NCBI GenBank assembly: GCA_903878415.1
Contig: CAIRHO010000029.1
Span: 1-43,325, forward strand
Direction: 5' to 3'
Source: an uncultured Actinomycetes bacterium
GTDB lineage: Bacteria; Actinomycetota; Actinomycetes; Nanopelagicales; Nanopelagicaceae
Length of the DNA: 43,325 nucleotides
Each line of letters opens with the position of its first letter. Position 1 is the stretch's first letter. Shown here piece after piece: positions 1 through 43,325 of the stretch. Below the pieces are notes generated by a model. The model saw only the letters and a list, made by a program, of their open reading frames with translations, had not been told where the DNA came from and did no database searches. Position numbers and translations under genes: made by a program.

Positions 1-941
1 CCGGTATCGAGTCCTTCGCTGAATGCAATAGCAACTGCGGCAGCTTTGCGGAAAATATCGCCTTTTCCACCTGCTTCCGCTCTCGCTTCAGCACCGTTAT
101 AAACTTTTTCGAAAATCCGAGGCACTGCGAGTACGAATGTTGGCTTAAAAGATGTTAAATCTGGAATTAATTTGCCGACTGGATCGCTGCAATGAGCAAG
201 ATGCAAGCCAGCTCTAATTGCTCCGATTTCAACCATTCTTCCGAAAACGTGCGCAACTGGAAGAAAGAGCAGAGTGGAACCACCAGGCTTTAAAAAGAGA
301 TCGCTTGCACCAGCAACTACGTTGCCGCACTCTGATAAAAAGTTGCCGTGAGTTAGTTGGACTCCTTTTGGTTTTCCAGTAGTGCCCGATGTATAAATTA
401 AAGTCGCAAGCGTTTCTGGTTTTAAAGAATTTTTGCGGGCATCGATCTCTGCATCTGAAACGTTTTCGCCAAGTATTGCTAGCTGCGATAGCACGTTGTC
501 AGTCATAGTCCAAAGATTTTTTAAAATTGGTTTGCGTACTGAATCAACTGATTCTTTATGCGTTGGGGTTTCTACAATTATTGCGACTGCTTCAGAGTCT
601 GTAAGAATCCAATCAATCTGCTCAGTTGATGATGTTTCGTAAACTGGGACAACTACAGCGCCGGCATACCAAATTGCAAAATCCAAAATGGTCCACTCAT
701 ATCGAGTGCGTGCCATGATTGCAACGCGATCACCGATTTGAATTCCAGATGCAACTAAACCTTTAGCGGTAGTTCTTACTTCTTCATCGAATTCGGTAGC
801 AGTAACTTTCTGCCATCCCTCACCCAAGGGGCGAGAGAGCATGACGCGCGTTGGTTCGAAACGCGCTCGGTCGGATACTAAGTTTGTGAGATTGCCGGTA
901 CTTGGGATCGGCTCCATGGTTTTAACTGAGTATTCATTCAT
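1..941 (-). CDS. Long-chain acyl-CoA synthetase (AMP-binding, FadD15-like), C-terminus cut by window edge
   Basis: Activates long-chain fatty acids to acyl-CoA through an acyl-adenylate; cytosolic or membrane-associated. The reverse strand is open from the start to base 1, giving about 313 residues, roughly half of a ~600-residue enzyme. The adenylate-forming P-loop YTSGTTGKPKG is clear (about residues 181–191, coded near 363–402), followed by a PVAHVFGR-type segment and VPRIFEKVYN. I chose the ATG at 941 (MNEYSVKTMEPIPS) over the in-frame ATG at 947 because a TACCTT hexamer sits exactly six bases before it, the leaderless spacing seen across this window. It is divergent from the SRPBCC gene. 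The family is certain; chain-length preference cannot be read. Confidence 0.93.
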   Translation of the reverse strand, partial: MNEYSVKTMEPIPSTGNLTNLVSDRARFEPTRVMLSRPLGEGWQKVTATEFDEEVRTTAKGLVASGIQIGDRVAIMARTRYEWTILDFAIWYAGAVVVPVYETSSTEQIDWILTDSEAVAIIVETPTHKESVDSVRKPILKNLWTMTDNVLSQLAILGENVSDAEIDARKNSLKPETLATLIYTSGTTGKPKGVQLTHGNFLSECGNVVAGASDLFLKPGGSTLLFLPVAHVFGRMVEIGAIRAGLHLAHCSDPVGKLIPDLTSFKPTFVLAVPRIFEKVYNGAEARAEAGGKGDIFRKAAAVAIAFSEGLDT

Positions 942-947
942 GCTCAT

Positions 948-953
948 AAGGTA
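948..953 (-). promoter_or_regulatory. -10 box of leaderless acyl-CoA synthetase promoter
   Basis: TACCTT on the reverse strand, six bases before the ATG at 941. It matches the TAnnnT-N6-start pattern repeated at most first genes here, so transcription probably begins at the start codon. Confidence 0.5.
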
Positions 954-980
954 TCGGTCATTTAATAGTTTGGGGAGAGG

Positions 981-986
981 TAACCT
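981..986 (+). promoter_or_regulatory. -10 box of leaderless SRPBCC gene promoter
   Basis: TAACCT followed by exactly six bases and the ATG at 993. The upstream GGGAGAGG stretch lies too far from the ATG for a normal ribosome binding site, so leaderless translation is favoured. Confidence 0.5.
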
Positions 987-992
987 TGCGCC

Positions 993-1430
993 ATGAGCCA
1001 ACCATCGAAATCAACCGTAACCATTGAAGCGCCAGTTGCCACCGTCCGGGAGCTCCTCTTTGACCTCCCCGGGTACCCAAGTTGGACGACTGCCATAAAA
1101 TCTGTGACTTCTGATGAAATTGGGAGTGATGGCAAAATCACCAAAGCAACGATGGTTATCGATGCTGGAGTAATGAAAGACCGAGTCTCGCTCTCTTACG
1201 ATTGGAGCAAAGCTCCAGAAGCAGTCAGTTTCTCGCTCGAAGAAGCCGATCTTTTAACTGAGATGACTGGTTCGTATCAAATTAAAGATAACGGTGATGA
1301 TACAACTGAAGTAAGTTATGAATTAATCGTAAAAGTTTCAATGCCAGTTCCAGAAATGATGCGAAAGAAAACTGAACAATCAACAGTTGATCTTGCGCTT
1401 TCGCAACTGAAAAAACGCGCAGAAGCATAA
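993..1430 (+). CDS. SRPBCC (START/polyketide cyclase-like) family protein
   Basis: A 145-residue protein with the layout of the SRPBCC lipid/hydrophobic-ligand binding fold. An N-terminal strand (KSTVTIEAPVATVRELL) leads into a PGYPSWTTAIKS segment, typical of START-like proteins where a helix follows strand 1. Beta strands continue through the middle, and a long C-terminal helix ends in LALSQLKKRAEA. Its length is typical of single-domain members. It ends immediately before the glucokinase ATG with no spacer, so the two are probably one operon. In other actinobacteria small SRPBCC proteins often sit beside acyl-CoA synthetase genes, as here. The ligand and role cannot be assigned. Confidence 0.75.
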   Translation: MSQPSKSTVTIEAPVATVRELLFDLPGYPSWTTAIKSVTSDEIGSDGKITKATMVIDAGVMKDRVSLSYDWSKAPEAVSFSLEEADLLTEMTGSYQIKDNGDDTTEVSYELIVKVSMPVPEMMRKKTEQSTVDLALSQLKKRAEA

Positions 1431-2378
1431 ATGCCTGCGCTAACTATCGGTGTCGATGTTGGCGGCACGAAAGTTCTTGGCGGCGTTGTAGATGAAGCAG
1501 GGAAAATAATTGAACGATCTCGTCGAGACACCCCAATTCAAGGTGGCGCTGCACTTACAGAAGTAATTGCTGAAGTTGCCAAGGAATTAGCAGAAAAGCA
1601 TAAGGTGTCAGCAGTCGGTGTTTCAGCTGCGGGTTTTATTTCTACCGACCGAAAAACTTTACTTGCTACTTCTAATATCGCCGATTGGACTAACGTTCCG
1701 TTAGTTGCTCAACTCACCGAAAAAATTGGGCTCCCTGTAATTTTAGAAAACGATGCAAATTGTGCGGCATGGGGCGAATTTAAATTTGGCGCAGGCAAAG
1801 GCGAAGCGAATCTTGCGCTGCTCACAATCGGAACTGGCCTTGGTGGCGGTTTCATTATTAACGGAAAATTAATTACGGGAGCATTTGGAATTGCTGCCGA
1901 AATTGGCCACATGAGAGTTGTCCCAGAAGGACACTTATGTGGTTGTGGCGCTCGAGGTTGTTTCGAACAATATGCATCGGGTAATGCATTACTTCGACAT
2001 GCGCGAGAAGCAATTAGCGCTTCGCCTGATTTAGCAAAAAATTTATTATCGCTAGGTGATGGCACAGTTGCAGGATTAACTGGCCATCACATTACTAAAG
2101 CGGCAGCGAAAGGTGATCCAGTAGCGTTAGCTGCATTTAATACGACCGCACAATGGTTAGGTGCCGGTATCGCTTCACTTTCTGTATTACTAGACCCATC
2201 CTGCGTCATCATCGGAGGCGGTGTAATAGAAGCTGGCGAAATTTTGCTTGGGCCTACTCGCGAATATATGGATCGTTACATGCCATTTAGCGGGAGGCAT
2301 CCATATCCAAGAATTATCGCTGCAACGTTAGGTAATGACGCTGGTCTAGTTGGAGTAGCAGATTTGGCCAGATATTAA
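1431..2378 (+). CDS. ROK-family glucokinase
   Basis: Phosphorylates glucose (or a related sugar) with ATP in the cytosol, at the entry to glycolysis. At 315 residues it has the usual ROK length. Visible motifs are the phosphate-binding IGVDVGGTK (residues 6–14), the catalytic Asp in ENDAN (D108), the GTGLGGG phosphate-2 loop (134–140), and the zinc-binding set with EIGH (H160) and CGCGARGC (C170, C172, C177). The start abuts the preceding stop, indicating co-transcription with the SRPBCC gene. Its 3' end overlaps the convergent oxidoreductase gene by four bases. Other ROK proteins act on mannose, N-acetylglucosamine or fructose, but there is no N-terminal helix-turn-helix, so this is a kinase and not a repressor. 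Confidence 0.9.
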   Translation: MPALTIGVDVGGTKVLGGVVDEAGKIIERSRRDTPIQGGAALTEVIAEVAKELAEKHKVSAVGVSAAGFISTDRKTLLATSNIADWTNVPLVAQLTEKIGLPVILENDANCAAWGEFKFGAGKGEANLALLTIGTGLGGGFIINGKLITGAFGIAAEIGHMRVVPEGHLCGCGARGCFEQYASGNALLRHAREAISASPDLAKNLLSLGDGTVAGLTGHHITKAAAKGDPVALAAFNTTAQWLGAGIASLSVLLDPSCVIIGGGVIEAGEILLGPTREYMDRYMPFSGRHPYPRIIAATLGNDAGLVGVADLARY

Positions 2379-3358
2379 ATTTCAAAAGGGTATTTCAACC
2401 CGATTTGATTCTTAATCTCAGTTACAGATTGCATAATTTCGTAGGTTTCATTTAACGTTAAAAGTGGTGATTCGATTAATCCAGAACGGACACACCTAGC
2501 GAATTCAACGGCTTGCTCTCTATGACCAACTCCAACATAATCTTTTGCATACTCAGTTCTTTCACCACCTCGAATAATTGTTCGCATCGATGTAGGGGCA
2601 TAAAAAGTGCGATCAATTTCTAACCAACCTAAAGTCCCAGCTACTAAAGCGCGGCAAGGCGTAGCAGCAAAAAGAGAAGAATTAATAATAGCTTGGGCAC
2701 CATTCTTATAATCAAAAATTGCTGAAGTTTGCCCATCTACGCCAGTAAATGCTGGAAGTGAAGTGGAGGTAATCTTTTCTGGAACGCCAAGTACTAAGTG
2801 TGCAAACGAGATTGGATAAATTGCGAGATCGAGTAAAGCGCCACCAGCTAAATTAGGATTGAATAATCTAAATTCCGGATCATCTGCAAACCATTGTCCG
2901 TGGTCAGCCGTTACTGTTCTTATTTCGCCTAAAATTCCGGAAGTTAAAATCTCCCGCACTATTGCAATATGCGGCAAGAAACGAGTCCACATCGCCTCCA
3001 TTAACATCAAATTCATTTCTCGTGCCAAAGAAATCATTTGGTGCGCTTCAGTAGCAGTTATCGCAAAAGGTTTTTCACATAGAACTGGCTTCCCAGCTTT
3101 TAGCGCCATCATGGTATTTTCAAAATGTAGCTGATGTGGCGTAGCTATATATACCGCATCAATATTTGGATCATTGACTAACTCTTCATAGGATGCATAT
3201 GGTTTCCCACCGTATTCATTACTAAAATTTAGAGCGCTCTCCATTTTTCTAGAGCCAACAGCGTGCACAACTTGATTATCTAAATATTGCAAATCAGAAG
3301 CAAAAGTTCGCGCGATACCACCAGTACTAATAACGCCCCATTTAAATGGGTTAGTCAC
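2375..3358 (-). CDS. Gfo/Idh/MocA-family NAD(P)-dependent oxidoreductase
   Basis: A 327-residue dehydrogenase of the glucose–fructose oxidoreductase / inositol dehydrogenase family. The N-terminal Rossmann motif reads GVISTGGIARTFASDL, the family CEKPF motif contributes the conserved Lys near residue 97, and the C-terminal substrate half carries GGALLDLAIYPISFAH, matching the family's GGxxxDxGxY block. The GTG start overlaps the stop of the upstream hydrolase gene by four bases (GTGA), so the two are translationally coupled. A sugar or cyclitol substrate is expected from the family, but nothing in the neighbourhood fixes which. Confidence 0.88.
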   Translation of the reverse strand: MTNPFKWGVISTGGIARTFASDLQYLDNQVVHAVGSRKMESALNFSNEYGGKPYASYEELVNDPNIDAVYIATPHQLHFENTMMALKAGKPVLCEKPFAITATEAHQMISLAREMNLMLMEAMWTRFLPHIAIVREILTSGILGEIRTVTADHGQWFADDPEFRLFNPNLAGGALLDLAIYPISFAHLVLGVPEKITSTSLPAFTGVDGQTSAIFDYKNGAQAIINSSLFAATPCRALVAGTLGWLEIDRTFYAPTSMRTIIRGGERTEYAKDYVGVGHREQAVEFARCVRSGLIESPLLTLNETYEIMQSVTEIKNQIGLKYPFEI

Positions 3359-4500
3359 AGGACCGCGCCACTATCACTATCATCGATTTCACGATGCTCC
3401 ATTTGAGTGAAGAGAGTTATCGCACCGGCCACAACTGCCAATACACCGGGCCAAGCACCCAAGCCAAAGGGATCAAAATGCGTCACTAAATATCCGATTA
3501 CATAAAGTGGCCCAGCAATGAGGGCAATGATTGCGCCACGTTGGGCTTTCTTAAATTTAGGTAACCTATTTGGAGTCGCATACATATTTCGTTCGATAAG
3601 TGATTCGACACTTTCGGATCGATCTAACTGGTCTAGGTAGGTAGTTGGCGTTGATTCATCTAAAGATAGCGAAGAAACAATTGAATCAAATTCAGCATCA
3701 ATTAAATCACGCTCATCATCTTCTTCGTATTCATAGCTGCCTCGAGCTAATTCTCCTGTCAAAACATCTTGAATGAACTGTCCTGATTCTTCATTCAATA
3801 TTTCAGAATCGTAATCTAACGAAACATTATGAAAAGATTTTTCAAAGATTATTTCTCTGATATCTACTGACATTACATTATCTATTATTGTTTCGGAATT
3901 TTCTGGATCAACCACATGATCATTTATCGAATAACCGATCATTAAAGGCAGATCAATTAGGTATAGATCTCGTTCAACTATCTGCCAAAATTTGCGAGCA
4001 GAATACAACGCATGCATAGCCGTTGTCCGGTAGCTATGTATTGGGGGATTGGGTTTGGCAATGTCCGAAGGACCAGACTTTAGCGATGGTACAAATAATC
4101 GAATTATGGGCAACAATTTCATAAAAATCCGGCGATCATGAATTATTGGATTTAAAAGCATTAAGCCTTCGATTTCAGAACCACGTATTTGAGCGAGTCG
4201 TAACGCAAGTGCGCCACCATTGGAAAATCCAGCAACAAAAACATGATCTGTTTTAGCTTTTAGATCGGTAAAACTTTTCTCAATTACCGCAAACCAATCT
4301 GCCGCGGCTGTGGAATTTAAATCTTGCCAATTAGTTCCATGGCCAGGTAAACGCGGTACTGAAACTGAGTAACCAGAATTATTAAAAGATTGTGCCCAAG
4401 GTCTTACAGATACTGGAGAACCGCCAAAACCATGAATTACCAAAACACCGATTTTCCCACCCGAAAGCTCAAATCCAGCAGAGTTTGGGATATCGGTCAC
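3355..4500 (-). CDS. Alpha/beta hydrolase (esterase/monoacylglycerol-lipase type) with C-terminal two-helix membrane anchor
   Basis: A 381-residue fusion. Residues ~15–248 form an Est30/monoglyceride-lipase-like hydrolase: oxyanion-hole HGFGGSP (23–29), nucleophile elbow GFSNGG with Ser93 (Asn replaces the common Met), probable acid Asp194 or Asp198 in INDHVVDPE, and catalytic His224 in SFHNVS. Residues ~256–315 are an acidic, low-complexity linker. Residues ~322–367 contain two hydrophobic helices separated by HFDPFGLGAWP, so the C-terminus is likely membrane-embedded with the catalytic domain cytosolic. Usual Est30 enzymes are ~250 residues and lack the tail. It starts at GTG with CACCAT six bases upstream and is coupled to the following Gfo/Idh gene. 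The substrate is unknown; a short- or medium-chain ester is the family expectation. Confidence 0.82.
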   Translation of the reverse strand: MTDIPNSAGFELSGGKIGVLVIHGFGGSPVSVRPWAQSFNNSGYSVSVPRLPGHGTNWQDLNSTAAADWFAVIEKSFTDLKAKTDHVFVAGFSNGGALALRLAQIRGSEIEGLMLLNPIIHDRRIFMKLLPIIRLFVPSLKSGPSDIAKPNPPIHSYRTTAMHALYSARKFWQIVERDLYLIDLPLMIGYSINDHVVDPENSETIIDNVMSVDIREIIFEKSFHNVSLDYDSEILNEESGQFIQDVLTGELARGSYEYEEDDERDLIDAEFDSIVSSLSLDESTPTTYLDQLDRSESVESLIERNMYATPNRLPKFKKAQRGAIIALIAGPLYVIGYLVTHFDPFGLGAWPGVLAVVAGAITLFTQMEHREIDDSDSGAVL

Positions 4501-4548
4501 GCTCAGATGGTGTCATATAGGTATCGAATAGCCCTAAATTAAGACCCT

Positions 4549-5298
4549 ATGGCGATGCGAAAGAGACCACGCTTCCGAAAGAAGCTTGAGGTAGTGCAAG
4601 GCGAGAATCTTGCCTATGCGCTCTTAAAAGCATTCTTATCGCCAATTTTGATGGGTTTGTTTAGACCTAAAGTTAAAGGTTTAAGAAATGTCCCTCACCT
4701 TGGACCGCTGATTATTGCTTCGAACCATCTTTCATTTAGCGATTCTATTTTTATGCCACTGGTAGTTCCCCGCAAAGTTACCTTTTTAGCGAAGAGTGAA
4801 TATTTCACTTCACCCGGGTTAAAAGGTTTCATTAAGAAAATTACATTTATTGCTCTTGGTCAAGTTCCAGTTGATCGCTCTGGTGGCCGTGCTAGCGAAG
4901 CCGCTTTGATTACCGGGCTTAAAGTTTTAGAGCGCGGGGATTGCATCGGAATTTATCCAGAAGGAACACGTTCTCCCGATGGCCGTTTATATAAAGGGCG
5001 ATCTGGGATTGCACGGTTAGCTATTGAATCTGGTGCGCCAGTCATACCGGTTGCGATGTTTAATACTGCAGAGATTCAACCTACTGGCCAAGTAGTACCT
5101 AAAGTTCGACGTGTAGAAATGATTTTTGGAGAACCGCTCTATTTTGAAAATTATGGTGATTCAACAGATCAAAAAGTGTTACGTGAAGTTACTGATCGAA
5201 TTATGAATACGATTCAAGCGCTTTCCGGGCAAGAGTATGTAGATATGTACGCAACTAAGCGTAAGACCGAGATGAACGACGAAGTAGAAGAGGATTAA
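4549..5298 (+). CDS. 1-acyl-sn-glycerol-3-phosphate acyltransferase (PlsC family), copy 1
   Basis: Transfers an acyl group to lysophosphatidate or a related acceptor in membrane phospholipid synthesis. The 249 residues carry the catalytic NHxxxxD motif as NHLSFSD (H60, D65), the acceptor-phosphate motif PVDRSGGR (107–114) and EGTRSPDG (E138–G145). It acts at the inner face of the cytoplasmic membrane, consistent with a basic N-terminus and a hydrophobic stretch at residues 25–37. It ends directly against the convergent nuclease gene. A second, more divergent PlsC is encoded at 21.8–22.5 kb, so acceptors or acyl positions may be split between them. It is divergent from the hydrolase gene, with a 48-base shared promoter region. 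Confidence 0.9.
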   Translation: MAMRKRPRFRKKLEVVQGENLAYALLKAFLSPILMGLFRPKVKGLRNVPHLGPLIIASNHLSFSDSIFMPLVVPRKVTFLAKSEYFTSPGLKGFIKKITFIALGQVPVDRSGGRASEAALITGLKVLERGDCIGIYPEGTRSPDGRLYKGRSGIARLAIESGAPVIPVAMFNTAEIQPTGQVVPKVRRVEMIFGEPLYFENYGDSTDQKVLREVTDRIMNTIQALSGQEYVDMYATKRKTEMNDEVEED

Positions 5299-6000
5299 CT
5301 ACTCGCCGCCGAAAATTTCGCGGCGCTGTGAAATGTAACGACATTGTTCGCAACCAGAATCACGTTCTGGAGTTGGACCCGAAATTACCGTAATAAAGTC
5401 AGTTAAACGGCGCTCTAATGATTTTGGGTTCCGTTGGATTGGCCGCCAAGAACTTTTAAGTTTCAGTGAGTATCCAGTTGTCGGATCGCCCACGGGGGAG
5501 ACTGGTGACCAAACTAGTAAGCCAAGCACTGAAACTTTTCTCGCCGGACCTGATACTGGATTCTCTAATGAAAAAGCGTAAGCCTCTAATTGTGGCGAAT
5601 AGAAATCACTCTTATCGCTATCGCGGCCCTGGAATTTGCAATCGATAACGCCCCAAGTTCCATCGTTAAATTCCATAAGCAAGTCATATTTTCCGCGCAC
5701 TGCATAAGGTGAAGCAGATCCATTTACAATAATGGGCGTTGATTTCACCCAACCACCGCGGCTATGAACTTTTCCACTTGGTAATTCCGGAGTAACGAGC
5801 GCGGAGGTAACTGCATCAAAGTGCGCTTCTTGCATTGCGGAGAGTTCGCCAACAAGTGGCATAAAAAGTGGTGCCTTCACGCCGTGGTTGTAATTAAGCC
5901 AGAGGCAACGGTGACAACCATCCCATGAGAAAGTTAAATCGCTTGGACTTATGAATTCGCGAGCTTTGCTTGCCGGTTTATCAAAGGATGAATTAGCCAT
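5299..6000 (-). CDS. PD-(D/E)XK nuclease-family protein with four cysteines (RecB/Cas4-like)
   Basis: A 233-residue protein with a RecB/Cas4-type nuclease core: Asp106 in KYDLLMEF, Asp120 and Lys122 in VIDCKF (motif D-x13-DxK), and Gln137 with Tyr141 in QLEAYAF (the QxxxY motif of this superfamily). Two CxxC pairs flank the core: C29/C32 (CHRC) near the N-terminus and C217/C220 (CEQC) near the C-terminus. In Cas4 and AddB, cysteines bracketing the fold bind a 4Fe–4S cluster, so cluster or zinc binding is a reasonable inference. There is no helicase domain, no CRISPR array and no cas gene nearby. It is monocistronic between convergent plsC and a short gap before the LysE gene. The DNA substrate is unknown. 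Confidence 0.75.
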   Translation of the reverse strand: MANSSFDKPASKAREFISPSDLTFSWDGCHRCLWLNYNHGVKAPLFMPLVGELSAMQEAHFDAVTSALVTPELPSGKVHSRGGWVKSTPIIVNGSASPYAVRGKYDLLMEFNDGTWGVIDCKFQGRDSDKSDFYSPQLEAYAFSLENPVSGPARKVSVLGLLVWSPVSPVGDPTTGYSLKLKSSWRPIQRNPKSLERRLTDFITVISGPTPERDSGCEQCRYISQRREIFGGE

Positions 6001-6062
6001 GGCGTTAGTCTGCCGTTAGCCACTGACAATTTGTGTACTCGCCACGCTGCGGAAAATTAGAG

Positions 6063-6704
6063 TTAGAACGCAGTTGAAATTGTAAATAGCCCAAGGCAGA
6101 TCATCACAAAGCCGCCAAATTTACGCATTTTTACTAGCCGCTTTGGTTTTGTCGAGAGCGATTCTCGAATTGTGCCTGCGATTAAACCCCATGTGCTATC
6201 TGAGAAGAATGCCAAGATCGCAAAAGTTGCACCCATCAAAACTATTTGGGACGTGATGGAATCACTGTCATGATCGACAAAGCCCGGCAAAATTGCCGCA
6301 AAAAATACCAATCCTTTTGGATTTAATAATCCGACAAAGAACCCATCTCGAATTGATTTAGCGATAGTTGGTTTTCCTTCGTTCACATTGATCATATCTT
6401 CAGCATGAATAACGCTTTTACGTATTGCATCAATGCCAAGGTAAATCAGATAACCACCACCAGCAATTTGTACAAATAGAAAAGCTGCATCAGAGCGTTG
6501 CAATACCGGCCCAAGTCCAAATGCAACAACGAGAGATAGAAAAAACATGCCAAGTGCATTACCTAAAACGGTTGCGACTGCGGCGGCTCGACCCCAAGAA
6601 ATAGCACGGGCGATTGTGAAGAGAACGCTGGGCCCAGGAGCCAACATGATGATAATTGCGGCGATTAAATATTCGCCAAATCTAGTTGGAACTTCAAAAA
6701 CCAT
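6063..6704 (-). CDS. LysE/RhtB-family amino-acid exporter
   Basis: A 213-residue integral membrane protein with about six hydrophobic segments. It carries the family N-terminal signature as AAIIIMLAPGPSVLFTIARA and a GxxxG-rich second helix (WGRAAAVATVLGNALGMFF), typical of LysE/RhtB translocators that export lysine, threonine, homoserine and similar amino acids by proton antiport. Its length is normal. The start is set by ATG with TAGACT exactly six bases upstream, a leaderless promoter. It is transcribed away from the permease terminator at 6735–6768, so it is a separate unit. The substrate cannot be told from sequence. Confidence 0.88.
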   Translation of the reverse strand: MVFEVPTRFGEYLIAAIIIMLAPGPSVLFTIARAISWGRAAAVATVLGNALGMFFLSLVVAFGLGPVLQRSDAAFLFVQIAGGGYLIYLGIDAIRKSVIHAEDMINVNEGKPTIAKSIRDGFFVGLLNPKGLVFFAAILPGFVDHDSDSITSQIVLMGATFAILAFFSDSTWGLIAGTIRESLSTKPKRLVKMRKFGGFVMICLGLFTISTAF

Positions 6705-6710
6705 TGTTGG

Positions 6711-6716
6711 AGTCTA
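6711..6716 (-). promoter_or_regulatory. -10 box of leaderless LysE gene promoter
   Basis: TAGACT on the reverse strand with six bases (CCAACA) to the ATG at 6704. No Shine–Dalgarno sequence is present. Confidence 0.5.
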
Positions 6717-6734
6717 GAACACTTTTATGAAATA

Positions 6735-6768
6735 AAAAACGCACAGAGCAAAAGCCCTGTGCGTTTTT
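6735..6768 (-). terminator. Intrinsic terminator of the nucleobase permease gene
   Basis: A 12-bp perfect stem, AAAAACGCACAG (6735–6746) with CTGTGCGTTTTT (6757–6768), and a 10-base loop. The A- and T-runs make it usable on both strands. It lies 12 bases after the permease stop and insulates that gene from the LysE gene. Confidence 0.9.
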
Positions 6769-6780
6769 GTAACTCTTTAA

Positions 6781-8043
6781 CTAGTGATTAGTACCGCGTG
6801 ATTTTGCAATGGTGCTAAGAACTCGATATCCAACAACTGCAACTAATGTTGCATTAATGATGCCGTTGAATGTGAAGTTACCGTTAGTCCAAGACATATC
6901 GGAGATACCAATGATTAGCGCGGATGCTGCAATTATTAAGTTCGTTGGATCGCTGAAATTAACGCGTCCTTCAATCCAAATACGTGCACCAAGAACACCG
7001 ATCATTCCGAATAGTCCAACGCCAACGCCACCAAGTGCTCCAACTGGAGTTGCACTTAGAACAGCACCGAATTTAGGACAGATCGAAAGCACGATTGCGC
7101 CTAGGCCAGCAATCCAATATGCAGCTGTTGAATAAACCCGAGTTGCAGCCATTACGCCAATGTTTTCTGCGTAAGTAGTTGTTCCAGATCCGCCACCAGC
7201 ACCTGCGAGAGTTGTTGCAAGCCCGTCAGCCATCAGGGCATTACCCATTTGGTCATCGAGATTTTTACCAGTCATCGCAGCAACTGCTTTAACGTGTCCA
7301 ACGTTCTCGGCAATAAGTACAAGTACTACTGGCAAGAAGAGCACGATTGCGCTCATGTTAAATGTTGGGGTTGTGAATGAAGGCATGGCGATCCACTTCG
7401 CAGCGGAGATACCATCAGTATTTACATCACCCATCAACATTGCAGCGACATATCCAATTACTAATCCGCCAAAGATCGCAATACGACCTAAGAAGCCGCG
7501 GGAGAAGGCTGAGATGAGTGCGATTGATGCGAGCGTAATTACGCCAATTACTGGACCAGCAGTGAAATTATTCTTTGCAGCGCCAGCAAGGTTAAGACCA
7601 ATAACCATAACAATGGTTCCAGTTACAACTGGAGGCAAAAGCCAATCAATCCAACCCGTTCCAGAAGAGCGGACAATTAAACCGATTACGGCGAGAATTA
7701 CTCCGGTTGCTACTACGCCACCAAGAGCTGTTGCCATGCCATCGCTCTTAACTGAAGCAGCAATTGGCGCTAAGAAGGCAAATGAAGAACCAAGATAACT
7801 TGGAACTTTATTCTGAGTGATGATTAAAAATAGAAGAGTTCCAATACCTGAGAAAAATAGGGTTGTGGTTGGCGGCAGACCCGTAATGATTGGGACGAGG
7901 AAGGTTGCGCCGAACATTGCTGCGATGTGCTGTAAGCCGACGCCGATGGTGCGTGGCCAGCTCAATCGTTCATCTGTAGATACGACCTCACCTGATGAGA
8001 TCGTCTTACCGGTTCCGTGGATTTTCCATGAGAGAAGACTCAT
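6781..8043 (-). CDS. NCS2-family uracil/xanthine permease (UraA-like)
   Basis: Imports a nucleobase (uracil, xanthine or related) with protons or sodium across the cytoplasmic membrane. The 420 residues contain about 12–14 hydrophobic segments and family landmarks: GLQHIAAMFGATFLVP (37–52, with the conserved Gln-His), a YLGSSFAFLAP block, PPVVTGTIVMVIGLNLA, and a GxGGGSGTTTYAENIG segment corresponding to the substrate-binding QNxG/NxG region. The ribosome binding site AGGGG is eight bases before the ATG and lies inside the 3' strand of a leader hairpin (8050–8098), implying translational control. It is followed by a strong terminator and is monocistronic. Uracil versus purine specificity is open. 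Confidence 0.9.
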   Translation of the reverse strand: MSLLSWKIHGTGKTISSGEVVSTDERLSWPRTIGVGLQHIAAMFGATFLVPIITGLPPTTTLFFSGIGTLLFLIITQNKVPSYLGSSFAFLAPIAASVKSDGMATALGGVVATGVILAVIGLIVRSSGTGWIDWLLPPVVTGTIVMVIGLNLAGAAKNNFTAGPVIGVITLASIALISAFSRGFLGRIAIFGGLVIGYVAAMLMGDVNTDGISAAKWIAMPSFTTPTFNMSAIVLFLPVVLVLIAENVGHVKAVAAMTGKNLDDQMGNALMADGLATTLAGAGGGSGTTTYAENIGVMAATRVYSTAAYWIAGLGAIVLSICPKFGAVLSATPVGALGGVGVGLFGMIGVLGARIWIEGRVNFSDPTNLIIAASALIIGISDMSWTNGNFTFNGIINATLVAVVGYRVLSTIAKSRGTNH

Positions 8044-8049
8044 GCGATG

Positions 8050-8098
8050 TACCCCTGTCTAGAGCGCCATCGTTGGCAAGCTCTAGAAAATGAGGGTA
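8050..8098 (-). promoter_or_regulatory. Structured permease leader sequestering the Shine–Dalgarno; candidate riboswitch or protein-binding RNA
   Basis: In the mRNA sense UACCCU (8098–8093) pairs with GGGGUA (8055–8050), which contains the ribosome binding site. An asymmetric internal loop (CAUUU versus CA) leads to an 8-bp perfect stem UCUAGAGC/GCUCUAGA. Beyond a UU bulge, GCC/GGC closes the loop AACGAU. Two stems separated by an asymmetric loop over the SD is a typical translational-off architecture. The family is not identified. The 8-bp palindrome could alternatively be a DNA operator. Confidence 0.6.
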
Positions 8099-8193
8099 AA
8101 CCTGTGAATTTGTTACTGGGCCGTAGGCGCGCCAGATTCTGAGAATTCGGTCAGAAGTTGCGCTCGCTCACCCTATCGAGTTAAATACCCATA

Positions 8194-8214
8194 CGATATA
8201 TCTATTCGATATAT
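8194..8214 (+). promoter_or_regulatory. Paired CGATATAT repeats in PadR promoter, probable autoregulatory operator
   Basis: Two identical CGATATAT octamers (8194–8201 and 8207–8214) lie 13 bases apart, 20 bases before the PadR start and over its promoter. The inner GATATATC is itself palindromic. PadR-family repressors usually bind AT-rich dyads in their own promoters, so autoregulation and control of the downstream ino1 is inferred. Confidence 0.45.
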
Positions 8215-8234
8215 AAGCTTTGATGGGGGGCTAA

Positions 8235-8777
8235 ATGCGTTCTAGGAGCCAATCCTTGGAGTTCGCTCTTTTGGGTTTTCTTATCCAAGGCCCACTTCAT
8301 GGCTATGAACTTCGGAAGCGATTAACTGCAATCTATGGCCCATTCCGAGCGCTCTCGTTCTCGGTGCTCTATCCGCAACTACGTCGGATGGTCTTGGCCG
8401 GTTTAATTGAAGAGAAATTAGTTACACCAAAAGGGCGCTCGCGCCGAGTACGAATTGTTTATGAAGTTACAACTCATGGCGAAAAGAGTTTCAATAAGAG
8501 TAATGCGTTGGCTGGTCCGGAATCTTGGGAAGATGAAGGTTTCGAAGTTCGCTTTGCATTTTTTACTCCAACTCCAACTGCTAATCGATTGCGAATCCTA
8601 GAAGGTCGATTGCGCAGGTTAAGAGAGAAATCTGAAGTGCTGCACGACGAAATTGATCGCGGCAGTGGGGGCTTTGACAAATATTTAATTGAGTGGCGTC
8701 GCCACACATTGGAATCAGTTGATCGCGAGATTACCTGGCTGGAAGAGATGATCACAACCGAGAGGAAAAGTAAGTGA
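8235..8777 (+). CDS. PadR-family transcriptional regulator
   Basis: A 180-residue DNA-binding protein. Residues ~8–85 are the PadR winged helix ([22 protein letters not shown], then the recognition region [21 protein letters not shown]). The rest is the helical C-terminal dimerisation arm with [17 protein letters not shown] and [19 protein letters not shown]. It starts at ATG after a GGGGGG ribosome binding site. Its stop overlaps the GTG of inositol-phosphate synthase by four bases. A PadR-like gene next to ino1 is also found in mycobacteria, so local control of inositol synthesis is a sound inference. The effector is unknown. Paired CGATATAT repeats upstream are the likely operator. Confidence 0.9.
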
Positions 8778-9874
8778 ATAACCAAGCAAACCCGAGTAGC
8801 GAAATCCGAGTAGCAATTATTGGAGTTGGCAATTGCGCCAATTCACTAATTCAAGGAGTTACCTATTATCAAAACGCCGCTATAGATAAAGAGATTCCGG
8901 GTTTAATGCACCCAGTTCTTGGCGGATACCACATCAATTCCATTAAATTCATCGCAGCTTACGATGTTGATGCTAAAAAAGTTGGCTTAGATATTTCAGA
9001 AGCCATGTGGGCTAGCGAAAATAACACCATCAAATTTGCAGATGTTGCGAAAACCGGCGTAATAGTGCAACGCGGCCACACTCTCGATGGCCTCGGTCGC
9101 TATTACCGCGAAACCATTGCAGAATCCGCTGCGGCCCCAGTAGATATCGTGGCTGATCTAAAAGCTAAGAAAATCGATGTATTAATCTGTTATCTGCCGG
9201 TGGGTTCCGAAACAGCGGCAAAATTTTATGCTCAATGTGCAATTGATGCAGGTTGTGCATTCGTTAACGCTTTGCCGGTATTCATCGCATCTGATCCAGA
9301 ATGGGCTGCAAAATTCACTGCTGCCGGTTTACCAATTGTTGGCGACGATATTAAATCTCAAGTTGGCGCAACAATTACCCACCGGATTTTGGCTAAGTTA
9401 TTCCAAGATCGTGGGGTTCATTTAGAGCGAACCTACCAATTAAACGTTGGTGGAAATATGGATTTCAAGAATATGTTAGAACGTGATCGCCTTGAATCTA
9501 AGAAAATTTCAAAGACGCAATCGGTAACTTCACAACTTGATTACGATATAGGCAAGAAGAATGTTCACATCGGACCTTCTGATTACATCCAATGGTTAGA
9601 TGATCGTAAGTGGGCTTATGTTCGCCTTGAGGGAAAAGCTTTTGGTGATGTTCCGCTAAACCTTGAATATAAATTGGAGGTTTGGGATTCGCCAAACTCT
9701 GCTGGCGTAATCATTGACGCGCTCCGTTGCGCAAAAATTGCGCTCGACCGAAAAATTGGCGGACCGTTACTTTCGCCATCGAGTTATTTTATGAAATCAC
9801 CGCCAGAGCAATATTCAGATGAGACTGCAAGAGTTAAAGTCGAAGAGTTTATTGCTGGAACTATCGCTCGATAA
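8774..9874 (+). CDS. ino1: Inositol-3-phosphate synthase
   Basis: Converts glucose 6-phosphate to 1D-myo-inositol 3-phosphate using NAD+, the first step to phosphatidylinositol, mycothiol and related actinobacterial compounds. At 366 residues it has the length of the short prokaryotic enzyme. The NAD-binding start reads [20 protein letters not shown], followed by the conserved [15 protein letters not shown] block with catalytic Lys, and [16 protein letters not shown] and [22 protein letters not shown] further on. The GTG start lies within the PadR stop (GTGA). A strong hairpin terminator follows. Supply of glucose 6-phosphate by the ROK glucokinase upstream is metabolically consistent but not linked by operon. 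Confidence 0.96.
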
Positions 9875-9883
9875 AAATGGAAT

Positions 9884-9925
9884 AAAGAAACGGACCTGGG
9901 TAATTACCCAGGTCCGTCTTTCTTA
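9884..9925. terminator. Bidirectional intrinsic terminator between ino1 and the convergent membrane-protein gene
   Basis: A 12-bp perfect stem ACGGACCTGGGT (9890–9901) and ACCCAGGTCCGT (9906–9917) with loop AATT. A-rich sequence precedes it and CTTTCTTATT follows, so it serves both converging genes. Confidence 0.9.
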
Positions 9926-9949
9926 TTCCCTCACGGAGAGTAGAGGGAG

Positions 9950-10495
9950 CTATACCGTCGCATCCTCAGGAGTACGACGAAGGTGCATAAATCCCATGAT
10001 TGAAAGAATCAAGAAGAGGATTCCTCCGATTAAACATGCATAGGTGCCATACATCGCGATCTGCCCGATCTGCCAGAATGCAAAAGCAAATCCGAGCATT
10101 CCGCGAAGAGTCTCGCCTCTGAATAGCGTTTGCACTTGGCCAGCAAGAGCTGCATCAGTGGGGTTTGCACGAGATAGTTCGCTAACTTGAGAATAGGTTT
10201 TCCCACCAGCTATTCCTTGCAGGTGAACTGCAACATATTTGTCAGCATAAGCTTTCGCTTGTTTTCCATTTGTTAATTGCAGGCCAGCATATTTCTGGAT
10301 ATCGGGAAATTTATCTGGGCTAAAGGCTGGTGACCCTGCTGCCGGGAAGAAAATCTTTTGTGCAGTGAGTTGATCTGTCACCTGGCTATTTGCGAATGTA
10401 TAACCCCAGTTCATGAGCCCGGCTGCAACAAGAAGTAATATTGCTAATCCGAATCCAAGCAAACTGGCAATTCTGTCGAAACTTTTACGCTTCAT
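9950..10495 (-). CDS. Membrane protein of unknown function (family often mis-labelled 'aromatic ring-opening dioxygenase LigA')
   Basis: The 181 residues form an N-terminal membrane helix (residues ~10–32), an extracytoplasmic region with a GGKTYSQV motif, and two closely spaced helices near 128–170. The arrangement and the H-x5-GGKTY pattern resemble an actinobacterial family often wrongly annotated as LigA dioxygenase; no catalytic motif for such an enzyme is present. The start has a GGAGAG ribosome binding site. An unusually long 5' leader with several helices (10537–10639) precedes it, which suggests controlled expression. Its function is unknown. It is convergent with ino1 and separated from the mini-LuxR gene by 223 bases. 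Confidence 0.7.
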   Translation of the reverse strand: MKRKSFDRIASLLGFGLAILLLVAAGLMNWGYTFANSQVTDQLTAQKIFFPAAGSPAFSPDKFPDIQKYAGLQLTNGKQAKAYADKYVAVHLQGIAGGKTYSQVSELSRANPTDAALAGQVQTLFRGETLRGMLGFAFAFWQIGQIAMYGTYACLIGGILFLILSIMGFMHLRRTPEDATV

Positions 10496-10536
10496 GATCT
10501 CTTCTCTCCAAAGTCTTTGTTTAGTTGTATTAAGTT

Positions 10537-10639
10537 GAAGGCTCTATTTCCTTCGTGCTAATCAAACCCGTTATTGATTAGTCGGGATTGTGAATGCACG
10601 AGTGCCACCCCCAAGTAATTTTTTGGGAGTGATGGCACT
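10537..10639 (-). ncRNA. Strongly structured 5' leader of the unknown membrane-protein gene; candidate new cis-regulatory RNA
   Basis: In the mRNA sense three elements follow one another. (1) 10639–10601: AGUGC/GCACU, a 3-base bulge, then 9 bp CACUCCCAA/UUGGGGGUG closing an AAAAUUAC loop. (2) 10600–10554: CGUGC/GCACG closes a domain with UAAUCA/UGAUUA inside; the apical loop has CGGG (10570–10567), which can pair with CCCG (10586–10583) in the 5' bulge, a pseudoknot. (3) 10554–10537: GAAGG/CCUUC. A TATTAT box at 10661–10656 would start transcription just upstream. No U-tract follows element 1, so it is not an ordinary terminator. This gene-free stretch (10496–10718) holds little else. I recognise no known family. 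Confidence 0.5.
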
Positions 10640-10718
10640 TACTGGTAGGTCACATATAATATTTTTAGGCGCTTTGATACTTTTGAAGTGGTTAAGTCTT
10701 GTAACTATCCCAAATTAG

Positions 10719-11060
10719 CTATTCAATATGACGAGAACATACCTGTTCGCCATTTGGTCCGAGAACCATGTGACCGCATGCAACATTCAATTTATCAAAA
10801 GCTTTATCACCAAAATGCGCACGATAAGCAAGTGCAATTAAAACTCTAATATTTATATCTGGCGCGGATTTAACTCCGAGGGCTTTAGACATTCTCGAAA
10901 CAGTATTCTCAACGACTTTCTCAGTATGCGCGGTCTCTCTAGCGATTGCTGAATTTGATAAGCCGTCACACAATAAACCCGCGACCAGGTGCTCGAAGGG
11001 GGTAAGTTCTCTAGTCAATATTGTCATGTGTTCCATGGTGGCTCTCCGTTGCTCATTCAT
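10719..11060 (-). CDS. Small LuxR/GerE-type helix-turn-helix protein with a C-terminal Cys/His tail
   Basis: A 113-residue protein that is essentially one GerE domain: LTPFEHLVAGLLCDGLSNSAIARET, the recognition helix VVENTVSRMSKALGV, then the dimerisation helix. There is no receiver or ligand domain. The C-terminal tail (residues 93–113) has C95, H97, C108 and H111, a CxH…CxxH arrangement that could bind zinc; this is seen in sequence but its role is inferred. The start at 11060 is the longest form; ATG at residue 9 or 12 is possible. TACAAC lies six bases before the start. It is divergent from the enoyl-CoA hydratase gene. Target genes are unknown; the divergent operon and the structured-leader gene downstream are candidates. 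Confidence 0.75.
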   Translation of the reverse strand: MNEQRRATMEHMTILTRELTPFEHLVAGLLCDGLSNSAIARETAHTEKVVENTVSRMSKALGVKSAPDINIRVLIALAYRAHFGDKAFDKLNVACGHMVLGPNGEQVCSRHIE

Positions 11061-11141
11061 GAAAATGTTGTATTCATTATGTCGCGAATCTGAGCAGCCT
11101 GGTTAAATCGACGCTATGTTTGAGTTCACATTGGGTTGCAT

Positions 11142-11147
11142 TACCAT
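11142..11147 (+). promoter_or_regulatory. -10 box of leaderless enoyl-CoA hydratase promoter
   Basis: TACCAT, then six bases GCTCAA, then the GTG at 11154. This spacing decides for the GTG start over an in-frame TTG at 11136, which lies upstream of the -10 box. Confidence 0.5.
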
Positions 11148-11153
11148 GCTCAA

Positions 11154-11903
11154 GTGAGCGAGATACTGAGTTCGATTGTTGATGGAGTGCTAACACTCAC
11201 TTTAAATCGGCCAGAAAAGCAAAATGCGATTACGCGTGCCATGTATCAATCCCTAGCAAATCAAATTAATGAAGCTGCGAGGGATTTTGGGATCAGGGTT
11301 TTGGTTATTGCTGGCGAAGGAAAACACTTCACGGCCGGTAATGACATCGGAGATTTCTTTAACGATCCACCGCTAGAAGAGAACTCACCGGTGATGCAAT
11401 TTCTATCGGCAGTTCACAACTTCCCGAAACCAATAATTGCTTCCGTGCATGGAAATGCGGTTGGAATCGGAACTACGCTCTTACTTCATTGCGATTTAGT
11501 TGTATCTGCACCAGATACAAATTTTTCTATGCCTTTTGTAACTCTTGGTTTAGTCCCAGAGTTCGGCTCTAGTTATCTTTTTCCAAAACTTGTGGGGCAT
11601 CAACGCGCATCAAAAGTATTCTTGCTCGGCGAACCATTTGATTCTAAATTTGCACTTGAGGTTGGCCTAGTAGCCGAAATTTCAGAAACCTCGGATTTAG
11701 TTGCAGCGCAATACGCAACTGCAATTGCAGACCAGCCTCCCAGCGCAGTAATTCAAACTAAGGCGCTTTTGAAGAGCGGACACCATGATGCGGTTACAGC
11801 TGTGATGCGTGCTGAAGGCGAACTTTTTAAACTGGCTTTGCAATCCGATGAGGCCCAAGCCGCCTTTATGAAATTCTTAGCGAATAAAACAACGAAAAAA
11901 TAA
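11154..11903 (+). CDS. Enoyl-CoA hydratase/isomerase family protein
   Basis: Crotonase-fold enzyme of about 249 residues acting on CoA thioesters, probably fatty-acid or branched acyl oxidation. Visible are LTLNRPEKQNAITRAM, the oxyanion-hole segments HFTAGNDIGDF and GNAVGIGTTLLLHCDLV, and the LGLVPEFGSSYLFPKLVG block, where a Glu lies at the usual catalytic position. The second catalytic Glu common in true hydratases is less clear, so isomerase activity is possible. The GTG start fits the leaderless pattern. The next gene, an SDR with a strong ribosome binding site, follows after eight bases, so the two form a likely beta-oxidation-related operon. Confidence 0.87.
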   Translation: MSEILSSIVDGVLTLTLNRPEKQNAITRAMYQSLANQINEAARDFGIRVLVIAGEGKHFTAGNDIGDFFNDPPLEENSPVMQFLSAVHNFPKPIIASVHGNAVGIGTTLLLHCDLVVSAPDTNFSMPFVTLGLVPEFGSSYLFPKLVGHQRASKVFLLGEPFDSKFALEVGLVAEISETSDLVAAQYATAIADQPPSAVIQTKALLKSGHHDAVTAVMRAEGELFKLALQSDEAQAAFMKFLANKTTKK

Positions 11904-11911
11904 GGAGAAAT

Positions 11912-12742
11912 ATGGCACTGGCCGGCAAACGAATCTTTATAACTGGGGGATCGCGCGGAATTGGATTGGCAATCGCGCTACGCACAGCGCAAGATGGCGC
12001 TTTGATTGCAATTGCGGCTAAAACAGCCGAACCAAATCCGAAATTACCCGGAACTATTTACTCTGCAGCGAAAGAAATTGAAGCTGCTGGTGGGAAAGCG
12101 CTACCAATTCAATGCGATTTACGTGACGAAGCACAAATTAGCGCCGCGGTTGAAGCTGCTGCGGCACAATTTGGCGGCTTAGATATATTGATAAATAACG
12201 CTAGCGCGATTAATTTAACCAAAACTGAAATTACGCCTGCAAAACGCTTTGACTTGATGTTTGATGTAAATGTCAGAGGCACCTTTCTAACTTCACAAGC
12301 AGTAATTCCACACCTTCGAAAGAGCGCGTCCGAAGGTGGAAATTCCCACATTTTGAATCTTTCGCCACCACTTTCCATGAAACCAATTTGGTTTAAAAAT
12401 CACGTTGCTTACACGATGGCAAAATATGGAATGAGTATGTGTGTTCTCGGAATGGCTGAAGAATTTAAGCGCGACAAGATTGCTGTGAATGCACTTTGGC
12501 CCCGAACCGCTATAGATACCGCAGCTCTTCAGATGATTCCTGGAGTAGACGTGAACGCATGTAGAAAACCTGAAATCCTCTCGGACTCTGCCTACATAAT
12601 TCTTAACCGTCCAGCTTCTGAGTGCACCGGAAATTTCTTTGTCGATGATGAGTTATTAGCATCGGAGGGTATTACCGACTTAGATAAGTACGCAGTAGTG
12701 CCTGGGACTAAAGATTTCTTGCTCGATTTCTTCCTGGATTAA
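11912..12742 (+). CDS. Short-chain dehydrogenase/reductase, HSDL2-like
   Basis: A 276-residue NAD(P)-dependent SDR close to hydroxysteroid-dehydrogenase-like protein 2. It has the cofactor loop TGGSRGIGLAIA (residues 11–22), the NNAS motif, ILNLSPPLSMKP with catalytic Ser, and YTMAKYGMS with the Tyr-Lys pair. The HSDL2-type ends ALWPRTAIDTAAL and FFVDDELLASEGI are also present. A strong AAGGAG ribosome binding site precedes the ATG. It is coupled with the enoyl-CoA hydratase, which points to fatty-acid metabolism. The three-base gap to the convergent NiCoT gene leaves no room for a separate terminator. Confidence 0.9.
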   Translation: MALAGKRIFITGGSRGIGLAIALRTAQDGALIAIAAKTAEPNPKLPGTIYSAAKEIEAAGGKALPIQCDLRDEAQISAAVEAAAAQFGGLDILINNASAINLTKTEITPAKRFDLMFDVNVRGTFLTSQAVIPHLRKSASEGGNSHILNLSPPLSMKPIWFKNHVAYTMAKYGMSMCVLGMAEEFKRDKIAVNALWPRTAIDTAALQMIPGVDVNACRKPEILSDSAYIILNRPASECTGNFFVDDELLASEGITDLDKYAVVPGTKDFLLDFFLD

Positions 12743-12744
12743 AA

Positions 12745-13902
12745 CTATTCCGCCAATTTAATACTGGAGTGCTGGTGTTCAGTTTCAGCGATACCAGAGG
12801 AGTACCTAGTTTCATATTTGCCGTAACGCCATACAACAACTGAGAAGACCCAAGCCAGCACGAAACTACCAACAATAAAGTAACCCACTTTACTCAAATC
12901 AATTGCAGCAAAATAAGTAAAAGGTTGGTAGTTATCAATGCTGGTTTTATCAGCTAATACTGAAGTTAATTGGATAGTGCCGATTACTAACGCCACAAAT
13001 ATTGAAAGCGAGGTCGTGGTCAAGTTGTAGTAAATCTTCCGAAGTGGTGAAGTAAATGCCCAAGAATATGCTTTTGTCATAAAGATGCCATCGAGGGAAT
13101 CCATTAAAGACATACCGGCAGCGAAAATTAAAGGTAGCGCAATTATCGCTAACGGTGGCAATGTGCCACCGACAGTTCCCACGGCCGCAGTTGCGGAGAG
13201 CGCTAGTAGAGCAACCTCAGTTGCGGTATCAAATCCAAGTCCGAAGAGAACGCCAATTGGATAAAGCTGCCATGAGTGGTCAAAACCTTTTTTAAATTTT
13301 CCGCGGAAGATTCTGCGCATTAAGCCACGATCATTTAGTAACTCTTCTAGATGCTCGTGCGAAAATTTTCCGCTCTTTGCTTGTTTCCATACCTTTACGA
13401 CGCCAACCAAGATCACCAAGTTCAAAATTCCAACTAAATAAAGAAAAAAACCAGAAACCGATGCGCCAATAATTCCGCCGGTTTCAGCAAAATTCGCTTG
13501 AAATTTTGCTGCTTGTTTTGCAGCGAAAGCGATTGCAATTGATAAAGCAAGCACAATTGTTGAATGGCCTAATGAGAAAAAGAGGCCAACTGCTAGCGGT
13601 TTTTTTCCTTTCGCTAACATCAATCGGGTCGTGTCATCGATGGCTGAAATATGATCAGCATCGAAGGCGTGACGTAATCCGAATGAGTAGGCGAGCGCTC
13701 CGGCACCCGCATAGATCAAAGCACCTTTACCATCGACAATTGAATGGTATTTCGGGTTTGAGTTGAAATAGATAAATAAACCCCAACCCAGAATATGGAG
13801 TAGAAGAACGGTGCCCATCGTTCCGACCAGAGCTGGGATTTCGGATCGTTCAAACCGGAGATGTGCTCGTAGTGAGCGATTTTCTGCGAGTTTGGCGGCC
13901 AT
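12745..13902 (-). CDS. NiCoT-family nickel/cobalt permease (HoxN/NixA type)
   Basis: Secondary importer for Ni2+ or Co2+ in the cytoplasmic membrane. It has 385 residues, about eight membrane helices, and the family signature RHAFDADHI (the HX4DH metal motif, H78, D83 and H84). The second signature LGFDTATEVALLA and FSLGHSTIVL are also present. The start is ATG with TAACCT six bases upstream, and a Fur-family palindrome sits between its -10 and -35 positions. No nickel enzyme is encoded in the window, whereas a cobalamin riboswitch controls another importer at 34–38 kb, so cobalt use is at least consistent. Metal choice cannot be decided from sequence. It is divergent from copC. Confidence 0.93.
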   Translation of the reverse strand: MAAKLAENRSLRAHLRFERSEIPALVGTMGTVLLLHILGWGLFIYFNSNPKYHSIVDGKGALIYAGAGALAYSFGLRHAFDADHISAIDDTTRLMLAKGKKPLAVGLFFSLGHSTIVLALSIAIAFAAKQAAKFQANFAETGGIIGASVSGFFLYLVGILNLVILVGVVKVWKQAKSGKFSHEHLEELLNDRGLMRRIFRGKFKKGFDHSWQLYPIGVLFGLGFDTATEVALLALSATAAVGTVGGTLPPLAIIALPLIFAAGMSLMDSLDGIFMTKAYSWAFTSPLRKIYYNLTTTSLSIFVALVIGTIQLTSVLADKTSIDNYQPFTYFAAIDLSKVGYFIVGSFVLAWVFSVVVWRYGKYETRYSSGIAETEHQHSSIKLAE

Positions 13903-13908
13903 TAGTGG

Positions 13909-13914
13909 AGGTTA
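13909..13914 (-). promoter_or_regulatory. -10 box of leaderless NiCoT promoter
   Basis: TAACCT on the reverse strand, six bases (CCACTA) before the ATG at 13902. It directly abuts the Fur-type operator at 13916–13930. Confidence 0.5.
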
Positions 13915-13915
13915 T

Positions 13916-13930
13916 TGCAAATCATTCGCA
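13916..13930. promoter_or_regulatory. Fur-family (Zur/Nur-like) 7-1-7 operator between NiCoT and copC
   Basis: TGCAAATCATTCGCA fits TGnnAATnATTnnCA, the 7-1-7 dyad bound by Zur and other Fur-family repressors in actinobacteria. It lies just upstream of the NiCoT -10 box and over the -35 zone of the copC promoter, so one repressor could close both. The regulator itself is not in the window. Confidence 0.6.
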
Positions 13931-13951
13931 TCTGCATCTTGAAAATCCGAA

Positions 13952-13957
13952 TAGGGT
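13952..13957 (+). promoter_or_regulatory. -10 box of leaderless copC promoter
   Basis: TAGGGT followed by six bases (ATTGGC) and the ATG at 13964; no ribosome binding site. Confidence 0.5.
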
Positions 13958-13963
13958 ATTGGC

Positions 13964-14485
13964 ATGCAAAAGAGTCGGATTTCAATGATTTCGTTTTTGC
14001 TAACAATTTTTGCGATCGTATCCGGCCCAACATCTTTTGGTCATACCTCTTTAGTTTCGAGTACCCCAGCTGCCGGCAGCGTAATTTCGGAATGGCCAAC
14101 CGAGGTGAAACTTGAATTTGCGGAAGAACTTCAAACTTTTTCAGCTGGCGAAGCAAACTTCATCGAAGTTCTCGATATTTCAGGTGCTCGAGTTAATGCA
14201 ACAGTGGCAACAGTAAGTGGCGCGACTATAACTTCGGAAACGTTGAAAGCTAATAAATTTGGCATCGTTACCGTTAATTATCGAGTTGTAGCCCAAGACG
14301 GACATGTTTTGGAGGGTAGCTACAATTTCACTTTTGATCCATCTAGAGATGCTGCAGTTTCACCTGCTACAACTACATCCAATGAAGCCTCGAGTTATCC
14401 GTACCGAGGAGTTGCCGCAGTTTTTATTATTGCAACCTTGATTTTTGGGATTATTGTTTATAGAAAGAATTCAAAAGAGAATTAA
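13964..14485 (+). CDS. copC: CopC-domain copper-binding protein, membrane anchored
   Basis: A 173-residue secreted protein. The signal peptide covers residues 1–26 and cleavage would leave His27 (HTSLVSSTPA) as the mature N-terminus, the family's Cu(II) ligand. The remaining ligands Asp112 and His114 are in VAQDGHVLEG. A C-terminal membrane helix (about 150–166, GVAAVFIIATLIFGIIVY) holds it to the outer face of the membrane, as in YobA/CopC proteins of Gram-positives. No CopD permease domain is encoded here. It is divergent from NiCoT across a Fur-type box and overlaps the convergent ABC gene by four bases. Copper binding is well supported by the conserved ligands. Confidence 0.9.
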   Translation: MQKSRISMISFLLTIFAIVSGPTSFGHTSLVSSTPAAGSVISEWPTEVKLEFAEELQTFSAGEANFIEVLDISGARVNATVATVSGATITSETLKANKFGIVTVNYRVVAQDGHVLEGSYNFTFDPSRDAAVSPATTTSNEASSYPYRGVAAVFIIATLIFGIIVYRKNSKEN

Positions 14486-16341
14486 TTCTCATCACGCCAA
14501 GATCGCCAAAGTTTTGCATATGCTCCATTAGCTTTCAGCAAATTATCGTGAGAACCCCATTCAGTTATCTCGCCATCTTCAATCACCGCAATCAGATCTG
14601 CATCATGAGCACTTTGTAAGCGATGCGCAATTGCTATAACAGTCCGCCCTGAGAGCACTGCACCAAGTGAGGCCTCTAAATGTTTGGCAGCTTTTTGATC
14701 TAATAGAGAAGTTGCTTCATCCAAAATTAACGTGTGCGGATCGGCTAACACCAATCGCGCTAAAGCTAATTGCTGTGCTTGCGCAGGTAACAATCGATGA
14801 CCACCTGTGCCCAGAACTGTGGCTAATTCCTCCGGTAAATTTTTGGCCCATTCTGTGGCATCAACCGCGGCTAATGCTCGCCATACTTCATCATCAGTTG
14901 CATTTGGCCGCGCTAGTGTTACGTTTTCTTTTAACGTTCCCACAAACACATGGTGTTCTTGGGTTACTAAAGCCACTTCGGTACGAGCTTGTTCGACCGG
15001 TAGATATCCGATCTCAGCGCCACCAACTGTTATTTTTCCGCGGTTAGGTGGCTGTACGCCCGCTAATAATCTACCCAACGTTGATTTACCAGCACCCGAT
15101 GGCCCAACAATTGCTAACTTCGTACCAGGTGAAACAAGGAAAGAAAGATTTTTTAAAACATCGCGACCTTCACGGTAACCGTATGTGACATTTTTGCCTG
15201 AAATTTCTTCGCCATCTGGGGAAGCTTTTCGAATTTCTCGTTCTTCAATTTCATAAATACCAAGAAGTCGAGAGAGTGAAGCTTTTCCGGTCTGCAATTC
15301 GTCGATCCACCAAAGCATGCGCTCTATTGGGTTTGCCAACATTTGGGCGTATAACAAGCCCGAAGTTATGAGCGCTATCGAGATCCTATTATCATGGTAA
15401 AGGTAGGAACCCATTAATAAAACAGAGCTAACTGGAATTATGTAATTGGTTTCAACAAGCGGGAACCATCTTGTGCGCAGCCGTAATGTATATCTCTCCC
15501 ATTGCAACCACCGAGAAATTGTGGCGTGAGTACGCAAACTTCGCTCTTCACCTAATCGAAGCGCATCAATCGTGCGACCAGATTCGGCCGTTTCAATCAA
15601 CACCGAATTTACAATTGCATAAGAAGAAGATTCAACGCGGTATGCCTGTGGTGATCTTCTAAGATACCAACGGGTTCCGGCGAACAAAAATGGAACCCCA
15701 ATAAATATTGCTGCAAAAAAGATTGGCGCAGTAAATGCAATCGCAACTGATATTCCAAGAATCTGTACTAAGCAAATAGTGATAATTGGAACAGCGTCTC
15801 GGACTGCCCAAGTAACTTTATCGATATCGGTTGTAGTCCTAGTAAGAAGTTCGCCAGACCCAGCCCGTTCGACAACGTTTGGGGGCAGCTGGACTGCTCG
15901 TTCGATAAATCTTTCGCGCAAGGATGAGAGCACAAATTCACCAAGTATTGAAGCTCGCACTTTAGTTAGATAGACAAGTAGTGTTTGAATAACTAAAGCT
16001 GTAAACACAATAATTATGGTTCTCGATAACACAACATTTTGCGGGTCAGTTTTCAAGCGCTCCAACAAATTCCCAAAAGCTCGTGGTGGTATTAGAGCCG
16101 CAATAGTGGTGAATAATTGAAAAATCGCCACCAAGATAAAACCATTTTTATTGGCCAATAACAGTGACCACATCTCCTTATTCACAGTTCTCTCTGTAGC
16201 GATTGGTAATCGATTTGCAGCGCGTTCCAACCCAAAGCCTTTTTCGATTCGTGCAGCGTCTTCTGGTGGTGCCGGATATGCACTTGCTGGCAGCCGTTTT
16301 TCATCGACTGGTTTTGGGTATTTATGCTTAAAGAACTTCAT
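14482..16341 (-). CDS. ABC exporter half-transporter A (intact Walker A/B, degenerate signature)
   Basis: A 619-residue type-IV ABC exporter subunit with a membrane domain at residues ~65–350 and a nucleotide-binding domain at ~380–610. The NBD has Walker A GPSGAGKST (K419), Q-loop Q461, Walker B LILDEATS (D541, catalytic E542) and H-loop H573, but the LSGGQ signature is replaced by RLLPAQ (~517–522). Paired with the partner below, which has the opposite defects, only one composite ATP site is functional: this Walker A/B with the partner's LSGGQ. It overlaps the partner by four bases (ATGA), so the two are made together. The substrate (drug, lipid or peptide) is unknown. Confidence 0.92.
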   Translation of the reverse strand: MKFFKHKYPKPVDEKRLPASAYPAPPEDAARIEKGFGLERAANRLPIATERTVNKEMWSLLLANKNGFILVAIFQLFTTIAALIPPRAFGNLLERLKTDPQNVVLSRTIIIVFTALVIQTLLVYLTKVRASILGEFVLSSLRERFIERAVQLPPNVVERAGSGELLTRTTTDIDKVTWAVRDAVPIITICLVQILGISVAIAFTAPIFFAAIFIGVPFLFAGTRWYLRRSPQAYRVESSSYAIVNSVLIETAESGRTIDALRLGEERSLRTHATISRWLQWERYTLRLRTRWFPLVETNYIIPVSSVLLMGSYLYHDNRISIALITSGLLYAQMLANPIERMLWWIDELQTGKASLSRLLGIYEIEEREIRKASPDGEEISGKNVTYGYREGRDVLKNLSFLVSPGTKLAIVGPSGAGKSTLGRLLAGVQPPNRGKITVGGAEIGYLPVEQARTEVALVTQEHHVFVGTLKENVTLARPNATDDEVWRALAAVDATEWAKNLPEELATVLGTGGHRLLPAQAQQLALARLVLADPHTLILDEATSLLDQKAAKHLEASLGAVLSGRTVIAIAHRLQSAHDADLIAVIEDGEITEWGSHDNLLKANGAYAKLWRSWRDEN

Positions 16342-18047
16342 TCTCCGCGCACCACCAAATCTCGGTAGGTGCCATCGGTAGTAAGTAAATCTTGATGCCT
16401 CCCAGTATTTTTTACGTAGCCATTAACTAAGAGAATTATACGATCGGTGTGATCGAGAATTAGCGGCGAAGTTGTAAAAATAATCGTAGTCTGATGATTT
16501 CTTACTTCCCGTAATCGCGCAGCAATTCGAGCTTCGGTATGAGCATCAACGGCACTGGTGGGATCATCCAAAATTAATATCGGTGCATCCACATAAAGCG
16601 ACCTTGCTAGTGAAAGTCGTTGCCGTTGCCCGCCGGAAAGTGTGCGACCACGCTCTACAACTTCAGCGCTGTAACCATCGCCATCTAACGAATCTAAAAT
16701 ATCCATTGCAGACGCGGCCATTAGCGCTTCATCAATTGAGAGTCGCTTAGTAGCTGGAACATCAAAATGTGAGTTTATTGTGCCGGATAAAATCGCTGGT
16801 TCTTTTTCTTGCGAAAATATTGCACTGCGAATTGAATCTCGCGTAAACGATTGCAATGGAGCGTTTGCAATTAAAACCTTCTCAGCATCTAGGTAGCCAC
16901 CTAATCGATCACAAATATCATCAGCAGTCAGTGCGTCATCGCAAACAATTCCTACGAATTCGCCAGCAGCGATTGAAATCCCGGAAATCGTATCTTTTAG
17001 CTCACCCAAAATATTAGGAGCCTCAGAAACTCCCCAACTGTGTAAGTTTTCTACGCTCAACAATCTAATAACTCGTCGCGCCGCAACAACCGCAGAAGTA
17101 ATTCGCTGTGCGGATTCCGTCATGATTTGCAGCGGCACCATTAAAAACGAGCTATAGCCATAAAAAGCTAGAAGTTCGCCTACCTTTAAATCTCCCTGAA
17201 CAACGAGAGATCCACCAGTCCAGATAACGCCAACAATCAACGCACCTGGCAAAATTATTTGCATACCTTCAAGGAGCGATCGCATCTTGGCAGTTCGGAC
17301 TGCGGCAACTCGCACTTCTTGGGATGCAATGCGAAACCGTGCTAAAAATGATGCTTCGCCACCGATTCCTCTAAGGATTCTTAAACCAGCAACGGTGTCG
17401 GAAGCTAAATTTGATGAGCGTGACAATTTCTCTCGCTGGATCGATTCTCTGCTTTGGAGCGGCTTAATTATCGGAGCGATTAATAAGCTCATCAACGGAA
17501 CTCCGATTACCACCATGACACCTAAAGTCGGCGAGGAATTTATTAACAAGATTGCGACAAAAAAGAATGAGACGAAGGCTCCAATTAATCTGGGGATTAA
17601 ATCAAAAGCGCCTGACACTCGCTCAACATCATTCGAGTTGATTGCCGAAACTTCACCAGTGGAAACCAACCGAGGTAGCTCCGCACCAAGTGAGATCGCT
17701 TTATCACTTATCAATTGTTGCAATCGGGTTGCGCACGACATCCAATTCGAAATCGCACGACGATGTCGCATGATGCCGGTGAAAGCTTGCGTGCCACCAA
17801 CTAGTAAGGTAACTAGGACCCATTTTTTTAAAGAATCCTGATCGTCATCAGCTATAGCTTGAATGCCGTGACCGAGTACGCCAGGCAAAATTGCGAGGCT
17901 CAATAAATTTGCTACACCGAAAAAAGTTCCAGTCGAAAGAACTCGCTTCTGTCCGCGAATTATCCATAAAAGAAAACGCGCCACCGAAGCAAGTTCTGGA
18001 TTACCAGGATTCTTTAGCGGAAGGTGATCAAAAGGCGTGCTATGCAT
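16338..18047 (-). CDS. ABC exporter half-transporter B (intact signature, destroyed Walker A)
   Basis: A 569-residue ABC exporter subunit with membrane helices in residues ~35–325 and the NBD at ~345–565. The canonical signature TLSGGQRQR (469–477) is present. At the Walker A position the sequence reads GIVCDDALTADD (~367–378), without the GxxGxGKS/T loop or Lys. Walker B is LILDDPTS with Asp495 in place of the catalytic Glu, and the H-loop His is Ser527. The frame is intact and the domain is full length, so this is a specialised non-hydrolysing half rather than a pseudogene. It is first in the two-gene operon; TAGGCT lies nine bases upstream of the ATG. Confidence 0.92.
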   Translation of the reverse strand: MHSTPFDHLPLKNPGNPELASVARFLLWIIRGQKRVLSTGTFFGVANLLSLAILPGVLGHGIQAIADDDQDSLKKWVLVTLLVGGTQAFTGIMRHRRAISNWMSCATRLQQLISDKAISLGAELPRLVSTGEVSAINSNDVERVSGAFDLIPRLIGAFVSFFFVAILLINSSPTLGVMVVIGVPLMSLLIAPIIKPLQSRESIQREKLSRSSNLASDTVAGLRILRGIGGEASFLARFRIASQEVRVAAVRTAKMRSLLEGMQIILPGALIVGVIWTGGSLVVQGDLKVGELLAFYGYSSFLMVPLQIMTESAQRITSAVVAARRVIRLLSVENLHSWGVSEAPNILGELKDTISGISIAAGEFVGIVCDDALTADDICDRLGGYLDAEKVLIANAPLQSFTRDSIRSAIFSQEKEPAILSGTINSHFDVPATKRLSIDEALMAASAMDILDSLDGDGYSAEVVERGRTLSGGQRQRLSLARSLYVDAPILILDDPTSAVDAHTEARIAARLREVRNHQTTIIFTTSPLILDHTDRIILLVNGYVKNTGRHQDLLTTDGTYRDLVVRGE

Positions 18048-18145
18048 AGGTTTGCGAGCCTACTACTAACCTAAGCTGAGTCGAGAATTACATTTTATGC
18101 TGTGCCGATTAGGTATTTTTAGATAAATACGAGTTCAATGGCGCT

Positions 18146-19078
18146 GTGCCAAATTCAGCGAGCGCTAATAAAACGAAAGTTTGGCTTTCGCTCTGGTCGG
18201 TCTATGTCATTTGGGGTTCTACTTACTACGGAATTGCGTTGGCAATTGAATCGATGCCACCGCTATTAGCAATGGGCACCAGATTTTTAGCGGCAACATC
18301 AATTCTTATAGTTGTACTTGGTGCAAAGAATGGTTGGCGATCTTTAATTATTCCGCGACCTGAGTTCATTAACGCTTCGTTAATGGGGGGAACGCTTTTA
18401 GGGATCGCTATTGGTTCAGTTGCATTGGGCGAAAGATACGTGCCAACTGGAATTGCGGCCTTAATTATCTCTGCCCTTCCGTTCTGGATTGCAATATTTA
18501 GAACAGTTGATGGTAATCGTCCAAGTAATTTGAGTTGGCTTGGCGTTGTAATTGGATTTGTTGGCGTTGCATTTCTTTTAAAGCCTGGAAGTGTGAATCC
18601 GCTAAACGGAGCAAGTACTGGGTTAATGCTTTTTTGGGCGTGCATGATCATGATCGGAAATATTGGTTGGTCTTTTGGCAGTTACATTGCACCTCGTTTT
18701 CCGATGCCTAAGAACCCAATGATTTCAACTATGTATCAAATGCTCACTGGTGGATTGCTTTTAGTGGTTGTTGGCTTAGCTACTGGTGAAAAATTTGCTG
18801 ATTTCATTGACGCAACTAGAAGCAGTTGGGCCGGATGGAGTTATTTGACACTGGTTGGTTCGATTGTTGCTTACAGCTCATATGTTTGGTTAATAAGCAA
18901 TGCGCCAATTGGTTTAATATCGACGTATGCATATGTGAATCCTGTTATCGCAATTTCACTTGGTGCCATATTTTTACATGAGAAAATATCTATTTCTTAC
19001 ATTTTTGGTGGCGCAATCGTTGTACTTGGGGTATTGATGGTGGTTACAAATGAGAGTAGATCGATTTCCAAGAATTAA
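18146..19078 (+). CDS. EamA/DMT-superfamily transporter
   Basis: A 310-residue membrane protein with ten predicted hydrophobic helices arranged as two EamA repeats. The first runs from WSVYVIWGSTYYGIALAIE, the second begins near SYIAPRFPMP and ends AYSSYVWLISNAPIGLISTYAYVNPVIAISLG, the usual end of the second repeat. Such proteins export amino acids or metabolites. The start is GTG at 18146 with TTCAAT six bases upstream; an ATG eight bases earlier is out of frame. The gene is monocistronic, divergent from the ABC pair, and ends at a strong terminator shared with glnA. The substrate is unknown. Confidence 0.88.
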   Translation: MPNSASANKTKVWLSLWSVYVIWGSTYYGIALAIESMPPLLAMGTRFLAATSILIVVLGAKNGWRSLIIPRPEFINASLMGGTLLGIAIGSVALGERYVPTGIAALIISALPFWIAIFRTVDGNRPSNLSWLGVVIGFVGVAFLLKPGSVNPLNGASTGLMLFWACMIMIGNIGWSFGSYIAPRFPMPKNPMISTMYQMLTGGLLLVVVGLATGEKFADFIDATRSSWAGWSYLTLVGSIVAYSSYVWLISNAPIGLISTYAYVNPVIAISLGAIFLHEKISISYIFGGAIVVLGVLMVVTNESRSISKN

Positions 19079-19083
19079 GGCAT

Positions 19084-19117
19084 AAAAAAAGGCCGCAATA
19101 ACTCTGCGGCCTTTTTT
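19084..19117. terminator. Bidirectional intrinsic terminator between EamA gene and glnA
   Basis: GGCCGCA (19091–19097) and TGCGGCC (19105–19111) are flanked by A7 and T6 runs, with a seven-base loop. It terminates both converging genes. Confidence 0.92.
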
Positions 19118-19125
19118 AATTTCTC

Positions 19126-20556
19126 TTAGAGATCGAAGTAAAGCTCGAACTCTGCTGGATGTGGCCGCAAGCGGACGTAATCAACTTCAGATGCGCGTTT
19201 GAATGCAATCCAAGTTTCAATTAAGTCTTTCGTAAATACTCCACCACGAGTTAAAAATTCATGGTCGCGTTCTAAATTATCTAGAACTGCATCGAGCGAG
19301 CCTGGAACTTGTGGAATTGATGCTGCCTCAGCTGCATCCAATTCGTAGAGATCTTTATCAACTGGCTTTGGTGGTTCGATCTTGTTCTGAATACCATCTA
19401 ATCCAGCCATCAACATTGCAGCGAATGCTAGATATGGATTTGATGATGGATCTGGACAACGGAATTCGATTCGTTTCGCTTTTGGATTCGATCCAGTAAT
19501 CGGAATACGAATACATGCAGATCGATTTCGTGCAGAGTAAACCAAGTTAACTGGAGCTTCGTAACCTGGGACTAAGCGACGATAAGAGTTAACAGTTGGG
19601 TTAGTGAAGGCAAGAAGTGAAGGCGCGTGTTTTAGTAGACCGCCCACATACCAACGAGCCATATCTGAAAGATCGCCATAACCTTCGCCCCAGAAAAGTG
19701 GCTTGCCATCTTTCCAAAGTGATTGGTGCACGTGCATTCCGGAACCGTTATCACCGAATAGTGGCTTTGGCATAAAGGTTGCAGTTTTGCCACCTTGCCA
19801 AGCTGTATTCTTAATAATGTACTTAAATTTCATTAAATCATCGCCGGCTTGCAAAATATCGCTGAACCGATAATTGATTTCCATCTGTCCAGCAGTTCCA
19901 ACTTCATGGTGTGAACGTTCTACAAGTAGTCCAGATTTTCCTAAGTTCATAACCATCTGGTCGCGTAGGTCTGCATATTGATCAGTTGGTGAAACTGGGA
20001 AATATCCACCTTTTACTCGCGTGCGGTAGCCACGGTTAGGAGTTCCATCTGCATCTTTTTCAACTCCGGTATTCCACGCGCCTTCATATGAATCAATATG
20101 GTGGAACGCTTCATTGATTCCGGTTGAGAATCTAACTGCATCGAAAACATAAAATTCAGCTTCTGGTGCAAAGAAAGCAGTATCGGCAATTCCGGTAGAG
20201 CGCATAAACTCAACAGCTTTAGCGACAATGCCACGAGGGTCGCGGCTATATGGGGTGTTATCAATTGGGTTATGGACTGAGAAGTTAATAATTAAAGTTT
20301 TCTCTTTACGGAAGGGATCGATAAATGCTGATCCTGGAATTGGCAGCAACTTCATATCCGATTCGTGAATTGCTTGGAAACCTCGGATAGATGAACCATC
20401 GAACATTAAGCCGTCGGTAAAAACTGCTTCATCGAAAGATTCAATTGGTACGTTGAAGTGATGCTGGATACCTGGAAGATCGATAAATCGAACGTCAACT
20501 AATTTAACGTCTTCTTTCTTAATGTAAGCAAATACTTCTGCAGAATTCTTAAACAT
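19126..20556 (-). CDS. glnA: Glutamine synthetase type I
   Basis: Makes glutamine from glutamate, ammonia and ATP; a cytosolic dodecamer and the main ammonia-assimilating enzyme. The 476 residues include the N-terminal [15 protein letters not shown] loop, metal/substrate motif [39 protein letters not shown] and the adenylylation-site region KDLYELD (Tyr near residue 406), so it is a GSI-beta enzyme probably controlled by an adenylyltransferase. The order glnA–RDD–DUF4191–lipA–lipB matches mycobacterial glnA1. An AGGAGA ribosome binding site precedes the ATG. The leader carries interlocked inverted repeats (20596–20624) and a GlnR-like box further upstream. Confidence 0.97.
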
Positions 20557-20595
20557 GATTCTCCTGTTATTCCCGAGGCCATGATTTGTGGAAGC

Positions 20596-20624
20596 TACGG
20601 CGCATCAATGAGCCGTAATTGATG
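20596..20624 (-). promoter_or_regulatory. glnA leader element of two interlocked inverted repeats (bistable hairpin)
   Basis: In the mRNA sense CAUCAAU (20624–20618 reversed) pairs with AUUGAUG. Its loop holds UACGGC, which is complementary to GCCGUA one base after the stem. The order a-b-a'-b' with connecting lengths 0, 2 and 1 means both full helices cannot form at once, so the two hairpins are probably alternatives. TAGCCT at 20635–20630 would start the transcript almost exactly at this element. It could instead be an overlapping pair of DNA dyads. Confidence 0.45.
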
Positions 20625-20629
20625 AGGTA

Positions 20630-20635
20630 AGGCTA
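20630..20635 (-). promoter_or_regulatory. Possible glnA -10 box
   Basis: TAGCCT on the reverse strand about 75 bases before the glnA ATG; a start six or seven bases later coincides with the leader hairpin. No clear -35 is visible. Confidence 0.35.
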
Positions 20636-20667
20636 ATTGTTAAAGGTGAAAAAGCCATAACCTGCTT

Positions 20668-20683
20668 GTTACATTCATGTTTC
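20668..20683. promoter_or_regulatory. GlnR-like box upstream of glnA
   Basis: GTTAC-N6-GTTTC on the forward strand reads GAAAC-N6-GTAAC on the glnA strand, matching the half-sites and spacing of actinobacterial GlnR boxes. It lies about 45–60 bases before the proposed glnA transcript start, a normal activator position. Only one pair of half-sites is good. Confidence 0.35.
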
Positions 20684-20726
20684 ATCTTCTGGGGGCTGTG
20701 AGCCTGCGAAGATACTAAACGGGGGA

Positions 20727-20732
20727 TACGGT
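20727..20732 (+). promoter_or_regulatory. -10 box of leaderless RDD gene promoter
   Basis: TACGGT, six bases, then the ATG at 20739. Confidence 0.5.
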
Positions 20733-20738
20733 GTCCTC

Positions 20739-21089
20739 ATGAAGGAAAGCGCCTCTATCGCACGGAGATTTGCCGCCATTGTCTTAGATTGGCTAATGAG
20801 TTGGGCGGTGGCAGCCTTAATTTTCCAGAGTTTTCTTGGGCTAGGGCAATGGATTTTGGTGATCTTTTTCCTAGAAGTTTTGATTTTAACTGCGCTACAA
20901 GGAGCTTCGGCCGGCCAGCGCATTTTAAAATTACGGGTGGTTACATGGCCAGATCAAGAATTCGTTAACCCAATCCAAATTCTGCTGCGAACGTTTTTAA
21001 TCTGCTTAGTCATTCCTGCTGTAATTACAGATATGGAATCGCGCGGATTGCATGATCGTTTTGCAAAAACTGTGGTTGTTCTTGCTTAA
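20739..21089 (+). CDS. RDD-family membrane protein
   Basis: A 116-residue protein with three hydrophobic helices. It opens with the RDD motif region IARRFAAIVLDWLMSWAVAAL (conserved Arg, then Asp) and ends with LHDRFAKTVVVLA, the conserved final block in which the second Asp-Arg appears. Between them QGASAGQRILKLRVV matches the family's GxTxGKxxxxLRVV segment. It is found beside glnA and DUF4191 in many actinobacteria, including mycobacteria. Its role is unknown; some RDD proteins have been linked to ion exchange. It overlaps the convergent DUF4191 gene by four bases. Confidence 0.88.
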   Translation: MKESASIARRFAAIVLDWLMSWAVAALIFQSFLGLGQWILVIFFLEVLILTALQGASAGQRILKLRVVTWPDQEFVNPIQILLRTFLICLVIPAVITDMESRGLHDRFAKTVVVLA

Positions 21090-21781
21090 CGCTTCGGCAT
21101 CCTCACATTCTTAGGCATTGGACCTTTTGGAATTGGAATATTCATACCGCCAATTGCTTTCATCCTCGCGCGAAGCTCTCGAAGTTGGACTGTTGAAAGT
21201 TTCTTAGGGAATTTCTTCATTCGCTTCTGTAATTTGCGAATCGGAACTTGGCCATCGCTTTCACCAACAATTAATTCAAATACCGGAACTCCTGGTGCAA
21301 ATCTCTCTACTTTTCGCTTCTCATCGGTCAACATATGTTTAATTGCACTTGAACCTTCGCCAACTAAAACAACGCCAGGTTTTCCAACTGCGCGATGAAC
21401 CATATCTTGGTTCTTAGTCACGGCTACGGCAGGAGTAACTGTCCAACCTTTACGAATTGCCATCAATACTGAGGCACCTGCACCAATTTGTCCTTCAATG
21501 GATGCATAAGCAGCGCTACCTGCTTGGCGCGTGAAAAAGAAAAATGCCGCGAGCAACGCGATTGGAAAAGTTACAAAGCCAAGATAATAAGGATGGTCAA
21601 GTGCTATGCCGATTAATATTCCAACAACCCATACTGGGATGAAGATTGCAATGCAGTAAAGCAAGATTAGTGGCTTCTCTTTTTTGGTTATCGAGTAAGC
21701 ATCACGGATCTCTTTAAAACGAATCTTTTTCTCTACTGGTGCAGCATCTGCACTCTTTTTCTTTCGATTAAATAGCGCCAT
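21086..21781 (-). CDS. DUF4191 membrane protein
   Basis: A 231-residue actinobacterial protein of unknown function. A basic N-terminus with the FNRKKK run and a conserved IRDAYSITKKEKP segment precedes two membrane helices (residues ~40–65 and ~67–87), then a cytosolic domain containing RKGWTVTPAVAVTKNQDMVHRAVGKPG and GEGSSAIKHMLTDEKRKVERFAPGVPV as fragments of the family core. It ends in a basic, proline-rich tail. It lies between RDD and the plsC–lipA–lipB operon, the position it holds in other actinobacteria. It is probably the last gene of the lipB–lipA–plsC operon, with a nine-base gap. No enzymatic motif is visible. Confidence 0.88.
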   Translation of the reverse strand: MALFNRKKKSADAAPVEKKIRFKEIRDAYSITKKEKPLILLYCIAIFIPVWVVGILIGIALDHPYYLGFVTFPIALLAAFFFFTRQAGSAAYASIEGQIGAGASVLMAIRKGWTVTPAVAVTKNQDMVHRAVGKPGVVLVGEGSSAIKHMLTDEKRKVERFAPGVPVFELIVGESDGQVPIRKLQKRMKKFPKKLSTVQLRELRARMKAIGGMNIPIPKGPMPKNVRMPKR

Positions 21782-21790
21782 GGCGGGAGT

Positions 21791-22510
21791 TTAACCTTTC
21801 TTTTCTTCGGCAATTTGCGCGAGGGTAGGTGCGGTTCCGCCCAGCCGAGCCGGAGCCCAACGTTGGCCCAAATAACTGTCGGGATATTCAGCTTGAACTT
21901 TTGCCAACATTTCAGTTAGGCGATTTTTTAATTCTAACTCTTTTGCTTCGACATCCGCATCGCGCGCCACAAATATTGGTTCGCCGATTGCAACCGTGAC
22001 CGGAAAGCTGGACCTTGAAAAATCTCGTTTAACATTTTTAGTCCAAATTCGTTGGCTGCCCCAGATGATAGTCGGCAAAATTGGAGCTCCCGAAGCCATT
22101 GCCAACCGAACCGCGCCAGTTTTCATTTCCTTCAATTCGAAACTTCTGGAAATAGTTGCTTCTGGAAAAATTCCTACTAATTCACCGGCTTTAAGTGCTC
22201 GAAGCGCTGCAACAAACGAAGAAGACCCATTAGTGCGATCTACTGAAATATGTTTCATACCGCGCATTAGCGGTCCGGTAATTTTATGATCAAAAATTTC
22301 TTTCTTAGCCATAAACCTAACTAATCGATTAGCCGGTAATACTGCGGTCCCAACAATTGCAAAATCTAGGTATCCAATATGGTTCATCGCAAAAATTGCG
22401 GCGCCTTTTCGTGGCACATGTGCTTCGCCTTGAAAATTAAGTTCTAGCCGAAGGTATTTCCAAAGCGATTTAACAATGAAAATAATTGGGGGATAAACAA
22501 GCTCGGCCAC
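21791..22510 (-). CDS. 1-acyl-sn-glycerol-3-phosphate acyltransferase (PlsC family), copy 2
   Basis: A 239-residue acyltransferase with the catalytic motif NHIGYLD (H44, D49), VDRTNGSS and FPEATIS (E117, with Ala replacing the Gly of the usual EGT). The C-terminal AEYPDSYLGQRWAPARLGGTAP is typical of an actinobacterial PlsC subfamily found with DUF4191 and lipA. It is more divergent than the copy at 4.5 kb. It starts right after the lipA stop with no spacer, so it is co-transcribed with the lipoate genes. It may acylate a different acceptor, for example in glycolipid synthesis; this is inference. Confidence 0.88.
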   Translation of the reverse strand: MAELVYPPIIFIVKSLWKYLRLELNFQGEAHVPRKGAAIFAMNHIGYLDFAIVGTAVLPANRLVRFMAKKEIFDHKITGPLMRGMKHISVDRTNGSSSFVAALRALKAGELVGIFPEATISRSFELKEMKTGAVRLAMASGAPILPTIIWGSQRIWTKNVKRDFSRSSFPVTVAIGEPIFVARDADVEAKELELKNRLTEMLAKVQAEYPDSYLGQRWAPARLGGTAPTLAQIAEEKKG

Positions 22511-23458
22511 TTATTTATCTTCTCCAGAGAGAGCACCAAGTTTTTGGTCTTGTGCTTGCTTATATAAACGTCCCGCGCGGTAACTTGATCTAACTAGCGG
22601 TCCGCTCATTACCCCTAAGAAACCAATCTCGGTAGCAGTTTTGGAATGTGCCACAAATTCTTCTGGTTTTACCCAGCGTTCTACCGGGTGATGTTTCGCA
22701 GAAGGACGTAGATATTGGGTAATAGTAATTAAATCGCAGCCAGCGTTGCGTAGATCAATAAGTGCTTGGGTAATTTCTTCAGGTGTTTCACCTAGTCCAA
22801 GAATGAGATTGGATTTAGTAATTAAACCAAAATCACGAGCCTGTGTAATTACATTTAGCGAGCGCTCATAGGTGAATGCCGGTCTGATCCTTCTAAATAT
22901 TCGAGGCACAGTTTCGACATTATGTGCGAATACTTCTGGTCGAGTTTCAAAAACTTGATTTAGCAGAGCGGGGTTGCCACTGAAATCAGGAGCCAACATC
23001 TCAACACCGCAACCCGGAACCATTTCATGTACTTGTCTAATTGTTTCGGCATATAACCAAGCGCCTTCATCATCTAAATCATCCCGAGCAACACCAGTAA
23101 TCGTGGCGTACCGAAGTCCCATGGTTTTAATTGATTCGGCAACTCTCCGCGGTTCATCTCGATCTAGCGGTTCTGGCTTTCCGGTATCGATATTGCAAAA
23201 ATCGCAACGTCTTGTACAAGCTTCGCCGCCAATTAAAAAAGTAGCTTCTTTATCTTCCCAACACTCAAAAATATTTGGACATGCAGCTTCTTGACAGACA
23301 GTATGCAGACCTTCGCGTGCCACCAGCGAACGAAGTTGTGTGTACTCCGGTCCCATAATCGCGCGAGTTTTAATCCATTCGGGTTTTCGTTCAATTGGAA
23401 CCGATGAATTGCGCGCTTCGATACGGAGCATCTTTCTGCCCTCGGGAGCAACTGTCAT
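22511..23458 (-). CDS. lipA: Lipoyl synthase
   Basis: Radical-SAM enzyme that inserts two sulfurs into protein-bound octanoyl groups to make lipoyl cofactors. The 315 residues carry both clusters: the auxiliary CxxxxCxxxxxC (C55, C60, C66 in [12 protein letters not shown]) and the radical-SAM CxxxCxxC (C81, C85, C88 in CTRRCDFC). The C-terminal RSSY supplies the Ser ligand of the auxiliary cluster. The start overlaps the lipB stop by four bases, so LipB and LipA are coupled. Its products are the E2 protein encoded at 28.5–29.8 kb and presumably the glycine cleavage H protein (not in this window), the partner of GcvT. Confidence 0.98.
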
Positions 23459-24102
23459 TCCGCGACCTTACCTAGAGCAGAGGTGATGTTTCGAGTTACT
23501 GAATCCAGAATCTCGACTATAGAGATATTCCGACCTAATTCAACGCTTAACGAAGTTACTTCAACATCTGGAATGCCACAAGGAATGATTCGAGTGAACC
23601 AGCTCAAATCTGGGTTCACATTTAACGCAAAGCCATGCATCGTCACGCCTTTTGCAACACGAATGCCAATCGCGGCAAGTTTGCGATCGCCTTTTGCATC
23701 ACGGATCCAAACACCGGTTCGCTCGCAATATCGCTCAGCGTTCACACCAAATTCTTTACATACTTCAATTAGTGCATTTTCGATTTCGCGTACAAAGCCA
23801 ACAACATCGTTTCCATTTTTTAACTTAACAATTGGATATCCAACTATCTGTCCGGGGCCATGCCATGTTATTTTCCCGCCGCGATCTACATTTATTACCG
23901 GTGTGCCATCCGTTGGGCGATCCAATTCCGAAGTTCGTCGCCCCGCGGTAAATACTGGGGGATGTTCGAGGAGCAGCAGAGTATTAGGGGTAAGGCCAGC
24001 AATGACTCCAGCCTGAATCTCACGTTGCAATTGCCAAGCCGATTCATACTCGAGCAGGCCGAGATTTTGTACTGAGATGGTTTCAGTGCGGAGACTGGAC
24101 AT
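23455..24102 (-). CDS. lipB: Lipoyl(octanoyl) transferase
   Basis: Moves octanoate from octanoyl-ACP to lipoyl domains, the first committed step of lipoate synthesis. Its 215 residues show the family blocks [29 protein letters not shown] and KLAAIGIRV with catalytic Lys141. [11 protein letters not shown] and IIPCGI with catalytic Cys175 follow. The ATG is preceded by TAGGCT at exactly six bases, a leaderless promoter that heads the lipB–lipA–plsC–DUF4191 operon. It is divergent from the MMPL transporter gene. Confidence 0.97.
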
Positions 24103-24108
24103 GGTGTA

Positions 24109-24114
24109 AGCCTA
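24109..24114 (-). promoter_or_regulatory. -10 box of leaderless lipB promoter
   Basis: TAGGCT on the reverse strand, six bases (TACACC) before the ATG at 24102. Confidence 0.5.
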
Positions 24115-24196
24115 ACTATCTTCTGCAATAAGGTATCCCCTCAGGTAAGATTTCGCCCAGTTACAGTCGTAAAAAACCATCATTGAAAATGCAGTA

Positions 24197-24221
24197 GCGC
24201 GATTCCTTCGCGCCCAAGGAG
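24197..24221 (+). promoter_or_regulatory. Hairpin plus ribosome binding site before the MMPL gene
   Basis: GCGCGA (24197–24202) and TCGCGC (24208–24213) form a 6-bp GC-rich stem with loop TTCCT, two bases before the AAGGAG ribosome binding site. It may tune translation or be a small operator; the dyad is seen, the function is not. Confidence 0.35.
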
Positions 24222-24233
24222 AGGCTACAAGCT

Positions 24234-26390
24234 ATGAAAAGTGGTTCTATAAAAGGTCGAAAACCGCTTTGGATCGCAATTATCGCGATCGTTGCTTGGC
24301 TCGGAATCAGCAGCGTAGCGGGTCCAACCTTTGGCAAACTCTCAACAGTTCAAGAGAACGATAATTCAGGTTTCCTCCCAGATAACGCAGAATCCACCAA
24401 GACTGCAAAAGTAACCGTGAAATTCGCAGATTCAGCCAATGATCAGTTACCAACTTTGTTGCTCTTTCTTGGAGATATGGATGTTGCAAAGCTTGGTGCA
24501 ATTAATCAATACCTTGCAACGCTTTCCAATAAGAAAGTACCAGGAACTGAAATTGCACTTTCGGAATACATAATTCCAGGTTCAGTATTAGCAGCCTTCC
24601 CATCGCAAGACGGTAAAGCAGCGCTCGCTAATATTCCATTAAATTCTAAAGTTGCTACCGATAACATTGACGATAAGCCGGCTCTACCTCAGATTATTAA
24701 ATTTATTCGAAGCGATCTTGCTACTAATTTTGATAGCAAAGGTCTTACCACCAACGTAACTGGCTTCGGCGGAATCCTGGCCGACTTATTCGGCGCATTT
24801 GGATCGATTGACTCGTCACTCCTACTGACAACTCTTGCCGTTGTATCAATAATTTTGATAATTGTTTACCGCTCACCATTTCTTTGGATTCTGCCATTAT
24901 TTAGCGCTGTAACAGCGCTTTCACTTGCTGGCACAATCATTTATTACCTAGCAAAAGCAAATGTGATAGATCTAAATGGCCAATCCCAAGGAATTCTTTC
25001 AGTATTAGTTCTTGGCGCTGCTACTGATTATGCGCTACTTCTAATTTCAAGATACCGAGAAGAGTTGCACCATCATGATTCTCGCTATGAATCTATGAAG
25101 ATCGCGCTTCGTGGAGTTCTCGAACCTATCGTGGCCTCCGGAAGTACAGTTATCGCTGGCTTACTTGTACTTCTATTAAGCGATCTCTCCAGCAACCGCG
25201 GACTTGGACCGGTCGGAGCAATTGGCATTGCCTCATCGATGATTACGGTTCTGACATTTTTACCTGCATTGCTCGTGGTTTTTGGACGTTGGATTTTTTG
25301 GCCAAAAGTTCCACGTTTTGATGATGTAAATGAGCAGTTAACCGGCTTCTGGTCGAAAGTTGGCACTGGCGTAGAGCGTCATCCAAAACGTACTTGGATT
25401 TCTGCGGCGGTACTTCTAACCGTTCTCGCTGGTTTTTCATTCACACTCGATGCTAAAGGACTTTCAACCACTCAAGCATTTTCTGGACATCCAGATTCTG
25501 TAGTTGGCCAAGAGAAATTGCTGGAGCATTTCCCGGGCGGGGAAGGCTCACCAGTACAAATAGTTGTAAAAGAAAAAGACGTTGTAGCTGTTACAACTTC
25601 GCTAAAAAGCAATAAGGATGTGGCATTTGTTGCGCCACAACTAACGGGACCCGTAATTCCAGGAGCACCAGCGCCAACAACTAAAATTGTTGATGGGTTG
25701 GTGTTGTTAAATGCAACTCTTGCGGTGACCGCGGACTCGGTAGAGGCACGCAATGCAATTCCAGCTATTCGCGATGCTGTACATGCGATTGATCCAGAAA
25801 TTTTAGTTGGCGGTGGCACAGCAGTTCAATATGACACCGATGTCGCTTCTCGCCACGATAATAGATTGATCATCCCGGTTGTACTTTTGATAATTGCACT
25901 AATCCTTGGGTTGCTCTTGCGCAGCGTATTTGCCGCTCTCTTGCTTCTTGGCACTGTGATTTTATCTTTCATGGCGACTCTCGGAGTTTGCCAATTGGTA
26001 TTTGCGCATATTTTCCATTTTCCAGGAGCAGACACTTCCTTCCCGCTATTTGCATTTATCTTTTTAGTAGCGCTCGGTATTGATTACAACATTTTCTTAA
26101 TGACACGCGTTCGCGAAGAAGCTCAGAAAATCGGTACTCGCAAGGGTGTCATTAAAGGTTTAACTGTTACAGGTGGCGTAATTACCTCAGCCGGAATTGT
26201 GTTGGCTGCAACTTTCGCGGTGCTCGGCGTATTGCCATTAGTTTTCTTAGCGGAGTTGGGATTTGCAGTTGCATTTGGAGTTCTGCTTGACACCACAATT
26301 GTGCGTTCCTTGTTAGTGCCGGCGCTAGTTCATTCGATAGGACCGAAAATTTGGTGGCCTTCTAAACTTCAGCATGAAAAAATCGACTAA
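24234..26390 (+). CDS. MMPL-family (RND superfamily) transporter
   Basis: A 718-residue exporter with two MMPL halves: helix 1 near residue 12, an extracytoplasmic loop, then a helix bundle, repeated. The proton-relay signature occurs in both halves, as GAATDYALLLISRYREEL and GIDYNIFLMTRVREEA (each with Asp-Tyr). The C-terminal HSIGPKIWWPS is the usual end of YdfJ-type actinobacterial members. These export lipids, drugs or pigments; the substrate is unknown. It has a clear AAGGAG ribosome binding site and a ~100-base leader, unlike its leaderless neighbours. The FAD oxidoreductase gene follows after 23 bases and may be co-transcribed. Confidence 0.92.
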   Translation: MKSGSIKGRKPLWIAIIAIVAWLGISSVAGPTFGKLSTVQENDNSGFLPDNAESTKTAKVTVKFADSANDQLPTLLLFLGDMDVAKLGAINQYLATLSNKKVPGTEIALSEYIIPGSVLAAFPSQDGKAALANIPLNSKVATDNIDDKPALPQIIKFIRSDLATNFDSKGLTTNVTGFGGILADLFGAFGSIDSSLLLTTLAVVSIILIIVYRSPFLWILPLFSAVTALSLAGTIIYYLAKANVIDLNGQSQGILSVLVLGAATDYALLLISRYREELHHHDSRYESMKIALRGVLEPIVASGSTVIAGLLVLLLSDLSSNRGLGPVGAIGIASSMITVLTFLPALLVVFGRWIFWPKVPRFDDVNEQLTGFWSKVGTGVERHPKRTWISAAVLLTVLAGFSFTLDAKGLSTTQAFSGHPDSVVGQEKLLEHFPGGEGSPVQIVVKEKDVVAVTTSLKSNKDVAFVAPQLTGPVIPGAPAPTTKIVDGLVLLNATLAVTADSVEARNAIPAIRDAVHAIDPEILVGGGTAVQYDTDVASRHDNRLIIPVVLLIIALILGLLLRSVFAALLLLGTVILSFMATLGVCQLVFAHIFHFPGADTSFPLFAFIFLVALGIDYNIFLMTRVREEAQKIGTRKGVIKGLTVTGGVITSAGIVLAATFAVLGVLPLVFLAELGFAVAFGVLLDTTIVRSLLVPALVHSIGPKIWWPSKLQHEKID

Positions 26391-26413
26391 CTCAGTTTCT
26401 TCAGCATAATTAG

Positions 26414-27577
26414 ATGAAGAGTTTTAATCGAAATGTAGTTGTAATCGGTGCCGGGCTAGCAGGTATTACGGCCGCGCGGGTACTGCAAGATGGCGGCGCT
26501 TCCGTAACTTTATTGGAATCATCTGATCGAGTTGGTGGCCGGATGGCTACTGATGTAGTCGATGGATTTCGGTGCGATCGCGGTTTCCAAGTTATAAATC
26601 CTAGGTACCCAGAGATAATTAAATCCGGGATATTTCCAACTTTGGATTTCCGTTACTTGCCTAGACGTATTGATGTATTAATAGAGAACCAGGTGATGAG
26701 AGCCGGGGCAAATTTGCAAACTTTTCTAAACCCAAAATTCGGATCCACTTTTGAAAAGACTTCGCTACTCAAGTATCTAAATTCAAGCAATAAAATTTCT
26801 TGCGAGACTGCCGCCTTATCCGCTGGACTGGGTGATTTTTATCGGAAAATTTTAAAACCATTCTTAACTGGCGTGTTTTTAGCTTCACCCGAACTAGTGT
26901 CAAATGAATTGGCCAAGACTCTAATTAAGTATTTTGTTTTGGGGAAGCCTGGCATTCCAGCGTTAGGGGTTGGCGAATTACCAAATAAACTTGCAAATGC
27001 TCTCCATGATCTGCAATTAGGAGTTCAAGTAAATGAAATCGGTGATGGCGTAGTAGAAACTAGTATTGGCAAAATGAGTGCCGATGTAATTGTGGTGGCT
27101 ACTGATCCAACAACTTCGGCTCAACTTCTACAACAGGCAGAAGTTCCAGTCATGAATTCTGCAACGACTTGGTATCACGCACTAAATGATCCAATTGAAA
27201 TTGGTGCTAATTTAAGAATTGATGGAAGTGGCCTTGGACCAGTAATTAATTCAATTGCAATATCTAATATTTCACCTTATTACGCTCCTGCCGGAAAAAC
27301 TTTAATTTCCTCAACAACAATAATTCCTGCATCAGAGTCAGAAATAAGAAGGCATTTAAGTGCAATCTGGAAACGTTCTTCCAAGGAGTGGGATTTAGTA
27401 AGTAAGTATGAAATTAAACAATCACTGCCGCTGCATGGTGTATCTAAGCCAATTGAATCGGTTGTCGAGATTAAGCAGAATCTATTTGTTATTGGCGATC
27501 ACAGAGAGACACCATCCCAACAAGGAGCAATGCACTCAGGTCGTAGAGCAGCTGAAAAAATTTTAAGCTTAGATTAA
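26414..27577 (+). CDS. FAD-dependent oxidoreductase (amine oxidase / phytoene-desaturase-like)
   Basis: A 387-residue flavoprotein with N-terminal dinucleotide-binding motif VVIGAGLAGITAARVL and the GGR loop (DRVGGRMATD) typical of the amine oxidase/protoporphyrinogen oxidase/carotenoid desaturase superfamily. The C-terminal FAD-binding end reads IGDHRETPSQQGAMHSGRRAAEKI. The middle contains FLTGVFLASPEL, common in uncharacterised NAD(P)/FAD proteins of bacteria. It lies 23 bases after the MMPL gene and overlaps the convergent TIGR01777 gene by four bases. No neighbouring carotenoid gene supports a specific substrate. Confidence 0.85.
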   Translation: MKSFNRNVVVIGAGLAGITAARVLQDGGASVTLLESSDRVGGRMATDVVDGFRCDRGFQVINPRYPEIIKSGIFPTLDFRYLPRRIDVLIENQVMRAGANLQTFLNPKFGSTFEKTSLLKYLNSSNKISCETAALSAGLGDFYRKILKPFLTGVFLASPELVSNELAKTLIKYFVLGKPGIPALGVGELPNKLANALHDLQLGVQVNEIGDGVVETSIGKMSADVIVVATDPTTSAQLLQQAEVPVMNSATTWYHALNDPIEIGANLRIDGSGLGPVINSIAISNISPYYAPAGKTLISSTTIIPASESEIRRHLSAIWKRSSKEWDLVSKYEIKQSLPLHGVSKPIESVVEIKQNLFVIGDHRETPSQQGAMHSGRRAAEKILSLD

Positions 27578-28461
27578 TCAATCAAAGCAGTTAGCGCGCT
27601 GGCTAAATGCGGGTAATCGAAAGTAAAGCCGGCTGCTAATAATTTCTCTGGAAGAATCTTCTTAGATCCAAGAACTTCAGTTGAAAATCCGCCAAGGGCT
27701 ATTTTCAAAGCAATTGCTGGAGCTGGAAATAGTGCGGGACGATGTAGCGCCCTAGCAAGGGCTGCGGTAAATTCTTGATTTGTAGCTGGGTTTGGCGAAG
27801 TTAGATTTACTGGACCTTCAACTTTATTCTCCAATAAAAATCTAATTGCACGTAGTTGGTCATGCAGAGTGATCCAAGACCACCATTGCTTACCACTTCC
27901 CAATTTTCCGCCTAACCCAAATCGAAAGAGCGGCAACATTTTTCCGAGTGCACCACCTGTTGGATCTAAAACTAATCCGGTACGAATTTTTACAGTTCGT
28001 ACATCGCCCGCAAGATCTGCTGCTGCTTCCCATTCCCGAGAAACTGCTGCAAGAAAATCATCGCCACCGCGATCATTTTCAGTTACGGCTCGGCTACCTG
28101 TTTCGCCGTACCAGCCGATTGCGCTAGCTGAGATAAACACTTCGGGTTTCAAAGTTGCTACCGCATTTGCAATTGCCGTAGTTCCAAGTAATCGAGAATT
28201 CAAAATGGTGGCGCGATATTTCGAATTCCATCGCTTATCACTTACACCTGCACCAGCTAAATGAATAATTGCATTAACGCCTTCAAGTGGTGCTAAATCC
28301 ACCGTTCCATTCGTTGGATCCCAAGTTACTTCGTCAGCGGATACGACAGGACGACGAACTAATCTTTGTACAGTATGGCCTTCAGATTTCAATAGCCCAG
28401 CTAGCGCAGTTCCAATTAATCCGGATGCACCAGTTAATGCGATTCGTTGCGGTGGCCGCAC
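27574..28461 (-). CDS. TIGR01777-family epimerase-like protein (SDR39U1/YfcH)
   Basis: A 295-residue extended SDR: the NAD(P) loop TGASGLIGTALAGLL (residues 9–23), RLVRRPV, IIHLAGAGVSDKRW and ASAIGWYGETG (catalytic Tyr), and the C-terminal DUF1731 block ILPEKLLAAGFTFDYPHL. The physiological role of this family is not established. It starts at a GTG that shares one base with the stop of sucB (TAGTG), so it is translated with the E2 gene. In mycobacteria the same gene follows dlaT/sucB and precedes lipB, so a link to lipoylated complexes is likely but unproven. Confidence 0.92.
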   Translation of the reverse strand: MRPPQRIALTGASGLIGTALAGLLKSEGHTVQRLVRRPVVSADEVTWDPTNGTVDLAPLEGVNAIIHLAGAGVSDKRWNSKYRATILNSRLLGTTAIANAVATLKPEVFISASAIGWYGETGSRAVTENDRGGDDFLAAVSREWEAAADLAGDVRTVKIRTGLVLDPTGGALGKMLPLFRFGLGGKLGSGKQWWSWITLHDQLRAIRFLLENKVEGPVNLTSPNPATNQEFTAALARALHRPALFPAPAIALKIALGGFSTEVLGSKKILPEKLLAAGFTFDYPHLASALTALID

Positions 28462-29768
28462 TAAAGCCCTAGGTCAGATTCAAAACGACCATCTTCAAGT
28501 CGCTCTTTCAAGGTGGTTAAAAATCGTGCTGCATCGGCACCATCAACAATTCGATGATCGTATGAAAGTGCTAAATAAACCATCGAACGGATTGCAATTG
28601 TTTCGCCGCCATCTTCACTCTTTACAACCATAGGGCGTTTAACAACTGCGCCTATGCCGAGGATGGCAACTTGTGGTTGGTTAATAATAGGTGTGTCAAA
28701 TAGCGCGCCACGACTTCCAGTATTTGTAATAGTGAATGTTCCGCCACCTAATTCCTCAGGAGTAATTTTGCTATCTCGAGTGCGTGCTGCAACATCAGCA
28801 ATTTTTCGCGCAATGCCACCGATATTTAAATCACCAGCATCTCTAATAACTGGAACTAATAGTCCGCGTTCAGTATCAACCGCAACGCCAAGGTGTTCAG
28901 CTCCGTGATATGTGATCAGATCGCCATCAAGTGAAGAGTTAACAACTGGATGTTGTTTCAGAGCTTCGCATACTGCAACTGTAAAAAATGGCAAGAAACT
29001 TAATTTCACACCTTCGCGCGCTTCAAAATTTGCTTTTGAACGGTCTCTCAGCCGTGCAATTTTTGTAATATCAACTTCAACAACTGTGGTTAATTGCGCG
29101 CTCACTTGCAAAGACTCAACCATTCGGGCTGCAATTACTTTTCGGAGACGTGACATTTTCGCGCTAGTTCCACGGAGTGGTGATATTGCTGCTGGAGTTA
29201 TTGCACGTTGCGAATTCGAGGTGGAAGGTGACATTGAAAGTGCAGGTGAAGGTGAAGGCGTTGCATTTGCCGGACGAGGTGCTGCAGCCATTACATCTTC
29301 TTTTCTAATTCGACCGCCTACGCCACTTCCAGTAACTTTAGCTAAATCAACGCCGTTATCAGATGCTAACTTTCGAACGATTGGTGTTATGTAAGAATCT
29401 TCAATCGGTGCAGTTGGTTTCACCGCAACTGGTGCAGGAGCCGCAACTACTGGAGCCGCAACTACTGGAGCCGCAACTACTGGAGCCGCAACTACTGGAG
29501 CCGCAACTACTGGAGCCGCAACTGTGGTTGCGCCCTCTGAAATTAAAGCTAAATCCGTACCAACAGCGACCGTAGTATCTACTTGAATTAAAATCTTCTC
29601 TAACGTACCTGCAACTGGAGATGGAATTTCAGTATCAACTTTGTCGGTAGAAACTTCTAGAAGTGGCTCATCAATTGCAACTTGATCGCCCTCTTTTTTC
29701 AACCAACGAGTAACCGTGCCTTCACTTACGCTCTCGCCAAGTGCCGGCATCTTTACTGAGAAACTCAT
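28461..29768 (-). CDS. sucB: Dihydrolipoamide acyltransferase, E2 of a 2-oxo acid dehydrogenase complex
   Basis: Core subunit that carries acyl groups on lipoate. The 435 residues comprise one lipoyl domain (residues ~2–76, lipoylated Lys43 in TDKVDTE), a hinge rich in VVAAP repeats (~85–118) and a peripheral-subunit binding domain ([21 protein letters not shown], split here by description). The catalytic domain has [14 protein letters not shown] with active His. The closest families are 2-oxoglutarate dehydrogenase E2 and the shared actinobacterial DlaT; the substrate is not certain. An AAAGGAG ribosome binding site precedes the ATG. The DNA repeats in the hinge are perfect at nucleotide level. 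Lpd is encoded immediately upstream. Confidence 0.94.
29437..29523 (-). repeat. 15-bp tandem repeat in the sucB hinge
   Basis: Five identical copies of GGAGCCGCAACTACT (29437–29511) plus a 12-base partial copy. They encode repeated VVAAP on the reverse strand. Perfect identity, even at third positions, suggests recent slippage and length polymorphism among strains. Confidence 0.95.
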
Positions 29769-29816
29769 TTTGTTGCTCCTTTAGAAACTCTGTGCGATGT
29801 TGCGAAGGTGATAATT

Positions 29817-31184
29817 CTATCCATGAGCATGTAAAGGTTTCCCGGCAAGCGCTAAATGTGCCTCGCCCATAGCCTCGGACAAGGTTGGGTGAGCGTGGAT
29901 TAATTGCGCAACATCGGAAGCCTCCGCCTCCCAGTTGTAAATTAATTGAGCTTCTGAAATTAATTCACCTACACGCGCACCGACCATATGGATTCCAAGG
30001 ACCGGACCATTTTTCGCAGCAACCAATTTTATTGAGCCAGCAGTTTTCAAAATCTGGGCTTTTCCATTTCCGGCAAGATCATAATTCAATTCAACAACAT
30101 CATGACCGGCCGCTTTAGCTTGCGCTGTAGTTAAACCAACAGATGCAACTTCAGGTTCTGAATAAGTTACTCGCGGAACTCCGTTGTAATTAATTGGTCG
30201 AGGTTTTAAGCCTGATATTTCTTCGGCTACCAATATTCCTTCTGCAAAGCCAACATGCGCAAGTTGCAACGTTGGGATCAAATCACCAACAGCCCAAATT
30301 CCTGGAACGTTTGTGCGGCATTTATCATCGACTAATACGTAACCGCGATCCATTTTGATTCCTTGTTCTTCATAACCAATGTTTGCAGATACTGGACCGC
30401 GACCTACAGCCACTAATAAAATTTCGGCAGCGAAAGTTTTGCCATCTTCAAGAGTTATCTCCACACCATCTTTACTCTTTGCTGCGCTCTTGAACTTAAT
30501 GCCGAGTTCAAAATTTATGCCGCGCTTGCGAAATGCGCGCTCTAATAGTTTGCTGGAAGATTCATCCTCAAGAGCAATTAGGTGAGGCAATCCTTCAATG
30601 ATTGTTACCTCTGCACCAAATGAACGCCATACTGATGCGAATTCACATCCGATTACACCGCCACCGAGAACAATCACACTTTTAGGCACTCGATCTAAAT
30701 TTATCGCTTGCTCACTTGTAATAATTGTGGTGCCGTCAATATCTAAACCGGGCAGCGACTTTGGGTAAGAGCCAGTTGCGAGAATTACATTTTTCCCAGA
30801 ATATTTCGTACCGTTAACATCGACAGTGTTTTTCGCTACCAATTTTCCATGACCTTCAACGAAAGTGACATTTCTAGATTTCACTAGCCCTTGCAAACCT
30901 TTATGGAGCCGGGCCACAACACCATCTTTATATGCATTAACAGCCAACATATCCATGGCAATAAATTCAGCCTTTACGCCGTACTCCGCGGCGTGCTTCG
31001 CGCTTTCTGCGATTTCACCGGCATGCAATAAGGCTTTAGTTGGGATGCAGCCACGGTGTAAACAAGTTCCACCAAGTTTGCCTTCTTCGATAAGGGCTAC
31101 CGTTAAACCAAGTTGTGAACCTCGTAAAGCTGCTGCGTAACCGCCGCTGCCTCCTCCAAGAATTACTAAATCAAACTCAGCCAC
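29817..31184 (-). CDS. lpdA: Dihydrolipoyl dehydrogenase
   Basis: E3 flavoprotein that re-oxidises dihydrolipoyl groups with NAD+ for the 2-oxo acid dehydrogenase and glycine cleavage systems. It has 455 residues with FAD motif LVILGGGSGGYAAAL, redox disulfide GGTCLHRGCIPTK (C41, C46), NAD motif VIVLGGGVIGCEFASVW, VLLV-type AVGRGPV, GIWAVGDL, and the C-terminal HAHPTLSEAMGEA catalytic His-Glu. It starts at GTG after an AAGGGG ribosome binding site. It is followed 48 bases later by sucB in the same direction and lies downstream of pepA. The location favours service to the adjacent E2. Confidence 0.97.
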   Translation of the reverse strand: MAEFDLVILGGGSGGYAAALRGSQLGLTVALIEEGKLGGTCLHRGCIPTKALLHAGEIAESAKHAAEYGVKAEFIAMDMLAVNAYKDGVVARLHKGLQGLVKSRNVTFVEGHGKLVAKNTVDVNGTKYSGKNVILATGSYPKSLPGLDIDGTTIITSEQAINLDRVPKSVIVLGGGVIGCEFASVWRSFGAEVTIIEGLPHLIALEDESSSKLLERAFRKRGINFELGIKFKSAAKSKDGVEITLEDGKTFAAEILLVAVGRGPVSANIGYEEQGIKMDRGYVLVDDKCRTNVPGIWAVGDLIPTLQLAHVGFAEGILVAEEISGLKPRPINYNGVPRVTYSEPEVASVGLTTAQAKAAGHDVVELNYDLAGNGKAQILKTAGSIKLVAAKNGPVLGIHMVGARVGELISEAQLIYNWEAEASDVAQLIHAHPTLSEAMGEAHLALAGKPLHAHG

Positions 31185-31244
31185 TTGTAGAGCCCCTTCT
31201 CGCTAATTGAATTGAGTCCTATCTTGCCAGTTTTAGAGTCAGAT

Positions 31245-32747
31245 TTATAACTCAGATTTATTCTCAGCAAAGGTGACAAGTGAGCGAAGCGACACACCAG
31301 TACCGCCTACTGGAGTGTATCCATGAGGTTTGGCCTCGTTATATGCCGGTCCGGCAATATCAAGGTGGAGCCAAGGCAGATCTGGCGATACGAATTCTTT
31401 TAAGAAAAGTCCAGCAACTAACATGCCACCCATTCGATCTCCAATATTTGCAATGTCTGCAACTGGTGAATCAAGTGATGCACGCAATTCTTCCGGTAGT
31501 GGCATTGGCCAGAATAATTCACCGCACTTTTCTGCAGCAACTAAGAAATCTTCGCAAAGTTTTTCGTTATTTGTCATAGCAGCGCTGGTGCGAGTACCAA
31601 GTGCAACTACTTGAGCTCCAGTTAAAGTTGCTACATCAATAATCCCATCAAGACCGCCAGCTTTTGCACCAACTTCGGCAGCCTTCATAAGCGCATCTGC
31701 CAATACAAGTCGTCCTTCTGCATCCGGATTTAATACTTCAACAGTTTTGCCACCGTAAATTGTGATTATGTCACTTGGGCGAGTTGCAGTATCACTCGGC
31801 ATATTCTCAGCTAACGGCGCCCAAGCATCGATTGCAATTGGTAATTTCAATTGTGCAATAGCTATTGCTGCAGCTACTACAGCGGCAGCACCGCTCATAT
31901 CGGATTTCATTGCTTCCATACCAAGGGCTGGTTTTAAAGCTAAGCCGCCAGTGTCGAAAGTTATTCCTTTCCCAACAAATGCGTAACGCTTAATCTTTTT
32001 CTTACCAGCGTTCTTTGGTTGATACGAAAGATGTAACAATCTAGGTGGGTTTGCCGAACCTTGCCCAACACCGACGATGCCACCAAATCCTTGGGCCTTT
32101 AGTTGAGCATCAGTGAAAATTTCTACTTTGAGTCCAGCAGCAATTCCAACTTTCTTAATCCGAGCACAGAATGATTCTGGAGTTAGATGGCTCGGTGGCG
32201 TATTTATTAAGTCGCGAACGATATGGGTATTTTCTGCAATTACAGTTGCTCGCTTGATTGCCGCTTTAGCATCAGCGCTATTGGCAGATTTCGCAAAGAT
32301 TGTGACCGATGAGAGCACAGCTTTTCGCTCTGATTTAGATGTTCCGCGGAATTCATCAAAAGCATAAGCGCCTAACAATGCGCCTTCAGCTACTGCAGCC
32401 AATTCACTCTTTGAGGAATGTGGAAGTGCAAATGTCGCACTCTTTGCCCCAGCTAATGAACGCGCAGCAGCGCCAGCAGCCCTACGGAGGGTTTCCGCTG
32501 AGTAATTTGTAGTGGTCTCGCCTAATCCGGTAAGCACCAATAATTTATAAGTCGCGCCTGGCAATTTAATAATTTCATCAGCAGATCCAGTAGCGCCCAT
32601 ATCTTCAAGGGCAGCGAGTAATTCACTCACATCTAATTTGATTTCCCCAGATTCAATTATCAACTTCTTACTCTTTGCATTTCGAGCAAGTCCGACTACC
32701 AAAATATCGGTTATGACCTTGTTCTCTGAAAGTCGAATAGTTGTCAT
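31245..32747 (-). CDS. pepA: Leucyl aminopeptidase (M17)
   Basis: Cytosolic dimetal aminopeptidase that removes N-terminal residues from peptides. The 500 residues have an N-terminal macro-like domain and the catalytic domain with VGKGITFDTGGLALKP (metal-binding Lys and Asp), MKSDMSGAAAV, and the family signature NPDAEGRLVLADAL (Pro in place of the usual Thr). The start is ATG with a GAGAGG ribosome binding site. It is divergent from gcvT across a 17-bp palindrome, the same pairing seen in mycobacteria (pepB next to gcvT). Confidence 0.95.
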   Translation of the reverse strand: MTTIRLSENKVITDILVVGLARNAKSKKLIIESGEIKLDVSELLAALEDMGATGSADEIIKLPGATYKLLVLTGLGETTTNYSAETLRRAAGAAARSLAGAKSATFALPHSSKSELAAVAEGALLGAYAFDEFRGTSKSERKAVLSSVTIFAKSANSADAKAAIKRATVIAENTHIVRDLINTPPSHLTPESFCARIKKVGIAAGLKVEIFTDAQLKAQGFGGIVGVGQGSANPPRLLHLSYQPKNAGKKKIKRYAFVGKGITFDTGGLALKPALGMEAMKSDMSGAAAVVAAAIAIAQLKLPIAIDAWAPLAENMPSDTATRPSDIITIYGGKTVEVLNPDAEGRLVLADALMKAAEVGAKAGGLDGIIDVATLTGAQVVALGTRTSAAMTNNEKLCEDFLVAAEKCGELFWPMPLPEELRASLDSPVADIANIGDRMGGMLVAGLFLKEFVSPDLPWLHLDIAGPAYNEAKPHGYTPVGGTGVSLRSLVTFAENKSEL

Positions 32748-32779
32748 GAAACGCCTCTCGCCAAGATTCGGAAATCTAT

Positions 32780-32797
32780 ACCTACCAGCGGTAGGTT
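32780..32797. promoter_or_regulatory. 17-bp palindrome overlapping the gcvT -10 box, between pepA and gcvT
   Basis: ACCTACCagcGGTAGGT (32780–32796) is a perfect 7-3-7 dyad. Its right arm overlaps TAGGTT (32792–32797), the -10 box six bases before the gcvT ATG. It also lies in the pepA promoter region, so a repressor here could control both genes. The binding protein is unknown. Confidence 0.5.
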
Positions 32798-32803
32798 ATT
32801 GGA

Positions 32804-33904
32804 ATGAGCCTCCATTCGCCATTACATCAACGCCATCTAGCCTTAAATGCAAAATTGGCCGACTTTGGCGGTTGGGATATGCCAATTGAATATCCAGCGG
32901 CACAAGGCGGCGGCGTAATTGCCGAACATTTGGCGGTTCGTGAGCGAGTTGGAATATTTGATGTCTCGCATCTTGGGAAAGCTGAAGTCGTTGGTAATGG
33001 AGCACTAGATTTCTTAAATGAATTAATTACCAACGATTTAACAAAAATTGCTGATGGACAGGCGCAATACACAATGCTTTGTGATGATAAATCTGGTGGC
33101 GTAATTGATGACCTAATCGTTTATCGAAAATCTGCGTCTAATCTCTTTCTAATTCCAAATGCATCCAATACGACAGCCGTAGTAACTGCAATCTCCGAAG
33201 TAGCACCGCCGGGAATTACTGTAAATAATTTGCATAAAGATTTTGCAGTTATTGCAATCCAAGGACCGAATTCAAAAGATGTATTGGCGAAATTAGGAGT
33301 GAGTCCAACTCTGGATTACATGGCTTTCGCGGAGATTACACTTGATGGCACGCCAACAATTATTTGTCGAACTGGTTACACAGGCGAGCATGGTTACGAA
33401 CTATTGCCAGCCTGGAGTGAGGCCGAGAAAATTTGGGATCGATTGGCGGAAGGCATAAAAGAATTTAATGGCCGAGTATGTGGTTTAGGTGCTCGAGATA
33501 CTTTGCGAACTGAGATGGGTTACCCATTACATGGCCATGAACTTTCACTTTCAATTACACCGATGCAGGCTGGCGCCAGTTGGGCTATTGGTTGGAAGAA
33601 GCCAAAATTCTGGGGCAAATCGATTGCCGAGAGTGAGAAAATAAATGGCGCTCATCGACTGCTTAGAGGATTGAAATCTTTAGATCGTGGGATTCCGCGC
33701 GGTGGCATGCAGGTAAAACTTGGCGAGAAAGTTATAGGTGAAATTACTAGCGGAACCTTTTCGCCAACTTTGCGTGAAGGCGTTGCGTTAGCACTTCTTG
33801 ATCCGACTATTGCAGTTGGAGATACTGTAACTATTGACGTGCGAGGTAGAGAAAGTAGCGCTCTAGTTACAAAGCCACCGTTTGTACCTTCGCATGTGAA
33901 ATAG
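32804..33904 (+). CDS. gcvT: Aminomethyltransferase, T protein of the glycine cleavage system
   Basis: Transfers the aminomethyl carbon from lipoyl-H protein to tetrahydrofolate, releasing ammonia. The 366 residues show FGGWDMPIEYP, the folate-binding IFDVSHLGKAEV, QGPNSKDVLAKLG, CRTGYTGEHGYE, and GLGARDTLRTEMGYPLHGHE with the catalytic Asp. It has a leaderless start. No glycine riboswitch and no gcvH or gcvP is present in the window. The last 38 bases overlap the convergent ECF S-component gene. Confidence 0.95.
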   Translation: MSLHSPLHQRHLALNAKLADFGGWDMPIEYPAAQGGGVIAEHLAVRERVGIFDVSHLGKAEVVGNGALDFLNELITNDLTKIADGQAQYTMLCDDKSGGVIDDLIVYRKSASNLFLIPNASNTTAVVTAISEVAPPGITVNNLHKDFAVIAIQGPNSKDVLAKLGVSPTLDYMAFAEITLDGTPTIICRTGYTGEHGYELLPAWSEAEKIWDRLAEGIKEFNGRVCGLGARDTLRTEMGYPLHGHELSLSITPMQAGASWAIGWKKPKFWGKSIAESEKINGAHRLLRGLKSLDRGIPRGGMQVKLGEKVIGEITSGTFSPTLREGVALALLDPTIAVGDTVTIDVRGRESSALVTKPPFVPSHVK

Positions 33905-34664
33905 GGTTCAATTTTCGATCGGCTCTGCGTAGTGATGCGAGCACTGGTTTCGCGGTAAGCGCAATTAATACGCTCGTGAAAATTGCGCGGGGGATATCCC
34001 AAGCCATCGCTGTAGCAAAATGGAAAATTACAAATCTATGTAAATTCTCCGCAAGGGCTCCGCCCGGAATAAAGGAAAGTTGGGAATCTGTGCCTGCTAT
34101 CCACGGCCAAAGCTGCAGGTCCATCAAAGCGCCAAAGAATTCTGCTGCGAAAATTCCATAACAAATTAAAGTCACTAATTCACCTCTGCCGCTAAACCGT
34201 TTGGGTAATTTGCCAGCTCCAGCACCAATCCAAGCGGCGGCAATCATTTGAAACGGTAACCATGGACCAATTCCACCAGTTAATAACGCGGAAAGCCCCA
34301 AAGAGAGTGCACCCAATGAAAATCCAAATCTCACTCCGAAAACTCGCGCAGCCAGAATTATTAGAAACCAAATAGGTTCTACACCAATTGCGCCGGCACC
34401 AATTAATCTAAGCGCTGCCACAAGTGCTGTTAATACTCCGAGCAGCGCCACCGTTTTACTATCGAGTAAACCTCGATTTATCTCTATCGCGATAATCGCA
34501 ATTGCGGTAAAGCTGATTAAGAGTGCAAACCATTTTGCGCTGGTTGGGTTCAAAAAATCATGGGATATCGCTGCGATTGAATTGCTTGGAAAATAAAGCG
34601 GCCAAGTGAAAGCAATTACGCCAAGAAATGTAGCAATTGTTAGCGTTGGAATTCTTAATTTCAT
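33867..34664 (-). CDS. ECF transporter substrate-binding (S) component, probably for cobalamin
   Basis: A 265-residue membrane protein with about seven hydrophobic segments, including ALRLIGAGAIGVEPIWFLIILAA and FGFSLGALSLGLSALLTGGIGPWLPFQMIAAAW read in pieces. This GxGPWLPFQM pattern is typical of actinobacterial S components of the CbrT-like group. It is last in the operon led by a cobalamin riboswitch, so cobalamin or a corrinoid is the inferred substrate. It starts by ATGA overlap with the ATPase gene. Its 3' end overlaps gcvT antisense by 38 bases. Confidence 0.85.
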   Translation of the reverse strand: MKLRIPTLTIATFLGVIAFTWPLYFPSNSIAAISHDFLNPTSAKWFALLISFTAIAIIAIEINRGLLDSKTVALLGVLTALVAALRLIGAGAIGVEPIWFLIILAARVFGVRFGFSLGALSLGLSALLTGGIGPWLPFQMIAAAWIGAGAGKLPKRFSGRGELVTLICYGIFAAEFFGALMDLQLWPWIAGTDSQLSFIPGGALAENLHRFVIFHFATAMAWDIPRAIFTSVLIALTAKPVLASLRRADRKLNPISHAKVQTVAL

Positions 34665-36283
34665 ATTGCACTTTCACCGAGTGCGTTAACAACTTCAGCC
34701 ACCGTTAACCATTGAGCCGGCGCCAGAACCTTTGTAACTTGCGGTGCAAAAGCGGGGGAGGCGGTTAGTACGTCACGGGTAGGACCATTTGCAACTATTT
34801 CACCTTCAGCTAGGAATATGACTTTCGCAGCAACTTCGGCAACGAGCTCCACGTCATGAGTTGCAATTACCACACTTCTATTTTGTGCGGAATCAATGAC
34901 TAGATTCTGTAAAATTTTAACTAACTTGCTTTTCGCTACATAATCTAAACCACGCGTTGGTTCGTCAAGAATAATTAGATCTGGGTTAGCAGAGAGAATC
35001 ACGCTTAGCGCTAATCCCAATCTTTGACCTTCTGACAAATCTCTCGGGTGTGCGTTGATATTAGGTATTTCCATTAAGTTTTCATAAATCGCCAGAGTTG
35101 TTCCAATTGCTACACCATTATCTTTATCCGCTAGTAGACACTCATCTATTACACTCTCTCCATAAAGTAAATCACCTGGCTCTTGCGGCACGTAACCCAC
35201 GTGCTTAATTAGCGCCTTGCCATCCATATTTTTTGGATCCCTGCCGGTAATTAAAACTTCGCCAGAAATAATTGGACTTTGCCCAACTGCACTCTTTAAT
35301 AGTGATGATTTGCCGGCGCCATTTCGCCCCATCAGCGCCACAACTTCACCGCGCCTAATATCAAATGAGATATTAGTTAGCGCGTATTTATCGCCGTACG
35401 CAACCGAAACTTTTCTTAATGAGAGTAGTACTTCTCCATTATTGTCTGCGGCAGGTTGCGGTAGCGGAATATCCTGCAAAACATTGCGAATTGATTCAGT
35501 TCTGCGGCGGATCTCTCTTACCGAGAGCGATACTTCGGGAAGTTTCAAAGCTTTGGAGAGATTTACAATCGGCGGAGCAATCGGTGAATGTGCCAATATT
35601 TCGCCAGGTGTTCCAATCGAAACATCACCTCTATCACCTATTCGCATGATTCGATCAGCGAATTGAATGACGCGTTCCAATCTATGTTCAGCCAAAATTA
35701 CGGTTAAACCCAAGTCATGAACTAGTCGATGCAAAATTGAAAGCACTTCTTCAGCAGCGATTGGGTCTAGTGCACTTGTTGGTTCATCTAACAACAAAAC
35801 TTTTGGATTTAATACAAGTGCTGCGCCGATTGCCACGCGTTGTTGTTCGCCGCCACTAAGCGATGCTATTTCTCGATTTCGAAGCGGCGCCAAACTCAAA
35901 AGATCTAAAACTTCTTCTACTCGTTTCCGCATTACTTCTGGCGCGATTCCCATTGTTTCTAGGCCAAATGCAATCTCTTCTTCAACAATATCTGTAACAA
36001 ACCCATTGATTGGGTTCTGCCCAACAATGCCAATTACATCGGAAAGTTGGCCAGGTTTTAGTTGACGAGTTGATCGGCCAGCGACAGTGATTTCACCGGA
36101 GAGAATGCCGCCAGTGTGATGCGGTACTAATCCGTTGATTAACTTAATCAAGGAACTCTTGCCAGCGCCGGTGTGGCCAATGACTAAAACCAATTCGCCT
36201 TCAAAGACTTCAAAGTTTAGCTCTTCCAAAATTGTACGTTCTGCATTTGGATAGATAAGGGAGACATCTTTAAATGAAATCAT
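34661..36283 (-). CDS. ECF transporter ATPase, two ABC domains fused (EcfA–EcfA')
   Basis: Energy-coupling ATPase of an ECF importer. The 540 residues contain two complete ABC domains. Domain 1 has Walker A GHTGAGKSS (~36–44), signature SLSGGEQQR and Walker B LLLDEPTSALD. Domain 2 has Walker A GRNGAGKSS (~320–328), signature DLSEGQRLG and Walker B LIILDEPTRGLD. Many ECF systems use two separate genes; the tandem fusion is common in actinobacteria. Four-base overlaps on both sides couple it to EcfT and the S component. Confidence 0.93.
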   Translation of the reverse strand: MISFKDVSLIYPNAERTILEELNFEVFEGELVLVIGHTGAGKSSLIKLINGLVPHHTGGILSGEITVAGRSTRQLKPGQLSDVIGIVGQNPINGFVTDIVEEEIAFGLETMGIAPEVMRKRVEEVLDLLSLAPLRNREIASLSGGEQQRVAIGAALVLNPKVLLLDEPTSALDPIAAEEVLSILHRLVHDLGLTVILAEHRLERVIQFADRIMRIGDRGDVSIGTPGEILAHSPIAPPIVNLSKALKLPEVSLSVREIRRRTESIRNVLQDIPLPQPAADNNGEVLLSLRKVSVAYGDKYALTNISFDIRRGEVVALMGRNGAGKSSLLKSAVGQSPIISGEVLITGRDPKNMDGKALIKHVGYVPQEPGDLLYGESVIDECLLADKDNGVAIGTTLAIYENLMEIPNINAHPRDLSEGQRLGLALSVILSANPDLIILDEPTRGLDYVAKSKLVKILQNLVIDSAQNRSVVIATHDVELVAEVAAKVIFLAEGEIVANGPTRDVLTASPAFAPQVTKVLAPAQWLTVAEVVNALGESAI

Positions 36284-37107
36284 CGCTTAACAATCGCAAT
36301 CGGTGATGCAACTATTACGAGTGAGAATAAAGCGAGCACCACAACGCCAAAATGGGAGAGCAAAGTTGCCGAGAGTAAAACTAGATAAACGCCACTTGCA
36401 ATCATTACTAGATCAATAAATGTGAATGGTTCTACTCGATATTTAGTAGTTTTACCATGATATCCGTAACCTCTAGCTTCCATTGCGGTGGCAAGGTCTA
36501 ACGCCCTTTCCAAACTTTCTTCTAGAAGCGGTAATGCAATTCCGCGCCAGGCTCTAATTCCGCGAGTTTTCTGACCTCGTAATCTTTTGGCAGATTGAAT
36601 TCGACCGATACTTTTTACAATTTGTGGGAGAACCGAAGTAGCCACACTTAGAGCGACGCCCAAGTTGTACATAGCTTTCGGCAACGAACGAATCATGCGA
36701 TGTGGGCTTGCTAGTGAGTTTGCAGCTCCACAGAGCAGGATTACAGTTGCGATAATTATAACTTCATGAAAAGTAGAAGTTAAGCGTTGCGAAGTTACAT
36801 CGCCTCCAATTCGAATTCCTACCATCCAACTTGGCAGTGTGATGCTAGGAATTCGAAAAAGTATTTGACCTGGCATCGGAACGCCAATAGTTATTGCTAT
36901 TAACATTCGAACCACAATTATCAGAAGAGCTAAACGTATTGAAAGTGCGAAGGATTTGCTCCAGTAATTATCACTTTTAAGCTTTACTACAACCAGGGTT
37001 ACGGCAGATGCCACTGCGGCGGCAATGAGAATATTGTCAGCTCTTATTACAAAAGTAGCTAACAATAAAGCCCAGAGCCACCAGATCAGTGGATGCACTA
37101 GCCGCAT
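36280..37107 (-). CDS. ECF transporter transmembrane component EcfT (CbiQ family)
   Basis: A 275-residue membrane protein that links the S component to the ATPases. It has about five to six membrane helices, an N-terminal HPLIWWLWALLLA segment and the cytosolic coupling helices with the family's Ala-Arg-Gly motifs: SAKRLRGQKTRG and ALDLATAMEARGYG. The ATG overlaps the stop of the upstream gene by one base (TAATG), so all four genes form one transcript from the riboswitch. Confidence 0.92.
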   Translation of the reverse strand: MRLVHPLIWWLWALLLATFVIRADNILIAAAVASAVTLVVVKLKSDNYWSKSFALSIRLALLIIVVRMLIAITIGVPMPGQILFRIPSITLPSWMVGIRIGGDVTSQRLTSTFHEVIIIATVILLCGAANSLASPHRMIRSLPKAMYNLGVALSVATSVLPQIVKSIGRIQSAKRLRGQKTRGIRAWRGIALPLLEESLERALDLATAMEARGYGYHGKTTKYRVEPFTFIDLVMIASGVYLVLLSATLLSHFGVVVLALFSLVIVASPIAIVKR

Positions 37108-37796
37108 TATTTTTTACGTTTGCGAATAATTACGAAAATTGAGAATGCTAGAGCTATTGCTAAGACGATAGCGAGAATCTCACTCCAGTCAAAAGCACCA
37201 CTAATTTCTTCGGAAGCGTTACCTTCGTTTTCTTCGGCATTGCTACCTGTAGCGGTTAACGGTTCTTCATCTGTATTTGGCATATCAATCTCAACGCCAC
37301 ATTCAGTTGCTGGATAGCCACCAATTCCACAAATCAATCCCGATTTATCAGCACGCACTTTTGCAACGCTCTCTAAAACTGCTAGCCCATTTGATTTTGC
37401 GGGGACTAGTGCGCAATCAGTGATTACTTCTTTAGGGTTTTCACCGGAAGGTGCAATATCGGCAGTTCCAAAATCTACGACAATTCCGACCCGGATCTTG
37501 CCGGCAACTTCTGATGTGCCGTCACATAGCGAAGCAAAATCTGGAGCAGCCATCGGTTCAGTTGCTGGAATGTCATTACTGCTTGCGGTGAAAGTCCAAC
37601 CTTCGACATCACCATCTTTTAAAGTTGTTGTAGGTCCAGTCATTGCAGCGGTCCACGTTGATGCTCCTGCGCTAGCTTGGAAATAACCCCAGTAGCGATA
37701 ACCTTTATCGGCATTTGCACTTTGTGGAAGAGTTAATGAAAGCGTAAGTATTGTTAACACGCTTATGATTGCAATTGATTTTTTCTTAAGTAACAC
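37107..37796 (-). CDS. SCO2322-like secreted, membrane-anchored protein at the head of the ECF operon
   Basis: A 229-residue exported protein: signal peptide (LLKKKSIAIISVLTILTLSL, cleaved near AAN/ANA-D around residue 28), an extracytoplasmic domain with WGYFQA and four cysteines (likely two disulfides), an acidic linker, and one C-terminal membrane helix followed by RKRKK. The domain resembles SCO2322-type proteins encoded with ECF transporters in Streptomyces. I set the start at GTG 37796, eight bases after GGAGAG. The reading frame is open to 37862, but that segment lies in the riboswitch expression platform. A role in capturing a corrinoid outside the membrane is inferred from the operon. 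Confidence 0.8.
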   Translation of the reverse strand: MLLKKKSIAIISVLTILTLSLTLPQSANADKGYRYWGYFQASAGASTWTAAMTGPTTTLKDGDVEGWTFTASSNDIPATEPMAAPDFASLCDGTSEVAGKIRVGIVVDFGTADIAPSGENPKEVITDCALVPAKSNGLAVLESVAKVRADKSGLICGIGGYPATECGVEIDMPNTDEEPLTATGSNAEENEGNASEEISGAFDWSEILAIVLAIALAFSIFVIIRKRKK

Positions 37797-37850
37797 TGTG
37801 ATCTCTCCATTTGTTATGGGAGCCTCACGGAAGCGAAAAGTATTAACAAT

Positions 37851-38037
37851 TCCGCCCCGCAAACCTCGACGGGTGGTAGATATGTTTGAAACCAGGTAAT
37901 CCGACTTAGCGATTTAATCGCTTCACGGTTGCGGGTCAGCGTCGGATTTACACCGACTTCCCCTGAATTCAAACTATTAAGTTGTGTGCGAAGGCAACCA
38001 TACTGGGCATGCTTTCGCAATCAAGACTCGCAAATAT
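37851..38037 (-). promoter_or_regulatory. Cobalamin riboswitch controlling the ECF operon
   Basis: On the reverse strand the conserved core is present: AGGGGAAGUCGGUGUAAAUC (near 37964–37945), CCGACGCUGACCCGCAACCG, then AGUCGGAUUACCUGG (near 37906–37892), i.e. the B12 box region. UGCGAA…UUCGCA forms P2 and AUAUUUG/CAAACAUAU closes P1. CCCGCAA in loop L5 (37935–37929) is complementary to UUGCGGG in the downstream loop (near 37857–37863), the L5–L13 kissing contact. The position 55 bases before the GTG favours translational control of the ECF operon by cobalamin. Confidence 0.95.
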
Positions 38038-38050
38038 TGAGTTTTGGCTT

Positions 38051-38056
38051 TAGGCT
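38051..38056 (+). promoter_or_regulatory. -10 box of leaderless aldo/keto reductase promoter
   Basis: TAGGCT, six bases (GTGGAA), ATG at 38063. This decides for ATG 38063 over the GTG at 38057. Confidence 0.5.
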
Positions 38057-38062
38057 GTGGAA

Positions 38063-39064
38063 ATGGAACATAGAAAACTTGGTAATTCGGGCCTTTATAT
38101 CTCAGAGATTTCCTATGGGAATTGGATCACTCACGGCTCTCAGGTAGAACAAGATGCGGCGATTAAATGCGTACGCGCTGCTTTTGATGTCGGCATCACA
38201 ACATTTGACACCGCAGATGTTTATGCCGCAACTAAAGCTGAAACTGTATTGGGTAAAGCACTCAAAGGCGTTCGCCGTGAATCTTACGAACTTTTTACTA
38301 AAGTTTATTGGCCAACGGGTCCAGGAAAGAATGATCGCGGTCTTTCGCGCAAACATATTATGGAATCCTGTGACGCTTCTTTAAAGCGTTTGAAAACTGA
38401 CCATATCGATTTATACCAAGCACACCGTTTTGATTTCGAAACACCACTTGAAGAAACCTTGAGCGCTTTTGATGACTTAATCCGTCAAGGAAAAGTTAGC
38501 TACATTGGTTTCTCGGAGTGGAACGCTTCCCAAATTTCCGCTGCGCTAAAAATCCAAGATGCTCGTGGTTACAACCGTTTTGTTTCAAGCCAACCGCAAT
38601 ACTCCGCTCTTTGGCGAGTAATCGAAGCCGAAGTAGATCCGCTCTGCGTTAAAGAGGGAATCGGTCATATTGTCTGGTCACCAATGGCGCAAGGCGCGCT
38701 AAGTGGAAAGTATTTGCCAGGCAAGAAACCGCCAGTCGGTTCGCGGGCAACCGATAAAAAAAGCGGTGCCAACATGATTAAGCGTTGGATGCGCGATGAT
38801 GTACTAACCGCAGTGCAAAATTTAGCTCCAATTGCTAAGAGCGTGGATTTATCATTAGCGCAATTAGCGATTGCTTGGGTATTGCAGAATAAAAATGTAT
38901 CGAGCGCAATCGTTGGCGCAACAAAGCCTTCTCAGATAAAAGAAAATGTTAAGGCAAGCGGCGTTAAATTAGATAGCGCGACGATGAAGAAAATTGATGC
39001 AGTGCTTGGCAAATTACCAGAGGTAGATCCAGCCCAAACCATTAGCCCTAACCCAAGGGCTTAA
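38063..39064 (+). CDS. Aldo/keto reductase (Kv-beta/YghZ-like)
   Basis: A 333-residue NADPH-dependent reductase of the AKR superfamily. It begins MEHRKLGNSGLYISEISYGNW, with catalytic Asp/Tyr in FDTADVYAATKAE, Lys in LFTKVYWPTG, and HIDLYQAHRFD in place of the usual QxHRxD. The cofactor end SSAIVGATKPSQIKENVKAS completes the family set. Its length and the MEHRKLGxSGL start match the Kv-beta-like group (AKR6/14). It is monocistronic and divergent from the cobalamin operon. The physiological carbonyl substrate is unknown. Confidence 0.93.
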   Translation: MEHRKLGNSGLYISEISYGNWITHGSQVEQDAAIKCVRAAFDVGITTFDTADVYAATKAETVLGKALKGVRRESYELFTKVYWPTGPGKNDRGLSRKHIMESCDASLKRLKTDHIDLYQAHRFDFETPLEETLSAFDDLIRQGKVSYIGFSEWNASQISAALKIQDARGYNRFVSSQPQYSALWRVIEAEVDPLCVKEGIGHIVWSPMAQGALSGKYLPGKKPPVGSRATDKKSGANMIKRWMRDDVLTAVQNLAPIAKSVDLSLAQLAIAWVLQNKNVSSAIVGATKPSQIKENVKASGVKLDSATMKKIDAVLGKLPEVDPAQTISPNPRA

Positions 39065-39072
39065 TTACTTAG

Positions 39073-39627
39073 TTAGAACTTCTCGCCACGTTTAATTTGT
39101 GGTGATGGCGCACGCAATCTACGGATTTGAGTTGAGCGTAACCAGCCATACATACCGATTCCTTTTGTGATTTCATTTGGAAAACGGGCTGCAACTTCCT
39201 TTTTCAATTTACGACTAAGAATGATTCCGTCGATGATCGAGAAGAGTAGGCATGAGTACATCAACATGATTGCGAAGAATTGAATGTAGGCAATTGGGAT
39301 TACGGTGAGAATTAAAACCAACATTACGATCGGCAAGAAATATTCGCCGATAGATCTACGTGAGTCCACATAATTTCGCACAAAACGTTTTACTTGGCCG
39401 CGATCTCTTGGTGGCATTGCGCTCTCTTCACCGCGCATGTAAGCGGCTCGAGTTTGAACACGTTGCTGTCGCAATTGTTCGCGTTGAATTTTCTTTCCCT
39501 CGCGAGTTGAGGCTGGTGCTAACCGATTTGTCACATTAGCTTGCTCGGCTACTTTTCGTTTCGGAGTTGGTCGGCCTTTACCTGCGGCAGGTTTCTCGGA
39601 AGCTGATTCTGATTTTTTAGGGCTCAT
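39073..39627 (-). CDS. DUF3043 membrane protein
   Basis: A 184-residue actinobacterial protein of unknown function. The basic N-terminus carries the family hallmark GKGRPTPKRKVAE, then a charged region with RAAYMRGEESAMPPRDRGQVKRF in part, a VDSRRSIGEYFLP motif, and two adjacent membrane helices (~100–120 and ~123–143). It ends in a basic tail. I chose the ATG at 39627 (MSPKKSESA), which clears the upstream nadA stop; the longer frame to 39663 would overlap nadA. It probably lies in the nadA operon. Confidence 0.88.
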   Translation of the reverse strand: MSPKKSESASEKPAAGKGRPTPKRKVAEQANVTNRLAPASTREGKKIQREQLRQQRVQTRAAYMRGEESAMPPRDRGQVKRFVRNYVDSRRSIGEYFLPIVMLVLILTVIPIAYIQFFAIMLMYSCLLFSIIDGIILSRKLKKEVAARFPNEITKGIGMYGWLRSTQIRRLRAPSPQIKRGEKF

Positions 39628-39631
39628 CTGA

Positions 39632-40780
39632 CTACGGTAAAGCCAACATTCGCTCCAGCGCAACTTTCGCGTTTAAAGCTGTCTCAGGATCGACCGAAAT
39701 CTGATTTACAACACGTCCGGTTAGCAATGTTTCCATCGCCCATACTAAGTGTGGCAAGTCGATTCGGTTCATAGTCGAGCAGTAGCAGACCGTTTTATCA
39801 AGAAAGTGGACCGACTTATCTGGGTTGTTATTGGCTAGCCGTTGTACCAAATTTAACTCGGTACCAATCGCCCATTTACTTCCGGCAGGGGATTCAGAAA
39901 CTGTTTTGATAATTGCCTCCGTGCTACCAACTACATCTGCAGCGGCAACAACCTCGTTCTGGCATTCTGGATGCACTAAAACTTTAACTCCAGGAACTCG
40001 CTCTCTAACTTCATCAATATTTGCTAATGAAAATCTCCCGTGAACCGAACAATGGCCACGCCATAAAATCACTTTTGCATTTCGAATCTCATCATCGGTT
40101 AATCCGCCACGAGGTTTCCATGGATTCCACAAGACGCAATCTGAAAGCGAGAGGCCGAGCGAAAGAACTGCAGTATTTCGACCCAGATGTTGATCTGGCA
40201 GAAAAAGAACTTTTTCGCCTTTTCCAAAAGCCCAACTCATCGCGCGTTTTGCATTTGAAGATGTACAGACAGTTCCACCATTTTTCCCAGTGAAAGATTT
40301 AATTGCCGCAGTTGAGTTCATGTAGGTGACCGGAATGGTTTCTTTCGCAACACCTAAATCCGTTAACACTTTCCAACATTCGTTTACTTGGGGAGCCGAT
40401 GCCATATCTGCCATGGAACATCCAGCAGCTAAATCTGGCAAAATAACTTTTTGGTTGGCAGATGTAAGGATGTCTGCGCTCTCCGCCATAAAGTGGACGC
40501 CACAGAAGAAAATAATTTCGGCAGTTGTATTAGAAGCTGCAGCTTGGGCTAATTTGAATGAATCACCAGTTATATCTGCGAATTGAATAACTTCATCGCG
40601 TTGATAATGGTGTCCAAGAATCATGGCCCGGTCTCCAAGTGCGGCGCGGGCTTTCTTAGCTCTTTCTACCAATTCAGGATCGCTAGCTTTTGGTAATTCG
40701 CCATCACAGGAAACGCCTCGTTCGCTGGCTAAATCTGAGCCTCGACCAAGGAGTAGTAACTGGGTTAGCGAATTAGACAT
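39632..40780 (-). CDS. nadA: Quinolinate synthase
   Basis: 4Fe–4S enzyme that condenses iminoaspartate with dihydroxyacetone phosphate to quinolinate in de novo NAD synthesis. The 382 residues include ILGHHYQRDEVIQFADITGDS, FFCGVHFMAESADIL, the cluster Cys in LAAGCSMADMA (C121), WRGHCSVHGRFS, VHPECQNEVV and the VCYCSTM segment. It has the length of the longer actinobacterial form with an N-terminal extension. The start is leaderless. No nadB or nadC is present in the window. The A-type Fe–S carrier gene lies divergently next door, consistent with its cluster requirement. Confidence 0.96.
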   Translation of the reverse strand: MSNSLTQLLLLGRGSDLASERGVSCDGELPKASDPELVERAKKARAALGDRAMILGHHYQRDEVIQFADITGDSFKLAQAAASNTTAEIIFFCGVHFMAESADILTSANQKVILPDLAAGCSMADMASAPQVNECWKVLTDLGVAKETIPVTYMNSTAAIKSFTGKNGGTVCTSSNAKRAMSWAFGKGEKVLFLPDQHLGRNTAVLSLGLSLSDCVLWNPWKPRGGLTDDEIRNAKVILWRGHCSVHGRFSLANIDEVRERVPGVKVLVHPECQNEVVAAADVVGSTEAIIKTVSESPAGSKWAIGTELNLVQRLANNNPDKSVHFLDKTVCYCSTMNRIDLPHLVWAMETLLTGRVVNQISVDPETALNAKVALERMLALP

Positions 40781-40786
40781 GAGTTA

Positions 40787-40792
40787 ATAGTA
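40787..40792 (-). promoter_or_regulatory. -10 box of leaderless nadA promoter
   Basis: TACTAT on the reverse strand, six bases (TAACTC) before the ATG at 40780. Confidence 0.5.
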
Positions 40793-40839
40793 TGCCGACA
40801 CGGGAATCTTGGTCGGATGGCGAACCTTAAAAAGACAGG

Positions 40840-40845
40840 TAGAGT
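40840..40845 (+). promoter_or_regulatory. -10 box of leaderless erpA promoter
   Basis: TAGAGT, six bases (TCGGGT), ATG at 40852. Confidence 0.5.
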
Positions 40846-40851
40846 TCGGGT

Positions 40852-41211
40852 ATGACAACTGAAACAACCACACCGGCTAGCACTACTACTTCAATCGCAC
40901 TTACTGCGGTAGCGGCGGAAAAAGTTGCCGCTCTATTAGCTCAAGAAGGCCGCGACGATCTCAGCCTTCGCGTAGCTGTACAACCTGGTGGCTGTTCTGG
41001 TCTTCGATACCAACTCTATTTTGATGACCGCGCAATGGAAGGTGACACCGTCACTGAATTTGGTTCAGTAAAAGTTGTTACTGACAAAATGAGTACTCCT
41101 TATTTAATGGGTGCAACTGTGGATTTCGTGGATACCATTCAAAAGCAAGGTTTCACTATTGATAATCCAAATGCAGGTGGCTCTTGCGCTTGTGGCGATT
41201 CATTTAATTAA
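40852..41211 (+). CDS. erpA: A-type iron–sulfur carrier protein (ErpA/IscA/HesB family)
   Basis: Delivers Fe–S clusters to apo-enzymes. The 119 residues have a Thr/Ser-rich leader (1–16) and the A-type core with its three cluster cysteines: C48 in GGCSGLRYQ and C112/C114 in GGSCACGDSF. The single-copy actinobacterial gene lies beside adenosine kinase in mycobacteria (Rv2204c and Rv2202c), as here. It probably serves NadA and LipA encoded in this window, an inference from their cluster needs. Confidence 0.94.
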   Translation: MTTETTTPASTTTSIALTAVAAEKVAALLAQEGRDDLSLRVAVQPGGCSGLRYQLYFDDRAMEGDTVTEFGSVKVVTDKMSTPYLMGATVDFVDTIQKQGFTIDNPNAGGSCACGDSFN

Positions 41212-41227
41212 TCGCATCTTTCGCGAC

Positions 41228-41233
41228 TAATCT
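41228..41233 (+). promoter_or_regulatory. -10 box of leaderless adenosine kinase promoter
   Basis: TAATCT, six bases (CCGCTT), ATG at 41240. It lies in the 28-base gap after erpA, so the kinase may have its own start as well as read-through. Confidence 0.45.
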
Positions 41234-41239
41234 CCGCTT

Positions 41240-42229
41240 ATGAAAATCGCAGTTGCCGGCTCGGTCGGGCGCGATCATTTAATGACATTCCCTGGAAAAT
41301 TTACTGATTCCTTGGTTGCCGGTTCGTTGGAGAAGGTCTCACTGTCTTTCTTAGTTGATGGACTGGATGTTAGACGTGGTGGCTGCGCCGCAAATATCGC
41401 TTTTAGTATGGGAGTTCTTGGGTTAAACCCGATTCTACTTTCAGCAGTTGGAAAAGATTGGGTTGATTACGAAGCCTGGCTAACTCGTCACGGGGTTGTA
41501 ACTTCCCATGTTTGGGTTTCCGAAACTTTGCACACTGCGCAATTTATGGTGACAACTGACACTGAATTAAATCAAATCGCATCCTTCTTTCCCGGCGCGA
41601 TGAGCGAAGCGCGAAATATCGAGCTAGCTCCAGTTATGGAGAAAACTGGCGTCTTTGATTTGGTAGTTATTTCACCAGATGATCCCGAAGCAATGTTGCG
41701 CCATACCGAAACCTGTCGCGAACGTCGGATTCCATTTGCTGCTGATCCATCACAACAGATGGCCCGGATGAGCGGTGAAGAAATTAAGAAGTTGATTGAT
41801 GGCGCGACATACCTCTTCATGAATGAATACGAATTAGCGTTAGCAATTCAAAAAACAGGTTGGACCGATGCCGAGATTTTAGAGAGAGTTGAAACTCGAG
41901 TAATTACGCTGGGATCTGCTGGTGCAAAAGTAGAACGTCGTGGAAATAGCGAAGTACGGGTAGGAGTCCCAAAGGAGAAAGCGAAAGTTGATCCAACTGG
42001 AGTTGGCGATTCTTTCCGTTCCGGGTTTATCGCAGGTGTTGCATGGGGCCTTAACGATGAGCGATGTGCACAACTTGGTTCAATGATTGCAACTTATGTA
42101 ATTGAAACTAAGGGAACGCAGGAGTATCGCTTTACCAGATCAGAATTTGTAACACGATTTTCGGAATCATATGGAGAAAAAGCAGCATCAGAAATCGAAA
42201 AACATATTCCAATGATGGAAAACGCTTAA
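41240..42229 (+). CDS. PfkB-family carbohydrate kinase, probable adenosine kinase
   Basis: A 329-residue ribokinase-fold enzyme. The N-terminal VAGSVGRDHLMTFPGKF, the substrate-loop RRGGCAANIAFSMGVLG and the anion-hole/catalytic DPTGVGDSFRSGF (Asp near residue 257) are clear. FPGAMSEARNIEL and the position beside erpA match mycobacterial adenosine kinase (Rv2202c), which belongs to PfkB and not to the eukaryotic-type group. Adenosine is therefore the likely substrate; another nucleoside or sugar remains possible. It overlaps the convergent TusA-like gene by four bases. Confidence 0.88.
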   Translation: MKIAVAGSVGRDHLMTFPGKFTDSLVAGSLEKVSLSFLVDGLDVRRGGCAANIAFSMGVLGLNPILLSAVGKDWVDYEAWLTRHGVVTSHVWVSETLHTAQFMVTTDTELNQIASFFPGAMSEARNIELAPVMEKTGVFDLVVISPDDPEAMLRHTETCRERRIPFAADPSQQMARMSGEEIKKLIDGATYLFMNEYELALAIQKTGWTDAEILERVETRVITLGSAGAKVERRGNSEVRVGVPKEKAKVDPTGVGDSFRSGFIAGVAWGLNDERCAQLGSMIATYVIETKGTQEYRFTRSEFVTRFSESYGEKAASEIEKHIPMMENA

Positions 42230-42435
42230 TTCTCTTTAGTTATTAAGAATTCAACCTCGCTTATTTTGGCCACATTATTTCTGGTCATTCGTGACCAAGC
42301 TTTCAAATCAAACCAAGTCGCGGCATCGTCGCTATTCAATTTTATTTGTTCCCCAGATTGAATATTTGATATGGCTTTCGCGGTTTCAATTATCGGCCGC
42401 GGACATAGCATTCCAAGACAGTTGAGTTCAATCAC
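42226..42435 (-). CDS. TusA-family sulfurtransferase
   Basis: A small sulfur carrier with the conserved CPxP motif: LNCLGMLCPRPIIETAKAI, where the Cys of MLCPRP accepts persulfide. I set the start at GTG 42435, giving 69 residues and a one-base gap after the desulfurase stop. A longer frame to 42489 would overlap the desulfurase by 53 bases. In Streptomyces and relatives the two activities occur as one desulfurase–TusA polypeptide, so this pair looks like the split form. Sulfur from the desulfurase presumably passes to this protein; the final acceptor is unknown. Confidence 0.85.
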   Translation of the reverse strand: MIELNCLGMLCPRPIIETAKAISNIQSGEQIKLNSDDAATWFDLKAWSRMTRNNVAKISEVEFLITKEN

Positions 42436-42436
42436 T

Positions 42437-43325
42437 CTACTTAGCTCGTGCTTCTGTGATTTCGCGTTTAAGAAGTGCGAGAAATTCATCGATAACTGGT
42501 TCTGAAATTTCCGGCCGTAGCGTTAATCTGATGTTGCCGTGTGTCAATAATCCCATCGCTGCGAGAACATGACTTGGAGCTAAATCAGCAGCGCTACATG
42601 CTGAACCTGAGTCAACTAGATATCCTGATTTCTCTAATTCTCGCAATAGTTCTTCAGCTTGCACATACAAAAAAGAGATTGAAAGTTTTCTTGGATCGCA
42701 ATTTCTAAGATTGCCGGCAATATCCGCATCTGCAATATTTGCAGTTACGAAGTTGCGAATTTTTTGATTCAAGCGCTGCGCATTTACAAGATTGGATTCA
42801 GATTCCTTCTCCGAATTTTCTAGCGCGACCACGCTGGCCAGAAATAGCGGAATTGAATATTCGTTTGATACCCGGGTGGCATCAATATGAGGGAGTGGAT
42901 TTACCCAATTTGTTTTTTCCCTGATTGCTAGGATTGCGATCCCTTTTGGTCCGCCCCATGAAGTTGCATCCCAGAGCGCAGTACTCCAATTTTCTGGTAG
43001 TTCTGCGGGATTGCTTGCACTGGTCATATCCGCAAAAATTTTCGCGCTCGATAAATTGGGTTTACTAATAGATTCATTCGAGAACTGCTTAATTCCGGTT
43101 TCGCGATTAGTAGATTGCCAAACAACTACATTTTCCGCGGTTTGCTCAATAATTGAATAATCAATCTTTCCTGAGATATCAGTTTCCAAAACCTGAACTC
43201 TTCCACCGCCATTTTGATGTGAACGTGCGATAGCAAAAATATCTTTACGGTCGATCGCGCTATGAATCAGGATTGAATTTGAATTTAGCAGGCCAGATAT
43301 AGCTAAGTGGAAGCCGAGGTTTAAA
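42437..43325 (-). CDS. Cysteine desulfurase-like class V aminotransferase, N-terminus beyond window; PLP lysine apparently replaced
   Basis: The reverse frame is open to the window end, so about 295 C-terminal residues are seen. Family blocks are SILIHSAIDRKDIF, STNRETGIKQ (the NNETG motif), IFADMTSAS (PLP-binding Asp), and the mobile cysteine loop SGSACSAADLAPSHVL with the active Cys. The motif SAHKxxGPxG, which carries the PLP-binding Lys, reads DATSWGGPKG here, with Ser where Lys is expected. An apparent first codon at 43189 is internal, since homologous sequence continues upstream (ARSHQNGGGRVQVLE). It is coupled to a TusA-like gene. It may be a catalytically altered desulfurase, or another Lys may serve. 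Confidence 0.85.
   Translation of the reverse strand, partial: LNLGFHLAISGLLNSNSILIHSAIDRKDIFAIARSHQNGGGRVQVLETDISGKIDYSIIEQTAENVVVWQSTNRETGIKQFSNESISKPNLSSAKIFADMTSASNPAELPENWSTALWDATSWGGPKGIAILAIREKTNWVNPLPHIDATRVSNEYSIPLFLASVVALENSEKESESNLVNAQRLNQKIRNFVTANIADADIAGNLRNCDPRKLSISFLYVQAEELLRELEKSGYLVDSGSACSAADLAPSHVLAAMGLLTHGNIRLTLRPEISEPVIDEFLALLKREITEARAK

Follow-up and report, generated by a model that had tools for sequence, protein, structure and literature searches.

A putative LuxR-type promoter and a likely 5'-terminal mRNA hairpin upstream of a membrane-protein gene in the Nanopelagicaceae

Comparison of related leaders indicates that the region upstream of a membrane-protein gene in an uncultured member of the Nanopelagicaceae is probably a regulated promoter with LuxR-type operators, followed by a short structured 5' UTR that starts with a stem-loop. 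The region lies in a window of 43,325 nt (the whole stretch of DNA analysed; contig CAIRHO010000029.1), in which a 223-nt gap separates a helix-turn-helix ORF (11060-10719) from the membrane-protein ORF (10495-9950) on the minus strand. Three helices can be drawn in this gap, and the comparative signal beyond chance came from helix 1, which consists of operator palindromes, and helix 3, a covarying hairpin locked in position. Helix 1 exceeded chance because both of its arms belong to copies of the operator palindrome. The features, in window coordinates, are as follows.

9950-10495, minus strand: gene for a 181-aa membrane protein, the putative controlled gene (homologues in 174 of 296 family genomes)
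10506-10509, minus strand: ribosome-binding site GGAG, from sequence (GGAGAG immediately 5' of the start codon in nearly all leaders)
10537-10554, minus strand: 5'-terminal hairpin GAAGG-AAATAGAG-CCTTC, helix 3 (stem-energy peak, compensatory changes, per-leader p 0.04)
10554, minus strand: predicted transcription start (+1), a conserved G 7 nt past the -10 hexamer, where the hairpins of relatives begin
10561-10566, minus strand: predicted -10 hexamer TTTGAT, inside helix 2 (TWTAMT in the ungapped alignment of 84 leaders)
10599-10612, minus strand: putative proximal operator GGGGGTGGCACTCG, the 3' arm of helix 1 (score 19.6; each of the 84 leaders has the equivalent site)
10626-10639, minus strand: putative distal operator AGTGCCATCACTCC, the 5' arm of helix 1 (weight-matrix score 13.6; spaced 27 bp from its proximal partner)
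10646-10654, minus strand: TGTGACCTA element upstream of the distal operator, a possible second-factor site (sequence comparison)
10719-11060, minus strand: gene for a 113-aa LuxR/GerE-type helix-turn-helix protein without a receiver domain, the candidate regulator (Pfam GerE, structure matches, 84-member alignment)

The preliminary description of this DNA had seen in the gap a ligand-binding RNA or a regulated leader, of which the regulated leader stands and the ligand-binding RNA does not, two thirds of the structure being DNA-like and upstream of the predicted start. The minus strand has all of the sequence elements that it listed, including the TATTAT box upstream (10661-10656) and the GGAG ribosome-binding site downstream (10509-10506), and its three helices can be drawn, but across 84 leaders they turned out to be different things. 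The folding energy of 10650-10496 (-40.4 vs. -27.5 kcal/mol, z -3.9) was below all 200 dinucleotide shuffles, and folding of the whole gap was less exceptional against shuffles (z -2.2). An Rfam cmscan of 10400-10800 returned no match even at E <= 5. The sole Rfam match in the window, at gathering and relaxed thresholds, was an adenosylcobalamin riboswitch (RF01482, 66.5 bits) at 37849-37988 on the minus strand. No Pfam family above cut-off and no NCBIfam or PDB match was found for the 181-aa membrane protein. Compared here were 84 oriented leaders, each with the regulator gene directly upstream and together representing 14 genera within the family; further leaders without an adjoining regulator gene were also extracted. 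Homologues of the membrane protein were found in 174 of the 296 family genomes and those of the helix-turn-helix protein in 210; Candidatus Nanopelagicaceae and Candidatus Planktophila are among the matching records.

The palindrome RGKGCTAGCACTC was found in all 84 leaders, and its G2, G4, C9 and C11 hardly vary. Every leader exceeded the 99th percentile of shuffled leaders when scored with a weight matrix that had been trained on these same leaders. Two sites were present in 57 leaders, spaced by 27 bp (45 leaders), 28 bp (3), 38 bp (8) or 48 bp (1), and a single site in the other 27. DNA-bound dimers require steps of about one helical turn. The arms of helix 1 (AGTGCCATCACTCCC/GGGGGTGGCACT, inside 10639-10601 on the minus strand) fall within this pair, and wherever two such palindromes follow one another a hairpin of half-sites arises automatically. 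Pairwise tests gave no convincing covariation, either for the half-sites (lowest p 0.04 in 16 tests) or for the inner flanks, and helix 1 as an RNA structure was rejected on these grounds; as a terminator of the upstream gene it was rejected for want of a U-tract. With a fixed palindrome, helical-turn spacing, a single copy in 27/84 leaders and no convincing covariation, helix 1 behaves as DNA. On the sequence evidence it is two copies of a DNA palindrome, a pair of operators, rather than the 14-bp bulged hairpin of a leader RNA that had been described. As in LuxR/GerE-type operators, the palindromes lie upstream of the promoter in phased steps of 27/28, 38 and 48 bp; literature searches on the palindrome returned nothing relevant. 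Outside the pair, the TGTGACCTA element was conserved as GTGAYCTA or, reversed, TCACA, and, counted from the proximal operator, columns -41 to -38 and -24 to -17 were weakly conserved. In leaders of genus g16 (e.g., G172:C1:884544-884581), an extra short palindrome of the ACCAATTTTGGT type recurs between the two operators.

In the ungapped alignment of the 84 leaders, a TWTAMT block occupied +33 to +38 from the proximal operator, exactly 32 nt past its end, with G favoured at +45 and GG at +29/+30 on the same count. No conserved block appeared in this alignment at the position expected of a -35 box. We read the TWTAMT block as a predicted -10 box with a start 7 nt downstream, and a start at 10554 would centre the operators near -52.5 and -79.5, positions that would be typical of activators. 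Helix 2 (CGTGC 10600-10596 with GCACG 10558-10554, minus strand) and its pseudoknot (CCCG 10586-10583 with CGGG 10570-10567, minus strand) together cover 10600-10554, where the spacer and the -10 region lie ahead of the predicted start. The CGUGC/GCACG domain with a CGGG/CCCG pseudoknot that had been proposed here did not survive comparison: in L002, the closest relative (96% protein identity), CGCAA/GCATG stands in place of the helix 2 arms, helix 2 and pseudoknot arms were also lost in L004, and stems starting in this region were at most slightly enriched over the 84 leaders. For helices 1 and 2 alike, covariation in relatives was unconvincing and the predicted start lies at 10554, so that both observations which the preliminary description had named as refuting its reading apply to them. 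The TATTAT box at 10661-10656, present also in L002, could drive a longer transcript in the genus of the window.

Stems were scanned by the position of their 5' base in the 84 leaders and compared with shuffles. Mean stem energy at offsets 0, +1 and +2 from the predicted start was -3.8, -3.6 and -2.5 kcal/mol, against about -0.3 kcal/mol in shuffled leaders, and the only other peaks were near position -85, at the operator pair, and near position -60, at the lone operator palindrome. Because only the operator and the -10 block had been used to place the start, its agreement with the position of the hairpin supports both. Individually, 63 of the 84 leaders had a hairpin at p <= 0.05; none did so in genus g7, where the hairpin is bulged and poorly handled by a simple stem search. 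Compensatory changes affected 4 of the 8 pairs of genus g2 and 6 of the 10 of g8/g15, more than nearly all shuffles and every slid version gave. Stem sequences differed completely between genera. The GAAGG/CCUUC helix of the preliminary description (GAAGG 10554-10550, CCTTC 10541-10537, minus strand) is thus the one helix to show covariation in relatives, and its stem peak falls at +1. The window's own copy is weak (5 bp, -4.5 kcal/mol, p 0.04) and its 75-nt leader, taken without relatives, is unimpressive (folding z -0.5). Measured from a start that is itself predicted, most of the 84 leaders nevertheless have a stem-loop at offsets 0 to +2, the extreme 5' end, and the comparison shows that a 5'-terminal mRNA hairpin of changing sequence has been kept across most of the 14 genera.

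The 113-aa protein matched Pfam GerE just under the curated cut-off (E 6e-5), and its closest solved structures were the C-terminal domains of DevR/DosR and NarL; no receiver domain was found. Four residues (C31, C95, H97 and C108) were invariant in the 84 homologues and H111 was conserved in 74, forming a C-x-H...C-x-x-H tail, with C31 inside the helix-turn-helix. The structure model has a low-confidence beta-hairpin at 98-108. At a guess, the tail of this family-restricted LuxR-type protein might hold a metal or redox site.

Across genomes, the presence of the operator tracked that of the regulator gene, which points to the neighbouring protein as the regulator. In genus g6 the membrane gene is present, and both the regulator ortholog and the palindrome are absent (best scores -5.6 and -4.0); these leaders keep a GAAGGAAAATCAACTCCTTC-type hairpin despite lacking the operator. 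In those g8 genomes in which the regulator gene is relocated, a palindrome lay 20-70 bp before that gene in 11/11 loci and mostly degenerate copies remained before the membrane gene. Where a genome had the regulator and no membrane gene, the operator behind the regulator gene was absent or a decaying remnant; one such remnant, of a GTGATCTA-operator-operator block, was seen downstream of the regulator gene in L054, in whose genome no membrane gene was found. This link consists of co-occurrence of operator and regulator gene, with g6 as the sole clean independent loss of the regulator. The strict tandem pattern occurred in 61 of the 296 genomes, nearly always at the membrane-protein locus, at a setting of one mismatch that misses degenerate pairs, the window's own included.

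Further copies of the palindrome were observed. A strong copy (AGTGCTAACACTCA) at 11186-11199, some 125 bp before the regulator gene and also found in L002, L051, L052 and L053, sits in the start of a divergent enoyl-CoA hydratase ORF and may be autoregulatory or only coding sequence. At G165:C1:810724-811847 the tandem operator occurs twice, 1086 bp apart, in a genome where the membrane protein and the regulator each have two matches; this is a local duplication. With two mismatches allowed, the window's genome gave 103 matches to the single-site pattern against 49 for the control. Candidates for a wider regulon there, nrdR (L112) and a two-component pair (L111), were inspected and are unproven; the palindrome-like AGTGCTATCCCTCA upstream of nrdR (L112:747-760) follows GTGATCT and is a possible second target.

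We weighed three other readings of the locus. The first joins the three helices and the pseudoknot into a single ligand-binding RNA, with transcription from the TATTAT box and control of the membrane gene; it would account for the low folding energy of 10650-10496 and for the box found shortly before the helices both in the window and in L002. Such a riboswitch-like leader is nonetheless highly improbable: helix 1 is impossible in the 27 single-site leaders and does not covary, the nearest relative lacks an intact helix 2, spacing shifts by helical turns, Rfam offers no match, and the -10 box and predicted start lie downstream of both helices. Considered as a structured RNA over its whole length, the leader had no known-family match and covariation in helix 3 only. 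A somewhat unlikely alternative retains the promoter architecture and assigns the palindromes to another regulator, or makes the neighbouring protein a repressor. Autorepression would be compatible with the site placed 20-70 bp before the moved regulator gene, and the conserved TGTGAYCTA/TCACA element points to a second factor; however, the operator occurs where the regulator gene does, tandem sites are hardly seen at other loci, and the operator position near -52.5 together with the lack of a -35 box favours activation over repression.

The +1 hairpin might, in turn, be mainly a translational switch whose loop pairs with the ribosome-binding site until a signal or factor releases it. CUCC, complementary to GGAG, occurs in 13 of the 19 loops of g8 and g15 (L014, L022, L029, L061, L073, L076, L086, L087, L090, L091, L097, L099 and L101), but in none of the 65 loops elsewhere, including that of the window; the ribosome-binding site is constant and so offers no covariation, and shared descent may explain g8 and g15. 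We consider a switch as the hairpin's main role very unlikely, with translational control by loop pairing possible in g8 and g15.

Among known systems, the promoter reading has its nearest counterpart in DevR/DosR, LuxR/NarL-type activators that share the GerE-type helix-turn-helix and palindromic sites arranged in tandem ahead of the promoter. In contrast to these, the protein here lacks a receiver or sensor domain, carries a Cys/His tail and was found, among the genomes searched, only in this family; its palindrome differs from the DosR box. The half-site letters resemble those of the CIRCE/HrcA operator (TAGCACTC/GAGTGCTA). Here, however, the halves abut in one palindrome without an N9 spacer, pairs are 27/38/48 bp apart and the gene is not a chaperone gene; CIRCE/HrcA was rejected, the TTAGCACTC-N9-GAGTGCTAA inverted repeat being absent. 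For the hairpin there is precedent in E. coli and B. subtilis, where stem-loops at the 5' terminus impede decay that depends on the 5' end (review PMC3997798). In E. coli ompA and papA and B. subtilis aprE (PMC3997798), as here, the stem-loop lies at or next to the first transcribed nucleotide, and position is conserved rather than sequence. The present hairpin differs from these in that it is kept at a single locus from genus to genus and is tied to a dedicated operator, and a stabilising role is an analogy. In M. smegmatis, deleting the hairpins of one 5' UTR left mRNA half-life unaltered (PMC11728522).

In the model that we favour, a regulator of the LuxR/GerE type, for which the adjacent 113-aa protein is the most likely candidate, would bind one or two RGKGCTAGCACTC palindromes and help RNA polymerase at a promoter with a TWTAMT -10 box and no conserved -35 box. 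Transcription would start at about 10554, with a stem-loop beginning at the first mRNA nucleotide that would probably shield the mRNA from 5'-end-dependent decay; a stabilising role is our first choice because the position of the hairpin is conserved and its sequence is not. A bolder version, which we hold to be quite unlikely, is that a metal- or redox-sensing LuxR-type protein, by way of its C-x-H...C-x-x-H tail, controls one membrane protein as a family-wide unit, on a transcript selected for a +1 hairpin that in some genera also closes the ribosome-binding site by loop pairing, gating transcription and translation together.

What appeared to be a new riboswitch would thus be promoter DNA followed by a 5'-terminal hairpin. 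Selection for a hairpin at +1 appears visible across many genera, though the mycobacterial experiment found no stabilising effect of 5' hairpins. For abundant and hardly studied freshwater actinobacteria, the locus would provide a testable operator together with its candidate regulator.
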